Shown piece after piece: positions 1 to 64,000 of a stretch of 64,000 bases of DNA (within the stretch, counting starts at the first letter, position 1; every line of letters starts with the position of its first letter). The position numbers and the translations under genes are program-made. The stretch lies in NCBI RefSeq assembly GCF_004364935.1, contig NZ_SOBT01000011.1, positions 62,001 through 126,000 on the forward strand. The letters are read 5' to 3'. This DNA is from Panacagrimonas perspica. Its GTDB lineage: Bacteria; Pseudomonadota; Gammaproteobacteria; Nevskiales; Nevskiaceae. The notes beneath the pieces were generated by a model that saw only the letters and a program-made list of their open reading frames with translations, was not told the DNA's origin and searched no databases.

Positions 1-1
1 C

Positions 2-1540
2 AGCAGCTACATCTACCCGGTGGTTCCACTCGGCATCACGCCGTGGAATCCTTCGGCTGGGCTCAGCCTCTTTTTGCTGTTGACCTGTGGCCGACGATTC
101 TGGCCCGCAGTGCTGATCGCGGCCGTCGCGGCCGACGTCGTCGTGCGTAATGCGACGGTGAATGCGCCGATGCTTACCACTGCGGCATTCATCACGGGAT
201 GTTATGTGGTCGCGGCGACTTTCCTTCAACGCTCGTGGAAGGTCAGTGCGCCGCTCGAGTCGACCCGCGACTTGGTGATTTTCTTTGTGGTGGCGTCGGC
301 CGCGAGCGGCACCGTTGCGGTGATGTTCGTGGGTCTCTACGCGGCGATCGGCATGGTGAGCATGCGCGACATGCCGCTGGACGTCCTTCGATACTGGGTC
401 GGAGACCTGAACGGAATTCTCGTACTTACGCCGGCGCTCTTCAGTATCCGCAAGATCGGCAACATAGGCTTCGCCATTCGCAAGCTCGTAAGCCCGGAAA
501 TCATTCTGCAGCTCCTCTCCATCGGGGCCGCACTCGGCCTGATTCTCGCTTTCGCGGGGGACTATCCCTACCGGTCCTTCTACGCGCTGTTCCTCCCGCT
601 GATCTGGATCTCGGCGCGCTGGGGCTTGCCCGGCGCCGCTGTTGCGCAGGTGATAATCCAGCTTGGCCTCATCACGTGTGTGCAGCTTGCCGACTACCAC
701 GCCGCCACGTTCGTGCAGCTCCAATGGCTGATGACGGGACTGTGCGTAACCGGACTGACGATCGGTGCCATGTCGTCCCATCGCGCGCGTCTGGAGCTGG
801 CATTGCTCGATCGGCAGGCGGCGCTCAACCGCGCCCAACAATTTGCATCAGCCGGCGAAATGACCTCTGCGCTCGCGCACCAGCTCAACCAGCCGATGAC
901 CGCGCTCAATAGTTACGTCGGGGCGTGTCAGATCATGGTGGGCCAACCGATTCTCGATGCGGCCAGACTCCGGGATCTCATGGCAAAGATTGAAGGTGAG
1001 GTACGCAGATCCAGCGAGGTGGTGGCGCGGCTACGCGACTTTTATCGACGTGGGGCGACGAACCTTTGTCCGATCGAGGCCGGTCGTCTGGTAGACAATG
1101 TCATCCAGGTACTGCATCGCAATGCACAATCCGCGGATGTCGAAATCGTGAGTCGCCCGGGTGAATGGTCGCGCCGCCTGCTGGTGGACACCGTGCAGAC
1201 TGAGAACGCGATCCAGAATCTGCTCCTAAACGCGATCGAGGCCATGGAAATGGCCGGCTCGAAGACGCGTCGAATCGAGACGTCGATTTCAGTGACGCAA
1301 ACAAGCGTGGAGATCCGGATCCACGATAGCGGCCCCGGCGTTTCAGCAGAGATGATGGCAGAGCTGTTCGAGCCGTTCCACACGTCCAAAGCGGATGGGA
1401 TGGGTATGGGCTTGGCTATCGCCAGGTCGCTGGTGCGTGCCAGCGGCGGCGATTTGTGGATCGAACCGGCGGCAGCGGGCGGTGCCTGTTTCGTGATGCG
1501 TCTGCCCGCTCCGACGTCGTCCGACGTGCTGCGCGCATGA
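2..1540 (+). CDS. MASE1-type membrane sensor histidine kinase (5' end outside window)
   Basis: Sensor kinase that should autophosphorylate on histidine and pass phosphate to the adjacent regulator. The reading frame is open to the window edge, so the gene starts upstream; a GTG at position 20 is the first start-like codon but falls inside the membrane domain. The first 250 residues are a run of hydrophobic helices with the PLGITPWNPSAG loop typical of MASE1 domains. The phosphoacceptor helix is ALAHQLNQPMTAL (His codon at 878-880), as in FixL/DctB-type kinases. The ATPase part has an N box near NLLLNAIEA and a G box HDSGPG with GMGMGLAI. The stop overlaps the regulator start as ATGA. The input signal is unknown. 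Confidence 0.9.
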   Translation, partial: SSYIYPVVPLGITPWNPSAGLSLFLLLTCGRRFWPAVLIAAVAADVVVRNATVNAPMLTTAAFITGCYVVAATFLQRSWKVSAPLESTRDLVIFFVVASAASGTVAVMFVGLYAAIGMVSMRDMPLDVLRYWVGDLNGILVLTPALFSIRKIGNIGFAIRKLVSPEIILQLLSIGAALGLILAFAGDYPYRSFYALFLPLIWISARWGLPGAAVAQVIIQLGLITCVQLADYHAATFVQLQWLMTGLCVTGLTIGAMSSHRARLELALLDRQAALNRAQQFASAGEMTSALAHQLNQPMTALNSYVGACQIMVGQPILDAARLRDLMAKIEGEVRRSSEVVARLRDFYRRGATNLCPIEAGRLVDNVIQVLHRNAQSADVEIVSRPGEWSRRLLVDTVQTENAIQNLLLNAIEAMEMAGSKTRRIETSISVTQTSVEIRIHDSGPGVSAEMMAELFEPFHTSKADGMGMGLAIARSLVRASGGDLWIEPAAAGGACFVMRLPAPTSSDVLRA

Positions 1541-2151
1541 ACAGCGATCACCGTGTACACCTGGTCGACGACGACGCCTCCGTCCGGGATGCCGTCAGCA
1601 CGCTGCTGGACGTCAGCGGCATCGCCGTCACGACCTATGCCTCCGGCGAATCATTCCTCGATCTCGTCGAGCCCAGCTGGACAGGCTGCGTGCTGCTCGA
1701 CCTCAAGATGGGCGGGATGGACGGTCTGCAGGTGCAGCAGGAACTGCTGCGACGTTCCATCGGTCTGCCGGTGGTGATCATGACGGCGTACGGTGACGTT
1801 GCGACGGTCCGCGCCGCTCTGAAGGTCGGAGCGCATGATTTCCTAGAGAAGCCGGTGGACAATACGGTCCTGGTCGAAGTCATCAAGGGCGTGCTCGATC
1901 GCGAGCAGCAGCGCCGGCGCCAGCTCGAAGAACGCGAAGAGATCGATCAGAGATTTGCGCGGCTGACCATGCGCGAGCGCGAAGTCATGGAGTTGCTGGT
2001 CGCAGGGCGACAGCACCGCGAAATTGCACAGACGTTGGGCATCAGCCCCCGCACGGTCGAAGTGTACAAGGCGCGCATGATGGAGAAGATCAACGCCCGC
2101 AGCCTAGCCGACGTGATTCACATGGGCGCCGAGATCCGTCAACCGAAATGA
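1537..2151 (+). CDS. FixJ/NarL-like two-component response regulator
   Basis: DNA-binding response regulator of 204 residues, partner of the upstream kinase. The receiver domain spans about residues 6-120 with the acidic pocket at D11-D13, phosphoacceptor D55 in LLDLKM, and K at the end of FLEKPVD. A LuxR-type helix-turn-helix follows (LTMREREVMELLVAG, then ISPRTVEVYKARMMEKI). This matches the FixJ/StyR/TodT subfamily. The ATG at 1537 overlaps the kinase stop by four bases, so it is preferred over longer in-frame starts that lie inside the kinase. The targets are unknown. Confidence 0.92.
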   Translation: MNSDHRVHLVDDDASVRDAVSTLLDVSGIAVTTYASGESFLDLVEPSWTGCVLLDLKMGGMDGLQVQQELLRRSIGLPVVIMTAYGDVATVRAALKVGAHDFLEKPVDNTVLVEVIKGVLDREQQRRRQLEEREEIDQRFARLTMREREVMELLVAGRQHREIAQTLGISPRTVEVYKARMMEKINARSLADVIHMGAEIRQPK

Positions 2152-2181
2152 GCCGACGCATGCATAGGAGAAAGCGGTTCG

Positions 2182-3120
2182 ATGGATGAGCGCGTGCTGG
2201 TAGCGGATATCGGGAGTCTTCATTGCCGGCTGGCGCTCGCGCGGCATGATGCGCCCAGACCTTACCTGGAAGAGAACCGGTTGTACGCGGTACCCCGCGC
2301 GGACCTGTTCGAGGTGCTGCGCGAATTTCTGTTGGATGCACGGTGCAAGCAGCCAGCCGCGATTGCGGTCTCGGCCGCCGGGCGGGTGCGCCGGCTGCCC
2401 GGCAGAACCTGGGTGTCGGTGACCAACACTTCACTGACACTTGAAAGGGAATCCCTTGTTAATTTGATCGGTGGCCCCTGCTGGATCGTCAACGAGCGCG
2501 CGGCCATCGCGGCGGCGTTGCCTTTGCTCAGTGCGGATGAGCGCTGGCCTTTCGGACCTTCGCGGGCCGCCGTCGAGGGTCTGCGCTTGGTGATCAGCGT
2601 CGGATCCGGTTTTGGTGCCGCGGCCCTGACCGCCGACGGTACCGTGATCGAAACCGAGGCAGGACACTCCGATCTTGCGGCGGTGAGCGCCGAAGAGCGT
2701 CAATGGCTCAATCGGCTCGCGCCCCTCGGACGTCTCACGGCGGACGCGCTGCTGTCCGAGTCCGGCCTGCTGCGCCTCTACGAGGTGATCTCGGGGTCGT
2801 CGTGCCAGACGGTGGACGAGCTGTTGATGCGGCAGCGCAGGCACGAGAACGCCGCTCTCAAATCCCTCACGGCGTTTTCCACGTGGCTGGGTCGCAGCAT
2901 CCGCAACCTCGTGCTGGGCCTCGGTGCGTGGGGCGGGGTGCATCTCACCGGCAGCCTGGTCAGCGACTTGGGAGATTCACTGGATCTGCATGCCTTCCGC
3001 CGGGGCTTCGAGGACAAGGCCCCTTTCTCCGCGGATCTTGCGGCCGTTCCGGTCCATCGCATCGCGCATGCGCAGCCGGCACTGCTGGGCATGGCGCGAA
3101 TCGCATTCGAGCACCGATGA
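2182..3120 (+). CDS. Glucokinase-family protein with degenerate active site
   Basis: Protein of 312 residues in the Glk family (ASKHA fold). Family landmarks are present: VADIG near residue 7, GSGFGAAAL, TEAGHSDLAA (the EGGH sugar-contact motif) and LSESGLLRLYEV. Two key sites are altered. The phosphate-binding DIGGTN loop reads DIGSLHC. The NDF motif that carries the catalytic aspartate reads NER, with Glu105 in that place. By family knowledge this should impair glucose phosphorylation, so it may be a regulatory or sugar-sensing relative. It lies 30 bp after the response regulator gene, and the trehalose and GH15 genes nearby would release glucose. Confidence 0.75.
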   Translation: MDERVLVADIGSLHCRLALARHDAPRPYLEENRLYAVPRADLFEVLREFLLDARCKQPAAIAVSAAGRVRRLPGRTWVSVTNTSLTLERESLVNLIGGPCWIVNERAAIAAALPLLSADERWPFGPSRAAVEGLRLVISVGSGFGAAALTADGTVIETEAGHSDLAAVSAEERQWLNRLAPLGRLTADALLSESGLLRLYEVISGSSCQTVDELLMRQRRHENAALKSLTAFSTWLGRSIRNLVLGLGAWGGVHLTGSLVSDLGDSLDLHAFRRGFEDKAPFSADLAAVPVHRIAHAQPALLGMARIAFEHR

Positions 3121-3237
3121 GACATCGTTCAGATGCACGGCGTGCGGGGTACGAGTGACCGCGTCGGCCCAAGAACGCATGGACATTGGCGGGTCGCTGC
3201 CGACGGCAACGTCGATGACGGCGGCGGGTGGTCGTCG

Positions 3238-4257
3238 GTGAAGACTGCGCTCCCGACAATCATTCGCCGCCGCCTGTTCGTGCAGGCGACGCGATCGCCC
3301 GAGCGCGTGCTGTTGACCCGAGTTCTCCTGTTGATCGTACTGGTGCTCGCGGTGCTCGCCATCTTCTGGGCCGATCGCGATGGACTGAAAGATCATGTCG
3401 ACGGCCATGTGAGCTTCGGCGACGTGGCCTACTTCACTGCCGTGACCATCACCACGGTCGGCTACGGCGACATTGTCCCGGTATCGCAGCGGGCCAGGTT
3501 GGTGGACACGGTACTGGTCACGCCGCTTCGGCTGGTGATCTGGCTGGTATTTCTCGGCACCGCCTACGAATTGGTGCTGCAACGCTGGATGGAGGCTCGC
3601 AGGATGATGCGAATTCAGAACACCCTGAGCGGGCACCTCGTCGTCTGCGGATTCGGCCACAGCGGGCGCAGCTCGGCTCAGGAGGCGGTGGCGCGCGGGA
3701 CGCCGGCGGCGCAGATCATGGTGCTGGACAAGGACGCGAAGGTTCTTGAGCAGGCCGCGGCACTCGGATACATCGGCCTTCTCGGCGACGCCACGCGCGA
3801 ACAGGATCTGCTCGACGCCGGCGTACCGCGTGCGCAGGCCGTGCTGATCTGCCTGGGCCGCGACGATGCCACCGTACTGACGGTGCTTACCGTTCGCCAA
3901 CTCGCGCCCTCCGTTCGCGTGATCTGCTCAGTCGCTGAGGAGGAGAACATCAAGCTGGTCCGCCAGGCTGGCGCCAACGCCATCGTGGCGCCCTCCATCG
4001 TCGGGGGCTACCTCATGGCGGACTCGGTGCGGTCCTCACACGTGGCGGATTACATCAGCGACCTCATGTGTTCGGACGGGCGCGTCCGTTTGGTCGAACG
4101 GATCGCGCTGCCCGAAGAGGTGGGCAAGGCGATTCGCGACATCTCGCCCGGACTAGTTGTCCGCATTCTGCGGGGCAACAGCCGGATAGGCTTCTGGGAG
4201 GGGCCTGAAGCTGTGGTCAGGACGGGTGACACCCTGCTAGAGATCGAGCATTCCTGA
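3238..4257 (+). CDS. Two-TM potassium channel with RCK (TrkA-N/TrkA-C) domain
   Basis: Inner-membrane K+ channel of 339 residues. Two hydrophobic helices flank a pore loop with the selectivity filter TVGYGD (about 3460-3477). A cytosolic RCK domain follows, with a Rossmann glycine motif VVCGFGHSGRSS and later a TrkA-C part ending near LEIEHS. I chose GTG 3238 (MKTALPTIIRRRLF) because the frame further upstream, open to an ATG at 3133, encodes a Gly/His/Arg-rich stretch that does not resemble channel N termini. Neither start has a strong Shine-Dalgarno. It is probably a MthK/Kch-like channel in potassium or osmotic balance, matching MscS and TrkH nearby. Confidence 0.88.
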   Translation: MKTALPTIIRRRLFVQATRSPERVLLTRVLLLIVLVLAVLAIFWADRDGLKDHVDGHVSFGDVAYFTAVTITTVGYGDIVPVSQRARLVDTVLVTPLRLVIWLVFLGTAYELVLQRWMEARRMMRIQNTLSGHLVVCGFGHSGRSSAQEAVARGTPAAQIMVLDKDAKVLEQAAALGYIGLLGDATREQDLLDAGVPRAQAVLICLGRDDATVLTVLTVRQLAPSVRVICSVAEEENIKLVRQAGANAIVAPSIVGGYLMADSVRSSHVADYISDLMCSDGRVRLVERIALPEEVGKAIRDISPGLVVRILRGNSRIGFWEGPEAVVRTGDTLLEIEHS

Positions 4258-4358
4258 TCACGCCTCGCTCCCGACTCGTTGGCTGCTGTCAGGTCGCGCC
4301 AGATCGAGAGGGAGTCCGCTGAGGCAGCCAGCACTCGCATTGCTGACCATTCGCCGAC

Positions 4359-5312
4359 TCAGTCCCCGCCTGTATCTTCCTTGGCCTGCGGTGCCGTCTT
4401 CGCCGCGGCGGGCGGGACGGCCCGCAACAGCGTCTCTTCCCGCGCATCGGTTGCGCCGGAAGAAGCGAACACCAGAGTTCGATGGGGGAACGGGATCTCG
4501 ATGCCTGCTTCGTCGAGCGCGAGTTTCACGCGCTTGAGAAACTCACGGCCAACCTCCCATTGCTTGATCGGCAAGGTCTTGATTCGGCCCTTGATGACGA
4601 CGGCCGACTCATCAAGCTTGTCCACGCCGAAGATCTCCGGTTTTTCAATGATCTTGTCCGCGAACGAGGGGTCACTCTGCATGCCTTCGGCCGTGGCCCG
4701 GATCACGGCGATGGCGGCACTGGGATCCTCTTTGTAGGCGACACCGATATCGAACACGTAGGCGGACCATCCTCGCGTCATGTTGCTCAACGTATCGACG
4801 GAGCCATTGGGGAACACGTGCACGGTTCCGGCCTGATCGCGGATCACCAGCGTACGCAACGTCATGGCTTCGACCAGACCGCCGGTTCCATTGATGACGG
4901 CAACGTCCCCCACGCGGACCTGGTTTTCCATCACGAAGAAGAAGCCCGTGATGATGTCGCGCACCAGGCTCTGAGCGCCGAAGCCGACTGCGATGCCGAC
5001 AACTCCCGCGCTGGCTAGGATAGGCCCCACGGCGATACCGAGTTGCATGAGCATCACCAGAGCGAGCGTGACGAACAAAAATACCGTCACGATCTGCCGA
5101 AGCAGGCGCATCAGCGTATCGACGCGCTTACGGTCCTCCATCGACAGCGGCTGATCGGCCGCGACGTCGCGCAACAGGCGGGACTCCACGCGGCCCAGGA
5201 GTACGCGTACGACGCGACTGAGCACCCACCAAACGATCAGCACAATCGCCACGCGGATCGAGGCCTGCGTCAATTCCGCGAGTTGCACCTGGGTGACTGC
5301 ATCGAGATTCAT
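4359..5312 (-). CDS. MscS-family mechanosensitive ion channel
   Basis: Small-conductance mechanosensitive channel of 317 residues that would release solutes on hypo-osmotic shock. Three N-terminal hydrophobic helices are visible. The third is the Gly/Ala-rich pore helix (ASAGVVGIAVGFGAQSL, then VRDIITGFFFVMENQVRVGD), the most conserved MscS segment. The beta domain follows (VEAMTLRTLVIRDQAGTVHVFPNG). The C-terminal tail is rich in Ala, Pro and Lys. The gene converges on the K+ channel gene with about 100 bp between them. Its position among trehalose and potassium genes fits a turgor role. Confidence 0.93.
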   Translation of the reverse strand: MNLDAVTQVQLAELTQASIRVAIVLIVWWVLSRVVRVLLGRVESRLLRDVAADQPLSMEDRKRVDTLMRLLRQIVTVFLFVTLALVMLMQLGIAVGPILASAGVVGIAVGFGAQSLVRDIITGFFFVMENQVRVGDVAVINGTGGLVEAMTLRTLVIRDQAGTVHVFPNGSVDTLSNMTRGWSAYVFDIGVAYKEDPSAAIAVIRATAEGMQSDPSFADKIIEKPEIFGVDKLDESAVVIKGRIKTLPIKQWEVGREFLKRVKLALDEAGIEIPFPHRTLVFASSGATDAREETLLRAVPPAAAKTAPQAKEDTGGD

Positions 5313-5408
5313 ATTCGAGTGTGTGTCGGTTGATTGTGATCGGTTCGACCCTGATCCGAACGCAGAATTGGGAATTGGTTGCGACCGACGATATCCGCGT
5401 CGATGACT

Positions 5409-6710
5409 TCAACGCGTTTGGCGAGCGCCATCGTCGAGTCTGTCTTCAAGTGCAGTGAGAGTGGGCTGTCGGTACGCAGTCGCAGTCGCCGAATTGTCGA
5501 GTGCCTGAAGGTGACCGTCCGAGACTTCCGAGCAAGACAGACGCCTGAGAATCCTTCCGTCGTCCTGCACCAACAATGCTCCGGTCCTGCCATCGATCGT
5601 CGTGCCGACCACGAACTCCTTCAGACGGATCGCACGGGCGATTCGGTATGCGTCGAAGCCTAAGCTTTGAAGGCGAGTACGACCGACCGATTGGGCAGAC
5701 GACGTGCCGTACGGATCCGCTCCTATCGATGCCGAGGCGAGGACCACGGGCATACCGCAGAAGCGCAATCCTTCGCGATCGGTCGCGCTCAGCGAGCGAT
5801 CGTAAGACGCCGCGACGCCGTAGACGACAAGATCATTCGGACGGTGCCAATAGAAGCGCAGTTCCGGAATGATGAGCCTGGCTTGGGCAGCGCCTGTGGC
5901 GATGAACACCGTCTCGATATCCTCGTCAGCGGAACCGTTGATCGTCCTACGGTCCAGCAACCCGCGAATCGTCTCGCTCGAATCGTCCCCAACGGCCGAG
6001 AACCGCCGTGTGCGCAGGACGGTCCCGCCCAAGGCCTCGAAGTGATCTCTGAACGAAGATGCAGTCCGGGTTCCCCAATCGCTCTCCTCCGCGAGAATGA
6101 CGGCAGATCTCAAGTTGCTGTCGATGGCCGATGCGGCGGCTTCCCGGGCTTCGTCCTCCGGAGACAGGCCGAATTGATAAAGCAGGGGCGGTGGCGCAAT
6201 CGCGTCATCCAAATAGTTCAGAGAAAGGACAGGCCGGACAAACTGACGTTGGTTTGCAAGCGCGTCGAGTTGCTCGCGCAGCAGCGGTCCTACGACGATA
6301 TCCGGCGATCGCTCTATCGCCGTGTCGTAAGCAGTGAGGGCGCTTTCACCTGTTTCGCCGCTGTCGTAGACGTGAATCAGAGGCCGCGGATAACGCGAGG
6401 CCAGGTGCGCGGCAAAGAAGCCGTCGCGAAGCGCGGACGCAGGATTCTCGAAACGGCCCGAGATCGGCAGCAGCAGCGCGATCGAGCGCACGCCCGAGTC
6501 GGTAAGTAGCGGCTTCGGTGGATCAGCAGCGCGCACGGGCATCGGCTGCGTGTGAATCGTTGATGCGCGCGCGACGCGGGTTACTTGTGCAGTGGGCGAT
6601 GGGGCAAACCCCGCGCAGCCCGAAAGAGCGAGCGGAACGAGGATCGCGATGATCGTGTTTGTGCAGATCCGGTCGACACGCAGGGATCGATCGATGATGT
6701 CAGCTGGCAA
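5409..6710 (-). CDS. LppC/LpoA-like lipoprotein (penicillin-binding protein activator family)
   Basis: Predicted outer-membrane lipoprotein of 433 residues. The start is TTG 6710, preceded by an AAGGA-type ribosome site. A short basic N region, the hydrophobic stretch IIAILVPLALSGC and the lipobox Cys follow. The body matches the periplasmic-binding-protein-like half of LppC/LpoA: SIALLLPISGRF, DIVVGPLLREQLDAL, SDWGTRTASSFRDHFEALGG and a closing LQSLGFDAYRIA. E. coli LpoA is longer because of an N-terminal TPR domain. Only the C-terminal type is present here, as in many non-enteric bacteria. LpoA activates PBP1A; that role here is inferred from family only. Confidence 0.8.
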   Translation of the reverse strand: MPADIIDRSLRVDRICTNTIIAILVPLALSGCAGFAPSPTAQVTRVARASTIHTQPMPVRAADPPKPLLTDSGVRSIALLLPISGRFENPASALRDGFFAAHLASRYPRPLIHVYDSGETGESALTAYDTAIERSPDIVVGPLLREQLDALANQRQFVRPVLSLNYLDDAIAPPPLLYQFGLSPEDEAREAAASAIDSNLRSAVILAEESDWGTRTASSFRDHFEALGGTVLRTRRFSAVGDDSSETIRGLLDRRTINGSADEDIETVFIATGAAQARLIIPELRFYWHRPNDLVVYGVAASYDRSLSATDREGLRFCGMPVVLASASIGADPYGTSSAQSVGRTRLQSLGFDAYRIARAIRLKEFVVGTTIDGRTGALLVQDDGRILRRLSCSEVSDGHLQALDNSATATAYRQPTLTALEDRLDDGARQTR

Positions 6711-7219
6711 AGGAACATCCTTTCAAAAGAGTGGCGTCGCGTTCTGACGGTCCCCCGTCGCGGTTTGCGGCGTAGGTGCAGCGCGGCGCATTTGAGTGCC
6801 GCACGCATTCCAAGCCATACGCATGCCAACCCTTGCGCAGACGCAGCCAAGTCGAAGGCGCACGCGGCAACGCGGTGATGCGCGTACGGGCTTGCCCTCT
6901 TCTCTGCCCGTCACCCCGCCGTGCTGGTTGAAAGAGCCGAACTGAAGTTGAGGAGAAATGCACGGCCGGGCAAATCCGCGCAGAGCAACATGTAGAATTC
7001 AGGGCGGCCATGAGATCACAGCGTCCATTCGTGACGCGCCTTCTGGCCCACTGGCGTCGATGGACGATGCCTCCAGAGTTCGGGCCGTACTTGCACCGGA
7101 CAGCATGCGCGGGCTTAGGGACGCTTTTGCAACAGCGCGAGAAATCATTTCTCGAAAGGAAGCCTCAGACAAATGGGAAGTGCGGTCGAGCGTCTCGCAA
7201 TGCAAGGACTGAACGGCGA
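6711..7219. other. Intergenic region between divergent lppC-like and otsA-like genes
   Basis: About 500 bases with no gene I can support. It must hold the two divergent promoters. A short open frame on the plus strand (6958-7212) and the upstream extension of the otsA-like frame to 7010 lack family similarity, and the extension precedes a good membrane-anchor start, so both are left out. Confidence 0.5.
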
Positions 7220-9478
7220 ATGAGGGGCAACTTCCGCTTTCTCGTGGCCTGGCTTGCAGCGCTGACAATCCTTGTCCTCGCAGCCTGGTTGGTCGTGACC
7301 AAAACAACTCGCGGGTGGTTCGAGAAGGATGTCGCGCTCAGGGCAGAATTGGCATTGAGCGGTGCGCGCCGCGCGCTGGTGGCGGACCTGCGCCGAGCGG
7401 ACATGCGCAGCGTGCAGGACCTGCTGACCGACCTTGCGCGTGACGAGCGAATTCTCGCTGCTGCAATGTGTGGCTCTACGGAGTCTCCGGTGGCCGTGAC
7501 GTCCGGGTATCCGTCGTCGGCGCTCTCCTGCGACGAGATGGCTCGCCGGATTCGTCCGTCCGCGACGTCTCCTGCGCATTCGTGGCGCACGTGGCGAGAT
7601 ACGGTCGCACTCGCAGGTGGCGACGTCCATGTCAGTGCCATTCCTCTGATAGAAGGCGACCAGGCTCTGGGCTTCGTCATTCTGGTCCACGACCTGAGCT
7701 TCGCTGCGCGGCGCGAACAGAGCACGCAACGCTTCCTCTTCGCCGTCTTCGCGATCCTCGCTGTGCTCGCCGCCGTCATCACCCTGTTCACCGTGCGAAT
7801 GCTGTGGCGCGGCTGGAGCCATACGCTGCACCAGCTGTCGCTGGGGCATGGTGATTCACGGCCTGAGTTCCAACCTCTTCTCAAGGATCTGCGTGACCTG
7901 CTCGATCGGCTTGCGAAAGAAGAGAGCGCAGAGTTGAACGGGGGGCTATGGAGTCCTCAACGTCTCAAGTTGACCCTGCAGCGGCATCTTCACGGCGAGC
8001 GCATGATTGTCGTCGCCAATCGCGAACCGTATCTCCACAACCGCCGGCCAGACGGATCGATCGAAGTGGTGCATCCGGCCAGTGGGCTGGTCAGCGCGCT
8101 CGAACCGGTGATGCGCGCCTGTTCGGGCGTGTGGTTCGCGCACGGTGCTGGTAGCGCCGACCGCGAGACCGCCGACGCACAGGGCCGCATCCGCGTGCCG
8201 CCCGGCGAAGAGTCCTACTGGATCCGGCGGGTATGGCTGACGCCAGAGCAGGAGCACGGCTACTACTACGGCTTCTCGAACGAAGGGCTGTGGCCACTGT
8301 GTCACGTGGCTCACAACCGTCCCCTGTTTCGCGCGGAGGATTGGCGCCACTACCAAGACGTCAACCTCAAATTTGCGGATGCGGTCTGCCAGGAAGTCGA
8401 TTCCGATGATCCGGTGATCCTGGTTCAGGACTATCACTTCGCGCTCGCTCCGAGGCTTCTCAGGGAACGCCTGCCTCGCGCCACGATCCTGACGTTCTGG
8501 CACATCCCCTGGCCGAACGCGGAACAGATCAGCATCTGTCCCTGGCACAAGGAACTGCTGGACGGTCTTCTAGGAAGCAGCATCGTCGGATTCCACACCC
8601 GGCTCCATTGCAACAATTTCATGGAAGCGGCCGACCGCTTCCTTGAAGCACGTCTCGACCGAGAAGGCCTCGCGATCTCGCGCAACGAACGCAGCACACT
8701 GGTGCGGGCCTATCCGATCTCCATCGAATGGCCCAATCGCTGGGTCGAGAGCGCGCCGGCGTCCGACGCTTGCCGCGCGAGCGTCTTCGCCGAGCTGGGC
8801 TTGAAGGAGGACGCGAAGCTCGGCATGGGTGTGGACCGGCTCGATTACACCAAGGGTATCGAGGAACGCCTGCGTGCGGTGGAGCGACTGTTTGAGCGTG
8901 AGCCGGCTCTGGTGGGTCGATTCACCTTCCTGCAGCTGGCCTCTCCGAGCCGTACTCTGATCGACCGCTACCAGCGACTGAACGACGACGTGGAACAGCT
9001 CGCCGCACGAATCAATGCGCGGTTCGGTGCGGATCTATGGCGTCCCATCGTGCTCAAGCGTGAGCACACCGAGCCGGCGGATGTGTTTCGGTATTACCGG
9101 GCGGCCGACCTCTGCTACGTCAGTAGCCTGCACGATGGAATGAACCTGGTAGCCAAGGAATATGTCGCGGCGCGGGATGACGAACAGGGGGTTCTAATCC
9201 TGTCGAAATTCACCGGCGCGGCACAGGAGTTAACCGAAGCGCTGCAGGTCAACCCCTACGACATCGAAGAATCCAGCGCCGCGCTGTCCGCGGCGCTGCA
9301 CATGCCGCGCGATGAGCAGCGTGCCCGCATGCGGGTGATGCGCGCGCTCGTCGCGGAATTTAATGTCTATCGCTGGGCGGGACGAATGTTGATCGACGCG
9401 AGCCGACTACGGCAGCGTGAACAACTGGCCGGTCTGCTTTCAAAGACTCGGCTCTCCGCAATGGGAGGGCGGGGATGA
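7220..9478 (+). CDS. otsA: Membrane-anchored trehalose-6-phosphate synthase (GT20) with sensor-like N terminus
   Basis: Makes trehalose-6-phosphate from a nucleotide-activated glucose and glucose-6-phosphate. The protein is 752 residues, against about 470 for classic OtsA. Residues 1-30 form a transmembrane helix ([19 protein letters not shown]). Then come about 150 residues of probable periplasmic domain, a second helix ([19 protein letters not shown]), a HAMP-like linker, and the GT20 domain from about residue 255 ([18 protein letters not shown]). GT20 landmarks include [24 protein letters not shown], and [25 protein letters not shown] 7220 begins right at the anchor. otsB and two GH15 genes lie downstream. 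The architecture suggests synthesis controlled by an envelope signal. Confidence 0.9.
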
Positions 9479-9608
9479 AATGCGCCCCGTCACATCGTGA
9501 ATCGCGCAGTGCGATCCGACGAACAAGTGGGTCGCGACCGCAGCCCGAAGAAGTCGCTCTAGCCCGCGCCACGATCACCCGACTCACGCAAGGAGCGACA
9601 ATTCGATC

Positions 9609-10868
9609 ATGACAGCGACTCTGGTTCAGTGGTTGGCTGCAGCGCTGTTCGCCATCGCGCTGATCCATACGTTCTCCACGAAGATCTTCGAGCGGCTGGC
9701 GCACCGCCATCCGCAGCACGAAGGCATCTTCCACTTGCTGGGTGAAGTGGAGGTGGTCTTCGGATTCTGGGCGATGGTGTTGGTGATCGCACTGTTCGCG
9801 ATCGAAGGCAAACAGAGCGCGCTCGGCTACGTGGACTCGCGAAACTTCACGGAGCCGCTGTTCGTGTTCGCGATCATGATCGTCGCTGGGAGCCGCCCGA
9901 TCCTCGAACTGGCGAGCTTGCTGGTGCGGGGAGTCTCCCGTCTGCTACCGATGACGCCGAGCTTGGCCGCGTATTTCACCATTTTGTCGCTGGTGCCCTT
10001 ACTGGGGTCGTTCATAACCGAGCCGGCCGCTATGACGCTGGGCGCGCTGATGCTGCGAGACCGCTTCCTCCACGAGGAGGGGTTGAGCGCCCGCTTCAAG
10101 TACGCCACGCTCGGCGTGCTGTTCGTCAACATCTCCATCGGCGGTGTGTTGACGCCATTTGCTGCGCCACCCGTGCTGATGGTTGCCGGGAAATGGGGCT
10201 GGGACATCGTGTTCATGATGACCCAGTTCGGCTGGAAGGCCGCGATCGCGGTGGCAGTGAACGCCTTGGCTGTAACGCTGCTCTTCCGGAAAGTGCTGGG
10301 CGGAATCAGCGCCATCGACGAGTCCCGCCGGGCGCCGGTACCGGCTTCGATGATGATCGTGAACTCGGCGGTGCTTCTCGGAATCGTCGTATTCGCGCAT
10401 CACCCGGCGTTGTTTCTCGGCCTGCTGCTGTTCTTCATGGGATTCGCCAGCGCCTACCAGCGGCACCAGGGAAGGCTGATCGTGCGTGAAGCGCTGCTGG
10501 TCGCTTTCTTCTTGGCGGGGCTCGTCGTGCTCGGAGGTCTGCAGCAGTGGTGGCTGCAGCCGCTGCTGCTGTCGATGAGTCCTGATGCGGTGTATTTCGG
10601 CGCCACCGGCCTGACCGCACTGACGGACAACGCGGCGCTGACCTACCTGGGATCGCTCGTCGAGGGCCTCACTGACGAATTCAAATACATGCTGGTAGCA
10701 GGAGCGGTTACCGGTGGCGGGCTCACAGTGATCGCCAACGCGCCCAACCCGGCAGGCTTCTCGATCCTGAAGGTCCGCTTCGAGGACGAGACGATCAGTC
10801 CGCTCGGACTGCTGCTCGCCGCACTGCCGCCGACAGCAGTGGCCATCGTGGCCATGCGCTACCTGTGA
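9609..10868 (+). CDS. Putative Na+/H+ antiporter (PF07399-type membrane protein)
   Basis: Polytopic inner-membrane protein of 419 residues with about 10-12 hydrophobic helices. The order and motifs (FHLLGEVEVVFGFWAMVLV, FITEPAAMTLGALMLRD, NISIGGVLTPFAAPPVLMVA, LTALTDNAALTYLGSLVEG, VIANAPNPAGFSIL) match the putative Na+/H+ antiporter family related to ion transporters. An AAGGAGCGA ribosome site precedes ATG 9609. The stop overlaps the otsB start as GTGA, so ion export and trehalose formation appear co-expressed. The substrate is inferred from family only. Confidence 0.82.
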   Translation: MTATLVQWLAAALFAIALIHTFSTKIFERLAHRHPQHEGIFHLLGEVEVVFGFWAMVLVIALFAIEGKQSALGYVDSRNFTEPLFVFAIMIVAGSRPILELASLLVRGVSRLLPMTPSLAAYFTILSLVPLLGSFITEPAAMTLGALMLRDRFLHEEGLSARFKYATLGVLFVNISIGGVLTPFAAPPVLMVAGKWGWDIVFMMTQFGWKAAIAVAVNALAVTLLFRKVLGGISAIDESRRAPVPASMMIVNSAVLLGIVVFAHHPALFLGLLLFFMGFASAYQRHQGRLIVREALLVAFFLAGLVVLGGLQQWWLQPLLLSMSPDAVYFGATGLTALTDNAALTYLGSLVEGLTDEFKYMLVAGAVTGGGLTVIANAPNPAGFSILKVRFEDETISPLGLLLAALPPTAVAIVAMRYL

Positions 10869-11647
10869 CTCCGCATCCGCCCGACACAGGGCCGCCGCCG
10901 CCGCTGCTGACGCGCCGCAATGCCCTGTTTCTCGACCTGGACGGGACGCTCCTGGAACTTGCGTCCACACCGGACGCCGTCGTGGTGCCCCAGGATCTGA
11001 GCGCACTGCTCGCCTCGCTCGCATCAGCGCTGGGGGGTGCCCTCGCAATCGTTACCGGCCGCGCACTCGAAACCGTCGATGCGCTCTTGCGGCCATGGAC
11101 GGTCATCGGTGCGGGCTTGCACGGCGCGGAGTACCGCTTGCCCGGCATGCGCACGATCGATCGTCTGCCACTGCTGCCCGTGCGAAACATTGTCGAGCAA
11201 TTGCGCTCACGTTTTGCATCCGTGCCGGGGGTTCTTGTCGAGGACAAAGAACACTCGGTGGCCTTGCACTACCGGCTGGCGCCTGAAAGACGTGAGGAAT
11301 GCGAGTCGGCAATGCTCGCGGTCACCTGCCAACGCACGGACCTGCGATTGATGCACGGGCACTGCGTCATCGAAGCGCTTCCGGCCGCCGCGGACAAGGG
11401 CAGCGCGATCCTGAGGCTCCTGCAGCGCGCGCCGTTCGAATTCCGCGTACCCGTGTTTCTGGGTGACGATGTTACCGACGAGGAGGCGTTTCCTGTGGTA
11501 TCGGGTTGCGGGGGCATGAGCGTGCGCGTAGGCGCGAGCTCCCCCCGGGCTACCCACATCTTGTCATCGCCATCCGACGTGCTGCGTTGGTTGCGCGCCA
11601 GTCTCACCGCGCTGGAGGCCGCGTATGGCAAAGCTTCAGAACCTTGA
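10865..11647 (+). CDS. otsB: Trehalose-6-phosphate phosphatase
   Basis: HAD-superfamily phosphatase of 260 residues that removes phosphate from trehalose-6-phosphate. The nucleophile motif FLDLDGTLLE lies at about residues 22-31, motif II is IVTGR, and the acidic motif GDDVTDEEAF is near residue 208. VIEALPAAADKGSAI is the usual OtsB lysine region. It starts with GTG 10865, overlapping the antiporter stop, and its end overlaps the GH15 gene by 23 bases. The cytosolic product partners the upstream synthase. Confidence 0.93.
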   Translation: MTPHPPDTGPPPPLLTRRNALFLDLDGTLLELASTPDAVVVPQDLSALLASLASALGGALAIVTGRALETVDALLRPWTVIGAGLHGAEYRLPGMRTIDRLPLLPVRNIVEQLRSRFASVPGVLVEDKEHSVALHYRLAPERREECESAMLAVTCQRTDLRLMHGHCVIEALPAAADKGSAILRLLQRAPFEFRVPVFLGDDVTDEEAFPVVSGCGGMSVRVGASSPRATHILSSPSDVLRWLRASLTALEAAYGKASEP

Positions 11648-13421
11648 GTTGGGCGTCATCGGCAACTGCGGTATAGCGGCCCTGATCGACCGGGAAGCGA
11701 GCGTGCAGTGGTGCTGCCTTCCGAGATTCGACGGAGACCCGGTGTTCTGCGCGCTGGTGGACGGCGCGGATCCGGGACGGGTCGACGGGCAATGGAGCAT
11801 CGTGCTCGAAGGAAGCGAGCGCGGGGAGCAGGTCTACGAGCACAACACGGCCGTCCTGGTCACGCGCCTGTTCGCGTCCGATGGGAGCGCCATCGAGATC
11901 GTCGATTTTTGTCCGCGCTTTGAGGCGCGTGGGCGGATGTTCCGACCGCAGATGCTGGTGCGACGGGTTCGCCGCCTCGCAGGACGTCCGCGCATCCGAG
12001 TGCGTCTGCGCCCGCGTTTTGGATACGGCGCGGTGGGGCCTGTCATCACGCACGGGTCCAATCACGTGCGCTATCAGGGGCCGGCCTTCACCTTGCGCCT
12101 GACCACGGATGCGCCGGTAACGTACGTGCTTGACGAAACTGCGTTCCTGGTCGACGAGCCGCTGAATTTCTTGCTCGGCCCTGATGAAACGATCGAGGAG
12201 GGGTTGGATCACCTCGCGCGGCATTTCCACGAATCGACGGCGCGCTACTGGCAGCAGTGGACGCGGCGCCTGGCCTTGCCACTCGAATGGCAGCAGGCGG
12301 TGATCCGCGCGGCGATCACACTCAAGCTGTCCACCTACGAGGACACGGGCGCCATCGTCGCGGCAATGACCACGAGCATCCCCGAAGCACCCGGAACCCA
12401 GCGCAACTGGGATTACCGCTACTGCTGGTTGCGCGACGCGTTCTTCGTGGTACGTGCACTCAACTCCCTGTCCGCGGTCGAAGCGATGGAGCTGTATCTG
12501 CGTTACTTCGAGAATCTGGTCGTGGACGCACCCGACGGGCACCTGCAGCCGGTCTACGGCATCGGCTTGGAGCGCGCGCTCACGGAGCGTCACGCCGAGT
12601 GTCTTGGCGGATACCGTGGCATGGGTCCGGTGCGGATCGGCAATCAGGCTTACGAGCATTTCCAGCATGACGTCTATGGCAACGTGATCCTGGCTGCTAC
12701 GCAGTCCTTCTTCGACGAGCGCCTGATGCGCACCGCCGGACACGAGGAGTTCGCTCGCCTCGAATCGGTGGGGGATCAGGCGTTCCGCGTGCATGCCCTC
12801 TCGGATGCGGGCATGTGGGAGTTGCGCACGCGTGCGCGCGTCCACACGTCTTCGACGCTCATGTGTTGGGCTGCCTGCGATCGCCTTGGCAAGATCGCGC
12901 TGCACTTGGGGCTGACGGAGCGGGCGGTGCACTGGCAGCAGCGCGCAGAGATCATTCGTGCCGCGATCGACACCCACGCCTGGAACGCCGAAGCCAACTC
13001 GTACGTGGAGAGCTTCGGCGGAGCCGATGTCGAGGCCGGCCTGCTGCTGATGGTGGAGGTGGGATTCGTCGCGGCGCAGGACCCCCGGTTCCTGGGCACG
13101 CTCGCGGCCGTCGAAAACCGCCTGCGTCGCGGCCCCTACCTGTTCCGGTACGCGCAGGCCGATGACTTCGGCATGCCGGAGACGGCGTTCAACATCTGCA
13201 CGTTCTGGTATCTGGATGCGCTCGCGAAGGTCGGCCGCCGGGACGAGGCGCGGGAGCTTTTCGAGAATATGCTGGCCCGACGCAATCACCTCGGATTGTT
13301 GTCGGAAGATGTGCATCCCCAGACCGGCGAACTCTGGGGCAACTATCCGCAAACCTATTCGCTGGTAGGCATCATCAACGCGGCGACTCGGCTGTCTCGG
13401 GACTGGGAGGACGCAGTCTGA
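11625..13421 (+). CDS. Glycoside hydrolase family 15 protein (glucoamylase/trehalase type), copy 1
   Basis: 598-residue GH15 enzyme with the usual N-terminal beta domain (ELGVIGNCGIAALIDREAS, VQWCCLPRFDGDPVFCALVD) and an (alpha/alpha)6 barrel. Barrel landmarks are AAMTTSIPEAPGTQRNWDYR, YCWLRDAFF and the late acid region LGLLSEDVHPQTGELWGNYPQ. Bacterial GH15 members hydrolyse alpha-glucans or trehalose. The overlap with otsB makes trehalose cleavage or glucan trimming likely here, but sequence alone does not settle the substrate. No signal peptide is seen, so it is cytosolic. Confidence 0.88.
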   Translation: MAKLQNLELGVIGNCGIAALIDREASVQWCCLPRFDGDPVFCALVDGADPGRVDGQWSIVLEGSERGEQVYEHNTAVLVTRLFASDGSAIEIVDFCPRFEARGRMFRPQMLVRRVRRLAGRPRIRVRLRPRFGYGAVGPVITHGSNHVRYQGPAFTLRLTTDAPVTYVLDETAFLVDEPLNFLLGPDETIEEGLDHLARHFHESTARYWQQWTRRLALPLEWQQAVIRAAITLKLSTYEDTGAIVAAMTTSIPEAPGTQRNWDYRYCWLRDAFFVVRALNSLSAVEAMELYLRYFENLVVDAPDGHLQPVYGIGLERALTERHAECLGGYRGMGPVRIGNQAYEHFQHDVYGNVILAATQSFFDERLMRTAGHEEFARLESVGDQAFRVHALSDAGMWELRTRARVHTSSTLMCWAACDRLGKIALHLGLTERAVHWQQRAEIIRAAIDTHAWNAEANSYVESFGGADVEAGLLLMVEVGFVAAQDPRFLGTLAAVENRLRRGPYLFRYAQADDFGMPETAFNICTFWYLDALAKVGRRDEARELFENMLARRNHLGLLSEDVHPQTGELWGNYPQTYSLVGIINAATRLSRDWEDAV

Positions 13422-13538
13422 GCGAAGTTCGGGATCGTTGCCCCATGAATGTCGAGCAGTGAGCCAGCTTTCATCGCCTGTCAGGCGACGACGAGTGTCG
13501 GCGATTAATCGATCCACAGCATCGCGCGAACTCCCTCA

Positions 13539-15032
13539 ATGACCTCCTGGACCGCACACCCGAGCACTCGCCTTCATCGCTTCGTAGCGGTGCAACGCAT
13601 TACGGGCTTTCTGCTGATGATCTTCAGCTTCACCATGGTTCCGCCCATCGTCGTGGATCAGCTTTACGAGGGCACCACGACGGGCCCATTTCTGACAGCT
13701 CTGTGGATCACGTTCGTGACGGGGGCCGTCATCTGGTGGCCCGCCCGCAAGGAGCGTGCTGAACTTAAGACGCGTGACGGCTTTTTGATCACCGTTCTTT
13801 TCTGGGCGGTTCTCGGAATCTTTGGCGCGATTCCGTTGATCCTCACCCATGCGGCTTGGCACTCCTATACCGATGCCATATTCGAGTCCGTATCCGGACT
13901 GACAACTACGGGAGCCACCACGGTCGCAAGGGGGTTGGATGATCTCCCGCACGCGCTCAACTTCTACCGGGCGCAGCTGCATTGGCTCGGCGGCATGGGA
14001 ATCATCGTGCTTGCGGTTGCCGTCCTTCCGATGCTGGGGGTCGGCGGCATGCAGCTATATAGGGCCGAGACTCCAGGGCCGATGAAAAATGCCAAGCTGA
14101 CCCCGCGCATCACCGAGACTGCGCGGGTCCTTTGGTTGGTTTACGTGACCCTCACGGCCGTGTGCGGCTTGGTCTATTACGCACTGGGCATGACAGCGTT
14201 CGACGCGGTTATACACGCGTTATCGACCTTGGCAACTGGAGGGTTTTCTAGCCACGACGCCAGTATTGGATTTTTCCAAAATCCCATACTCGAGTGGGCT
14301 GTAATGTTGTTCATGCTGTTGGGAACGATCAATTTCGCGACTCATTTTGCAGTTTGGCGCAGTCGCAGCGTGCGCTCCTATTGGAGAGACAGCGAATTCC
14401 GCACCAGTCTGTCCGTGATCCTGTTGTTTTCAGCTCTCGTCGCGCTGCCGCTGATCCTGACTGCTACGTTCAGCGATCCGCTCGTGTCGGTGCGAAAGAG
14501 CGTGTTTCATGTCATTTCTTACGGAACGACGACGGGATTTACCACGTCGGATTCGAGCGTCTGGCCCAGCTATGCCCCTCTAATGCTGATACTCGCCGGC
14601 TTTATGGTGGGATGCGCCGGATCGACATCGGGCGGCGTGAAGATGGTTCGTCTAATGCTGTTTGTGAAGCAGGCGATGCGAGAAGTGAAACGACTGGTCC
14701 ATCCGTCAGCCCAGCTCCCCATTAAGCTAGAAGGAAAGGTGGTGGACGATGCGGTTGTTTACGCAGTGGGCGGCTTCTTCTCCGTGTATATCGGCTTCAC
14801 GATCGTACTCACGTTCGCCATGATCTCAACGGGTCTGGACCCGGTGGTCGCATTTTCGGCCGTCTCAGCCTGCATTAACAACATGGGACCAGGCCTGGGC
14901 CCACTCGCCGGCTCGATGGCTGGGGTAAGCGAAGCCGGAAAATGGATTCTGATATTCACGATGCTGCTGGGCAGACTTGAAATCTTTACTCTGCTGATCG
15001 TGCTGAATCCCGGCTTTTGGAGACGTTGGTAA
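13539..15032 (+). CDS. trkH: TrkH-family potassium uptake protein
   Basis: Inner-membrane K+ transporter subunit of 497 residues. It shows the fourfold M1-P-M2 layout, with filter segments SVSGLTTTGATTV, LSTLATGGFSSHD, YGTTTGFTTSD and SACINNMGPGLG, and the GCAGSTSGGVKMVR signature of TrkH/KtrB proteins. It follows the GH15 gene by about 120 bp on the same strand. No trkA partner is adjacent; the RCK channel at 3238 is the nearest RCK-domain protein. Several parts use more A/T-ending codons than the neighbours, which could indicate a separate origin. Confidence 0.93.
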   Translation: MTSWTAHPSTRLHRFVAVQRITGFLLMIFSFTMVPPIVVDQLYEGTTTGPFLTALWITFVTGAVIWWPARKERAELKTRDGFLITVLFWAVLGIFGAIPLILTHAAWHSYTDAIFESVSGLTTTGATTVARGLDDLPHALNFYRAQLHWLGGMGIIVLAVAVLPMLGVGGMQLYRAETPGPMKNAKLTPRITETARVLWLVYVTLTAVCGLVYYALGMTAFDAVIHALSTLATGGFSSHDASIGFFQNPILEWAVMLFMLLGTINFATHFAVWRSRSVRSYWRDSEFRTSLSVILLFSALVALPLILTATFSDPLVSVRKSVFHVISYGTTTGFTTSDSSVWPSYAPLMLILAGFMVGCAGSTSGGVKMVRLMLFVKQAMREVKRLVHPSAQLPIKLEGKVVDDAVVYAVGGFFSVYIGFTIVLTFAMISTGLDPVVAFSAVSACINNMGPGLGPLAGSMAGVSEAGKWILIFTMLLGRLEIFTLLIVLNPGFWRRW

Positions 15033-15529
15033 TGAGCTGTCGTCGAGCGAACGTTCTCGTCGACGGTTGATCGCTCCATTGTCGATCGGGTTCTTCCTGT
15101 GAGACGTATTTTTGACTGGGGTGCAGAAAAGCGCTGCGTCTCTTCCGCAACCTGATTCTGTAGGGAGTCCGTTTTTCCCTTTGGCTTCGAGGTCGCAGAC
15201 ACCACCTAGCTTCTTGAGACCGGATGTCGGCGAAGTGCTGCTCTTGGCACGACTGAGCCGACCTGTGGGGAGGCGTGGGACAGCCTGAGCCGACTTCGCA
15301 CCCTCGATCCGTTTGATCTCAAGCAGAGAGATCGCTCTGCGACTCAGAACGCCGCTGCATACGGCTTGGCGGCAACGCGTCCTCGCTGTAGCCCTTCGTC
15401 GGTCCTCTGCTATCTACGCCTCGCTTTGGGGGTTACAACGCACGCGCAGGTCGCGAGCGCGCCGCACACCCCGGGTGCGCGTGGTGTCTCCAGTGGCGAC
15501 CCGGGACTGCTTCATGCGACCGGTTTGGC
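15033..15529. other. Intergenic region before glucose dehydrogenase
   Basis: About 500 bases with no supported gene. Short open frames on both strands show no family features. The promoter of the dehydrogenase-GH15 pair should lie here, but I see no clear consensus. Confidence 0.4.
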
Positions 15530-16609
15530 ATGGACATCTCCCTTTTCCCCACGAGCCGCGCTCTCACGGTGGTCCCCGGCCGACGGAACTCGGCGAAGCT
15601 CGAAGTGCTCGCGGGCCCGACGGGCAACGGCGTGATTGTCGCCAGGACTTTGGCGATTGGCATTTGTGGGACTGATTTCGAAATCCTCTCGGGCACCTAC
15701 GGATGGGCACCGCCTGACGTGGAGCGACTCGTCATCGGACACGAGTCGATCGCTCGCGTGGTCGAGGCACCGGCGTCATCGGGTCTCACGGCGGGGGATC
15801 TGATCGTCGGCATCGTGCGTCGGCCAGATCCCGTGCCGTGTCCCTGCTGTGCCGCCGGCGAGTGGGATATGTGCAGGAACGGGCAATACACCGAGCGCGG
15901 CATCAAGGAACTCGACGGGTTCGCGGCCGAGTGGATCCGGGTCGAGCCGGCGTTCGCGGTCAAGGTAGATGCGACGCTCGGGTTCCTCGGGGTACTGCTC
16001 GAACCGGCGAGCGTAGTGGCAAAGGCGTGGGACCACGTAGAACGCATCGGCGGACGCGCACGCTGCTGGAATCCGCGAACCGTTCTCGTCACCGGCGCAG
16101 GCCCGATCGGCCTGCTCGCCGCGCTGCTGGGTAAGCAACGAGGCCTCGATGTCCATGTGTTCGATCGCGCCGAGGACGGCGTCAAGCCCGCCCTCGTCCG
16201 GGACCTGGGCGGCCACTATCACTCTGGCAACATCCGCGCTCTGCGCTCTCTGGAGCCTGACATCGTGATCGAATGCACCGGGGCCGCACCGATCGTGATG
16301 GACGCACTCGAGCACACCGCGCGTGCGGGCATCGTGTGTCTGGCGGGCGTTTCCTCCGGTGGACATCGACTCAGCCTGGACATGGGGGTGCTCAACCGGC
16401 AGATCGTTCTGGAGAACGATGTCGTATTCGGATCCGTCAATGCCAACCGCAGCCACTACGAGATGGCCGCGAGCGCGCTGGCGAGCGCGGATCGAGGCTG
16501 GCTCAACCGGATCATCACGCGGCGTGTAGCCCTCGAACAGTGGCGTGACGCGTTCGAGCGGCGGCCGGGCGACGTCAAGGTGGTCCTCGAGTTCGAGGCT
16601 GAAACGTGA
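15530..16609 (+). CDS. gdh: Glucose 1-dehydrogenase, zinc-dependent MDR family
   Basis: Medium-chain dehydrogenase of 359 residues predicted to oxidise glucose to gluconolactone with NAD(P). Catalytic zinc residues appear in IGICGTDFEIL and GHESIARVV. The structural zinc cluster is at PCPCCAAGEWDMC. The Rossmann motif is GAGPIGLLAA, and the C-terminal glucose-dehydrogenase domain has ENDVVFGSVNANRSHYE, typical of archaeal/theta-type glucose dehydrogenases. The ATG lies after a gap of about 500 bp. Its stop overlaps the next GH15 gene as GTGA, so glucose released by GH15 may be oxidised by this enzyme. Confidence 0.88.
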   Translation: MDISLFPTSRALTVVPGRRNSAKLEVLAGPTGNGVIVARTLAIGICGTDFEILSGTYGWAPPDVERLVIGHESIARVVEAPASSGLTAGDLIVGIVRRPDPVPCPCCAAGEWDMCRNGQYTERGIKELDGFAAEWIRVEPAFAVKVDATLGFLGVLLEPASVVAKAWDHVERIGGRARCWNPRTVLVTGAGPIGLLAALLGKQRGLDVHVFDRAEDGVKPALVRDLGGHYHSGNIRALRSLEPDIVIECTGAAPIVMDALEHTARAGIVCLAGVSSGGHRLSLDMGVLNRQIVLENDVVFGSVNANRSHYEMAASALASADRGWLNRIITRRVALEQWRDAFERRPGDVKVVLEFEAET

Positions 16610-18414
16610 GTTCGCGGATCGAGGACTACGCGCTGATCGGAGATTGCCAGACGGCCGCGCTGGTCGGACGCGACGGGTCCATCGACTGGCTGTGCTGGCC
16701 GCGGTTCGATTCCGACGCGTGCTTCGCGGCGCTGCTGGGGACCCCGGAGCACGGCCGATGGCGAATCGCGCCGGCCGCCACCGACGTCGCAACCCATCGC
16801 AGCTACCGGGGCGACACGCTGATTCTCGAGACCACTCACCGCACTCCGGAAGGCGAGGTGACGGTCATCGACTTCATGCCGCCGCGCGGATCGGCCTCGG
16901 ACGTCGTGCGCCTGGTCCGGGGCGACCGTGGACGTGTGGCGATGTGTATGGAGCTGGTCGTGCGTTTCGGATACGGAGCACAGGTTCCCTGGGTCACGCG
17001 CGCAGCCGACGGCTCGCTGCGGGCGGTGTGCGGCGCAGAGCGGGTCGTGCTGCGAACGCCGGTTGGCCTGCGCGGCGAAGGCGCGTCCACCGTCGCGGCG
17101 TTCGAGATCGGCGTCGGGCAGGTCGTTCCCTTCGTCCTGACCCACGGTTCGTCGTGGGGCGAGCCGCCGGGGCCGATTGACCCGCACGACGCACTGTCCT
17201 CGACCGAAGCGTTCTGGAACGACTGGATGAGCCGCTGTAGTCCGGAAGCTCCGCCAGCGGTGCGCCGCTCGCTGGTGACGCTCAAGGCTCTGACGTACGC
17301 CCCGTCCGGCGGGATCGTGGCCGCACCGACGACCTCGCTGCCCGAACAGATCGGCGGCCGGCGGAACTGGGACTACCGGTTCTGCTGGGTGCGCGATGCG
17401 ACCCTTTCCCTGCTGGCGCTGATGAATGCCGGCTACTACGAGGAAGCACACGACTGGCGCGACTGGCTCCTGCGTGCGGTTGCGGGCAACCCTAAGCGGA
17501 TGCAGATCATGTATGGCGTCGGCGGAGAGTCGCGTCTGCCGGAGTGGGTGGCGGAATGGCTGCCCGGCTACGAGCAATCGGCGCCCGTCCGAATTGGCAA
17601 TGCTGCCCACTCGCAGCTGCAGCTCGACGTGTATGGCGAGCTGATGGACGCGCTGCATCATTCCCGCCGCGGCGGGTTGACGGGCAGCGAGCCAGCATGG
17701 GCGCTGCAACGCGCGCTGATGAATTCGCTGGAGCAGATCTGGGAGCGACCCGACGCCGGCATTTGGGAGGTCCGCAACGAACCGATGCACTTCACCTATT
17801 CAAAGGTGATGGCCTGGGTGGCGCTGGATCGTGCGGTCAAGGGCGTCCAAGACTTCGGACTGTCGGGGCCGGTGGCGCGGTGGACCGCGCTGCGCGACCA
17901 CATCCATCGCGACGTCTGCGCGCGCGGCTACGATGCCTCGCGTAACACGTTCGTCCGCTCGTACGGAAGTTCGGACCTGGACGCCAGCCTTCTGCTGCTC
18001 CCGCAACTCGGCTTTCTGCCCTGTGACGACGCGCGCATTCTCGGCACCATCGCGGCGATCGAACGCGAATTGCTCGTCGACGGCTTTGTGCTGCGGTACC
18101 GGACGGATAATGTCGACGATGGCCTGCCGCCCGGCGAAGGGGCGTTTCTCGCGTGTACGTTCTGGCTTGTCGACGCCTGGGTCCTCACCGGCCGGCGTGA
18201 GGAGGCGCAGCGCCTTTTCGAGCGGCTGTGCGGTTTGGCCAATGACGTCGGTCTTCTTGCAGAGGAATACGACGTCGAGCGGCGCCGGCTCGTGGGGAAT
18301 TTTCCGCAGGCCTTCTCGCACATCGCCCTGATCAACAGCGCCTTCAACCTCGCCCGCACTTCGAAGCCGGCCGAGCAGCGCGCAGGACACGAGCGCGAAT
18401 TTTCGCCCACTTGA
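16606..18414 (+). CDS. Glycoside hydrolase family 15 protein, copy 2
   Basis: 602-residue GH15 protein. It opens with RIEDYALIGDCQTAALVGRD and SIDWLCWPRFDSDACFAALL, the standard bacterial GH15 N terminus. The barrel shows AAPTTSLPEQIGGRRNWDYR, FCWVRDATLSLLALM, PVRIGNAAHSQLQLDVYGEL and the late acid region VGLLAEEYDVERRRLVGNFP. It differs clearly from copy 1, so this is not a recent duplication. It starts with GTG 16606 overlapping the dehydrogenase stop. No signal peptide is seen. The likely substrate is trehalose, maltooligosaccharide or glycogen-derived glucan; I cannot choose between them. Confidence 0.88.
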   Translation: MSSRIEDYALIGDCQTAALVGRDGSIDWLCWPRFDSDACFAALLGTPEHGRWRIAPAATDVATHRSYRGDTLILETTHRTPEGEVTVIDFMPPRGSASDVVRLVRGDRGRVAMCMELVVRFGYGAQVPWVTRAADGSLRAVCGAERVVLRTPVGLRGEGASTVAAFEIGVGQVVPFVLTHGSSWGEPPGPIDPHDALSSTEAFWNDWMSRCSPEAPPAVRRSLVTLKALTYAPSGGIVAAPTTSLPEQIGGRRNWDYRFCWVRDATLSLLALMNAGYYEEAHDWRDWLLRAVAGNPKRMQIMYGVGGESRLPEWVAEWLPGYEQSAPVRIGNAAHSQLQLDVYGELMDALHHSRRGGLTGSEPAWALQRALMNSLEQIWERPDAGIWEVRNEPMHFTYSKVMAWVALDRAVKGVQDFGLSGPVARWTALRDHIHRDVCARGYDASRNTFVRSYGSSDLDASLLLLPQLGFLPCDDARILGTIAAIERELLVDGFVLRYRTDNVDDGLPPGEGAFLACTFWLVDAWVLTGRREEAQRLFERLCGLANDVGLLAEEYDVERRRLVGNFPQAFSHIALINSAFNLARTSKPAEQRAGHEREFSPT

Positions 18415-18460
18415 GCGGCGCCCGAATGTCCCGCCGCGCCTGATCATAAGAACCCTGGCC

Positions 18461-19193
18461 ATGACCCGGACCCAATCCCGCCATGCCGTCCTGTTCCGTA
18501 TGGTGATGGAAAAACGTCTGTCCCTTCGGCTTGAAGTCGCTCGACCTGCTGCAACGGCGGGGATTCAGCGCGGAGGATCACCCTCTCCAGACGCGCGAAG
18601 AAACGACGCGTTCATAGGCGACAACGGGGTCGAGACAACGCCGCAGACCTTCATCGATGGCAGGCGAGTCAGAGGATACGACGACCTGCGGCGATTCTTC
18701 GAGGAGAAGGTCCTCGCATCTGACGCCACCAGCTACCGCCCCGTCATCGTCGTCTTCGCCATGGCTCCCGTGATGGCTGCGCGAGTACCTGGTACGCGAG
18801 CCGCGGGCTGCCGACGATGGTGCTGATCGAGCATTTCGCGTCGATTGACGTGTGCATTCTGGCGATCCAGAAGCTGCAGGATCTCGAAGGCTTTTCGACG
18901 ATGTTCGTCTGCTATGACCTGCTCGCGCGCCGCCGGTGCAATACGCCTACCTGTATCCCTTCGCCGAAGCCCTGTCTGGCCTGCTCATGCTCGCCGGCGC
19001 GGTGCCCTGGATATCCGCGCCGCTCGCGCTCGTCATCAGTGGGGTCAGCGCCGCCTCCGTGGCCTATGCCGTCTAGGACCAGAAACGCCAACTGAAGTGC
19101 GCGTGCGTTGGCGGCGGATCAGAGGTGCCGCTCGGCTTCGTGTCCCTCAGCGAGAACCTTTTGATGATTGGCATGGGCCTGTGGACGCTCTAA
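18461..19193 (+). pseudogene. Frameshifted glutaredoxin-MauE/DoxX membrane fusion gene
   Basis: Remnant of a redox protein that joined a glutaredoxin-like domain to a MauE-type membrane domain. Pieces of one protein appear in order but in different frames. CPFGLKSLDLLQRRGFSAED (from about 18517) is followed, in another frame, by GVETTPQTFIDGRRVRGYDD and LRRFFEEKV. Then come DVCILAIQKLQDLEGFSTMF and VCYDLLARR. After a further shift comes VQYAYLYPFAEALSGLLMLA. A TAG interrupts the last part just before DQKRQLKCACVGGGSEVPLG and LSENLLMIGMGLWTL. At least three frameshifts plus one stop mean no intact product. Very high frequency of errors in assembly is the alternative. Confidence 0.8.
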
Positions 19194-19307
19194 GGAATGG
19201 TGCACCGCACGTCCTGAAGCGAACCGGCAAAGCCTGACCGTACCCCCATCGCTCACGCGACCCATCGCGAAAGAGCATCGAAGGGGTGTGGACCTCGCCC
19301 TTGCCTG

Positions 19308-19829
19308 TCAGGCCGACGGACCCGTGATCGTCTCGCACTTCACTTCGACACCGGCGAGGCGCGGATGCGTCAGATCGCGATCGCTCTTCTGAGTAAATTT
19401 CCGGACGGTGACGCCGCTCAGGTGATAGGTGCCCGGCTCTAGGTCTTTGCGGGCCGCCGGCACTCTAAGGGTTGCGTCGGGTCGCGTTGCGAGAGCCGCT
19501 CCTGCGCTGTTGGAGCCTACCCACTTGAGGAGCGCCGGGGGGTTGCTGCGGGACCCGCCCGCAAGCGTGACGCACAGGTGACCTGCACCCTTCTGCGATT
19601 GGGCTGGCGCTTCGGCAAGCACCGCCTCATCGAACGTTCCCTTGCCGACGCCCTCAATGGCGAACTCGAGTGCGTCCGGATCGCGAGAAGCCTCGTCGCT
19701 GGACGTGGCCGCCGGTGCCATCAGGAGAGAGAGCGCGGCGCAGCCGGCGGCGGTCAGCTGCAGGTGAAGCCGACGCGAGGGAGGACGGGTGGCGCGGAGG
19801 AACTGCATGGAGCGAAGCGAAAAGTACAT
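19308..19829 (-). CDS. Hypothetical secreted protein
   Basis: Small exported protein of 173 residues that I do not recognise. I start it at ATG 19829, with a GGAGAT ribosome site seven bases upstream, because the peptide that follows (MYFSLRSMQFLRATRPPSRR, then LHLQLTAAGCAALSLLMAPA) is a plausible signal sequence. The longer open frame to 20105 adds sequence with no such feature. The mature part has LEFAIEGVGKGTFDEAVLAE and ends in GVEVKCETITGPSA, suggesting a beta-rich fold. The neighbouring genes give no functional hint. Confidence 0.55.
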   Translation of the reverse strand: MYFSLRSMQFLRATRPPSRRLHLQLTAAGCAALSLLMAPAATSSDEASRDPDALEFAIEGVGKGTFDEAVLAEAPAQSQKGAGHLCVTLAGGSRSNPPALLKWVGSNSAGAALATRPDATLRVPAARKDLEPGTYHLSGVTVRKFTQKSDRDLTHPRLAGVEVKCETITGPSA

Positions 19830-20106
19830 CGGGATCTCCGTCGAAGGCGGATTCGCCGAGCTTGTCGCGCGATCCGCGTGGGCTTGGAGGTTGGACCGCG
19901 ATTCGTCTGCTAAGTGCGGTCCGATCCCGTCATCAAAAGGGAGGTGAGGAGGCTCACGTACGTGGCACCTCGCTCGATCGCACGCACCAAGCCGTCGTTG
20001 AATGTCGGCACGAGATGTCAGCATCGGCCGCCAAGATGAATCGAGCCGGACTCGCTTGGGGCTCGAAATCGGCAACGGGGCGGCTACACCCACGAAGTAC
20101 TCCATC

Positions 20107-20634
20107 TCACCCCTTTAGTCTGCGTCGTGCTCTTTGAGATCGACGCAGGACGCGGCCGTCTCCGGCCGCCCTTGAGGCACTCACCGGTTCCTTGTCGCGA
20201 GTACCGGAGACGGCTGTGCCAGACGCACCAGCGGCTCTCCGCGCTCGGCCGGCCGCGCTCGCTCCGCCGGAGGGAAGCCAGGGAGCGGATGCCCTCGAAC
20301 GCCGATGCAATTCCTGCTCTCTGTGCGCATTGATGATCGCGGTCACCAAGGGGTCGAACCGCTCTTTAACGACGTCTTCGCGCAGAACGTTGTGCATCTC
20401 CTTACCGACGCGCGTGCTGTGGATCAGGCCAGCTTCGCGAAGGATGCCGAAGTGCTTCGACAGCGTTGATTTCGGAACCCGACGGTCGCTGACCTCCAGG
20501 AAGCTTTTGCAAGTGTGTGCACACTTGGAAACCGCGATCTCCGCAAAGATCTGCGCGCGAACGGGGTCTGCCAGGGCGTAAAGGATTCCTTCGGGGGTAA
20601 GGTCGTCGAGTGCGGGATGAACGAGAGGACGCAT
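20107..20634 (-). CDS. ArsR/SmtB-family transcriptional regulator
   Basis: Winged-helix repressor. The core from about residue 15 to 110 has LYALADPVRAQIFAEI, then KCAHTC (Cys38 and Cys42), then the recognition region VPKSTLSKHFGILREAGLI and a wing HSTRVGKEMHNVLRED. After NAHREQELHRR about 60 residues of Arg/Ala/Ser-rich sequence follow. This is unlike the family, which normally ends there, so loss of the original stop is likely. ATG 20634 is chosen because MRPLVHPALDDLTPEG is a normal family N terminus; ATG 20667 is the alternative. It diverges from the PfpI/HHDH genes, with a palindromic operator between them. The two Cys could sense metal or oxidant (inference). Confidence 0.82.
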   Translation of the reverse strand: MRPLVHPALDDLTPEGILYALADPVRAQIFAEIAVSKCAHTCKSFLEVSDRRVPKSTLSKHFGILREAGLIHSTRVGKEMHNVLREDVVKERFDPLVTAIINAHREQELHRRSRASAPWLPSGGASAAGRARRAAGASGTAVSGTRDKEPVSASRAAGDGRVLRRSQRARRRLKG

Positions 20635-20676
20635 GCTTCGATGAAAGGAGGGTGACGCTGTGAACATATCACCCGG

Positions 20677-20716
20677 TTGACATTCAGTGCCTCAGTTCCT
20701 ATGTTCGGAACTGAGG
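20677..20716 (+). promoter_or_regulatory. Sigma-70 type promoter with palindromic operator for the PfpI-HHDH operon
   Basis: TTGACA at 20677-20682 is followed after exactly 17 bases by TATGTT at 20700-20705, a strong -35/-10 pair reading toward the PfpI gene. The -10 sits in the seven-base loop of a perfect ten-base inverted repeat, CCTCAGTTCC (20690-20699) and GGAACTGAGG (20707-20716). Binding there would block polymerase. The adjacent divergent ArsR regulator is the obvious candidate binder. Confidence 0.8.
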
Positions 20717-20800
20717 GCGCTATTTCGCGTGCCGGGATTGCCGGCCCCCGGAAGACGATCTCTGCCGGCGCGGTCACCAAGAATGAAAGGAGATGCCGTG

Positions 20801-21478
20801 ATGAAAAAGGTGCTGATGGTCGTCACGTCGCACGATCGACTCGGCGACACGGGTCGTCCCACGGGCTTCTGGCTGGAGGAGTTCGCCTCTCCCTATTACG
20901 TCTTTCGAGATGCGCGCTTCGAGGTTGTTGTCGCCTCTCCTAAGGGCGGACGGCCGCCGTTGGATCCTAAGAGCGCCGAAGCCGGCTTCCAGACGGATGC
21001 AACCCGCCGATTCGAGGCCGATACCGAGGCGGGGCAGGTCCTGGCGTCGTCTCAGTTGCTGTCCGCGCAGGATCCTGCCGGGTTCGACGCTGTGTTCTAC
21101 CCCGGCGGCCATGGCCCGCTCTGGGATTTGGTATCCAATCCCGATTCTCTGCGCCTGATCCGCACGATGCATGCAGCCGGGAAGATCGTGGCTGCGGTTT
21201 GTCACGGCCCGGCCGCCCTGTTGAACGTGTCCATCGACGGTATTCCGATAGTCCGGGGCCGCAAGGTGACCGGATTCACCAATACCGAAGAGGAAGCCGT
21301 GGGCCTCACTCAGGTGGTGCCGCTGCTCGTGGAAGACGAGATGCGCCGCCTCGGCGGCCTGTATGCAAAGGGTGACGACTGGGCTCCGTTCGTCGTCGTC
21401 GACGGCAATCTCGTTACCGGCCAGAACCCGGCATCGTCGGGGCCCGCCGCCCGCGCCGTGGTCGAAAAGCTCAGCTGA
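20801..21478 (+). CDS. DJ-1/PfpI (class I glutamine amidotransferase-like) protein, Hsp31 type
   Basis: 225-residue protein of the DJ-1/PfpI superfamily. The nucleophile elbow is VAAVCHGPAALLN, with Cys following the strand. The acidic partner region is near TGFWLEEFASPYY, and PGGHGPLWDL is the oxyanion loop. These features match Hsp31-like glyoxalase III/deglycase proteins that handle methylglyoxal. ATG 20801 has AAAGGAGA upstream. The frame continues upstream to 20687, but that part runs through the promoter and operator. It is followed 59 bp later by the HHDH-like gene, probably in one operon under the ArsR regulator. Confidence 0.9.
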   Translation: MKKVLMVVTSHDRLGDTGRPTGFWLEEFASPYYVFRDARFEVVVASPKGGRPPLDPKSAEAGFQTDATRRFEADTEAGQVLASSQLLSAQDPAGFDAVFYPGGHGPLWDLVSNPDSLRLIRTMHAAGKIVAAVCHGPAALLNVSIDGIPIVRGRKVTGFTNTEEEAVGLTQVVPLLVEDEMRRLGGLYAKGDDWAPFVVVDGNLVTGQNPASSGPAARAVVEKLS

Positions 21479-21537
21479 TTCTCGGCAGTCGGTCGCCCCT
21501 GCCCATCTGTCCGTAGCAACCGAAGGAGGAGATCACA

Positions 21538-22296
21538 ATGTCAGCATCGAAGAATGCGATCGTCACAAACGTCCAGCAGCTAGCAGGTACCGCGGCGGCA
21601 CGCGCACTGACGCGGGACGGAATGAAGGTCCTGTGCCACGACCTGGCGTTCGTGGACGAGCCCGCTCGCAAGGCATTCGAGAAGGACACCGGGCTCGTCG
21701 CGACGAAGGAGCAGGATCCGGGAAGGCTCGTCTCAGAAGCTATCGAGCGATTCGGTCACGTCGACGTCCTGTTCTCCAATGACGTCCATCCTGCGGGTTT
21801 CCTTCCGATCGAGCAGATCACGCTCGATGCCTTCCGGGCGACGCTCGAAGCGCTGCTCGTGATGCCCTTCGCGTTGATCCGCGCCGTCGCGCCGCACATG
21901 AAAGAGCGGCGTACCGGCCATATCATCTTGCTCTCCTCTGCGACGCCGTTAGCGCCATATCCGTTCTCCTCTGGCTACTGCGCGGCGCGGGCGGGCGCTT
22001 CGAACCTGCCGAAGTCGCTCTCGCTCGAGCTGGCGGAGCACAACGTCCAGATCAACGCCATTCTTTCGCAGTTCCTCCATAGCGAGCTTTACTATCCGCG
22101 CGCACTCTTCGAGGAGAACGCCGAGGTCAAGGCATATCTCCACGCGCATGTACCTGCCAAGCGGCTCGGCGAGCAAGAAGAGCAGGCCGAGCTCGTCGCA
22201 TTTCTCGCGTCAGACAAATGTAACTTCATCAACGGCCAGACCATCCCATTCACGGGTGCTTGGCCAGGCATGCCGAAATGGCCGGTGCAGTTGTAG
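21538..22296 (+). CDS. Halohydrin dehalogenase-like SDR protein
   Basis: 252-residue protein of the short-chain dehydrogenase fold that carries the halohydrin dehalogenase hallmarks. The catalytic triad spacing Ser-x12-Tyr-x3-Arg is met by Ser134, Tyr147 and Arg151. The NAD-binding glycine motif of true SDRs is absent and replaced by TNVQQLAG (T10-x4-L15-x-G17), close to the T-x4-F/Y-x-G halide-pocket motif. Many segments parallel HheC as I recall it: SNDVHPAGFLPIEQ, SSATP, LHSELYYP, RLGEQEEQAELVAFLAS and the C-terminal GMPKWP. Such enzymes turn vicinal halohydrins into epoxides and run the reverse with azide, cyanide or nitrite. A strong AAGGAGGAG site precedes ATG 21538. Confidence 0.85.
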   Translation: MSASKNAIVTNVQQLAGTAAARALTRDGMKVLCHDLAFVDEPARKAFEKDTGLVATKEQDPGRLVSEAIERFGHVDVLFSNDVHPAGFLPIEQITLDAFRATLEALLVMPFALIRAVAPHMKERRTGHIILLSSATPLAPYPFSSGYCAARAGASNLPKSLSLELAEHNVQINAILSQFLHSELYYPRALFEENAEVKAYLHAHVPAKRLGEQEEQAELVAFLASDKCNFINGQTIPFTGAWPGMPKWPVQL

Positions 22297-22420
22297 GGGG
22301 ATCGTTTGTTCGCGGACGACCGAATGCTTGACCGCGTGACCAACCGCAGCAGGTTGAATGACGGCTGCCACTGACATGAAATCGATGTCCTCCTGCCTTG
22401 CTGGTCAGCAGCCCGCGGAA

Positions 22421-22484
22421 GGTCGCTGACCAGCCCGAAGCAGTCCTGGCCGCGAACGCAGCAAGCAGTCAAAAGCGGACACTT
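22421..22484 (+). repeat. Interspersed intergenic repeat, copy with both half motifs
   Basis: GGTCGCTGACCAGCCCGAAG at 22421-22440 and AGCGGACACTT at 22474-22484. The same two half motifs recur, often joined, in other gaps of this window. I know no named family for it. Confidence 0.5.
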
Positions 22485-22538
22485 CAAGATTGAGATCTCA
22501 CCCCGACGGGCGCGCACGCCTTCGAGCCAATGGCTTGA

Positions 22539-22943
22539 TCAGGCGATGAGTCGGTAGCAAACCCAGAAAATCATGCCTACCTGAGCGAGGAAGAAGGTCG
22601 CACGTAGCAGTACGAACGCGGGGGCGGTGCTGATGAGGTGCGACACGCCCTGACCCACACGCGCGGCCAGGATGAAGCCCGCGACGCCATCCACAACGGG
22701 GCTCTTGCTCATAAGTGCGGCGATCACCACGACGGCAGCGAAGAGCGGAAAGTTTTCCACGCAGTTGAGGTGCGCGCCCTTGGCGCGGACCATCAAGGGT
22801 GGGTCGCGATTGACCTCGGCGCGCTCCCAGTCCGCGAACTTGCGACCGCCGAACAGCGCCATCGGCACGCGCGGGAACGCGTAGGACAGCGTCAGCAATT
22901 GCATCCATGCCACGTACAGCAGCACGGCAATGAACCCCGTCAT
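22539..22943 (-). CDS. MAPEG-family membrane protein
   Basis: 134-residue protein with four hydrophobic helices. The pattern (VEVNRDPP-like NRDPPLMVRAKGAHLNCVEN, then FPLFAAVVVIAAL, ARVGQGVSHLISTAP) is that of MAPEG proteins, membrane proteins related to microsomal glutathione transferases. The ENFP segment after the first loop is the typical family signature. It stands alone on the minus strand, separated by about 240 bp from the HHDH-like gene with which it converges. Activity with glutathione is not certain, since many bacterial members are uncharacterised. Confidence 0.85.
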   Translation of the reverse strand: MTGFIAVLLYVAWMQLLTLSYAFPRVPMALFGGRKFADWERAEVNRDPPLMVRAKGAHLNCVENFPLFAAVVVIAALMSKSPVVDGVAGFILAARVGQGVSHLISTAPAFVLLRATFFLAQVGMIFWVCYRLIA

Positions 22944-23524
22944 GGGTATTCCCTGAAAGTTGAATTGAGAGACGCCTTACGTACTCATCCCGCCAACAGA
23001 TGCAAAGATCGTCGCCCTCGATGTCCATCGGCACCGCGTTTCTGCACGTCGTGCGGACGATTCTTGCGGTTATTTCGCCGCACCGGTATCACCGACGTGC
23101 TGCTCGGAATTTCCGGAATGGCGAGCGAAGTTCTTGGACTCGTCTCGCAAGCCCGCAGGTGGGGTGAATCGCTGATCCTGGCGTGTGAAAGTGGGTTCAG
23201 TCGTACTTTGGCCTGCGTCCGGTTGCATGCGACATCATTGCTGCCGCTTCTCGGCGCCAACGCTTCATCAAGCGTGGCGGCGGGCCACTCGATAGCGGTC
23301 AGTGTCGACGGTCTGCTCCTGGCACCTCTGCGACGGCCGCTGATCAGCCCTTTACTGACGGTTGCTCCGCCATTTGACTGACCGCAAAGCGGACGTTCGA
23401 ATATCTATCGCGACGTGGGAATGGTTCGGAGCCGCCGAGTGCCGAGGATCTTGAGCGGCGAAAACGCATCAGAAAACTCGACCCGTCGCCATCGGGGAGT
23501 GCAATTGCCGCAATCCGCAATAAA
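22944..23524. other. Intergenic region with an interspersed repeat copy
   Basis: About 580 bases without a gene I can support. AAAGCGGACGTTCGA at 23386-23400 is a copy of the half motif that recurs in other gaps. Short open frames here show no family similarity. Confidence 0.45.
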
Positions 23525-23550
23525 GCCCGGCACCCCGAGTGGTGCCGGGC
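23525..23550 (-). terminator. Rho-independent terminator of the small heat-shock gene
   Basis: Perfect ten-base stem GCCCGGCACC (23525-23534) and GGTGCCGGGC (23541-23550) with a six-base loop, 14 bases after the hsp20 stop. On the minus strand it runs into TTTATTG, a modest U tract. Confidence 0.75.
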
Positions 23551-23564
23551 CGTTCCGAGACGAC

Positions 23565-24011
23565 TTACGCGGCCTTCTCGACGACCGAGAGCGTCGGCGC
23601 GGTCCCGTTGACCGCGATGCGGCGCGGCTTGGCGGACTCAGGAATGCGGCGGACCAAGTCCACGCTGAGCAGGCCATTCTTCAAGCTCGCGCCGTGCACC
23701 TCGATGTAGTCGGCGAGGCGGAAGCTGAGCTTGAACGCACGCTGCGCGATGCCGCGGTGGAGGTAGTACGTTTCGTCAGTGGTCTCGCGCTTGGCGGAGC
23801 CGATGGTGAGGACGTCCTTCTCGACTTGCAGCTCGAGATCCTCCTCGGCCATGCCGGCGGCGGCCACGACGATGCGGTACTCGTCCTCGCCCTTCTTCTC
23901 GACGTTGTAGGGCGGATAGGACGCCGGCTCGGCGCGCGTGAGGGATTCGAACAGGTCGTTGAAGCGATCGAAGCCGATGGTGGAGCGATACAGCGGTGAG
24001 AACGTGGTCAT
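23565..24011 (-). CDS. Small heat-shock protein, Hsp20/IbpA type
   Basis: 148-residue alpha-crystallin chaperone that holds unfolding proteins. It begins MTTFSPLYRSTIGFDRFNDL as IbpA does. The alpha-crystallin domain follows with YPPYNVEKKGEDEYRIVVAA, GMAEEDLELQVEKDVLTI and GIAQRAFKLSFRL. The beta10 motif is NGLLSVDL and the tail has an I-A-V anchor. ATG 24011 has AGGAGG six bases upstream and is preferred over the frame extension to 24104. A sigma-32 type promoter lies upstream and a hairpin terminator downstream, so this is a single-gene unit. Confidence 0.95.
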   Translation of the reverse strand: MTTFSPLYRSTIGFDRFNDLFESLTRAEPASYPPYNVEKKGEDEYRIVVAAAGMAEEDLELQVEKDVLTIGSAKRETTDETYYLHRGIAQRAFKLSFRLADYIEVHGASLKNGLLSVDLVRRIPESAKPRRIAVNGTAPTLSVVEKAA

Positions 24012-24087
24012 GGTGACAACCTCCTGGTGTTCAGCGAAGTGGATTTGAGAGTCGGAGCCCGGACTTCGGCGCCCCGACACTTCGGGA

Positions 24088-24115
24088 AGTATGAGCAGGG
24101 TCACAAAGTTTCAAG
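24088..24115 (-). promoter_or_regulatory. Sigma-32 (heat-shock) type promoter for hsp20
   Basis: On the minus strand CTTGAAA (24109-24115) is followed after 13 bases by CTCATACT (24088-24095). This fits the RpoH consensus CTTGAAA with a C-rich CAT-type -10 at the standard spacing, about 80 bases before the start codon. Confidence 0.75.
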
Positions 24116-24208
24116 ACGGGGGGCGTGAACAAAATTCTTCGCGGTGACGGGTATTTGCACCGGCCAGCCCCTCTGTCAGGCGTCGGCCCGACAGAGGGCC
24201 GCATGTTG

Positions 24209-24500
24209 TCAGCCGTCGCCGCAGAAGAAGTTGAGCTTGTTGCTGTCGAGATCGCGGAAGTAGCCGATGTGGAACGCGGGGCCGCGGGTGCCCGGTGCGC
24301 CCTTGTTCTTAGCCCCAAGCTTCAAGGCAAGCGCGTGAAGGCGACTCGACCGATTCGTTGTGGCGGGAAGCCGGATGTCGCTTCCGCAGCGCCTCCGCTG
24401 CCGACGCTCCGAGAAGCCAGGGCTCAGCCAATCGCTCGCGAGTCGATGTAGAAGATCGTGTGGCAGAGCGTGATCGCGCCGAGTGGCGCAAGAGTCGGAT
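24209..24500 (-). pseudogene. Remnant of a VOC (glyoxalase-like) protein gene
   Basis: The minus strand ends in HALALKLGAKNKGAPGTRG, PAFHIGYFRDLDSNKLNFFC and GDG, the C-terminal module of VOC metalloenzymes (GAPG, then a YFRDLDGNKLNF-type strand). Upstream, in a different frame, is LCHTIFYIDSRAIG, and about 80 bases between them do not read sensibly. The N-terminal half of the family is missing. I read it as a truncated, frameshifted gene. Confidence 0.55.
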
Positions 24501-24604
24501 GCGCGAATCACCTCACATAATGTCCGGCGGACCCATCGGAAATGCAGTTCCACCCACTTAGCCAGCGACGGACCTTGGTCGGCACCGCCGTTGGCGCCAT
24601 CGAC

Positions 24605-24673
24605 GGTCGCTGATCAGTCCATGGCCGCCGGTCGAGGTGGCTCATTAGCCGATCCAGGAGCGGACGTTCGCAG
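24605..24673 (+). repeat. Interspersed intergenic repeat copy
   Basis: GGTCGCTGATCAGTCC at 24605-24620 and AGCGGACGTTCG at about 24659-24670. Both half motifs match copies near 22.4, 25.7 and 45.1 kb. Confidence 0.5.
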
Positions 24674-24859
24674 CAACGCGCTTCGTCGGTTGCGACTCAT
24701 GCGGGACACGACATCTGGTCAGTCTGAACGCCGGACGGATCTTTGAGATTCTGGGAATACGTCCGAGCGATTTTGAACCGTAACGACAAGGCGAATGCTG
24801 TAGGTCGCTGCGGCAAGTGCGGTGTCTGTACGGACGCGTGCGACTCCCAAACGGAGAAA

Positions 24860-24883
24860 GCGCCTGAGCATCAGCCCAGGCGC
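24860..24883 (-). terminator. Possible terminator of the NGPSLDGF-repeat gene
   Basis: Perfect stem GCGCCTG (24860-24866) and CAGGCGC (24877-24883) with a ten-base loop. On the minus strand it runs into TTTCTCC. It lies 40 bases after the stop codon of the gene at 24923. Confidence 0.55.
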
Positions 24884-24922
24884 CTCAGATCCAGGTCTTG
24901 GCCGGCATTACCGGTGTGCCGG

Positions 24923-25531
24923 TTACGGCTTGTCGATCGCGATCACGACAGTGCCGAGCTTCGGGTTTGCGAGACCATCCAGGCTCGGGCCGTTCGGGTC
25001 CGCGCACTCCGCTGTGGTCTTCGTGCAGGTCCGGATAGACGGCGCCTGAGAGACGGCATCGGCGAAACCGTCGAGGCTGGGGCCGTTCAAGTCGTGGCAG
25101 CCGTTCTGGATGACGCCAGCCGGGACCGCGAAGCCGTCGAGGCCCAGGCCGTTCCTGTCGTTGTAGCAGACGCCCGGCTTGGCGCCAGCCGGGGCCGGGA
25201 CCACGAAGCCATCTAGGCTGGGGCCGTTCTGATCAGGAATCTCGCAGTTGCCCTTGCTGGGGCAGGTCTTCAGTTGCTTGGGGGTGGCGAAACCATCCAA
25301 GCTCGGGCCGTTCATGTCGTTCTTGCCGTGCTGCTTGACGCCAGCCGGGGCCGGGACCACGAAGCCGTCGAGGCTCGGACCATTCTGGTCCGGAAGGTCG
25401 CAGTTGCCCTTGCTGGGGCAGGTCTTGATCGAGGGCGCATCCGCGGTCGCAGCAAACGACGGGGCAGATACGAAGGACAGCGCGATGGCGGAAACGGCGG
25501 CAGCGAACTTGAGCGTGTTGATGAGGTTCAT
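24923..25531 (-). CDS. Secreted Cys-containing protein built on NGPSLDGF repeats
   Basis: 202-residue exported protein of a family I do not recognise. ATG 25531 has a GGAGAT site upstream and begins a clean signal peptide (MNLINTLKFAAAVSAIALSF ending near SFAATA). The mature part carries six copies of D-x-N-G-P-S-L-D-G-F (one is NGLGLDGF and one ends in L). Three copies are preceded by a Cys pair, twice as TCPSKGNC and once as TCTKTTAEC, and the other units carry single or no Cys. The D-x-N-G-x3-D spacing resembles calcium-binding loops, but that is inference. The longer frame to 25630 lacks a signal peptide and is not used. Confidence 0.8.
   Translation of the reverse strand: MNLINTLKFAAAVSAIALSFVSAPSFAATADAPSIKTCPSKGNCDLPDQNGPSLDGFVVPAPAGVKQHGKNDMNGPSLDGFATPKQLKTCPSKGNCEIPDQNGPSLDGFVVPAPAGAKPGVCYNDRNGLGLDGFAVPAGVIQNGCHDLNGPSLDGFADAVSQAPSIRTCTKTTAECADPNGPSLDGLANPKLGTVVIAIDKP
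24971..25390 (-). repeat. Six tandem NGPSLDGF-coding units
   Basis: Internal coding repeat, with unit centres near 24983, 25076, 25140, 25217, 25301 and 25373. Two units share the longer block DQNGPSLDGFVVPAPAG, which points to recent duplication within the gene. Confidence 0.8.
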
Positions 25532-25690
25532 GGGAAATCTCCGGTGAGGTGTTTGGCCGAAGAGATCGTCCCTTCGATGGACGCTACTTTGATCGCCGCC
25601 GCTCCGAACATCCTTCCGACGGATAAACAAGATTCACACTTCGCTTACACCTCCCGCAGGTAGCGCTCGCTGGCGCGCTATCTTCTTGCG

Positions 25691-25822
25691 CCAATGCGAC
25701 TGTCGCAGTTCAGCCCGAAGCCGACTGTCGAGCCGCTCACTTGATCGACCGAAAGCGGACAGCCGTGGGCTACCGACTCTGCCAGTAGCGCGTCTGTCGC
25801 TGTTCAGTCCGAAGCAGACGTT
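25691..25822 (+). repeat. Interspersed intergenic repeat, two partial copies
   Basis: CCAATGCGACTGTCGCAGTT followed by CAGCCCGAAG (25691-25720), then AAAGCGGAC near 25752. A second copy, TGTCGCTGTTCAGTCCGAAG with CAGACGTT, spans about 25794-25822. These resemble the copy near 45.06 kb. Confidence 0.5.
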
Positions 25823-25900
25823 GTGCAGCGTGAGCTCCACGAAGACTTTTCTGCGGTCTGGGATTGGAGCGCCTCAAGCGACGCTGCGATGTGGCACGCG

Positions 25901-25938
25901 CAATCCAAGTTGACAAAAAACGAACACTTTGGATACGC
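25901..25938 (+). promoter_or_regulatory. Promoter/operator of the monooxygenase gene, shared with the acyl-CoA ligase gene
   Basis: CAATCCAAGTTGACA at 25901-25915 is identical to the sequence at 37305-37319. TTGACA (25910-25915) would be the -35, and GATACG (25932-25937) a weak -10 after 16 bases. ATCCAA (25903-25908) and TTGGAT (25929-25934) form an inverted repeat around the core, a possible regulator site. It lies about 135 bases before the start codon. Confidence 0.6.
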
Positions 25939-26072
25939 TCTAGTACCGCTGATGCAAGGCGGATTGGACCGCGCCACAGTGCAATGAAGACGCACCGTGT
26001 CCGCTGTAAAACGATCTCAGACCCGTCCGCACCGCCCTGGCGCGCGAGATGGGCAACCGCGAGGACCCCATC

Positions 26073-27725
26073 ATGAAACCCAAGAATCAATCAGCTGGCC
26101 AAGCCGAGTGGATCGATGTCCTGATCATCGGGGCCGGTTTCGGCGGCCTTCGGATGCTGCAGGAGTGCAGGGAACTCGGACTGGAGGCCATCATCCTCGA
26201 CGCTGCAACCGATCTCGGCGGCACCTGGTACTGGAATCGTTATCCAGGCGCTCGCACCGACACCGAGAGCTGGGCGTACTGCTTCTACTTTTCCGAGAAG
26301 CTCAACGAGCAGTACAGCTTCAAGGAACGCTATGCGACCTGGGACAGCTCGCTCGACTACCTCAACTACGCCGCCGACGCGTTGGACATGCGCCGCCACA
26401 TGCGCTTCGAGCGCCGCGTGACCACGGCCCGATACATCAACTCGGAGAACGTTTGGGAAGTGCAGACGGACACGGGTGAGACGTATCGGTGCCGTTACCT
26501 GGTCAGTGCCAGTGGCGTGCTGTCGGTCGCGTACAAGCCGCCCTTCAAGAACTCCGAGGCTTTCAACGGCAAGGTCTACCTGACGGCGAACTGGCCCAAG
26601 GAGCATGTCGATTTCGCGGGCAAGCGCGTGGCGGTCATCGGCACCGGCGCGAGCGGCGTGCAGGTGATTCCGATCATTGCGCACGAAGCGGCCCACGTAA
26701 CGGTTTTCCAGCGCACGCCGAACTACGTGCTGCCGGCACGCAATGCGCCGGTGACGGACGCGCAGCAGCGCGCGATTCGCCGCGATTTCCACCAGATGGT
26801 CGCGCAGTGCCGCAAGCAGGTCTTCGCGTTCCCGATGACCGATTCGAAAGTCGCTCTGAAGAGCGTCTCGCCCGAGGAGCAGCAGCGCGTGCTCGAGCGG
26901 GGCTGGGAGATCGGCGGGTTCCAGTTTGCTTTCGAGACGTTCAACGACATCCTGACCGATCGCGAGTCGAACGCCGTCGTGGCGGAATTTGTGCGTAAGA
27001 AGATCCGGGCGATCGTCAAGGATCCAAAGACGGCGGAAATGCTCTGCCCAGACTACGCGCTGTTCGCCAAGCGTCCGCCTCTCGGTCACTTCTACTTCGA
27101 GACCTTCAATCGGCCGAACGTGAATCTGGTGGATGTGAGTGACGACCCGATCGAAGCCATGACGGCTACGGGCCTGAAGACTCGCACTCGTGAGTTCGGA
27201 GACTTCGACGCCGTGGTGTACGCAACCGGGTTCGACGGCGGGACGGGAGCCCTGGTGAAAATCGACGTTCGCGGCACCAACAACCAGTCGATCGCGGAGA
27301 CGTGGCGCAAGTCCCTGCAGACCCAGTTCGGCATCTGCATGAACGGGTTCCCCAACTTCTTCATGATTTCTGGCCCGCAGGCACCATTCGCCAACACGCC
27401 GATGATCGTGGACCGGGCGGTGACCTGGATCGGCGATTGCATCCGTCATGTCCAGGCCTCGGGCGACACAGTGGTGGAGGCGCGCGCGGAAGCTTGCGAG
27501 AACTGGACGAAATTCGTGCAGACCACGATGGACATGACCGTGCTGGCCGATGGCGCAGGCGTGAACTCCTGGTTCCTGGGCAAGAACATTCCTGGAAAGC
27601 TGCAAGCACCACTGTTCTTCTTCGGCGGTGCGAACAACTACTTCATCGAGCTCGAAAAGGAGTCCGGTGGAGGCTTCAAGGGAATGCAGTTCCGGCGCCC
27701 CACGATCGACGCGGCCGCCGCGTAG
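26073..27725 (+). CDS. Flavin-containing monooxygenase of the Baeyer-Villiger type
   Basis: 550-residue FAD/NADPH enzyme close in length and layout to phenylacetone/cyclohexanone monooxygenases. The FAD motif is GAGFGG (G20-G25). The second BVMO signature GGTWYWNRYPGARTD is intact and the NADPH motif is GTGASG. The main fingerprint F-x-G-x3-H-x3-W-P is present as FNGKVYLTANWP (F164 to P175), but Leu170 replaces the histidine. KRPPLGHFYFETFNRPNV is the usual C-terminal block. GAGGA lies eight bases before ATG 26073. It should insert oxygen next to a carbonyl to give an ester or lactone, or act as an atypical monooxygenase because of the substitution. Confidence 0.88.
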   Translation: MKPKNQSAGQAEWIDVLIIGAGFGGLRMLQECRELGLEAIILDAATDLGGTWYWNRYPGARTDTESWAYCFYFSEKLNEQYSFKERYATWDSSLDYLNYAADALDMRRHMRFERRVTTARYINSENVWEVQTDTGETYRCRYLVSASGVLSVAYKPPFKNSEAFNGKVYLTANWPKEHVDFAGKRVAVIGTGASGVQVIPIIAHEAAHVTVFQRTPNYVLPARNAPVTDAQQRAIRRDFHQMVAQCRKQVFAFPMTDSKVALKSVSPEEQQRVLERGWEIGGFQFAFETFNDILTDRESNAVVAEFVRKKIRAIVKDPKTAEMLCPDYALFAKRPPLGHFYFETFNRPNVNLVDVSDDPIEAMTATGLKTRTREFGDFDAVVYATGFDGGTGALVKIDVRGTNNQSIAETWRKSLQTQFGICMNGFPNFFMISGPQAPFANTPMIVDRAVTWIGDCIRHVQASGDTVVEARAEACENWTKFVQTTMDMTVLADGAGVNSWFLGKNIPGKLQAPLFFFGGANNYFIELEKESGGGFKGMQFRRPTIDAAAA

Positions 27726-27933
27726 CGGGAAGTAGTAAGTAGCGTGCCTGGTGCGGCGCGCTACCCGTGAGACGAGGCGCTGTGCACGAAGGGGGTACGA
27801 GTTCATGAGTGGTCCGGCAATGAGGCTCACCATCCGGTGCGCGGAGTGATCCGTTGTCGCATCGACAATGCGTCGCCATAATCGCGGCACGCTCGCGCAG
27901 GGAAGCGAGCGCGACCACAGCGAGATCCTGCTG

Positions 27934-28716
27934 ATGCCTGTCGGGGAGGCCGGGGTTTCCGCTCCAGATCAATCGCGCTCGAGCGTCCCTGCGACTCCTG
28001 TCGTGAAGCATGCACCCATCGTGACCAAGGTCAGTGCCAATCTGCTGCGCCGCAAAGAGATCGGCCAGGAGCGCCGCGAGCGTACGCGGGCCAAGCTGTT
28101 AGCAGCAGCGGCCCAGGTGCTGGCCGAATACGGCGAGCAGAAGGCGACGATCGATGACTTCATCCAGGCCGCCGGTGTCGCGCGGGGTACGTTCTACAAC
28201 TACTACCAGACGCGCGGACAGATCCTCGATGACCTCTGGGCCGAGATCGGCCGCGATCCGTTCGTCGGCATCCAGAAGGCCTGTGCCTCGATCAAGGATC
28301 CCGCCGAACGACTGGTCACCAAGACCCGATTGATCCTGAAAACGGCCCAAGACAACACCACCTGGGGCTGGGTGGTTTTCGCGCTGTCGCTGGACATCAC
28401 GACGGTCAATGCGGATCTTCTGGCGTTCCCGCGACCGGACCTCGAGGAAGGCCTGCGGAAAGGTCGTTTCAAGTTCGACGAGATCCATGCCGCAAAGGAC
28501 CTGGTGGTGGGCGCATGCAGAACAGCGCTCCACGCCTTGCTGATCGAGGAGCGTTCTGAAGGATATCCGCCGGCAATTGCTGCCCTGATGCTGCGTTCCC
28601 TCGGGGTGTCTGCAACCGAAGCACAGTCCTTGGTGAAGCGGCCGCTGCCCACAATGCGCTCGCACCTTTCGCCTGCCGCGAACGGCGCGCGGCTCGGCAA
28701 CCTGAGTCCTGCGTAG
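27934..28716 (+). CDS. TetR-family transcriptional regulator
   Basis: About 260 residues. The N-terminal helix-turn-helix is clear: RTRAKLLAAAAQVLAEYGEQ, then ATIDDFIQAAGVARGTFYNY and YQTRGQILDDLW. The rest is a helical ligand domain with WGWVVFALSLDITTVNADLL. Start choice is uncertain: ATG 27934 is used, but the frame is open to ATG 27868 and neither has a strong ribosome site. It lies between the monooxygenase gene and the LDI-like gene and is the likely controller of the cluster promoters at 25901, 28901 and 37305. Confidence 0.88.
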   Translation: MPVGEAGVSAPDQSRSSVPATPVVKHAPIVTKVSANLLRRKEIGQERRERTRAKLLAAAAQVLAEYGEQKATIDDFIQAAGVARGTFYNYYQTRGQILDDLWAEIGRDPFVGIQKACASIKDPAERLVTKTRLILKTAQDNTTWGWVVFALSLDITTVNADLLAFPRPDLEEGLRKGRFKFDEIHAAKDLVVGACRTALHALLIEERSEGYPPAIAALMLRSLGVSATEAQSLVKRPLPTMRSHLSPAANGARLGNLSPA

Positions 28717-28900
28717 AGCGCAGGCATTCGCGGCGAACTCCAGCGTTCGCGCGAATCTCCGTCAGGACTGCTCGAGTGAACTCTCTCAACGCGCACGTTG
28801 CCCACCGCGCCCGCACGGCCGTAATTCCGCTCGACCTCGCGGACCGTGTCGGTTCAGACCGTAGCAACGCACCAATGACGAGGAACGTGCGGGTGGTTCC

Positions 28901-28931
28901 GAATTGACAGTTTTCGCTCAATTCCGATAGG
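28901..28931 (+). promoter_or_regulatory. Promoter/operator of the LDI-like operon
   Basis: TTGACA at 28904-28909 and GATAGG at 28926-28931 with 16 bases between. GAATTGA (28901-28907) and TCAATTC (28918-28924) form a perfect seven-base inverted repeat across the -35 and spacer. The spacing fits a TetR-dimer site. Confidence 0.6.
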
Positions 28932-29069
28932 GTCACGTCACTCCCGGCGGACCGTGGTCCGAACGCTGGTGGACGAGAACGACGCGACTGATCGTGTCGT
29001 TGCGATACCTGCGCACCAGAGGAGTGGGACAGCCCTCGGCTGATCTTCCATGCGAGCGAGAGAGAAGCC

Positions 29070-30647
29070 ATGAATCTTCCCCTGACCCCCCCTTCCGGCA
29101 GTGCACGCCATCGCACTCCGGCTTCGAAGCTCGACGCCAAGCAGGTCGGCAGCATCCGCCAGATCGAGAACATCGCCGGCCAGCTCGACGGCGAGTGGAC
29201 GATGATGGGAGGGCGCTGCGGACTGCAGGAGGATTTCGGTGCGTTCCGCTACCAGATGGCGTATGCCGGCTTGGCGCTGGCGCTGACCCATTTCCACCGG
29301 CTGCCCAATGCGCCGGGCGTGTTCAAGCCGATCTTCGAGAACCTGATCCGGAAGATGATGCATCCGGGCGTCTGGATGTACTGGCACTTCGTCAGCCAGG
29401 GCGGCGCGCTGACCAACGGACATCTCTGGGGGAAGTTGAAGGGCAAGTGGGACCCGGTCAAGGAAGACAACATCATGTTCAGCGCGTACCTGACGCTGCT
29501 GCCCATGCTCTACAACTACCTATTCGATGATGATCGCTACGCTCAGCCGGGTGCGCTGAAGATGTCGATCAACCCGCTCACCTTCGGTGACCGGATGGTG
29601 TTCGAGTATGACCAGCACAAGCTGAGCGACATCATTTACTGGCAGATGGTGCAGAACGGGTACCTGGGCGTGGCCTGCGAGCCAAGCTGCGTGTTCCAGA
29701 TCTGCAACCAGCCCAGCATCCTGTCGTTCCGGATCGAGGACTTCATCAAGGGCACTTCTCGCGCGCAGGAAGTCACCGAGGGATACGTCAAGGCTTGGAA
29801 GGAATTTGGGTCGGTCGACGCGGGTGGCCACTTCATGGTCCACGTGGTCACCGACATCAAGATGCCCATCCCCAACGCGTTGCCGTGGTTGTGGTCGGAC
29901 GCGTGGCTGGCGGCATTGATGCACTCCTGGAATCCCGAGTTCGTGCACGAGCATTACCCGGCGATGCTGCAGAAGTTCCTGATCCCGGGTCCGGACGACA
30001 CCTGCGCGGTGCGGCTGTGGGAACCGTTCGAGATCCGCGGGGTCACGACCGGCGCCGATACTGCCGACTTCGGTTGGGCCGCGGTGGCGGCGGCGGAATT
30101 GGGCGACGACAAGACACTGCGCGGCCTGCTCGCTCATGCCGATCGCTTCATGAATCCAACGTGGCGCGACGGCGGTCTGCATTATCCGCGCAACGACGTG
30201 CGCTACGACGAGAATGGCATCGTCCGGCTGGTGGAGCCGATCACGTCGAACACGTTGCTGCCGTTCGCAAGACTCAACGTGCCCAACGGCCTGAACACCT
30301 TCTACAACCAGCCGTGGACGCGGGCCCACTACGCCGAGCCGCTGCTCACCGAGATCTCGAACAACGTCGACGTCGTCGAGGCGCGGTTCGATCCGTCCGC
30401 ATCGGAACTGCGCTTCACGCTGAACGCACGGCAGGACCGGTCGGGTGACGCCGCCATCTCGATCTCGAACGTGTTCGAGAAGGGGCGCGGATCCTGGAAG
30501 CTGTACCGGGACGGCGTCGAGACTGCGAGCGGCGACGATGAGCGGGTCAGCCGCGCCGCGGACTTGAAGATCGAGCGACACGCGGATGTGATGGAACTCG
30601 TGGCTGCGCGCGAAGCAGCGTCCGCCTACAGCCTAGTCTGGGCCTGA
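29070..30647 (+). CDS. Linalool dehydratase-isomerase (LDI) family protein
   Basis: 525-residue protein whose N-terminal 400 residues match the LDI fold, an (alpha/alpha)6 barrel. The best landmark is CEPSCVFQICN: Cys203 and Cys212 are nine apart, as are the active-site pair of Castellaniella LDI (CEPDNYFVQCN as I recall). Asp40 sits nine residues before GRC's Cys, as the LDI catalytic Asp does. KEDNIMFSAYLTLL aligns with KENIMYKGHLNLM, but with Tyr140 where LDI has His. LDI isomerises geraniol and linalool and dehydrates linalool to myrcene. Differences are the absence of a signal peptide (LDI is periplasmic) and an extra C-terminal beta-rich domain of about 110 residues. The substrate is probably a terpenoid-like alcohol or alkene. 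Confidence 0.75.
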   Translation: MNLPLTPPSGSARHRTPASKLDAKQVGSIRQIENIAGQLDGEWTMMGGRCGLQEDFGAFRYQMAYAGLALALTHFHRLPNAPGVFKPIFENLIRKMMHPGVWMYWHFVSQGGALTNGHLWGKLKGKWDPVKEDNIMFSAYLTLLPMLYNYLFDDDRYAQPGALKMSINPLTFGDRMVFEYDQHKLSDIIYWQMVQNGYLGVACEPSCVFQICNQPSILSFRIEDFIKGTSRAQEVTEGYVKAWKEFGSVDAGGHFMVHVVTDIKMPIPNALPWLWSDAWLAALMHSWNPEFVHEHYPAMLQKFLIPGPDDTCAVRLWEPFEIRGVTTGADTADFGWAAVAAAELGDDKTLRGLLAHADRFMNPTWRDGGLHYPRNDVRYDENGIVRLVEPITSNTLLPFARLNVPNGLNTFYNQPWTRAHYAEPLLTEISNNVDVVEARFDPSASELRFTLNARQDRSGDAAISISNVFEKGRGSWKLYRDGVETASGDDERVSRAADLKIERHADVMELVAAREAASAYSLVWA

Positions 30648-30669
30648 TTCAGTGCGAGAAGAAGGGGCG

Positions 30670-31188
30670 ATGAACGCGCGGCGACCCCGCGAGTTAGAGG
30701 CTGTACTCGCCAATCATCAAGTGATGGGCGTCTACGGGATGCTGGTAGGGTTGATGGCCACTGCGCAGCCTGCGCTGCTCGCCTTGTGTGCAACGCGTCC
30801 GACACCTGGCAGCCTCCTTTCGCTGGCCTACATTCACCTGCGCGAGCACCTGGCAATGTTCGTCGGGATGGCCATCGCAAACTTGGTGAGCATCGCTGTG
30901 GCGTCGCGCGTCCATCGCGGGGAGCAAGGCTGGCGATATGAGACTTGGCGCGGCGCGAGATGCTTCGCGCTCATGGCGGTCGGCATGGTGGCCGGCTCGA
31001 TGTTGATGGGCGGGTCGGGAATCGCAGTATTTGACGCGCCGGGGATCCCACAGGTTTCGCTGGCCATGCTCGCAGGCATCGGTATCGGCGCCCTGGCCGA
31101 GCGCCTCTGCGAACAGGGATCGCAGCGGACGGCGGCAAGGGCTCGGCAGAGGTTCGCGCGATCCGCCTTCGGAGCGCTCGCGCGATGA
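30670..31188 (+). CDS. Hypothetical four-helix membrane protein
   Basis: 172-residue inner-membrane protein that I do not recognise. Four hydrophobic segments are visible: VYGMLVGLMATAQPALLAL, HLAMFVGMAIANLVSIAVAS, FALMAVGMVAGSMLMGG and VSLAMLAGIGIGALAE. The tail is Arg-rich. ATG 30670 follows GAAGGGGCG; a GTG at 30652 is in frame. It overlaps the SCO-like gene as ATGA. Translation coupling suggests it supplies membrane context for that protein. Confidence 0.7.
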   Translation: MNARRPRELEAVLANHQVMGVYGMLVGLMATAQPALLALCATRPTPGSLLSLAYIHLREHLAMFVGMAIANLVSIAVASRVHRGEQGWRYETWRGARCFALMAVGMVAGSMLMGGSGIAVFDAPGIPQVSLAMLAGIGIGALAERLCEQGSQRTAARARQRFARSAFGALAR

Positions 31189-31694
31189 CCTTCGTCACCG
31201 CGAAGTTCGACCTGGTCGACCACGACGGCCGACCAGTGACCGAGGCGTCTTATCGGGGGCGGTGGTTGCTGGTGTATTTCGGATTCACGCACTGTCGCGT
31301 GGTCTGCCCGCGGTCGCTGACCCGGCTATCGAACGTTCTCGGCGCACTCGCGCCCGACCTCGCGCACGTCATCCAGCCGCTCTACGTCACCGTCGACCCC
31401 AAGCGCGACACGCCCGAGGTGATGCGCGACTACCTGACGGCGCGATATCCGCTTTTCGTTGGCCTGACGGGCACCGAGGATCAGGTGGCTGCGGCGAAGG
31501 ACGCGTTCAAGGTGTTCTCGCGACCCAAGCCGGATCCCGAAAATCCAGCCAACTACGATGTGCCCCACACCGCCATCACGTACTTGATCGATCCGGCAGG
31601 GGCTTACGCGACGCATTGGCCCGAGACCAGCAGCGCAGGCGACGTCGTCTCGGATCTGCAGGCTCGACTCATGATCACGGCCTCGCAGTCCTGA
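31185..31694 (+). CDS. SCO1/SenC-family protein
   Basis: 169-residue thioredoxin-fold protein. The copper-binding and redox motif C-x3-C is Cys37-RVV-Cys41 in FTHCRVVCP, and the third ligand is the His of YDVPHTAITYLID. TVDPKRDTPEVMRDYL is a strong SCO signature. SCO proteins deliver copper to cytochrome oxidase or act as thiol reductases outside the cytosol. Here the protein starts at the fold itself, with no signal peptide or anchor, which is unusual. It overlaps the membrane protein gene by four bases. In a catabolic cluster it could serve the electron-transfer chain of the PQQ dehydrogenase, but that is inference. Confidence 0.85.
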   Translation: MTFVTAKFDLVDHDGRPVTEASYRGRWLLVYFGFTHCRVVCPRSLTRLSNVLGALAPDLAHVIQPLYVTVDPKRDTPEVMRDYLTARYPLFVGLTGTEDQVAAAKDAFKVFSRPKPDPENPANYDVPHTAITYLIDPAGAYATHWPETSSAGDVVSDLQARLMITASQS

Positions 31695-31755
31695 ATCACC
31701 CGCTATGAAGTGCGCGCCCGTTCCCGCGCGTCCACATCCAGATGAGGAAAGAACG

Positions 31756-33177
31756 ATGAAAGAAATGCCCTACGCAATGACCATCGGCGGAAAGCGGGTC
31801 TTCACCGACGCTTCCGACGCGGCGATCAACCCGGCCACGGAGAAACCGATCTGCAATTTCCCGTTGGCGACAAGAGCACATCTCGACGAGGCCGTCGAAG
31901 CGGCGCGTGTCGCGTTTCCGCAGTGGCGGGACCGTCCGCTCGCCGAGCGCCAGGCGCTCGTGACCCGTCTCGGGGACTTGGTCGAAGAGAACAAGGAAGC
32001 CTTCATCCGGCTCCTCATCACCGAGCAGGGCAAGGGCCGGGCGGGCGCTGAATGGGAGATCGGCGGCTCGATCTATTGGCTGCGCGAAGTCGCCAAGCAG
32101 TCGCTGCCGGCGGAAGTCGTCGTGGACAAGGGCGACGAGCAGATCGTGACGCGGCACACGCCGATCGGCGTCGTGGCGGGGATCACGCCCTGGAACTTCC
32201 CCTTGCTGCTGGCGGTGTGGAAGATTGCCCCGGCGCTGGTCGCGGGCAACACGATGGTATTGAAGCCGTCGCCGTTCACGCCGCTGTGCACGCTGTGGTT
32301 CGGCGAGCTGGCGCAGAGCGTGCTGCCGCCGGGCGTTCTCAACATCCTCTCGGGCGGAAACGAGCTGGGACAGTGGATGACCGAGCATCCTCACATCGGC
32401 AAGGTCGCGTTCACCGGCTCCACGGCCACCGGGCGCAAGGTGATGGCCAGCGCCGCGGCAAACCTCAAGCGTCTGACCTTGGAGCTCGGTGGAAACGATC
32501 CGGCCATCGTGCTGCCCGATGTCGATCCCAAGAAAATCGCAAAGGATCTGTTCTGGGCGTCGTTCTCGAACAGCGCGCAGTTCTGCGTCGCGTGCAAGCG
32601 CCTGTACATCCATGAGGACATCTACGACGCGGTAGCCAAGGAACTGGTCGAGTACGCCAAAACCGTGAAGGTCGGCAACGGCCTCACCGAGGGCGTCGAG
32701 CTCGGCCCGATCCAGAACCGCATGCAGTTCGAAAAGGTCAGCAACCTGCTGAAGGACTGCAAGGATCGCGGGCAGCGGTTCCTGCTCGGTGGGGATATCG
32801 CGGATGCGCCGGGTTACTTCATCCCGGTATCGCTGGTGGACAACCCGCCGGAGGACTCGCGGGTGGTGGTCGAAGAGGCGTTTGGACCCGTTCTGCCGCT
32901 GCTGAAATTCAAGGACATCGACGACGTCGTGAAGCGCGCCAACAACACGCCCTATGGCCTGGCGGCATCGGTCTGGAGCAAGGACGTTCAGAAGGCCGAG
33001 GCCATCGCGTCGCGACTGGAAACGGGCACCGTCTGGATCAACCAAGTGCACGTCTTCTCGCCTGACATCGCATTCGGCGGGCATAAGCAGTCCGGCGTCG
33101 GCATCGAGAACTCACTCCACGGGCTCGCCGAGTACTGCAACACGCAGACCTTGATGCGAAAGCCGCTGGCGGCCTGA
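31756..33177 (+). CDS. NAD(P)-dependent aldehyde dehydrogenase (GeoB-like)
   Basis: 473-residue aldehyde dehydrogenase that oxidises an aldehyde to a carboxylate. The nucleophile is Cys277 in NSAQFCVACKRLYI, the general-base Glu lies in LELGGND, and the cofactor region is ITPWNFPLLLAVWKIAPAL. GSTATGRKVM is the Rossmann turn. ATG 31756 has GAGGAAAG upstream. The next gene is an alcohol dehydrogenase, so the pair would take an alcohol to an acid, as geranial and geraniol dehydrogenases do in the Castellaniella myrcene cluster. The exact substrate is not shown by sequence. Confidence 0.93.
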   Translation: MKEMPYAMTIGGKRVFTDASDAAINPATEKPICNFPLATRAHLDEAVEAARVAFPQWRDRPLAERQALVTRLGDLVEENKEAFIRLLITEQGKGRAGAEWEIGGSIYWLREVAKQSLPAEVVVDKGDEQIVTRHTPIGVVAGITPWNFPLLLAVWKIAPALVAGNTMVLKPSPFTPLCTLWFGELAQSVLPPGVLNILSGGNELGQWMTEHPHIGKVAFTGSTATGRKVMASAAANLKRLTLELGGNDPAIVLPDVDPKKIAKDLFWASFSNSAQFCVACKRLYIHEDIYDAVAKELVEYAKTVKVGNGLTEGVELGPIQNRMQFEKVSNLLKDCKDRGQRFLLGGDIADAPGYFIPVSLVDNPPEDSRVVVEEAFGPVLPLLKFKDIDDVVKRANNTPYGLAASVWSKDVQKAEAIASRLETGTVWINQVHVFSPDIAFGGHKQSGVGIENSLHGLAEYCNTQTLMRKPLAA

Positions 33178-33253
33178 TCTTCCGCTGCATTGCTTCCGGG
33201 CGGCCGATGGCGCGCCTGGTGGGAACCCTTTTGCGCGCTTTCGGAGAAAACTG

Positions 33254-34357
33254 GTGCTGAACATCAAGGCGGCAGTCGTCCGTGATAAGTCGGCGGCCTT
33301 CCAGATCGAGAACCTGCGGCTCGAGTCGGCCCGTGGAGACGAGGTGCTGGTCAAGATCCACGGCGTTGGGGTGTGCCATACCGACCTGGTGGTACGCGAT
33401 CAGCACCTGCCCACGCCCCTGCCGGCGGTGCTCGGCCACGAAGGATCGGGGGTGGTGGTGGCGGTCGGCGACAAGGTGAAGAAGGTTGCGCCGGGCGACC
33501 ACGTGGTTCTCAGCTATGCCAGCTGCGGCACCTGTGCCAACTGCCTGAAAGGGCTGAACGGCTACTGCCCGGACCTCTACGGGCGCAACTTCTCCGGTTC
33601 ACGGCCCGATGGTTCGTCGCCCTGTTGCGATGCGCATGGTAATCGCGTCAGCGCGTATTTCTTCGCGCAGTCCTCTTTTGCCGACCACGCCATCGCGTCC
33701 GAGCGCAACACGGTCAAGATCCGCAAGGACGTGCCGCTGGAATTGATGGGTCCGCTGGGTTGTGGAATTCAGACCGGCGCGGGCGCCGTGATGAATGCGC
33801 TGAAACCATCGGCGGGGAGCAGCATCGCCGTATTCGGCGCGGGCTCGGTTGGATTGTCGGCCGTCATGGCGGCGCGAGTGGTGGGCTGCACCACCATCAT
33901 CGCTGTCGACCTCAACGCGGAGCGACTCGCGCTGGCCAGTGAGCTCGGTGCTACTCACGTCGTCAACGCGGCGTCCGAGAATGTGCACGAGCGGATCACC
34001 GCACTCACTGGCGGCGAGGGCGTGCAGTTCTCGCTCGAATGCACCGGCGTGCCCAAGGTCGTGCGCCAGGCGGTCGACGTGCTTCGCCTGACCGGCGTAT
34101 GCGGCGTCATCGGGGTGGCGCCGCTGGGCACCGAGATCACACTGGACATGAACGCGATCCTGTTCGGACGCTCGGTCCGCGGAATCATCGAGGGCGACAG
34201 CATTCCCGACGTGTTCATTCCGCAGCTGGTCGATCTCTGGCAGCAGGGGCGATTTCCGTTCGACAAGCTGGTGCGTTTCTTCCCGCTGGCGCAGATCAAC
34301 GAGGCCGTGCACGCCTCGGAGAGCGGCCAAGTGCTCAAAGCCATCCTGCGACCCTGA
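33254..34357 (+). CDS. Zinc-dependent alcohol dehydrogenase (aryl/geraniol alcohol dehydrogenase type)
   Basis: 367-residue medium-chain dehydrogenase. Catalytic zinc residues are in VGVCHTDLVVRD, LGHEGSGVV and LGCGIQTGAG. The structural zinc motif is CGTCANCLKGLNGYC. The NAD motif is FGAGSVGLSAV, with an Asp at the end of the next strand (IIAVDLN) indicating NAD preference. The subgroup is that of benzyl, coniferyl and geraniol dehydrogenases. It starts with GTG 33254 (GGAGAAAA upstream). Together with the upstream aldehyde dehydrogenase it makes a two-step alcohol-to-acid unit. Confidence 0.92.
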   Translation: MLNIKAAVVRDKSAAFQIENLRLESARGDEVLVKIHGVGVCHTDLVVRDQHLPTPLPAVLGHEGSGVVVAVGDKVKKVAPGDHVVLSYASCGTCANCLKGLNGYCPDLYGRNFSGSRPDGSSPCCDAHGNRVSAYFFAQSSFADHAIASERNTVKIRKDVPLELMGPLGCGIQTGAGAVMNALKPSAGSSIAVFGAGSVGLSAVMAARVVGCTTIIAVDLNAERLALASELGATHVVNAASENVHERITALTGGEGVQFSLECTGVPKVVRQAVDVLRLTGVCGVIGVAPLGTEITLDMNAILFGRSVRGIIEGDSIPDVFIPQLVDLWQQGRFPFDKLVRFFPLAQINEAVHASESGQVLKAILRP

Positions 34358-34442
34358 CCGCCCTGGCGCTAATCCTTCGCTGCGATCGGCTCTCGCCGAC
34401 GCTGTGCCAGATGGCGTCACTTGACTTCGAGGAGCCTGCAGC

Positions 34443-35438
34443 ATGATCACTGCGAGAGACATCGACTATCACCACTGTAACGAGGTCGATCACGAGTGGG
34501 CCGAGACGAACTTCTTCGGGTTCTACATCCCGGAGGAACGCCTGCTCGGCAGCATCTACACGGTGGCGCGCGCGGGCACCGGTGCTTGCGCCTCCGAGTT
34601 CATCGTCTATCGCGGGCTATCGCAAGATCGAATGAACGTCGTGCACTACGACGTTCAAGAGCACCTGCCGCTGCCGAAGAGTCTGGCGGACTACCGGCTG
34701 CCAAACGGGATGCAGGTGCGCGCGGTGAACGCGCCGCGGGACTATCGCATTGAGTACACGGGCCGCGAGGGGACGGAACTCAAGCTCGACTACACCGGCT
34801 TAATGGAACCCTTTGACATCCACGATGCAAGCCAGAACGCGCGCGCCGCCAAGACCGATTCCGCGCGCGCTGCCGGCTCGAGCTTCGGCGAAGCCTACAA
34901 GGGTCACTTTGACCAGACCTCGCACGCGACCGGATCGCTGAAGCTCGGCGGCCGTACGTTCGCGATCGACTGCATCGACACGATGGACCACAGCTGGGGC
35001 CCGCGTCCCGAATACGGGATGAAATCCCAATGCTGGTTGCACGGACACTTCGGCCCTGACCTGGTGGTGCACCTGATTCTTTCGTTCAAGCCCTGGGCCG
35101 CGCGCGAGCAGCAGTACGAACTTGCACACGGATACGTGCTGCGCGACGGAGCCGTGCATGCCGTCACGCGGGCGACTGTCGTGGCCGACCGGGTGAATTT
35201 GCAGGGCATCGCCATGTCGGTGGACGTCACCGACTGCACCGGGCGTTCGGTCTCGATGCGGGGAGGCGCAATCGCTGGCGGCGCCTGGCCGGCCTACCTG
35301 ACGCTGCACACCCACAACACCCTGCACCAGTGGACGACCGACTCCGGCCAGCTTGGCTACGGCGTGGTGCAGGAGAACTGGCCGATGGACAAGATCGCGG
35401 CGCGAAACCTCGCAGCGATGCTCGGCACGCCGGCGTGA
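34443..35438 (+). CDS. AttH/CrtC-like (DUF7064-type) beta protein
   Basis: 331-residue protein of the lipocalin-like AttH/CrtC group. It opens HEWAETNFFGFYIPEERLLG and has the group's central motif DTMDHSWGPRPEYG, followed by many short beta strands. Some members hydrate C=C bonds of carotenoids (CrtC) or modify terpenoid chains; most are unknown. The stop overlaps the kinase gene as GTGA, so the two are made together. No signal peptide is seen. The assignment rests on the DHSWG motif and overall pattern, and function is open. A hydratase acting on a terpenoid fits the LDI-like gene nearby. Confidence 0.55.
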   Translation: MITARDIDYHHCNEVDHEWAETNFFGFYIPEERLLGSIYTVARAGTGACASEFIVYRGLSQDRMNVVHYDVQEHLPLPKSLADYRLPNGMQVRAVNAPRDYRIEYTGREGTELKLDYTGLMEPFDIHDASQNARAAKTDSARAAGSSFGEAYKGHFDQTSHATGSLKLGGRTFAIDCIDTMDHSWGPRPEYGMKSQCWLHGHFGPDLVVHLILSFKPWAAREQQYELAHGYVLRDGAVHAVTRATVVADRVNLQGIAMSVDVTDCTGRSVSMRGGAIAGGAWPAYLTLHTHNTLHQWTTDSGQLGYGVVQENWPMDKIAARNLAAMLGTPA

Positions 35439-36550
35439 GCAGCGCAAGCCGTGTGACGCTGCGCAGTGACCCCGCGGGCGGGCACCCGCTGGTCGATCGG
35501 GAAGCTGACTTGACGCCGACATGGCTGACAGCAGTGCTGCGGGGGATCGGCGCCTTGCCCAAAGGCGAAGTGACCGCGGTACGCAGCGAGCCGGTCGGCC
35601 ATGGGCTGGTAGCCACCACGCGACGGCTGCACCTGTCCTATGACACGCAAACTCTGGCCCCGTCGACGCTCGTGGCAAAGATGACGTCGGTCGACGAGGC
35701 CAGCCGCAAGGCCGGGGCGGCCCTGGGCGTATACGAAAAAGAGGTCCGCTTCTACCAGGACATCGCACCACGCATCGGCGCAGCCGTAGCTCCGGCGCTG
35801 TTCGCCGACGTGGATCACTTGGGCGAGCGCTTCCTGCTACTGATGGACGACCTGTTCCCGGCCCGATCGGGCGAGCAAATCGCCGGCTGTAACCTGGAGG
35901 ATGCAGCGGCTGTGCTGGATGCCGCCGCCGCCATCCACGCCCCTTTCTGGGGCCGAACACAGATCGACGAGTTGCCGTGGATCGATCGTGCGCGCGACGT
36001 CGCCCTCTACGTGCAGGGCTACCGCGCCGCCATCGACCCGGTGCTGCAGCGCTTTGAACATTCACTACGTCCCGAGGTTCCGAATGTGATCTGCCGGCTT
36101 GGCGAGGGCCTTGACCGGTATTACGCCGCACAACCGCGTCCGTGGACCGTCACCCATCAGGACTTCCGCCTCGACAACCTGCTGTTCGATGCCAAGAACG
36201 GTGCAATGCCCGTCGCCGTGCTCGATTGGCAGACCGTGCGCATCGGCCCCGGCGTGAGCGATGTGGCTTATTTCATCGGCGCAGGACTTCCGCTGGAAAC
36301 ACGTCGGACCCACGAGCGCGATCTGCTCGAGCGCTATCGGGAGAGTCTTCGGGCCCTGGGTGTCGACAGCCTTCCCTCGGCCGAGGTGTGGCAGCAATAC
36401 AGGCGCTTCGCGGCCGAAGGCTTGATCACCGCCTTGTTGGGCGCGTCGATGGTCACGCCCACCGAACGAGGAGATCGTCTCTTCACAACGATGATCGAGC
36501 GCCATGCCCAGCACATGATCGACCTGGATACCCTTTCGCTGATGGGTTGA
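35435..36550 (+). CDS. Phosphotransferase of the APH/ecdysteroid-kinase-like family
   Basis: 371-residue kinase-fold protein. The catalytic loop is VTHQDFRLDNLLF (H-x-D-x3-D-N) and the metal motif is VAVLDWQTVRIGPGVSDVAY. A Lys for ATP lies in STLVAKMT. The family phosphorylates small molecules such as aminoglycosides, choline or, in insects, steroid hydroxyls. GTG 35435 is chosen because it overlaps the preceding stop; the frame is open to 35330 inside the previous gene. Pairing with the AttH/CrtC-like gene suggests phosphorylation of a hydroxyl on the cluster's substrate, which I have not seen described. A resistance role is unlikely in this context. Confidence 0.82.
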   Translation: MSSASRVTLRSDPAGGHPLVDREADLTPTWLTAVLRGIGALPKGEVTAVRSEPVGHGLVATTRRLHLSYDTQTLAPSTLVAKMTSVDEASRKAGAALGVYEKEVRFYQDIAPRIGAAVAPALFADVDHLGERFLLLMDDLFPARSGEQIAGCNLEDAAAVLDAAAAIHAPFWGRTQIDELPWIDRARDVALYVQGYRAAIDPVLQRFEHSLRPEVPNVICRLGEGLDRYYAAQPRPWTVTHQDFRLDNLLFDAKNGAMPVAVLDWQTVRIGPGVSDVAYFIGAGLPLETRRTHERDLLERYRESLRALGVDSLPSAEVWQQYRRFAAEGLITALLGASMVTPTERGDRLFTTMIERHAQHMIDLDTLSLMG

Positions 36551-36569
36551 TCGGCCCCGCTGGCGCCGA

Positions 36570-37244
36570 TCAAACCGGTTTTATCCCCGTCAGCGATGCG
36601 CGCGCGGAAATCTCGATCCAATTGCCGTCGGGGTCTTTCACGAGCCCATAGCGGGCAACGTCCCTGAAACTCACGGCCTGGCGGGCGACGCGGCCGCCTC
36701 GCGCTGCGATCTCGCGCAGGGCCTGGTCCGCATCGAAGATCTGCACGGTGAGGTATCGATACCCCGGTCCGATGAAATCCTCCGTGTCGCTGCCACCCGG
36801 ACCCCGCTCGACGAAAATGAGGGTGTCGCCAGCGCGCACGGTTCGCTCGTCGACGCGATCGAATTCCAACACGTCGCAATAGAAGGCCGTCAGTCGGTCG
36901 GGGTCGGGCGAGCGTACCGTGATGCCGATCCGCACCAGCCCATGGGTTCCCCGCGCGACCGTCCTTACGGCATTGCCGTCGGCGTCTCGCGCACTCAGCG
37001 GTGGGCCGTCAGTGACGATGCTCAATCCCACGTATCCCGACGGTGGAAGCACAGGCAGTCGCTCGCTGCGGTGATTGACCTTGATCACCGAGCCCCAAGC
37101 ATCGAAGCGATGCTGGACCCACCCGGGGCCCATCTCCAACTCGTGGTCGAGTCGCAGACCGACCGTGTCGGTCCAGAAAGCGCGCTGCTCCTGAATGCCA
37201 TTGGTGAACAGGCCGAGGTCTAGATGCGGTTTCGCCAGTCTCAT
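36570..37244 (-). CDS. VOC-family (glyoxalase/dioxygenase-like) protein
   Basis: 224-residue protein with two vicinal-oxygen-chelate modules. The first has HLDLGLFTNGIQEQRAFWTD and the second VRIGITVRSPDPDRLTAFYC, then YRYLTVQIFDADQALREIAA and VKDPDGNWIEI. VOC members include glyoxalase I, extradiol dioxygenases and epimerases such as methylmalonyl-CoA epimerase. ATG 37244 is preferred to the TTG at 37268. It is the only minus-strand gene in the cluster, converging on the kinase gene and diverging from the ligase gene. Confidence 0.85.
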   Translation of the reverse strand: MRLAKPHLDLGLFTNGIQEQRAFWTDTVGLRLDHELEMGPGWVQHRFDAWGSVIKVNHRSERLPVLPPSGYVGLSIVTDGPPLSARDADGNAVRTVARGTHGLVRIGITVRSPDPDRLTAFYCDVLEFDRVDERTVRAGDTLIFVERGPGGSDTEDFIGPGYRYLTVQIFDADQALREIAARGGRVARQAVSFRDVARYGLVKDPDGNWIEISARASLTGIKPV

Positions 37245-37304
37245 GTCAGCTGCCGCTGCGCCCTCCAACAGGGCGGGACCGTCACGATCTCAGAAATACA
37301 TCAT

Positions 37305-37339
37305 CAATCCAAGTTGACACGAAACGTACAACTGCATAC
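37305..37339 (+). promoter_or_regulatory. Promoter/operator of the acyl-CoA ligase operon
   Basis: CAATCCAAGTTGACA (37305-37319) is identical to the sequence before the monooxygenase gene; TTGACA is 37314-37319. AAACG and ACA further on also match. AGTTG (37312-37316) and CAACT (37329-37333) form an inverted repeat. A CATACC-type -10 lies near 37335. It is the divergent region for the VOC gene as well. Confidence 0.6.
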
Positions 37340-37443
37340 CGTGACGCATATGACGGGATGAGTGCCCCGAATACTCGGGAGCACTCGGATTACGCGCTCG
37401 AACCGATGAGAGACGCGCATTCACGAACGAGGAGAAACGTCGG

Positions 37444-38970
37444 ATGAACAGCTCTGTCGGCGAACTGATCCGCTCCGCCGCATCCGCTTATCGAAACAAG
37501 GTCGCGCTGGTATTCGAGGACGAGCGTTGGACGTTCGCCGAGCTGGACCGGGCATCGTCCCAGCTGGCGGGTCGGCTTGCTCATTTGGGCGTGGTCCAGG
37601 GCGAGGTGGTATCGCTCTACTCTCCCAACTGTCCGGAATGGATCATCGGCTACTACGCGGTGATGAAACTCGGGGCGGTGGTGAACCCGCTGAACCTCAT
37701 GCTGACGCCCGACGAAGCCGCCTTCGCGATGAGCGACTGCAGTGCGGTGGCGGTGATTGGGTCAGCCGATAAGCTCGACGCGCTGCTTCCTGTGCTGGCA
37801 AAAACGAAGCTGCGTCACCGCATTTCCTACCGCGGCAAGGCCCTGAACGGGACGCTCGATTTCGACGAGCTTCTCCAGGGCGACACGGTGCAGGCGGCCC
37901 ATGCACTGATCCAGGCGGACAGTGCCTCGACCATCGCCTACACATCGGGAACGACGGGGCATCCCAAGGGCGCCGTACTGACGCACCGCGGCATCATGTT
38001 GAACACCGCGATGACGGCGACCCTTCACCTGCGCACGTCGTCGGATGTGGTGGTCAGCGCTCTGCCGTGCTCACACGTGTACGGCAACATCGTGATGAAC
38101 GCTGCGATTGCGTACGGCATGACCTTGGTCCTGCACGCCAGCTTCGATGCCGGCCGGATCCTCGAGAGTATCCAAACCCATCGGGCCACGATCTTCGAAG
38201 GCGTCCCCACGATGTACATGTACCTGCTCGAGGCCCCGAAGCTTCAGACCGCGGACCTATCTTCCTTGCGCTGCTGCACGGTGGGCGGCCAGACGATGCC
38301 GGAAGCCAAGATGCGGCAGGTGATCGAGCGGTTCCGGTGCCCCCTCATCGAACTGTGGGGAATGACCGAACTGGGTGGACTGGGTACGACGCATTCGGCG
38401 TACGGTCCACAGGTCCTGGGCAGCATCGGCGTGGCGCTGCCGCACCTCGAAGCGCGGGTCAGCGACCCGGAGGCGCCGGACCAAGTGGTCGCGCTCGGCG
38501 AGGTCGGCGAGCTGCAGATCCGCGGCCCAATGGTCATGCGCGAGTACCTCAATCGACCGGACGCCACGGCGCAAACGCTAACGCCCGATGGCTGGCTGCG
38601 TACCGGTGACCTGGCGCGCATGGAGCGCGATGGCTATCTCTACGTCGTCGACCGCCTAAAGGACATGATCATCACCGCCGGCTTCAATATCTACCCGGCG
38701 GAACTCGAACGCGTCATCGCAGCCCATCCCGATGTTGCGCTGGTCGCGGTGGGGAGCATCGCGGACGACCACAAGGGCGAACTAGCGAAGGCGTACGTGG
38801 TCCGCCGTCAGGGCTCCACCGTCGACGCAGATACGCTCGAGAAGCATTGCCGCGAGCGACTGGCGTCCTACAAGGTCCCTCGGGCCTGGCAGTTCGTCAG
38901 CGACGTGCCCAAGACCAGCAGCGGAAAAATCATGCGGCGGATGCTGCACACGATCCCCGCACAGGTCTGA
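37444..38970 (+). CDS. Acyl-CoA ligase (AMP-forming)
   Basis: 508-residue member of the ANL superfamily that activates a carboxylic acid to its CoA thioester. The P loop is YTSGTTGHPKGAVLTH, motif A5 is GMTELGG, and the hinge region is GWLRTGDLARMERDGYLYVV and DRLKDMIITAGFNIYPAELE. The catalytic Lys lies in KTSSGKIMRRM. GGAGAAA precedes ATG 37444. The substrate could be a geranic-acid-like or ring-opened acid from the dehydrogenases upstream. It heads an operon with the SDR and PQQ dehydrogenase. Confidence 0.93.
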   Translation: MNSSVGELIRSAASAYRNKVALVFEDERWTFAELDRASSQLAGRLAHLGVVQGEVVSLYSPNCPEWIIGYYAVMKLGAVVNPLNLMLTPDEAAFAMSDCSAVAVIGSADKLDALLPVLAKTKLRHRISYRGKALNGTLDFDELLQGDTVQAAHALIQADSASTIAYTSGTTGHPKGAVLTHRGIMLNTAMTATLHLRTSSDVVVSALPCSHVYGNIVMNAAIAYGMTLVLHASFDAGRILESIQTHRATIFEGVPTMYMYLLEAPKLQTADLSSLRCCTVGGQTMPEAKMRQVIERFRCPLIELWGMTELGGLGTTHSAYGPQVLGSIGVALPHLEARVSDPEAPDQVVALGEVGELQIRGPMVMREYLNRPDATAQTLTPDGWLRTGDLARMERDGYLYVVDRLKDMIITAGFNIYPAELERVIAAHPDVALVAVGSIADDHKGELAKAYVVRRQGSTVDADTLEKHCRERLASYKVPRAWQFVSDVPKTSSGKIMRRMLHTIPAQV

Positions 38971-39109
38971 TGACTTTCAACGGGAGTGTCCCGCCGTCCC
39001 ACTGCAGCGAAGCGCAGGGGCACGAGCGGCGACCGTCCACCCCAAGGCGAGTGATTATCCCGGACCTCGCACTGTGGACTTCGCATCGGGATCAAGAGGA
39101 GAGAGCGTG

Positions 39110-39940
39110 ATGACGAACGATCAGGTCGACTACGACAAGATTTTCCGCCTGGACGGCAAGGTTGCCCTGGTCACTGGCGGTGCACGAGGCATCGGTGCCG
39201 AAGTGTGCCGGGCTCTGGTCGCCGCTGGCGCGAAGGTTATGGCGACGGATCTGCTCGAAGAGCGAGGCCGGGCGATGGTCGAGGCTCTCAAGCAGACAGG
39301 CGCGCATGCTGCATTCCGCAAACAGGATGTTCGCGACGAGGCGCAGTGGGAGGCCACGGTGGCCGCGACGCTGGAACTCTTCGGCGGGCTGGATATCCTG
39401 GTCAACAACGCCGGCGTCGAAGACCTGACATTCCTCACCGACACGAAAGTCGCTGACTTTCAGAATGTCATCGCCGTCAACGTCACCGGTGTATTCCTGG
39501 GTTGCAAGCACGCGGTGCGGGTCATGCGGCCGGGTGGTGAAGCCGGTCGGGGCGGATCGATCATCAATGTGTCCTCCGCGGCCGGGCTGGTCGGCTTCCC
39601 GGCGCTCCACGGCTATACGGCGTCCAAGGGCGCAGTGCGGCTGATGTCGAAGTCGGTTGCCGTGGAATGCGGAAGACTAAAACAAGGGGTGCGCTGCAAT
39701 TCTCTCCACCCGGGCCTGATCAAGACCGAGTTGACCGATGTCTGGCTCGCCAAGTTCGTCGATCTGGGTCTGGTGGAGTCCGCGGAAGCTTCGCGCGCAG
39801 CGTTCGTTGCGGGCATTCCCATGGGCCATGGCGGCGTCACGTCGGACATCGCAGCCGGCGTGCTCTACCTCGCCAGCGATGCTGCGCGTTACGTGACTGG
39901 CACCGAGCTGATCATCGACGGCGGGTACACCGCGACCTGA
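39110..39940 (+). CDS. Short-chain dehydrogenase/reductase
   Basis: 276-residue classical SDR. The cofactor motif is TGGARGIG, the Asp in MATDLLEE favours NAD, NNAG is present, and the catalytic residues are the Ser of NVSSAAGLVG and Y-x3-K in YTASKGA. ATG 39110 follows AAGAGGAGAG. It likely interconverts a secondary alcohol and a ketone, which could feed the Baeyer-Villiger enzyme. It lies about 140 bp after the ligase gene. Confidence 0.92.
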   Translation: MTNDQVDYDKIFRLDGKVALVTGGARGIGAEVCRALVAAGAKVMATDLLEERGRAMVEALKQTGAHAAFRKQDVRDEAQWEATVAATLELFGGLDILVNNAGVEDLTFLTDTKVADFQNVIAVNVTGVFLGCKHAVRVMRPGGEAGRGGSIINVSSAAGLVGFPALHGYTASKGAVRLMSKSVAVECGRLKQGVRCNSLHPGLIKTELTDVWLAKFVDLGLVESAEASRAAFVAGIPMGHGGVTSDIAAGVLYLASDAARYVTGTELIIDGGYTAT

Positions 39941-40035
39941 GTCGCAGCGCCGGTGCTGCCCGTCGATCTGAGAGCTTCACGGCGGTCTCGAATCGCGATG
40001 CGGGCGTTCATTTCAGTTAGAGACCTGAGATCTCG

Positions 40036-42183
40036 ATGAATCTATCCAAGCAGCTGGCGGCAGTCGCTTTGGCCGTCGCAGCGCCGCTGGTGTCGGCGCA
40101 GACCGTGGTCGACGACAAGGCGCTCGCCGACGAATCGCAGGGCGCCAACTGGTTGAGCTACGGCCGTACCTACAGCGAGCAGCGCTTCAGCCCGCTGACG
40201 CAGATCGACACGAAGAATGTGGGCAAGCTCGCACTCGAGTGGCAACTGCCGCTGCCCAATGACACGTCGCTGCTGGCCACACCGCTCGTCGTCGACGGCG
40301 TGATGTACTTCACTGGCACCTGGAACGTCACCCGTGCAGTGGACGCGCGTAGCGGCAAGCTGCTGTGGGAATACGACCCGAAGGTCATCGAACACTCCGG
40401 CGACCGGCTGCGCATCTACTGGGGCACGAGCCGCGGGCTCGGTTACTGGAAGGGCAGTGTCGTCATTGCCACCACCGATGGGCGCGTGATCGCACTCGAT
40501 GCGAAGGACGGCAAGGCGAAGTGGTCGGCGCAGAGCACCGATGTGAATTCGCACTTCTACATCTCCGGCTATCCGAAGATATTCCACGGCAAGGTGCTGG
40601 TCGGAAACGGGGGAACCGAGCACGGCGCCGCACGCGGCTACGTCACGGCCTACGACATCGAGACCGGCAAGCAGGCGTGGCGCTTCTACATCGTGCCCGG
40701 CAATCCGGCGGACGGCTTCGAGGACGCGGCTCAGGAGATGGCGGCCAAGACCTGGACCGGCGAGTGGTGGAAGCACGGCGGCGGCGGCAACACTTGGAAT
40801 GGTTTTACGTACGACGCCGAGTTCAACCAGATCCTGATCGGCACCGGCAACGGCTCGCCGTGGAACCGCAAGGTGCGCAGCCCAGGCGGTGGCGACAACC
40901 TGTTTCTCTGCTCGATCGTCGCGCTCGACGCCGACACCGGAAAGTACAAGTGGCACTACCAGACCACGCCCGGCGAGACCTGGGACTACAACTCGAGCAT
41001 GGACATCGTGCTCGCGGACCTGAAGGTCAAGGGCAAGACGGTCAAGGCGCTGATGCACGCGCCGAAGAACGGCTTCTTCTACGTGATCGATCGCAACAAC
41101 GGGAAGCTGATCTCTGCAGACAAGATCGCGAAGGTCACGTGGGCCAGCCACATCGATCTGAAGACCGGACGGCCGGTCGAAATGGAAGGGCAGCGCTACG
41201 AGAAGGGTTCCGCCGTGGTATGGCCGAGCGCTTTTGGCGCGCACAACTGGCACGCCATGTCGTTCAACCCGAAACTGGGCCTGATGTTCGTGCCCAAGGT
41301 CGAGATGCCGGGCAAGTACGACGACTCGAAGAACCAGTTGATCGACTGGCAATCGCCGAAGACGAGCTTCGACCCCGCCGTCGACGCGGGTTTCGGTAGC
41401 GACATTCCCAAGGGCTCGGGCATCAGCGCGCTGATCGCGTTCGACCCGCTCAAGGGCAAAAAGGTATGGGAAGTTCCGCTCGACGGATTCTGGAACCCGG
41501 GCACGATGGCCACTGCTGGCGATCTCGTCTTCCAGGGCCGCGCGAATGGCACCTTCGCCGCGTACGACGCCAAGACGGGGAAGGAGCTTTGGAGCCGATT
41601 CCTGGGGCTGGGCATCTCGGCACCGCCGATCACTTACTCGGTGGATGGCAAGCAGTACGTATCGATCCTCGTCGGCTGGGGCGGAGCCGCCATCAGTATC
41701 GCTGGTGGCTCGGCGAATGCGCAGTATGGGTGGGCCTATCGGGCCCAGACGCGCCGGCTGTACACGTTCTCGCTCGATGGCAAGGATGCAATGCCGGTGT
41801 TCGAGCCCCAGGTCTTTCCCAAGCCCATCATTCCGACCGACTTCACCTTGGAGCCCGAGCGGGTTGCGAAAGGCAAAGCGGTGTATGTGTCGCATTGCCT
41901 GATGTGCCACGGCGCGGGCGTGGTCTCGGGCGGCGGCGCGCCGGATCTGCGCGCCTCTCCCATCCCATTAGCGCACGACTCGTTGAAGGCCGTTGTCGTG
42001 AAGGGAGCGTTGCGGTCGAGAGGCATGCCGCAGTTCGCCGAGATCACGGACGACGAACTGGACTCGTTGCAGCATTTCATCCGCAGTCAGGCCATCGCGA
42101 CAGCGAACGGGCTAAAGGATGGTGAGGAGCCGAAAAGCGGCGTCGCGCCGACGGCGTCGCCAGCGAAGGGGGCCGAGGGATGA
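40036..42183 (+). CDS. PQQ-dependent quinohemoprotein alcohol dehydrogenase
   Basis: 715-residue periplasmic enzyme. A signal peptide (MNLSKQLAAVALAVAAPLVS) precedes an eight-bladed propeller with WLSYGRTYSEQRFSPLTQID, TPGETWDYNSSMDIV (with the WD catalytic region) and repeated W motifs. The C-terminal cytochrome c domain has CLMCH at Cys621 to His625 and RGMPQF as the likely Met ligand. Electrons from alcohol oxidation would pass via heme c to the respiratory chain. I see no adjacent Cys-Cys pair, the usual disulfide near PQQ; the region reads RIYWGTSRGLGYWKG. The substrate is probably a bulky or terpenoid alcohol. No pqq synthesis genes are in the window. Confidence 0.93.
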   Translation: MNLSKQLAAVALAVAAPLVSAQTVVDDKALADESQGANWLSYGRTYSEQRFSPLTQIDTKNVGKLALEWQLPLPNDTSLLATPLVVDGVMYFTGTWNVTRAVDARSGKLLWEYDPKVIEHSGDRLRIYWGTSRGLGYWKGSVVIATTDGRVIALDAKDGKAKWSAQSTDVNSHFYISGYPKIFHGKVLVGNGGTEHGAARGYVTAYDIETGKQAWRFYIVPGNPADGFEDAAQEMAAKTWTGEWWKHGGGGNTWNGFTYDAEFNQILIGTGNGSPWNRKVRSPGGGDNLFLCSIVALDADTGKYKWHYQTTPGETWDYNSSMDIVLADLKVKGKTVKALMHAPKNGFFYVIDRNNGKLISADKIAKVTWASHIDLKTGRPVEMEGQRYEKGSAVVWPSAFGAHNWHAMSFNPKLGLMFVPKVEMPGKYDDSKNQLIDWQSPKTSFDPAVDAGFGSDIPKGSGISALIAFDPLKGKKVWEVPLDGFWNPGTMATAGDLVFQGRANGTFAAYDAKTGKELWSRFLGLGISAPPITYSVDGKQYVSILVGWGGAAISIAGGSANAQYGWAYRAQTRRLYTFSLDGKDAMPVFEPQVFPKPIIPTDFTLEPERVAKGKAVYVSHCLMCHGAGVVSGGGAPDLRASPIPLAHDSLKAVVVKGALRSRGMPQFAEITDDELDSLQHFIRSQAIATANGLKDGEEPKSGVAPTASPAKGAEG

Positions 42184-42607
42184 GGCGGCAGCTTCGCCAG
42201 GAATGCGGTTTCTCGTCGACGCGCCCTGAGGTCGGGGCAGAGGCCGGTGATGGGCTCGCCGACCGCGTCCGAGACCCTGCAAAACTTTCCGACCTCGATC
42301 TTCGAGAAGGCGACATCGGATGGATTCTCTTTTCAGATGCACTCCAGTCCCTGGTGTCCGGCGATCGCGGCATCACCAAGGCGATGCAGCCAGAGCCGGT
42401 AGATCATAGGGCCACGTTCGACATCAGCTGGGCGTTCTACCGGCACAACATCGGGGAAACGTTTGTACTGCGCCCGCGGAGGTATGGGTCGATTTGAGAG
42501 GCCGCGCTTTTGGGTAGCTCGAAGCGGACGTTCGCCACAGTCTGCAGATGGCACAGAAGCGACGGTTGGTGATCAACACAAAGCGGCCGACCGTTAGGCC
42601 CTATTGG
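42184..42607. other. Intergenic region with an interspersed repeat copy
   Basis: About 420 bases between convergent genes. GAAGCGGACGTTCG at 42521-42534 is a copy of the half motif seen in other gaps. The short plus-strand open frame here has no family features. Confidence 0.45.
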
Positions 42608-44809
42608 TCAGAACGTGCGGGACACCGACACGCGCCAGTTTCGCGGCTCGCCGGGTGTCACGCGATCGACGCAGCAGGCGTCCGGGAAGTAGCGCTCGTC
42701 GAACACATTGCCCACGTTGAGCCTCGCTTTCCAGGCTTGCCAGCGATAGGAAAGTCCAGCATCCACAATCGTGTAGCTGGGAAGCTTGAACAAAGAGAGA
42801 TCGTCGGATTCGCCATCGCCGTCCAGATCTTCTGGAAACAGTGTGGCGCTCTTGCGGTCGTTGTAGAGCAGGGCGGCGTCGATGCCCAGATTGACGAGCA
42901 GCCCGGAGGGCACAACGTACTCGCCGAACAGGTTTACGCCGTTGCGCGGTACGTTGGGAAGCAAAGTGCCTTCCTCGAAAAAGTTGTCCTTCGTGATCTC
43001 GGCGTCGAGATAGGCATAGGCGACCGATAGCGTCGTGGACGAGTAAGGACGCCACGTGCCTTCGATCTCGAACCCGCGGCTGCGTTGCTCGCCGCTGACC
43101 ACGGAAAAAACGCCGGGAAAGTCGGGATCATCGGTCGCTACGTTCTGACGGGTGAGTTCGAACACCGACACCATCCCGTTGAGCGTTCCATCGGCGCGGG
43201 TGACCTTGAGCCCGCCCTCGATGTTGCGGCCCGTTTCCGGCGGCAACGGTGATTCGCCGACGACCTCGCCTTGTTCATCGCGTACGGCTGAGAACAGACC
43301 AATCTGCGGCGTGAACGACTTCGACCAGGTGGCGTAGAGCGCCGCGCCCGGGACCACGGTAAACGTTGCGCCGAGGCGAGGACTGGTCTTGTAGTCGGTG
43401 ACATCATCGGACACCGCCTTGTCGCGGCGAAGTCCGGCGGTGAAGGTGATGCGCTCGCCGATCTCGATGTGATCCTGCAGGTAATACCCGACCTGGCGCG
43501 ACGCGCCCGAGCCGGAATAGGCGGACGCCGGGTCGTGGACCAGTGGCGCGGAGTAATCCGGATCAAACAAGTCCAACGGATTGGCCGCCGAGTCGAAGTT
43601 GCCGCCTTCGTCCGCGAAGCTGTTCTTGTTACGGCGGCTGTCGACGCCGACCAGCACGTTATGACGTACGGTACCGGTAGCGAATTTGAAGCCCAATCGG
43701 TTGTCGAATGCGAAGTCGTTGTCCTTCTGGCGGAAAGGTCCATAGACGTAGCGGCCCAAGGTCGTGCCCTGCTGCACACCATCGACCACTTGGTTGTCGA
43801 CGAATCCTCCGACGAACACCCAGTCGTTCCAGTACACCTTGGATTGCGCGCGGCGCAGCGTTTGGTGGAAGGAGACCGCGTCGTTGAACGCGTGATCGAA
43901 CACGTATCCGAAGTACTTGCGATCCTGGTTGATGACGGCGCGTTGGTCGTCCGCATCGTTGACGGAGAAGTCTCTCGGGGTCTTGCCGTTGGCGTGGGGC
44001 AGGACCGTGCCCCATGCCGACACGGGAGACCAGGGATTGTCGCGGTCCCGTTGGTAGCGTCCCAGGAAAGTGAACTGCGTCCCGGGCTGAATCACCCAGG
44101 TCAGCGAAGGTGCGACGAAAACGCGCTCCTCCCGGGAGTAGTCCACGAAATCGTCGGTATCTCGGTAGAGCAGGTTGACGCGACCCAGCAGGTTGCCGGA
44201 GGCGGTGAGCGGCGCATTGGCATCGAGCGTCGATTCGAACCGTCCGTAGGAGCCGGTCGCAACGCCCACGTCGACGAACCGGTCGTTGCGCGGGCGCTTG
44301 CTGACGAGGTTGACGATGCCGCCCAAAGGCGCTGCCCCGAACAGCATCGACGCGGGTCCCTTGACCACTTCCACTTGCTCGAGTCCGGCGAGTTCGTTGT
44401 TGGTACCGGCGACGTTGCTGGTCAGCAAGCCATCGAGGTACACGCTTCCATAGGCGGCGTCGAAGCCACGGATCTGATACGAGTCGAAAAAGCCGTAGGT
44501 ACTGCCCTGCGAGACGCCCGCCACCGAGCGCAGCGCGTCGCCGAGCCGCGTAATGCCGCGCGCTTCGATCGTGTCGGCAGTGATCACCGAAATCGCCTGC
44601 GGTGTTTCGATCAGCGGGATGTCGGACTTGGCGGCTCCGGCTACGACGGTGGGCGACGGGCCGTTCTTCTCTCCCGTGACCACGATGGTCTCGGGCTCCG
44701 GGTCGGACCCGTCGTTCTGCGCCAAGATCTCTGGTCCCTCAGGGTCCTGCGCCATCGCGCACGCGGCCATCACTGCGCATGCCGCCGCCCCGATCCTGAT
44801 CAAACGCAT
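42608..44809 (-). CDS. TonB-dependent siderophore receptor
   Basis: Outer-membrane receptor of about 733 residues. ATG 44809 has GGGGAAG upstream and starts a signal peptide (MRLIRIGAAACAVMAACAMA). The plug domain holds IETPQAISVITADTIEARGI and EVVKGPASMLFGAAPLGGIV. The barrel ends in the aromatic C terminus RVSVSRTF. These match ferrichrome/xenosiderophore-type receptors. No extended N-terminal signalling (STN) domain is present, so it does not itself drive a FecI/FecR switch. A palindrome resembling a Fur box lies about 130 bp upstream. Confidence 0.93.
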   Translation of the reverse strand: MRLIRIGAAACAVMAACAMAQDPEGPEILAQNDGSDPEPETIVVTGEKNGPSPTVVAGAAKSDIPLIETPQAISVITADTIEARGITRLGDALRSVAGVSQGSTYGFFDSYQIRGFDAAYGSVYLDGLLTSNVAGTNNELAGLEQVEVVKGPASMLFGAAPLGGIVNLVSKRPRNDRFVDVGVATGSYGRFESTLDANAPLTASGNLLGRVNLLYRDTDDFVDYSREERVFVAPSLTWVIQPGTQFTFLGRYQRDRDNPWSPVSAWGTVLPHANGKTPRDFSVNDADDQRAVINQDRKYFGYVFDHAFNDAVSFHQTLRRAQSKVYWNDWVFVGGFVDNQVVDGVQQGTTLGRYVYGPFRQKDNDFAFDNRLGFKFATGTVRHNVLVGVDSRRNKNSFADEGGNFDSAANPLDLFDPDYSAPLVHDPASAYSGSGASRQVGYYLQDHIEIGERITFTAGLRRDKAVSDDVTDYKTSPRLGATFTVVPGAALYATWSKSFTPQIGLFSAVRDEQGEVVGESPLPPETGRNIEGGLKVTRADGTLNGMVSVFELTRQNVATDDPDFPGVFSVVSGEQRSRGFEIEGTWRPYSSTTLSVAYAYLDAEITKDNFFEEGTLLPNVPRNGVNLFGEYVVPSGLLVNLGIDAALLYNDRKSATLFPEDLDGDGESDDLSLFKLPSYTIVDAGLSYRWQAWKARLNVGNVFDERYFPDACCVDRVTPGEPRNWRVSVSRTF

Positions 44810-44937
44810 GTCTTCCCCGGTAATGTCGTGCGGGCCCGCGCAAGAGGCAGGCATCGATCACTGAACGCTGGGGTGGCGGGCGCTGGTGGCGCCGGGCTGC
44901 CGGAGTGCCGTGTAGAACGGCGACTCCTGAGCTCAGA

Positions 44938-44952
44938 TGAGAAATATTCTCA
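44938..44952 (-). promoter_or_regulatory. Possible Fur box upstream of the TonB receptor gene
   Basis: TGAGAAATATTCTCA is a 6-3-6 perfect palindrome and agrees with the Fur 7-1-7 consensus TGATAATNATTATCA at 12 of 15 positions by my count. It lies about 130 bases upstream of the receptor start. No other palindrome of this kind is seen nearby. Confidence 0.5.
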
Positions 44953-45054
44953 CCAAGAACGGGCCATTCGGCAAGCCATCTCGTTCGGAAAGACCCTCAT
45001 CAGTTGGGGAACTAGCATCCCAGGGAGCAGACACTTGCTACAGATCGCTTCTGG

Positions 45055-45086
45055 CACCAATGCGACGGTCGCTGACCAGCCCCAAG
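45055..45086 (+). repeat. Interspersed intergenic repeat copy
   Basis: CACCAATGCGACGGTCGCTG followed by ACCAGCCCCAAG. It matches the 22421, 24605 and 25691 copies in sequence and orientation. Confidence 0.5.
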
Positions 45087-45178
45087 CGATCACAAGGCTA
45101 GGACTGCTGGCCTTCCCGAAAGCGGTCGCTCGTGGCCTGCGGCGGCAGATCTGCTGCTACTAGGAGAACGAATCGCAG

Positions 45179-46159
45179 CTAATCAAAGATTGGAAACGCA
45201 CACTCCAGCCAAAGCAGGTTGTTGTCCGATCCGTTGCGAACGCTCGATTCCTGGTGGTATTGCACGACGATCGCGGCAGCCGGACTCATCCAGAAAACAA
45301 GTTTCGGACCGATCGCGAACTTGCGGGTGCGTCCGCCGCCAGGAACGCGTTCACCGTCGATCTTGTCGTCTTGGAGCCCATCGGTGAAATATCCGCTGAC
45401 CCCGAGGTCCCAGCGCTTGTCGGCGAATGGGCGGTATCCCAATCCGTAGGTGAGGCTCGCTTGGTCACCGGACTGATAGTCGGTCGTCTTGTTCTTGCCC
45501 TTGAACTCGACGGTGCCGTTCAGCGAAAAGTCCACGTTGGGGGTCGGAGTCCAGGTGCTGTTGAGCTCGTAGGCGATGGACCGGTGATTCTGAGTGGTGT
45601 TGTCGAGCGCTCCGGCTTCATAGGGTCCGAGGGGAAAGTAGAACAGCGGGCCGGCTAGGAAGCGCCACTTGCCGAACGAGCGACTGAGATGGAGCGGTTC
45701 GATGGCCAGCAGGGTGCCGCCGGTATTCTTGAAGCTGTCGTCCCCTGCGTCGACCTTGAGGGCGACCCCCTGGACAACGCCGCCAGTGCTGAGGTCGAAG
45801 CCTGCCCATTGGGTCGACCAGGTATGTACGACTCGTGGAGCGACCGCCAAGGCCTCCACGCTCAAGCCGGGAATCCGATCTCCGTCATCGTCCCGCACGC
45901 TGTTTGCATCGACGTACAGGGCGTATCCGTAGAACGACGTCTTTCCGGGCGCCGGAAGGTAGGCGGCGTAGGTGGTCTGGGCACCGTAGGGAAAATTTGA
46001 AAGACCGTTCTCCGCAGCCATCGACGGCACGGCGACAAGACTCAGGAACCACAACGCGAGTGCGGCGCGATGACGCGGAGCTGGGATCGAAATCAACACG
46101 TGGATCAACTCCCGGACAGAATCAGTGGGTGATGCGTGGTAGCGCCCGATATAGGGCAT
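45179..46159 (-). CDS. SphA-like / phenol meta-pathway-type outer-membrane protein
   Basis: 326-residue exported beta-barrel protein. ATG 46159 has an excellent AAGGAGG site eight bases upstream. The signal peptide is unusually long, with its hydrophobic core at ALALWFLSLVAVPSMA, around residues 33-48. The mature part is rich in alternating strands, with YFPLGPYEAGALDNTTQNHR, SLTYGLGYRPFADKRWDLGV and a C-terminal Phe-containing strand CAFPIFD. This resembles transporters found beside aromatic-degradation genes (PF13557 type). They probably import hydrophobic substrates, and here the nearby catabolic cluster would benefit. Confidence 0.7.
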   Translation of the reverse strand: MPYIGRYHASPTDSVRELIHVLISIPAPRHRAALALWFLSLVAVPSMAAENGLSNFPYGAQTTYAAYLPAPGKTSFYGYALYVDANSVRDDDGDRIPGLSVEALAVAPRVVHTWSTQWAGFDLSTGGVVQGVALKVDAGDDSFKNTGGTLLAIEPLHLSRSFGKWRFLAGPLFYFPLGPYEAGALDNTTQNHRSIAYELNSTWTPTPNVDFSLNGTVEFKGKNKTTDYQSGDQASLTYGLGYRPFADKRWDLGVSGYFTDGLQDDKIDGERVPGGGRTRKFAIGPKLVFWMSPAAAIVVQYHQESSVRNGSDNNLLWLECAFPIFD

Positions 46160-46561
46160 CTAACGCCCCTCCTTACTACCCATGCGGGTAATTCAGCAAT
46201 AGGCGACGTTCCCCGCCATCGGTAGCGCACGGCATGGGCACCGCGCCACGTGCGCTACGACAACGGTTAGCAGCTCGAATCGAGCGCCATCCTCGAACGG
46301 ATCGTCGGAGTCGGCAGCCAGACCGCGCACGTCGATCAGGGGGATTCTTCGCAGAATCGCACCGACAATACTTGCAACGGCAAGCTGCGCGACGAGCGAT
46401 TGTCGTCAGAATAATTCCGATCACGATCTGAAGCACGAGTCCTAATTGAGAGTTGGCGCCGGCATTGCAACGCCGTGCGTCTCCATTCGATCCTGGGCTA
46501 CCTGACACCGCACGTGTTCAAATCGACACTGAATCATTACGACAAGGCAGGGGAAAGCGGC
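46160..46561. other. Intergenic region between divergent genes
   Basis: About 400 bases with no supported gene. It contains the AAGGAGG ribosome site of the minus-strand barrel gene and the start region of the acetyltransferase gene. No repeat copy is seen. Confidence 0.4.
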
Positions 46562-47008
46562 ATGACCGTCATTCGTCGAGCCACCGTGGACGACGTCGAG
46601 GTGCTGGCTCCGTTGTTCGACTCGTATCGACAGTTCTACGGTCAGGAGCCCGACCTGCCGCGTGCGAGGGCGTTCCTGGCGGACCGCTTCACGCACAGTG
46701 AGTCCATTATCTTCATCGCCTCCAACGGCGGCGGAGAATACGTCGGTTTCGTCCAGCTCTATCCCAGCTTCTCATCGGTGCGTGCCGCACGCACCTTCAT
46801 CCTTAACGATCTGTTCGTGTGCCCATCGGGTCGTCGGGCAGGGGTCGCTGGGGAGCTGTTGCTCGAGGCCGCCCGGTTCGCTCATGCCGTGGGCGCCATC
46901 AGGCTGACCTTGTCGACAGCCCATACCAATGAGCCCGCACAGAAGCTCTATGAGTCCCTTGGCTGGAAGCTGGATCAAGACTTCCGCTCGTATGTGCTGA
47001 CGATTTGA
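46562..47008 (+). CDS. GNAT-family N-acetyltransferase
   Basis: 148-residue acetyl-CoA-dependent transferase. The family core is LNDLFVCPSGRRAGVAGELL (acetyl-CoA loop R/Q-x2-G-x-G/A variant), then LTLSTAHTNEPAQKLYESLG, the typical motif B with YESLGWK. ATG 46562 follows AGGGGAAAG; the frame upstream to 46475 is not needed. The substrate is unknown, and the gene stands alone. Confidence 0.9.
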   Translation: MTVIRRATVDDVEVLAPLFDSYRQFYGQEPDLPRARAFLADRFTHSESIIFIASNGGGEYVGFVQLYPSFSSVRAARTFILNDLFVCPSGRRAGVAGELLLEAARFAHAVGAIRLTLSTAHTNEPAQKLYESLGWKLDQDFRSYVLTI

Positions 47009-47710
47009 GACCACAGGCGGCGGAGAGTTGTCGTCCAACCAACGGTTCGAGGAGACGTAAACGCTTCGCGGGTTCGCCCCTCAACCTGTTCGTTGGCGCT
47101 CCCAGAAGCGGACATTCGTGAGCGGCTTCAATTGGCACTAAGCGTCGGTCTCCGATCCGCCCGCTGCGGTCATTCGACTTACTAATATGTGGGCCCGACA
47201 GCGGACGCTCGCATCGTTCCTACCTACCCGTGCACACAAAGCCGCGCCGCTCTTAAAAAAAGAGAGACGGCTTATGTAAATGATCTATGCCATTCAACTA
47301 CTCCACACCGCCGGTCACCTTTCGAAACAAGAACGGAAGAGATCGAGCGAGATGATTCTCGGTTTGGTGTCGGTTACGTCGGGCTCGATCTTCTTTCCGG
47401 CGCGGTAGGCGCGCTCTTGGCGCTCGGCATCGATCGCAACCTTGAGATGCGCGACGATTGAGCGTCGAGTGGTGAGCGGGGCTTGGCCTCCCGGAAGCGG
47501 ACGACAGTCCCGCAAGCTCTCCTGGCAGGCACCTATTAGCGCTTGGGAGGGGATGGGGCGACTGCACTCGCCACAGGTTGCTTCCGCGACAAGCTCACGC
47601 CGACGCCGACGAACATTTCGTCACGTGACCTGTGCCATTTCACGCCACCGACAAACGCGATCAATTCTCGTTTACACTTCAAGTGCTGCCGGGCAACCCA
47701 TGGGAGTGTC
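47009..47710. other. Intergenic region with three interspersed repeat half motifs
   Basis: About 700 bases without a gene I can support. AGAAGCGGACATTCG (47104-47118), ACAGCGGACGCTCG (about 47191-47204) and GGAAGCGGACG (about 47493-47503) are copies of the half motif found in other gaps. Open frames on both strands here lack recognisable features. Confidence 0.5.
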
Positions 47711-48223
47711 GTGTCCGTCGTCGAGCAGGAACTTCACTATCAGATCCACACGTTGTACGCGGACCACCACGGCTGGCTGCGGACGTGGCTTAAGGGTCGT
47801 CTGGGCTGTCCGGAGCAAGCGGCCGATATCGCACATGACACCTATCTGCGTGTGCTCAAGCTGGAGCAGCTTCCGTCCTCCGAGCCGCGGGGGTATCTCT
47901 CGCGGATCGCCAAGGGCCTTGCGATTGACGCTTGGCGGCGCCGGCAGATTGAGGCGGCGTATATCGAGTTGATCGCGTCGTCGGATGTCGAAGTTCCTTC
48001 CGAGGAGCAGCGTGCTTTGATTGTCGAGGCGCTGGTTGAGCTCGATCGAATCCTCGATGCGCTGCCTCCCAAGGTAAAGCGGGCCTTCCTTCTGCGAAAG
48101 CTCGAGGGGCTGCGCTACGCCGAGATTGCCGCACAGCTGGGCGTCACGTCGTCGTCCGTGGAGAAGTACGTGGCCACAGCCGTGTTGTGCTGCGCGCAGG
48201 CGCAGATCGTCCCCGAAGCCTGA
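47711..48223 (+). CDS. FecI-like ECF sigma factor
   Basis: 170-residue extracytoplasmic-function sigma factor. Region 2 holds ADIAHDTYLRVLKLEQLP and PRGYLSRIAKGLAIDAWRRR. Region 4 holds LDALPPKVKRAFLLRKLEG and YAEIAAQLGVTSSSVEKYVA, the recognition helix. GTG 47711 is chosen because the encoded start (MSVVEQELHYQIHTLYADHH) is typical of FecI proteins; the frame upstream does not match. It would direct RNA polymerase to the receptor gene at 49359 upon a signal passed by the receptor and the FecR-like protein. Confidence 0.92.
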   Translation: MSVVEQELHYQIHTLYADHHGWLRTWLKGRLGCPEQAADIAHDTYLRVLKLEQLPSSEPRGYLSRIAKGLAIDAWRRRQIEAAYIELIASSDVEVPSEEQRALIVEALVELDRILDALPPKVKRAFLLRKLEGLRYAEIAAQLGVTSSSVEKYVATAVLCCAQAQIVPEA

Positions 48224-48248
48224 CTGCGCGCAACCCGGATCACGTGCG

Positions 48249-49238
48249 ATGAGCGGGCGCGGCAGCGCGATGGTGGATCCCGACGTCCTGGCAAAAGCCA
48301 GCGTGTGGACCGCCCGTCTGTGGGCTGACGATGTCACCGAACAAGATCGTGCCGCGTGTCGAGCGTGGTGTGAAGCGCATCCAGACCATGCCCGCGCGTG
48401 GTCGATCGTGCACGACGTGGGTCAACAAATCTCCGCGCTCTCGAAGGCGGGTGCGCGGGCCACGTTGTTGGATCGGCGTGTATCCGACCCAGTCCGCCGG
48501 CGCGCCTTGAAGGCTCTCGGCGCACTGTTGACGGTGGGGCTTGGCGGGCACGCGGTGAGCCGGACCGGCCCGTGGCAGCGTCGTGTTGCCGACCATGCCA
48601 CGCGGATCGGCGAAATCCGAGCGCTGTCGTTGCCTGACGGAGGGCGCGTGGTTCTGGACTCGGCCACGGCTCTCGACATCGTCTACACCGGCGACGAGCG
48701 CCGCCTGCGCCTTCGCACCGGCAGGATTTCCGTCGTCACGGCGCCCGATCCCATGGCGCCGGCGCGAGCGTTCTGTGTGGAGACCGTACACGGAACGGCG
48801 CTGGCGCTCGGTACCGAGTTCAGCGTCCACCACCTCGACAACAGCACCGAGGTGGTGGTGCAGCACGGAAAAGTAGAACTTCGGCCTCAGCACGCCGTTT
48901 CCGCGGCGGTGCGCCTGATAGCGGGGCAACGCGCTGGGTTTACCCAGGAGCATGTCGACGACATTCGGACCGCCGCGCCGGGCGCTGAGGTCTGGACCCG
49001 GGGTCTGTTGGTGGCCAATGACCTGCGCCTGTCGGAATTCGTGACGACCGTGAGCCGCTACCGGGTGGGGGTCCTGCGATGTGACGAGCGCGTCGAAGAA
49101 CTGCGCGTGACCGGCGTATTCCCGCTGCAGGACACCGATCGTGCCCTTGCCAACCTGACGCTCGGAATCCCGGTGGACATCGCCTACCGCAGCTCGTGGT
49201 GGGTGACGGTGGTGCCACGCCCCTCTGCCGGGACCTGA
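48249..49238 (+). CDS. FecR-like anti-sigma/signal transducer
   Basis: About 329 residues. The cytosolic N-terminal DUF4880-type part has ASVWTARLWADDVTEQDRAA and CRAWCEAHPDHARAW. A hydrophobic stretch (ALGALLTVGLGGHA) lies near residue 85. The periplasmic FecR domain shows IRALSLPDGGRVVLDSATAL, GRISVVTAPD and GTEFSVHHLDNSTEVVVQHG. The C-terminal segment RYRVGVLRCDERVEELRVTG interacts with the receptor STN domain in known systems. ATG 48249 lies 25 bases after the sigma gene. A later ATG at 48270 is possible. Confidence 0.92.
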   Translation: MSGRGSAMVDPDVLAKASVWTARLWADDVTEQDRAACRAWCEAHPDHARAWSIVHDVGQQISALSKAGARATLLDRRVSDPVRRRALKALGALLTVGLGGHAVSRTGPWQRRVADHATRIGEIRALSLPDGGRVVLDSATALDIVYTGDERRLRLRTGRISVVTAPDPMAPARAFCVETVHGTALALGTEFSVHHLDNSTEVVVQHGKVELRPQHAVSAAVRLIAGQRAGFTQEHVDDIRTAAPGAEVWTRGLLVANDLRLSEFVTTVSRYRVGVLRCDERVEELRVTGVFPLQDTDRALANLTLGIPVDIAYRSSWWVTVVPRPSAGT

Positions 49239-49358
49239 TGCTGCGCGCGGTCGCCTCGCCAGCGTGAGGGTGAAATATTTTGCTCCGATGATTGAGGGTT
49301 TGTGGATTTCGTTCGGTACACCTTGTGACAACTACAGAATCACAGGGAGCTTCACCGC

Positions 49359-51806
49359 ATGAAACGCACCCCCTGGGCTGGCAGCGGCCCCCGGTCCTCG
49401 AATCGCGCCCGGCACCCCATCGGAATCCAGCGTCGCCTGATGGTGCTCACGGCTGCGGCCATCTTTAGTGGCACCGTCACGCCTGCTTGGGCTCAGGACC
49501 TAAACGGCGTAGCTGCAGCCAATGCCGCATCGAGCGCTGTGCGGTCTTTCAAAGTACCGGGGGGCGCGTTGGCGGATTCGCTCAACGCCTTCGCTGTCGC
49601 CGCGAGCGTAGAGCTGTCGGTCGACTCAGCGCTCACGCGCGGTAAGACCAGCGATGGCTTGCAGGGTGCCTTTACGATCGAGCAGGGCTTCGCCGCACTC
49701 CTGGCGCCGCACGCGCTCCAGGTCGTGCGCGGCGAAAACGGAGCCTACTCGCTGCGACCCGCACCGCCGAAGGTCGAGGGCGCCACGGTTCTGCCGGTGG
49801 TGATCGTCACGGCCAACCAGCAGGCGGAGCCGCACCAATATCGTGTGGAGTCCTCTTCGGTTGCGCTGTTCTCCGAAACCCCGCTGCTCGAGGTCCCGTT
49901 CAGCGTCGGCATTTACAACGAGACGCTTATCGAGGATCAGCGCGCTTTTACCCTCCGGGAAGTCCTGCAGAACGACCCCAGCGTTGCGATCCAGATGCCC
50001 GGCGGTTTCTACGGCACCCAGAATTTCAGCTCGCGCGGTTTTCGGGTGGACAACTTCAACGGCTACCGGCTCGACGGGTTGCCAGTGATCCACACGGTCG
50101 AGTCCTCCATCGACGACAAGTCGCGGGTGGAACTGCTCAAGGGGCCGGCTGCACTGCGCTTCGGGTTCATGGCTCCCGGTGGCGCCATCAATCTCGTGCG
50201 CAAACGGCCGACACCGGAATTCTCGACGTCCCTGCAATTCGACGCCGACACCTTCAGCAACCTGTACTCGCAGATCGACGTCAGCGACACCGTGCTGGAT
50301 GAAACGTTGGGCTACCGCCTGGTGCTCGCCGGCGACGACTTCGACAGCTTCTACGACCACGCTGGCGGCGATCGCATGACGGGCTCGCTCTACACCGAGT
50401 GGAAGCCGAGCGAGCGGGTGATGCTCTGGACCTCGGTCGGCGCCCAGGATCTCGAACGCAGCGGCTACTACGGCCCGATGATCACGGCCAACGGGCAGAT
50501 CCTCGATACCGGCGTTAAGACCAACATCATGCAGGGATGGGCGCGCAACCGGCACGAGACGCTCGATGCGGCGATCGGCAGCGACGTTGTTATCAACCAG
50601 GACTGGAAGCTGCGCGCCTCATTCAATCACCAGGACGCGGACCGCGAGTCCCGGCTGTCCTATCCCTACTCCGTCGAGGACAATGGCGACTACACCGAGG
50701 GCGCGTTGATCACCAACGGGCCGTTCAAATGGGAAACCCAGGGGGGGCACCTGCACCTCGAGGGCGGGTTCGCCACCGGCAGCCTGCGGCACGATGTGGT
50801 GGTCGGCGCCCAGTACTCCGCCTACGAATCTTCCGGCCAGCGCAGTTTTCCTGACGTGGGCCCGAACAACGCCTATGAGCTGAATCCCCTGCCCCGCCCC
50901 GATGGAGGCCCGTGGGGGACGCCGCCGGGCAAATTCGAGTACGAGGAAACCGGCTTCTTCGCGACCGATACTGTCGCCTTTAACGAGAAGATCTCCGTTC
51001 TGCTGGGAGTCCGCTACGGCGAGTACGAGAACACCTACGCCGACGACCCTGCATCCAATGACCGCGTCCACGCCTGGTCACCGGCGCTGGCCCTGATGTA
51101 CGCGCCCGTGGGAAACGTTCGCAGCTATGTGACCTACACCCGGGGAATGCAGGACGGTGGATTCGCGAAACGACTGGCGGTAAACGCCTTCGAGCCGCTC
51201 GGCGTCCAGAAATCGGAGCAATGGGAAGCCGGCGTCAAAGGCGAATGGATCGATGGTCGGGTGACCGGAGAGGCGGCCGTCTTCCAGATCGAGCAGGATC
51301 TCGCCACGTTGGATGCCGACGGCGTGGACCGCTTCGACGGTCTGCAACGGCATCGTGGACTCGAATTCGCTTTGCGTGGCCTCGTTACCGCCCAGTTGCA
51401 GGCAGGAGTCGCCGCAATGCTTCTCGACGCCGAGCAGGTTGATACCAGCGACCCCGCCCTGGATGGCAAACGCCCGCAGTACGTCCCGGCATATCAGGCC
51501 AACGTGTGGGGCGAGCTCGCGATTCCGCGGATTTCGGGTCTGTCCATGATCGCCAATGCGCGCTTCGTCGACGGGCAATATCTCGACCAGGCCGAGCAGT
51601 TCGACATCGACAATTACTGGGTTCTCGACCTCGGCGGTCGCTATCGGTTCAAAGCGAATGCCACTGAATGGACACTGAGGCTGAACGTCGAGAATGTCCT
51701 CGACAAGCGTTACTACGAATCGGGCGAGTTCTATGCGGGCGACGCCGGCTATCTGGGTTACGGCGCCCCGATATCGGCGACTTTCTCGGTCGCGCTGAGC
51801 TTCTAA
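49359..51806 (+). CDS. TonB-dependent siderophore transducer receptor with STN domain
   Basis: 815-residue outer-membrane receptor that both imports a ferric siderophore and signals its presence. CAGGGAG lies before ATG 49359. After a signal peptide ending near TPAWAQ comes the STN domain (SFKVPGGALADSLNAFAVAA to SLRPAP, residues about 65-135). The plug has SETPLLEVPFSVGIYNETLI and RVELLKGPAALRFGFMAPGG. The barrel ends TFSVALSF. The order FecI, FecR, STN receptor on one strand is the standard cell-surface signalling unit. The cognate siderophore is unknown. Confidence 0.95.
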   Translation: MKRTPWAGSGPRSSNRARHPIGIQRRLMVLTAAAIFSGTVTPAWAQDLNGVAAANAASSAVRSFKVPGGALADSLNAFAVAASVELSVDSALTRGKTSDGLQGAFTIEQGFAALLAPHALQVVRGENGAYSLRPAPPKVEGATVLPVVIVTANQQAEPHQYRVESSSVALFSETPLLEVPFSVGIYNETLIEDQRAFTLREVLQNDPSVAIQMPGGFYGTQNFSSRGFRVDNFNGYRLDGLPVIHTVESSIDDKSRVELLKGPAALRFGFMAPGGAINLVRKRPTPEFSTSLQFDADTFSNLYSQIDVSDTVLDETLGYRLVLAGDDFDSFYDHAGGDRMTGSLYTEWKPSERVMLWTSVGAQDLERSGYYGPMITANGQILDTGVKTNIMQGWARNRHETLDAAIGSDVVINQDWKLRASFNHQDADRESRLSYPYSVEDNGDYTEGALITNGPFKWETQGGHLHLEGGFATGSLRHDVVVGAQYSAYESSGQRSFPDVGPNNAYELNPLPRPDGGPWGTPPGKFEYEETGFFATDTVAFNEKISVLLGVRYGEYENTYADDPASNDRVHAWSPALALMYAPVGNVRSYVTYTRGMQDGGFAKRLAVNAFEPLGVQKSEQWEAGVKGEWIDGRVTGEAAVFQIEQDLATLDADGVDRFDGLQRHRGLEFALRGLVTAQLQAGVAAMLLDAEQVDTSDPALDGKRPQYVPAYQANVWGELAIPRISGLSMIANARFVDGQYLDQAEQFDIDNYWVLDLGGRYRFKANATEWTLRLNVENVLDKRYYESGEFYAGDAGYLGYGAPISATFSVALSF

Positions 51807-51927
51807 GTTCGTAGGTGCAGCTTCAGGACTCTGCCTGAGACCATGTGCGGTGAAGCCCGGCGGCGATGGTCGGGTTTCACTGCATTCATGGTGTTGTTTC
51901 CGGCGGTGGCTCCTCCACCACCGTCCA

Positions 51928-52152
51928 CTATCGCGAACGTTGCCGCACCTGGATCGGCAGCAGTTTCTCGAGATCGCGTAGCAGGCCGTCCGGATCGTCG
52001 AGATGGTAGAGGCCGTACACCGGTAGATGCGCAGCGACCTGATCGCAGCGCAGATCGCCCGGCCGGTAGCGCGAGAGTTCGGCGAGGAAGTTGCGTAGCG
52101 GCTCTACTACACCGGACCGTAAGCCGAACTCGCTGTGGGCGACCGCGGGCAA
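51928..52152 (-). pseudogene. C-terminal fragment of a FecR-like gene
   Basis: The minus strand encodes RNFLAELSRYRPGDLRCDQV, AAHLPVYGLYHLDDPDGLLR and DLEKLLPIQVRQRSR. This is the C-terminal receptor-contact segment of FecR proteins (RYRPG then a V-x-G-x2-LDD-x-D pattern). No upstream FecR body can be read. It is not part of the intact FecR at 48249, which is on the other strand. Confidence 0.7.
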
Positions 52153-52238
52153 ATTCGGAATCTTCGTCGACGAACAAACCGCGGGGGATCATTTACGCCC
52201 GAAGTTCAGTAGGCAGTGGGGCTGACGTATTCAGTTAG

Positions 52239-52376
52239 TGGTTCAGCGATCTGCGCGTCGGCGGGGCTTTCGGCGCTCCTTACAAGGTTCTGCTCTGCGT
52301 GACCTGCATCGTCATCGCCATCCTGTCGGTGACCGGCGTCGTCATCTGTTGGCGAAAGCGCAGGGTCCGGTCTTGA
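52239..52376 (+). pseudogene. C-terminal fragment of a PepSY-TM protein gene
   Basis: The frame reads WFSDLRVGGAFGAPYKVLLC, VTCIVIAILSVTGVVICWRK and RRVRS before TGA, with TAG just before the first Trp. It matches the last helix of PepSY-associated membrane proteins (FG-x-P, then VLSVTGVVIWW, then Arg-rich tail). Such proteins often follow TonB siderophore receptors. The rest of the gene is missing. Confidence 0.65.
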
Positions 52377-52400
52377 CCAACCACTTCTAGAAATAAGAAG

Positions 52401-52418
52401 GTAATGATATAACAATAC
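52401..52418 (+). promoter_or_regulatory. Zur-box-like site upstream of the DUF411 gene
   Basis: GTAATGATATAACAATAC agrees with the proteobacterial Zur consensus GTAATGTTATAACATTAC at all but two positions. It lies in a strikingly A/T-rich stretch 37 bases before the ATG. A site here would repress the gene when zinc is ample. Confidence 0.75.
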
Positions 52419-52454
52419 AAAAGTATCGTATCTTTCTCCGAATCGGACACGGAA

Positions 52455-52979
52455 ATGAGGAGCCGAACTGTCAGAGATCCGGCGTATGTGTCTCGCAGAG
52501 TTTTGGTCGCAATCGGCGCAGCAAGCCTTCTGTGCGGTGGTACGGCCGGATTAGCCATTCGTGCCTCGCACGAACCAGGCGCCGAGCGCATTCCTATCGT
52601 GGTCTATCGGTCAGTTACGTGTCGCTGCTGCATCGCATGGAACGAATACCTTGAGCGCAATGGTTTCGACGTTGACGGCCGGGTGACGCGAGACATCCAC
52701 CAAGTGCGCCGACTCTTTGGCGTGCCGAAACAGCTTCGTGCTTGCCACACAGCGATCGTCGATGGATACGTCATTGAGGGCCACGTGCCTGCGGCTGACA
52801 TCAAGCGCCTCATCAAGAGTCGAGAGCCCGTTCGTGGCCTAGTGGTCCCCGGGATGCCGGGGGCAAGTCCAGGGATGCGCGAGTTCAGCCCCCGCCGCGC
52901 CGATTACGACGTGCTGGCCTTTCAGCCGAATGGAGAGACATACGTCTACACACGACACGACGGTAGTGTCGAGCCTTGA
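52455..52979 (+). CDS. DUF411-family metal-binding protein
   Basis: 174-residue exported protein. The N terminus has SRRVLVAIGAASLLCGG, a hydrophobic segment after an Arg pair, possibly Tat-type. The DUF411 body has TCRCCIAWNEYLERNGFDVD (thioredoxin-like Cys motif), then LRACHTAIVDGYVIEGHVPA and VPGMPGASPGM with a Met-rich end. DUF411 proteins are often linked to copper, but here a Zur-like box lies upstream and zinc genes follow. Function is not proven. It has its own promoter region, separate from the CobW gene 130 bp downstream. Confidence 0.88.
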   Translation: MRSRTVRDPAYVSRRVLVAIGAASLLCGGTAGLAIRASHEPGAERIPIVVYRSVTCRCCIAWNEYLERNGFDVDGRVTRDIHQVRRLFGVPKQLRACHTAIVDGYVIEGHVPAADIKRLIKSREPVRGLVVPGMPGASPGMREFSPRRADYDVLAFQPNGETYVYTRHDGSVEP

Positions 52980-53056
52980 AGGTGCGGGTGGTTTGAGAAA
53001 AAGGCAATCGAAAGGTGTGAATGCTCGATGAGGAAGCACTTTACATGTCAATATCA

Positions 53057-53074
53057 TTAACGTTATAACATCAC
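53057..53074 (+). promoter_or_regulatory. Zur-box-like site upstream of the CobW GTPase operon
   Basis: TTAACGTTATAACATCAC matches GTAATGTTATAACATTAC at 15 of 18 positions. It lies 36 bases before ATG 53110, the same distance as the first site from its gene. It likely controls the whole downstream operon. Confidence 0.78.
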
Positions 53075-53109
53075 ATAACAATCCTTGAACCTCTATGGCG
53101 CAACACTAA

Positions 53110-54309
53110 ATGCCATTGCTACCAGTAACTGTGCTTTCCGGATTCCTTGGTTCAGGGAAGACCACGCTGCTGAACCACGTTCTCGCCAATCGGGAGGGAC
53201 GGCGCGTTGCCGTCATCGTCAACGATATGAGCGAGGTCAACGTCGACGCAGCGATCGTCGATGGTCAGGCAAATTTGTCTCGCACCGAAGAGAAGCTAGT
53301 CGAGTTCAGCAACGGTTGTATCTGCTGCACCCTACGCGATGATCTGCTCCAGGAGGTCACGCGACTGGCGCGCGAAGGACGCTTCGATCACCTGCTGATC
53401 GAGTCCACTGGCATCTCCGAGCCAATGCCGGTCGCTGCGACGTTCGCTGTGCGTGACGCAGAAGGTTTTTCCCTGGCCGACCTCACCCGCATCAATTCCA
53501 TGGTGACGGTGGTTGATGCCGCCAACCTCTTGGGCGACTACTCGTCGACCGATTATTTGCGCGATCGGGGCCAATCGCTTGGTGATGGCGATGAACGCAA
53601 CGTCGTCGATCTCCTTGTGGACCAGATCGAGTTTGCCGACACCATAGTCGTCAACAAGATCTCTGAGGTAGACAACGCCAAGCGCCAGGATGTGCTCGCG
53701 GTGGTCAAAGCTCTGAACCCCGGAGCGCATGTAGTCCTGTCGGATTTCGGGCGTGTTTCCGCGGTGGAACTGCTGGAAGGATTTCGCTTCGATCCGGGCC
53801 AAGCCGAGCGTAATCCAGGGTGGGCCAAGGAGCTGCGAGGCGAGCACACGCCGGAGTCCGAACAGTACGGCATCACCAGCTTCGTCTACCGCGAGCGTCG
53901 GCCGTTTCATCCTCAGCGCTTACACGAGCTTGTTCAATCGAGCTGGCCCGGTGTGATTCGCTCGAAGGGCTGGTTCTGGATCGCCAGCCGCCCGGACCTC
54001 GTGTGCCAGCTGTCGCAAGCCGGAAGCACCTTGTCGCTGGGCGCTGTGGGCCTGTGGTGGGCCAGTCCGCGCGCGAAGAAGGCGCCACCGGAAATGATGC
54101 AGCGCCTGCGCCCGGTCTGGGACACCACCTACGGCGATCGCCGTCAGGAGCTCGTCTTCATTGGAATCGAACTGGACGAGGCCGCCCTGCGCGCGCGTCT
54201 GGATGAGTGCCTGCTTTGCCCCTTGGAGATCGCGCGGGGCGTCGAGACGTGGCGTGACCTGCCGGATCCATTTCCGGCGTGGGCGTCGACTGGAGGTGTT
54301 GCGGTATGA
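53110..54309 (+). CDS. CobW/COG0523 zinc metallochaperone GTPase, copy 1 (ZigA/ZagA type)
   Basis: 399-residue P-loop GTPase. The Walker A is [13 protein letters not shown], the metal motif C-x-C-C is [12 protein letters not shown], switch II is [11 protein letters not shown], and the base-recognition motif is VVNKISE. The C-terminal COG0523 domain has [10 protein letters not shown] and [14 protein letters not shown]. Zur-controlled members load zinc into priority enzymes under starvation. It overlaps the methyltransferase gene as ATGA. Copy 2 lies at 59045. Confidence 0.95.
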
Positions 54310-55025
54310 GCGGAACCGCCGGTGGGGTGGGCGAACCGGTCGCCTTCGATGCGGAGCACGCGGCGCGCTACGACGAGCGCTTCGCAGCGCTTGCGCCGAT
54401 CACACAGGCATTGCACCTCCTGATTCGCAGTTTGCTCGCGGACCTGCCGGCGCGAGCCCGGATCCTGTGCGTGGGGGCGGGCACCGGTGCGGAGATGATG
54501 GCGCTCGCGCCGCTGTTCCCCAGCTGGCACTTCACCGCGGTCGACCCCTCGGCGCCAATGCTGGCCGTATGCCGCCGCAAGGCAGAGGATGCTGGGTTCG
54601 CGTCCCGATGCACCTTCCACGAAGGCTATCTCGATAGCTTGTCCACCCCAGCGGATTTCGACGCCGCGACCTGTGTGCTGGTGTCGCAGTTTCTGCTGGA
54701 ACGCAACGCGCGCGTCGGCCTGTTCCGCCAAATCGCGTCGCGTCTGCGGCCGGGTGGCTGGCTGATCAATGCCGACCTGTCTGCCGACCTCGATGCCGAG
54801 CGGGGGGTGGCTCTAATCGAGCAGTGGATCGGTCTGATGCGCGCGTCGGGCCTCGGTGACGCCGAACTTCAACGGCTGCGTACGGCATATCGACGTGATG
54901 TCGCGGTCGTCGCGCCGGCCCAGATCGAGTCGATGCTGGCTGAAGCCGGCTTTCGCCACACGATTCCGATCCACCAAGCGCTGCTGATCCACGCCTGGGC
55001 GAGCCGGACGCTCGTTTCCCCCTAG
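54306..55025 (+). CDS. SAM-dependent methyltransferase
   Basis: 239-residue class I methyltransferase. The SAM-binding motif is [16 protein letters not shown], followed by [11 protein letters not shown] and [14 protein letters not shown], with [16 protein letters not shown] 54306 overlaps the CobW stop and is preferred over the upstream frame. A comparable gene accompanies CobW genes in other proteobacterial zinc clusters as I recall, but the substrate is not known. A zinc-related metabolite or metallophore-like product is a possibility (inference). Confidence 0.87.
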
Positions 55026-55035
55026 GAAAAATCTG

Positions 55036-57234
55036 ATGTCGAACATTCACCCGCGGCACCACGGCGGCTCTGTTGCTGTCTTCGATGCGCAGCGAACTGT
55101 GCTGGGCCTGGCGCTCGCGCTGCCCTGGTGCGCGCAGGCGCAGACCCTACCCGTACCGCCAGAACCCGCAGTGACGCTCGAGGAGGTGGTGGTCGAGGCG
55201 CATCCGCTCGGCCGCACGGCCGAGGAACTGGTCCGGCCGGTGGACGTCCTCTCCGGCGAGGAACTCGAACGGAGCCGCAACGGCACCATCGGTGACGTGC
55301 TGGCACATCGTCCCGGCGTCTCGAACGCCAGCTTCGGACCCGGCGTGGGACGGCCGGTAATACGCGGGCAGGGCACGCCACGCGTGCAGGTGCTCGACAA
55401 CGGCATTGCAACGATGGACGCCTCGTCGATCAGCGCGGACCACGCCGTGGGCGTGGACCCGCTGGGAGCCGACCGCGTGGAGATCATCAAGGGCCCGGCG
55501 ACGCTTCTCTACGGAGGGGCCGCGTCCGCCGGTGTGGTCAACCTGGTCGACGATCGCCTGCCCGACAAGGTTACTCCGGGTCTCAACCTGCGCGGTCTGA
55601 CCAGCTATGGCAGCAACGCCGACGAGAAGAACGCTGCGCTGCGAGCGCACTACGGCACCGGCCCGCTGCAACTGGGTGCGCAGTACGGTACGCGCCGGGC
55701 CGGCGACTTCTCGGTGCCGGGCTACGCTGCTCGCCAGTCCGAAGGCGGACATGTGCACGAGGGCGAGGAAGAAGAGACCCCACGCCGCAACGTACTCGAC
55801 AACAGCCGTCTGCGCAGTGACAGCATCGGTGCCTCTACCGCCTATGTCGGCGCGCGCGGCATGTTCGGCGTCGCGATGAGCGATCTCGAATCCGAGTACG
55901 GCATTCCCTCGGGCGGTCACCATCATCACGACCACGAGGGCGAAGAGGATGAAGCGGGCCACAGTCACGACGGGGTGCGCATCGAACTCGAGCAGACGCG
56001 CTACGACCTGCGTGGACTTCTGCTGGCACCGATGGCCGGCATCGAAGATGTCGAGGCGCGCGTCGGCATCAACGACTACCAGCACCGTGAGGTCGAGCCA
56101 AGCGGCACGATTGGAACAGTCTTCGACGTCGAAGAGATCGAAGCACGCCTACAGGCCACACACTTGCCCGCGGGTCTGTGGCAGGGCGTGCTTGGTCTGC
56201 AGTATGGACATCGCGATTTCGTCGCCGTCGGCGCAGAGGCCTTCGTGCCACGCACCAAAACCGAGTCGCTAGGACTGTTCGTCGTCGAAGACCGCCCGTT
56301 TGGAGAGCACCGACTCGAGCTCGGTGCGCGCGTCGATCACTTGAAGCACGCGCCTGAAGCTGAGCGTGCGCGCAATATGGATTTCACCACTTGGAGCTTG
56401 TCGGCAGGGATCTCGTTCCTATTGGTCGAGCATCTCCACCTGCGCCTCAACGCGCAGCAAGCCGAGCGCGCACCCTCTGCCGAGGAGCTGTACGCGAACG
56501 GCCCTCACTTGGCGACGTCAAGCTTTGAACGCGGAAGTCAGGCTTTGGATCCGGAGGCGACAAGCAGCTTCGAGGTCGCATTCCTGCGCGACCATGGCCG
56601 ACTTCAGTGGGAAGTCGGGGCCTTCTATAGCCATATTGCCGACTACGTTTACCTGAGCGAAGTCGACGTTGGCCTCGACGCCGACGGCGGAGGCACTGCC
56701 GACTCCGACGGCGAAGCTGATCGTGTGGACGAGGATGGCAGTTTCGACGCCGATGGCGAGCTGCTACTTGTCGACCAGCGCCAGGAAGATGCGCGCTTCT
56801 ATGGTGGCGAGGTCAGCGTTTCCTATGCGGTGCTGGACAGAGGCCCAGCGCGTCTGAGCCTGCAGGCATTCGGCGATGTCGTACGCGGTGAGCGCGACGG
56901 CGGCCGCGATCTGCCGCGGATACCACCGTTGCGCGGCGGCGTGGGCTTCGAGGCCAGCTACTCGGCATTCAGCGGCGGAGTGCGCTACCTCCGTGCAGAC
57001 AAACAAGACCGCAAGGCCACGCTGGAAACCAACACGCCGGGTTACGACTTGGTCACGGCCGACTTCGACTATCGCTTCCGGCTGGCTGGCGTGACGGCCA
57101 CGCTGTTCGTTCAGGGTCGCAATTTGCTCGACGAGAAGGTGCGTCTATCCACGTCCTTCCTCAAGGACGTGGCGCCACTACCCGGCCGGTCGATCTTCAC
57201 CGGTATCCGCTTCGATTTCAGGCCGCCCGCCTGA
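55036..57234 (+). CDS. znuD: ZnuD-like TonB-dependent zinc receptor with His-rich loops
   Basis: 732-residue outer-membrane receptor for zinc or a zinc complex. The plug has LEEVVVEAHPLGRTAEEL, RPVIRGQGTPRVQVLDNGIA and VEIIKGPATLLYGGAASAGV. Extracellular loops carry metal-binding clusters: HVHEGEEEE near residue 238, and HHHHDHEGEEDEAGHSHD from about residue 295. This loop pattern is typical of ZnuD. A DADGGGTADSDGE acidic loop is also present. It begins 11 bases after the methyltransferase stop, inside the Zur-controlled operon. The C-terminal strand is IFTGIRFDFR. Confidence 0.9.
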   Translation: MSNIHPRHHGGSVAVFDAQRTVLGLALALPWCAQAQTLPVPPEPAVTLEEVVVEAHPLGRTAEELVRPVDVLSGEELERSRNGTIGDVLAHRPGVSNASFGPGVGRPVIRGQGTPRVQVLDNGIATMDASSISADHAVGVDPLGADRVEIIKGPATLLYGGAASAGVVNLVDDRLPDKVTPGLNLRGLTSYGSNADEKNAALRAHYGTGPLQLGAQYGTRRAGDFSVPGYAARQSEGGHVHEGEEEETPRRNVLDNSRLRSDSIGASTAYVGARGMFGVAMSDLESEYGIPSGGHHHHDHEGEEDEAGHSHDGVRIELEQTRYDLRGLLLAPMAGIEDVEARVGINDYQHREVEPSGTIGTVFDVEEIEARLQATHLPAGLWQGVLGLQYGHRDFVAVGAEAFVPRTKTESLGLFVVEDRPFGEHRLELGARVDHLKHAPEAERARNMDFTTWSLSAGISFLLVEHLHLRLNAQQAERAPSAEELYANGPHLATSSFERGSQALDPEATSSFEVAFLRDHGRLQWEVGAFYSHIADYVYLSEVDVGLDADGGGTADSDGEADRVDEDGSFDADGELLLVDQRQEDARFYGGEVSVSYAVLDRGPARLSLQAFGDVVRGERDGGRDLPRIPPLRGGVGFEASYSAFSGGVRYLRADKQDRKATLETNTPGYDLVTADFDYRFRLAGVTATLFVQGRNLLDEKVRLSTSFLKDVAPLPGRSIFTGIRFDFRPPA

Positions 57235-57273
57235 GGTTCCCTTTCCACCTTTGATAAACCCTAGGGCGTCTTT

Positions 57274-58554
57274 ATGTCCATCTCCCTTCCCGCTTTCCGC
57301 TCCCTGCGCCCGTGCGCGTTCCTCGCCGTCGCGGCACTCGCTGCTTGTAGTGACAACGACAACCTGCCGGCCGACGCACACGATCACGATCATGTCGAAA
57401 CGTCAGGTCGCTTAGTGATCGCCGAGGCCGGCGCGCCTACCGTCCATGTCTACGATCTGGACACTGAGGCGCTGCTCGATTCGTTCACCCTGGATTTCCC
57501 GTCCAGCGCCGTCCAGCCGAGCCCGAATCGCCGCTACGCGGTAGTGGCCCAGCGCGCGGACAACCGCACGCAGTTCATCGATGGCGGCATCTGGCAGGAG
57601 GATCACGGTGATCACTTGCACGACTACCTGGAGGATCCTCTCCTCATGGCTTTCAAGCTCGATGGTGTGCGCCCGACCCATTACGAGTTGCACGATGAGT
57701 TAGCAGCGCTGTTTTTCGATGGCAACGCGACCACCGGCGACAACGCCGGCGTCGCCCTGCTGACCGACGAGAGCATCACTAATGGAGAGACAGAGGCCAC
57801 GCTCGATCTGCCGGCAGCAATGCACGGCACCGCGGAGCCGCGCGGCGACTACCTCCTGGCCACTTACCGCGACGGTGCCGCGGCGGGCACGCTGCCCTCT
57901 GCAGTGGAGCTCTACCAGCGCAACGCCAGCAGTTATAGCTTCGTGCAACGCTTCACCGAACCCTGCCCGGATCTGCACGGCAGCTACTCCAACGATTCTC
58001 ACTCCGCCTTCGGGTGCAGCGACGGCGTGTTGGTCGTTACCCAGTCCGGCACTACGTTCACAGCTACCAAGGTGCCGAATCCAGCCGGCATGGCCGCAGG
58101 CGCGCGGGTCGGTACGGTGGTGGGGCACCATGGACTGCAGGGCTTCGGCGGCATCGCCGGCAGCGCGCTGTACGCGATTAACGCAGTGGCGGGCAGCATG
58201 ACCGAGGTCGACTGGAACGGTGCCACTGCGGTGACGCGCGTAGCCCACGCCATGGATGCGCACGCCGAGACCTTCTTGATCCTGGACAGCGCCGGCATGC
58301 TGCATTTCCTCGATCCGGCCAGCGGCTGGAGCACGCGGGGCACGGTCAAGGTGCTCGACAGCATTGCGGCGAGCCCCGCACCGCAGCCGTCCATCTCGGT
58401 AAGCCACGCCGGCGACATCGCGTTCGTGTCGGATCCCGGCGATCAGAGCATTGCGGTGATCGATCTGGTGAAGCGCACCGTGGCTGAACGAATCGACCTT
58501 GGCTTCACGCCCGCGGGGTTCACCTGGCTGGGTCTGCCCGAGCACGCGCATTGA
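57274..58554 (+). CDS. aztD: AztD-like zinc metallochaperone lipoprotein
   Basis: 426-residue periplasmic seven- or eight-bladed propeller. A signal peptide ends in LAAC, a lipobox, and a metal-binding ADAHDHDH tail follows. The second His cluster QEDHGDHLHDY is near residue 110. GRLVIAEAGAPTVHVYDLDT and FVSDPGDQSIAVIDLVKR are propeller strands. In Paracoccus, AztD hands zinc to AztC of the AztABC importer. No aztABC genes are present, so here it may pass zinc to the neighbouring ABC proteins or the receptor. Confidence 0.9.
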   Translation: MSISLPAFRSLRPCAFLAVAALAACSDNDNLPADAHDHDHVETSGRLVIAEAGAPTVHVYDLDTEALLDSFTLDFPSSAVQPSPNRRYAVVAQRADNRTQFIDGGIWQEDHGDHLHDYLEDPLLMAFKLDGVRPTHYELHDELAALFFDGNATTGDNAGVALLTDESITNGETEATLDLPAAMHGTAEPRGDYLLATYRDGAAAGTLPSAVELYQRNASSYSFVQRFTEPCPDLHGSYSNDSHSAFGCSDGVLVVTQSGTTFTATKVPNPAGMAAGARVGTVVGHHGLQGFGGIAGSALYAINAVAGSMTEVDWNGATAVTRVAHAMDAHAETFLILDSAGMLHFLDPASGWSTRGTVKVLDSIAASPAPQPSISVSHAGDIAFVSDPGDQSIAVIDLVKRTVAERIDLGFTPAGFTWLGLPEHAH

Positions 58555-58630
58555 AGCGAATCAGGCTTGCGGGAAGCGGCGCCGATATCTCGGTCGCCGC
58601 TCCTGCGCCGAACGATCCGAATCCCAAAGC

Positions 58631-59044
58631 ATGACCATGACGCACTCTCATCCTGATCGTCCCGCGGGCGACCGTGCCGCCATCCTGCTGGCAGGTCTCT
58701 GTGCCGTGCATTGCCTGCTGTTACCCCTGGTCGTTCCGATGTTGCCGTGGTTGGCACTGCTGACGGAGAACGACACGACGGTGCATCGCTGGCTGCTGCT
58801 GGCCATCGTGCCGGTCAGCGTTTTTGCCCTGGCGCGCGGATGTGCGAGACATCGCCGGTTATCGGTTTTCAGTATCGGCGTCTGTGCTGTCGCATTGTTG
58901 TTAGTAGCGCCTTTTGCGGAGTTTCTGCCGCCACGATGGGAGCAAGGCCTGACCTTGATCGGCAGCGCTGCACTTTCGATCAGTCATCTGCTCAATCTTC
59001 AGGCGATCCGGCGCGCGCAACCCCGCCTACTTGGGTTGACCTGA
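58631..59044 (+). CDS. MerC-domain membrane protein
   Basis: 137-residue inner-membrane protein with four hydrophobic helices. The first helix has AGLCAVHCLLLPLVV, with the paired Cys and His of MerC-type transporters. The N-terminal THSHPDRP adds metal ligands. MerC moves mercury, but homologues in zinc clusters are common and may carry Zn2+. ATG 58631 begins MTMTHSH; the frame upstream overlaps the AztD-like gene end. The next start, GTG 59045, follows the stop directly, so it is in the operon. Confidence 0.82.
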   Translation: MTMTHSHPDRPAGDRAAILLAGLCAVHCLLLPLVVPMLPWLALLTENDTTVHRWLLLAIVPVSVFALARGCARHRRLSVFSIGVCAVALLLVAPFAEFLPPRWEQGLTLIGSAALSISHLLNLQAIRRAQPRLLGLT

Positions 59045-60157
59045 GTGGCACTCGAGATCAGACAGCTGGGGCCCGAGTCTCCCGATCATCGATTGCCGGT
59101 TTGCCTGCTCACCGGTTTTCTCGGCGCCGGGAAGAGCTCGTTGCTGAACTTCGTACTGCGCCATCCCTGGATGGAGGGCACAGCGGTGGTGATCAATGAG
59201 TACGGCGCGGTTGGCGTGGATCATCACTTGGTCGAGTCGGCACCGGAGGACACTGCGTTGGTCGCGGATGGCTGCATCTGTTGCACGGCCAGCGGGCAAC
59301 TCGCCGACGCGCTGATGAGCTTGTTCCTGCGAGCGCAACGACGGCAGTTCACGTTGCGCCGCGTCATCCTGGAGACGACCGGCCTGGCCGAACCTGCGCC
59401 CATCCTGCGGCAGTTCGTTTCGCATCATCAACTGAAAGAACGTTTCGTGATCGACAGCGTGGTGACGCTGGTAGATGCGGCCAACGCCGCGTCGACGCTT
59501 GATGCGAGCGACATCGCCGTGCTGCAGGTCACAGGCGCCGACCGGTTGATGGTGACGAAGATCGATCTAGTAAACGAAGCTGACGCGTGCAGGCTGGAAC
59601 GGCGCCTTGCCGAAATGAACCCCGACGCGGTGATCGAGCGCGTGCTCCAAGGCGTCGCGCCACCGCAAGCCTTGTTCAGCGGCGTGCATCGGCGTGCGGC
59701 TAGCGGCGCCGACCTGGGCGTGATGTTCGGCAACGTCGATCTTCTGCGCTTCACCCCTGACGTAGCATCGCGGGGCCCGCTGCTGGCGCCGCGCGATCGC
59801 ACACCGGCCGATCATGCGATTCAGACCTTCAGCCTGATCTTGGATGAACCGATAGCGCCGTCCACTTTCTTCGGCTGGACGGATTTTCTGCGCAGCTTGT
59901 GCGGGCCGACGCTCTTGCGCATGAAGGGCCTGGTGAACCTGAAGGGGCAAACATTGCCGACGGTGGTGCACGGGGTCCAGAACGTCTTCCATCCCACACG
60001 GCAACTGCCGGCTTGGCCCAGCGAAGATCAGCGCACGAGGCTGGTCTTCATCACGCGCGGCTGGGGTCAGGACGTGGTGGGAAGCACGCTGGATTGGCTG
60101 CAGGCACGCCCTGTTCTTGCATCCGCTGGAGACCCCGAATGCACGGCGCCGCGTTGA
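59045..60157 (+). CDS. CobW/COG0523 GTPase, copy 2
   Basis: 370-residue P-loop GTPase. Walker A is GFLGAGKSSLLNF, C-x-C-C is GCICCTASGQLADAL, switch II is ILETTGLAEPAP, and VTKIDLV is the guanine motif. The C-terminal domain ends in RLVFITRGWGQDVV. Compared with copy 1, sequence and length differ, so it is not a recent duplicate. It starts with GTG directly after the MerC stop. Two paralogues suggest different client enzymes. Confidence 0.93.
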   Translation: MALEIRQLGPESPDHRLPVCLLTGFLGAGKSSLLNFVLRHPWMEGTAVVINEYGAVGVDHHLVESAPEDTALVADGCICCTASGQLADALMSLFLRAQRRQFTLRRVILETTGLAEPAPILRQFVSHHQLKERFVIDSVVTLVDAANAASTLDASDIAVLQVTGADRLMVTKIDLVNEADACRLERRLAEMNPDAVIERVLQGVAPPQALFSGVHRRAASGADLGVMFGNVDLLRFTPDVASRGPLLAPRDRTPADHAIQTFSLILDEPIAPSTFFGWTDFLRSLCGPTLLRMKGLVNLKGQTLPTVVHGVQNVFHPTRQLPAWPSEDQRTRLVFITRGWGQDVVGSTLDWLQARPVLASAGDPECTAPR

Positions 60158-60420
60158 TGCGGGTGATTCCCGCCCTGTTGTATGCCGCTACTGCGCGTTC
60201 CGGATCGTCACAACGGGCCCTATCGCAGGAAACGGCTCCGCAGAAACCTCTGACGGCCCAGCGGCACCAGCCGCCGCGGTTTGACGAAATCGAAACAGGC
60301 TCGCTGCCCCCGTTGCATCGACCTCCGCTGGGCGGCAGAACATGGGGCGCTCGCGAGACGGGAGGTTGTTGTCACGAGACCCCAGACGGCGATATTTACT
60401 GCCACGGGGCTTTTCATTGA
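60139..60420 (+). CDS. Small Cys/His-rich protein in the zinc operon
   Basis: 93-residue frame starting at ATG 60139 inside the end of the CobW gene and ending in TTGA, which overlaps the start of the ABC gene. A short hydrophobic N terminus (MHGAALMRVIPALLYAATAR) may be a signal or anchor. The C terminus ends in GGCCHETPDGDIYCHGAFH, with three Cys and two His that could bind zinc. The position, and the link to the ABC genes, parallels the small first gene of the Pseudomonas PA4063-PA4066 type unit as I recall. Tight overlaps on both sides support it as a real gene. Confidence 0.6.
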   Translation: MHGAALMRVIPALLYAATARSGSSQRALSQETAPQKPLTAQRHQPPRFDEIETGSLPPLHRPPLGGRTWGARETGGCCHETPDGDIYCHGAFH

Positions 60421-61064
60421 ACGCTGCACTCGCGCTTCATGGCCTGTCTTTCAACTATGGTGACCGCACCGTGTTGCGCCTCGATGCGCTGACTCTGCAG
60501 CCGGCCGAGACTTGCGCGGTCATCGGCCCTTCCGGGTGCGGAAAGACCACATTGCTGCACTTGGTCGCCGGCCTGCTGCGTCCGACGCTAGGCACAGTCA
60601 GCGTGTGTGGTCAGCGGCTGGACGAACTCTCGGTCAGCGCCTGTGACCGGTTTCGCGGGCGAAACATGGGCATCGTCTTCCAACGCCTTCACCTGTTGCC
60701 GGCGTTGAGTGTGCTGGAGAACCTGCTGTTGGCCCAGCACCTGGCACGCGTGTCGCGCGACGGCGCCGCCGCGAATGCGCTGCTGGATGCGCTGGGGATC
60801 GGAGAGCTGGCGCGGGCACGGCCGGCACAGTTGAGCCAGGGGCAGTCACAGCGCGTGGCGATCGCGCGTGCGCTGGTTCACCGGCCTTCGTTGCTCCTGG
60901 CGGACGAGCCAACCTCCAGTCTGGACGATGGCAATGCCGTGCGCGCGATTGAACTGCTGCGCACGCAGGCGCAGTCGATCGGCGCCGCGTTGCTTGTGGT
61001 CACGCACGACCGGCGCATCCGCGGCCAGCTGGATCGCGAGGTCGTGCTCGGAGGCGCGGCATGA
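60417..61064 (+). CDS. ABC transporter ATP-binding protein (LolD/MacB type)
   Basis: 215-residue ATPase. Walker A is GPSGCGKTT, the Q loop is GIVFQRLHLLPALSV, the signature is LSQGQSQRVAIARAL, and Walker B is LLLADEPTSSLDD, with VTHDRRI. It is close to LolD/MacB-type ATPases. TTG 60417 overlaps the upstream stop (TTGA) and begins right before the family start; the frame continues upstream only in the overlapping gene. It partners the permease at 61061. Confidence 0.9.
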   Translation: MNAALALHGLSFNYGDRTVLRLDALTLQPAETCAVIGPSGCGKTTLLHLVAGLLRPTLGTVSVCGQRLDELSVSACDRFRGRNMGIVFQRLHLLPALSVLENLLLAQHLARVSRDGAAANALLDALGIGELARARPAQLSQGQSQRVAIARALVHRPSLLLADEPTSSLDDGNAVRAIELLRTQAQSIGAALLVVTHDRRIRGQLDREVVLGGAA

Positions 61065-62368
61065 ACTGGCCGCGCCTTGCCCTCGCCAACTTGCGCGCGT
61101 CGCCATTGACCTCGCTGGTCAACGTGGTGCTGCTGGGCCTGGGAACCGCGAGCATCGTGCTGCTGCTGTTGATCGGCGAGCAGCTGTCTTCGACGCTGAC
61201 GCGCGATGCACGCGGTATCGACCTGGTGATCGGTGCCAAGGGCAGCCCCGTACAGCTGGTGCTCTCCAGCGTCTACCACGCTGACCTTCCGACCGGGAAC
61301 ATTCCCAAGGCCGAGGCCGACCGTTGGGCGTCCGATCCTCGCGTTGCGCGCGCTGTTCCGCTGTCACTGGGCGACAGCTACCGCGGCTTCCGTATCGTAG
61401 GCACCACGCCCGGCTACGCTGCACTGTATGACGGACAGCTGGCCGCTGGTCGTTTCTGGAAAGCGCCCATGGAAGCCGTGGCCGGTGCTGCCGCTGCGCG
61501 CGAGGCGCGACTGCAGGAAGGCAGCCACCTGGTCGGCGCGCATGGGCTCGTCGGTGGAGGGCACGCGCATGCCGGCCATCCCTATCGTGTGGTCGGCGTG
61601 CTGGCACCTACCGGGACAATCCTCGACCGCCTGATCCTTACCTCGCTCGACAGCGTCTGGGAACTGCATGAGGCCGGACATCCTGAAGACGACCACGACG
61701 CGGATCACGATCACGGACACGCTCACGGACACGCTCACAAGTCCGATCCCCTGCCTGAAGCCGAGGCGAGTCACGACCAGGAAGCGGATCACGCGCACGA
61801 TGATGCGGCTACCGGCGATTCGGAGGGGCGCGAGATAACAGCGCTGCTGGTGCGATATCACTCGCCGCTGGCCGCCACCACGCTGCCGCGGCAGATCAAT
61901 GCGGAATCCAGCTTGCAGGCGGCGGCACCCGCATCCGAAATCACTCGGTTGCTGCAGCTCGTCGGGCTGGGGCTGGATGGATTGCGTGCCTTTGCCGGCG
62001 TGCTGATCCTCACCGCTGCCTTCAGCGTGTTCGCTGCCTTGTACGGCGCTCTGAAGGCTCGCCGCTACGATCTTGCGATGCTGCGCTGCCTTGGAGCGAC
62101 GCGCGCCGAAGTGTTGCTAAGTTTGTTGCTCGAAGGTCTGCTTCTCGTTGCCGCGGGCGCACTGCTCGGCTTCGCTCTCGGCCACGGCACGATGGAGGTG
62201 CTGGGGCGATGGATGGCGGCGAGCCGCGGTGTGTCGGCTACGGGGTGGACTTGGCTGCCAGCCGAAATGGTACTGATCATCGGACTGGTCACAATCGGGC
62301 TTCTCGCGACGTTGCTGCCGGCCTGGCAGGCGTACCGCACCGACGTTGCGCGAATTCTCGCAGGCTGA
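61061..62368 (+). CDS. FtsX/MacB-type ABC permease with His-rich loop
   Basis: 435-residue permease. The first helix follows NWPRLALANLRASPLTSLVN. A long periplasmic domain comes next, then three helices near the C terminus (GLRAFAGVLILTAAFSVFAA, then LLLEGLLLVAAGALLGFALG and LIIGLVTIGLLATLLPAWQA). A histidine-rich stretch, including EDDHDADHDHGHAHGHAH, sits in the periplasmic domain at about residues 205-250. It looks like a metal-binding insertion. The gene overlaps the ATPase stop by four bases. Its direction of transport is unclear: such permeases usually act on lipoproteins or exports, but the zinc context suggests metal handling. Confidence 0.88.
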   Translation: MNWPRLALANLRASPLTSLVNVVLLGLGTASIVLLLLIGEQLSSTLTRDARGIDLVIGAKGSPVQLVLSSVYHADLPTGNIPKAEADRWASDPRVARAVPLSLGDSYRGFRIVGTTPGYAALYDGQLAAGRFWKAPMEAVAGAAAAREARLQEGSHLVGAHGLVGGGHAHAGHPYRVVGVLAPTGTILDRLILTSLDSVWELHEAGHPEDDHDADHDHGHAHGHAHKSDPLPEAEASHDQEADHAHDDAATGDSEGREITALLVRYHSPLAATTLPRQINAESSLQAAAPASEITRLLQLVGLGLDGLRAFAGVLILTAAFSVFAALYGALKARRYDLAMLRCLGATRAEVLLSLLLEGLLLVAAGALLGFALGHGTMEVLGRWMAASRGVSATGWTWLPAEMVLIIGLVTIGLLATLLPAWQAYRTDVARILAG

Positions 62369-62372
62369 ACCT

Positions 62373-63314
62373 ATGCGATCTGGATGGCCGATTCTGTTCG
62401 CCGCATGCCTTGTCGTCGTTGCCTGCGGGTCCGGCGAGCCCGCCGCCGAAAAGACCCACAAGGAGCTGAGCGTGGACGAACTGAACGCGGAGCCTGCCGA
62501 GCCGTCGCTCGATGCCGGCGCCTTGCCGCCGGCCAGGTCCACGAACGACGGCGATTTTCCCGCCGTGGCGATGACCGGCTCTCCGGTCGACATCGCCCAG
62601 GCGAAGTCCCTGCGGCTGCGACTGGTAGCCGAGACCGCCTATCTCGACGAGCGTCAGCGCTACGTCGTGGACCTGTTGGAACGCGATCTGGCCTACCTGA
62701 CGCTTGTCGTCGAAACCGCGGATGGGCGACCGGTTCGTGGTGCCATTCCGCAGTTCAGCGTCACCGGAAGTTCGCGCATGGTGCCGATGACCGAACACCC
62801 GACCACCGACGATTCGGGCTGGCTCGATTTCGGCGTGGTGGGTGGCAAGATGGGCAGCGATCGCGTGGACGTGACCGTGGCGGACCAGAAGATCGAAGTG
62901 CTGCTCAATGTCATCAGTCTGAAAGCGATGGGGTTCGCCAAGCTCGACGAGATCGAAGGCGGGCTGCGTTGGGAGACCCTGATGCAGGCGCGCCTTCGCT
63001 TCGAAGGAGAGAAGGTCAGCGCCGACTTTCCGGCCGAGATCGCGATGAAGCACGGCAAGACCGTCAAACTGATCGGCTTCATGATGCCGCTGGAAGCCGA
63101 GGAGAACCAGAAGCATTTCCTGCTGACTTCCAACCCTCCCAGTTGCTTCTTCCACATTCCGGGCGGACCAGCTGGTGCCGTCGAGGTGTTCGCCGACACG
63201 GGCGTCAAGGCGTCGTGGGACCCGATCGTCCTGGAAGGCCGGTTCGAGACGGTGCAGGGTGGGCAACTGGGGGTGATCTACCGGCTGCGGCAAGCCCGGG
63301 TGATGTCGAAGTGA
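62373..63314 (+). CDS. DUF3299-containing lipoprotein
   Basis: 313-residue exported protein. The signal peptide has lipobox VVAC at Cys19. The first half is a probable beta domain. DUF3299 forms the C-terminal part: KLIGFMMPLEAEENQKHFLL and SNPPSCFFHIPGGPAGAVEV, with a Cys and His resembling metal ligands. ATG 62373 lies five bases after the permease stop. This is the fourth gene of a transporter unit like Pseudomonas PA4063-PA4066, and it may be the periplasmic partner of the permease. Confidence 0.85.
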   Translation: MRSGWPILFAACLVVVACGSGEPAAEKTHKELSVDELNAEPAEPSLDAGALPPARSTNDGDFPAVAMTGSPVDIAQAKSLRLRLVAETAYLDERQRYVVDLLERDLAYLTLVVETADGRPVRGAIPQFSVTGSSRMVPMTEHPTTDDSGWLDFGVVGGKMGSDRVDVTVADQKIEVLLNVISLKAMGFAKLDEIEGGLRWETLMQARLRFEGEKVSADFPAEIAMKHGKTVKLIGFMMPLEAEENQKHFLLTSNPPSCFFHIPGGPAGAVEVFADTGVKASWDPIVLEGRFETVQGGQLGVIYRLRQARVMSK

Positions 63315-63363
63315 TTTGCACCGTGGTCTGTGCTGCCATACTCCACGAGTCTATGATTTGCCC

Positions 63364-63843
63364 ATGAACTCGAAGAAGACGCCGGTCCGCGCGATCCGCT
63401 CCCGCGAGCTTCCAGCCGCGGCGCGACGGGTGGCTGAAGAGGCCTGCGCCAAGGCAGGTGAGCGCCTGACCGCCGCGCGCACTCAAGCGTACGCCGAGCT
63501 GCTGGCGCAGACTCGACCGATTTCCGCTTACGAACTGCTCGCACTCATGGAGCAGAAGGAAGGCCGTAAGCTCGCGCCGCTCACCGCCTACCGACAACTG
63601 GACTTCCTTGTGCGCGTAGGGTTGGTGCACAAGCTGCCGTCGGCTCAAGCGTACGTGGCGTGCAAGCATCTGGACCACCCGCACGACAGCCTTTACTTGG
63701 TCTGCTCGTCTTGTGGGAAGGCCGACGAGCTGGAATCCGATAGCTTGGCTGATCTCCTCAGCAAGGCAGCGCGGAGCCGAGGCTTCAAGCCGGAGAAGCC
63801 CATCGTTGAGATTCCGGGGCTTTGCCAGACCTGCAAGCACTAG
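63364..63843 (+). CDS. zur: Zur/Fur-family zinc uptake regulator
   Basis: 159-residue metalloregulator. The winged helix has ISAYELLALMEQKEGRKLAP and LTAYRQLDFLVRVGLVHKLP. The dimer domain carries YVACKHLDHPHD (regulatory metal ligands) and the structural zinc pairs VCSSCG and LCQTC. The order, Cys spacing and the adjoining zinc operon support Zur rather than Fur. ATG 63364 lies 49 bases after the upstream gene; the frame to 63316 adds a Cys-rich stretch unlike the family. No Zur-like site is seen directly upstream, so it may be read through from the operon. Confidence 0.93.
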   Translation: MNSKKTPVRAIRSRELPAAARRVAEEACAKAGERLTAARTQAYAELLAQTRPISAYELLALMEQKEGRKLAPLTAYRQLDFLVRVGLVHKLPSAQAYVACKHLDHPHDSLYLVCSSCGKADELESDSLADLLSKAARSRGFKPEKPIVEIPGLCQTCKH

Positions 63844-64000
63844 TGACGAACTAGTCAGGCGCTCCCGATGGTCGCAGCCCTCGGCCGCGAAAAGAAAGTC
63901 CACAACGTGTCTCTTTCTTCATCGCAAACGCTGAGGAATGACCGCTTGGGGCACGGATCCAATCGGTCGTTGCTCGCACCGTGAACTAGGCGTTCAAAGC

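Follow-up and report, generated by a model that had tools for sequence, protein, structure and literature searches.

HheC, the halohydrin dehalogenase (HHDH) of Agrobacterium radiobacter AD1 (1PWX), is used in industry to convert halogenated alcohols to epoxides. In the HHDH mechanism that a 2016 review presents as established, Tyr, Arg, and Ser handle the oxygen, and the anion takes the place that the nicotinamide holds in SDRs (PMC4989007). The same review describes a C-terminal extension as HheC's alone, with Trp249 entering the active site of the neighboring subunit, and reports that an adjacent epoxide hydrolase is missing from most HHDH genes (PMC4989007). For the aromatic residue of motif 1, an account of HheC mutagenesis (PMC11976700) places F12 in contact with the halide and describes saturation mutagenesis in which every variant except M and R was made; it names G, A, C, S, Q, H, and Y as active, and Leu, which was made, is unnamed among these. 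Since the corresponding Tyr of HheB is reported there to make no direct chloride contact, the aromatic appears from that account not to be essential to halide binding across the family (PMC11976700). Outside the HHDHs, the nemRA-gloA unit of Escherichia coli, as described in PMC5297802, combines a repressor with a detoxifying enzyme and a glyoxalase and responds to reactive electrophiles.

We analyzed a 64,000-nucleotide stretch of Panacagrimonas perspica DNA (the window) in which an ATG-initiated ORF of 252 residues (21538..22296, + strand) encodes an HHDH related to HheC, with AGGAGGAG just 5′ of its start codon. Upstream on the same strand is a DJ-1/PfpI gene of the Hsp31/glyoxalase III-like kind (20801..21478), which ends 59 bases before the HHDH gene, and beyond it a divergent gene for an ArsR-family regulator (20107..20667, − strand). 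At a probability of about 0.72, we take this locus to encode a cofactor-free HHDH of the HheC branch that would be co-expressed with a glyoxalase III-like DJ-1 protein under a promoter with repressor control, the two serving as an inducible electrophile detoxification pair. The window protein resembles HheC in its catalytic triad, its Trp-bearing C-terminal tail, and its position as sister to HheC in both of our trees, but it has Leu for Phe12, Leu for Gly174, Ser for Pro175, Gln for Asn176, and Tyr for Trp139, and it lacks the three-residue insertion 184-186 of HheC, as do the other rows of the same alignment. The gene context also differs: an epoxide hydrolase is reported for hheC (PMC11976700), whereas the window gene has a DJ-1 partner. 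A haloalcohol operon with an epoxide hydrolase was considered and rejected, as no such gene occurs among the Pfam-scanned neighbors and the host's two EHN-domain genes are on other contigs. The absence weighs against the preferred reading, though most HHDH genes have no such neighbor (PMC4989007).

The motifs of the protein are those of an HHDH at all but one position. Motif 2 (S134-x12-Y147-x3-R151; 21937..21990, + strand) follows the HHDH pattern S-x12-Y-x3-R in the alignment, and a motif scan of the protein found no T-G-x3-G-x-G, so that both marks of cofactor-dependent SDRs, this glycine motif and Y-x3-K (the latter present in 15/15 cofactor-type SDR homologues used as an outgroup), are missing. 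The earlier note had read both the triad and the absent NAD-binding glycine motif from the letters, and alignment and scan bear it out. Motif 1 (T10-NVQQ-L15-A-G17; 21565..21588, + strand) departs from the strict published form, T-x4-F/Y-x-G, at one position, keeping the Thr and Gly and having Leu (codon CTA, 21580-21582) for the central aromatic; because of this departure, "HheC-like HHDH homologue" is the fitting name for the present. Pfam assigns the protein to the generic SDRs, and the best 25 of 191 NCBIfam rows are SDR models, none of which reaches its cut-off, so automatic annotation would probably hide the HHDH.

Sequence searches, phylogeny, and structure agree on its placement. The first 10 rows of a PDB search are all HHDHs, with the HheC chains (179 to 189 bits) ahead of 6A41 (155 bits) and the HheA chains (123 to 128 bits) and the first non-HHDH SDR at 90 bits; HheC is the best match, at 41% identity over the whole length, and the HheB, HheD2, and HheG chains rank lower, amid ordinary SDRs (about 68 to 85 bits). 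For the trees, the reference sequences (HheA2, HheB, HheC, HheD2, HheG, 6A41, and 8XXB, with a single HheC and without HheE and HheF) were taken from the PDB alignments. A 28-row tree splits 13 HHDH rows from 15 cofactor-type SDRs with support of 100/97 and joins the window protein, HheC, and L009, the sole orthologue found, at 95/93. In a 42-row tree (36 HHDH and 6 SDR rows), to which we added 23 of 49 new sequences from the bacterial class of genome G548 (the G548 class), these values are 100/99 and 99/95. That class is probably Alphaproteobacteria, since L010, from a named alphaproteobacterial MAG, is 75 to 78% identical to the class's L091 to L093. Both trees group the window protein with HheA, HheB, HheC, HheD, and HheG, apart from the cofactor-binding SDRs, although HheG forms a very long branch whose position is unsure. 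The AlphaFold model (pLDDT, 91.7; pTM, 0.91) is weak in the C-terminal tail, where the last two blocks have pLDDT 65 and 50. In structure comparison by VIA the first 11 entries are HHDHs (Z, 34.6 to 32.2), followed by SDRs from Z 30.6 down, and the first 15 Foldseek rows are all HHDHs. These top matches are A type, C type, and 6A41 throughout, and HheB, HheD2, and HheG are absent from the best 50 entries of either list, so the structural ranking separates A/C-type HHDHs, not the whole family, from SDRs. The earlier note had proposed an HHDH rather than a cofactor-binding SDR and named phylogeny against the Hhe types as one check; trees with HheA, HheB, HheC, HheD, and HheG, the PDB ranking, and the structure all sustain that proposal, and the placement among cofactor-binding SDRs that would have spoken against it did not occur.

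The C-terminal extension (22264..22293, + strand) gives a second mark of the HheC branch. In the window protein it reads AWPGMPKWP, with Trp248 at the position of HheC Trp249, and model confidence in this extension is low. We tallied residues over 62 aligned HHDH rows, comprising 7 PDB chains, the window protein, and 54 sequences from other loci (29 new loci of 48 class matches and 20 of 64 family matches included), with 25 rows from one family. Trp occupies this position in 3/62 rows, namely those of the window, L009, and HheC, and the other 59 are without the tail. Because the tree method drops columns filled in fewer than 30% of rows, which would include those of the tail, the extension should count as evidence separate from the tree. 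By these sequence comparisons the protein is a member of the HheC branch, a deep second branch beside HheC. The earlier note's "divergent subtype" is thus right as to the halide-site motif but not as to an unplaced subtype.

The DJ-1 gene (PF01965, 62 bits) and the ArsR gene both pass their Pfam cut-offs, so the DJ-1-like neighbor and the regulator gene beside the pair are as the earlier note described them. The closest PDB chains of the DJ-1 protein are 1U9C (184 bits), 4P5P (165 bits), and 4LRU (104 bits), the last a glutathione-independent glyoxalase III (PDB). With its DJ-1/PfpI domain and a Cys nucleophile that precedes a His (Cys134-His135, present in the L009 homologue as well), the partner would belong with the Hsp31/glyoxalase III proteins. 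Between the divergent ArsR and DJ-1 genes lie a sigma-70-like promoter (TTGACA-17-TATGTT; 20677..20705, + strand), facing the DJ-1/HHDH pair, and a perfect 10-bp inverted repeat, CCTCAGTTCC-N7-GGAACTGAGG (20690..20716), whose spacer contains the −10 box. A search tolerating 3 mismatches or fewer finds a single copy of the repeat in the window and none in 100 shuffles; a 9-bp-arm version has one exact site in the 5.4-Mb genome and one other with 3 mismatches. A repeat over the −10 box resembles a repressor operator and probably is one, and the ArsR protein may be the repressor of the DJ-1/HHDH promoter. No sequence resembling a terminator turned up between 20600 and 22600.

Several neighboring features are worth recording. 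Toward its C terminus (20107-20322, − strand) the ArsR ORF is rich in Arg and Ala and does not look like a folded domain, which leaves its true end in doubt and may reflect a frameshift. Downstream, convergent with the HHDH gene, Pfam identifies a MAPEG-family gene (22539-22943, − strand); the MAPEG family includes glutathione-dependent detoxifiers. Farther on, the region 26049-38967 holds a linalool dehydratase/isomerase-family gene (29070-30644; PF18566, 345 bits) with a flavin monooxygenase (Baeyer-Villiger-like, by an NCBIfam match below cut-off), a zinc alcohol dehydrogenase, and DUF7064, EcKL/APH, and AMP-binding genes nearby, and could possibly be a monoterpenoid breakdown region.

The pairing with DJ-1 recurs in L009, a 3,248-bp contig of an alphaproteobacterial (Rhodospirillales) MAG that carries, in this order, a TetR gene, a DJ-1 gene, and an HHDH gene on one strand. 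The order, DJ-1 then HHDH, is that of the window, with identities of 70% for HHDH and 65% for DJ-1, and the regulators differ (divergent ArsR in the window, TetR in L009). Between the two loci, dN/dS (NG86) is about 0.18 for the HHDH gene (dN, 0.23; dS, 1.31, near saturation) and about 0.14 for the DJ-1 gene (dS, 1.9, near saturation), so that both look to be under purifying selection. A single orthologue was found, which limits the evidence for a conserved pair to two loci, with unlike regulators, and tells against the preferred reading. As a general rule, DJ-1 beside HHDH has to be rejected: of 55 HHDH loci (54 distinct, window excluded), most with flanks of about 1.5 kb in either direction, L009 is the single case. 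We found no literature joining halohydrin dehalogenase with PfpI. Around other DJ-1 homologues in the host and its order (six regions, L065 to L070, two truncated where the contig stops and five with neighbors judged by eye), one, L065 from the host's order, has an adjoining old yellow enzyme gene, which belongs to the family of NemA. Our locus would be built like nemRA-gloA (PMC5297802), but with an HHDH for the old yellow enzyme, a DJ-1-type protein for GloA, and ArsR for TetR, and the likeness serves as a working analogy only.

The halide pocket sets the window protein and L009 apart from every other HHDH in the tally. S134, Y147, and R151 are present in 62/62 rows. At the position of HheC F12, 55 rows have F or Y and seven do not (four W, one M, and the two Leu of the window and L009). 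The halide-site loop, L176-S-Q178-F-L180 (22063..22077, + strand), corresponds to G-P-N-Y-L at HheC 174-178; the G174 position has G, A, or C in 60/62 rows and Leu in the window (Leu176) and L009, and the N176 position has N in 58/62 rows and Gln in these same two alone (Gln178 in the window). P175S is a common change (Ser in 31/62 rows) and is therefore not special. The earlier note had reported T-x4-L-x-G in place of T-x4-F/Y-x-G and suggested a possibly divergent subtype; the alignment upholds the divergent motif, which is clade-specific among the 62 rows, and G174L and N176Q accompany F12L. Nor is the Leu a sequencing slip, because the independent orthologue reads T-HVCE-L-A-G. The three changes are best read, on alignment evidence, as a halide pocket rebuilt in concert, and with these residues altered (F12L, G174L, and N176Q, with P175S) the anion preference has probably shifted. 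Other departures from the published motif 1 were also seen: an HHDH subclade (L010 and L091 to L093) has T-x4-W-x-G, a HheD-like gene on an IMG/VR contig (L061) has Met at the aromatic position, and the motif 1 Thr is replaced by Ser in L113 and by Ile in L118.

From these features we infer HHDH activity, its chemistry and substrates, and an operon inducer, as follows. Tyr147, activated by Arg151, would act with Ser134 on a hydroxyl or epoxide oxygen, and a vicinal leaving group would be expelled into, or an anion would attack from, the pocket formed by motif 1 and the 176-180 loop. The enzyme would interconvert vicinal halohydrins and epoxides or open epoxides with another anion. The operon would remove reactive electrophiles, with the HHDH taking halohydrins or epoxides and the DJ-1 protein taking alpha-oxoaldehydes or adducts; this defensive role is suggested by the glyoxalase III-like partner and the local regulator, by analogy with nemRA-gloA. 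A chlorohydrin formed by reactive chlorine as the substrate stays a guess, given that we found no literature linking chlorohydrin, hypochlorous acid, and dehalogenase.

One alternative is that the protein has the HHDH fold and triad but a natural reaction other than dehalogenation: its pocket would suit some other anion or leaving group (carboxylate, nitrite, or cyanide, for instance), and its work would be the opening or closing of epoxides in detoxification or terpenoid breakdown. We consider this possible but on the unlikely side; it overlaps with the detoxification pair that we prefer, and the odds of the two are not exclusive. F12L, G174L, and N176Q occur together in this clade only among the 62 rows, F12L is not among the HheC variants that PMC11976700 names as active, and the linalool dehydratase/isomerase-family, flavin monooxygenase, and AMP-binding genes lie 4 to 17 kb downstream. 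However, those genes are separated from the operon, the L009 contig is too short to include the same region, and the HheB aromatic, as reported in PMC11976700, makes no direct chloride contact. That Leu is not among the variants named as active in PMC11976700 could also mean that a lone Leu harms halide chemistry in HheC. This would tell against the preferred reading and would suit a catalytically dead or regulatory HHDH relative, but with the full triad, the motif 1 Thr and Gly in place, a dN/dS of about 0.18 against the orthologue of a distant host, and pocket changes common to both orthologues, we regard such a protein as improbable. An ordinary NAD(P)-dependent SDR with a partly lost glycine motif, which the Pfam call and the subthreshold NCBIfam models would fit, is very improbable and was rejected, as tree, PDB ranking, and structure point to HheC and HheA and the motifs are Tyr-x3-Arg without T-G-x3-G-x-G. 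In a further reading, the HheC-type lineage, an F12L/G174L/N176Q pocket rebuilt for a non-halide anion, the glyoxalase III-like partner, and an inducible electrophile defense operon would together give the HHDH fold a natural, non-xenobiotic job; this we offer tentatively, as rather doubtful in its entirety.

At E 1e-30, the window HHDH matches 1/61 related genomes, the host itself, and at E 1e-45 profile A1 matches 1/85 genomes of the order, 1/369 of the class, and 2/398 of the phylum, host included each time, compared with 43/385 genomes of the G548 class and 64/75 of the G548 family; these searches score only the best first-look candidates (6 to 7 per genome in the largest) and may miss some matches. 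S-x12-Y-x3-R is present in 49/49 loci examined from the G548 class and family searches. Since matches are confined to the host in its order and class and are frequent in the G548 class, the gene most likely came to the host from another source, to judge by these profile searches. A 15-kb DNA search of the two other genomes of the genus had no match across the ArsR or HHDH gene; one of the two (G001) matches short stretches of the DJ-1 gene, two in number, where it has a DJ-1 homologue with 38% identity. The idea of a plasmid gene was dropped, since 72,556 plasmid records yielded no match at E 1e-25, and an IMG/VR scan gave four relatives of 30 to 37% identity.

HHDHs of other types occur in the host and in the G548 class. 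The host has a second, HheD-type gene (L002/L084; G000:C3:357505 onward) with T-x4-F-x-G and Y-x3-R, of which a 60-residue N-terminal piece matches 5/61 related genomes, including 3/3 of the genus. The 6A41-type and other HheA/C-type HHDHs of the G548 class share clade and triad with the window protein but are about 35 to 43% identical to it, have F, Y, or W in motif 1, lack the C-terminal tail in the rows examined, and in one family lie beside ubiE. This neighbor adjoins the HHDH gene in 22/25 loci of the G548 family (L046, L098, L100, L101, L113, and L120 to L139), where a housekeeping role seems possible. An occurrence outside the usual haloalkanol degraders, which the earlier note pointed out, is not remarkable, since profile matches are frequent in the G548 class and family and the host has the HheD-type gene; the novelty is the pocket and the operon, not presence outside known degraders.

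The clade of the window protein supplies a second, distant HheC-type scaffold in which nature has changed the nucleophile site in concert, a region that was mutated one residue at a time in the work described in PMC11976700. Mining by the strict F/Y motif misses part of this clade. The natural role of HHDHs is unsettled, and the 2016 review states that other physiological functions cannot be excluded (PMC4989007). A DJ-1 partner in two distant hosts, together with a probable regulatory switch, offers a handle on that role, and the inducer of the operon, once found, would point to the class of substrate.
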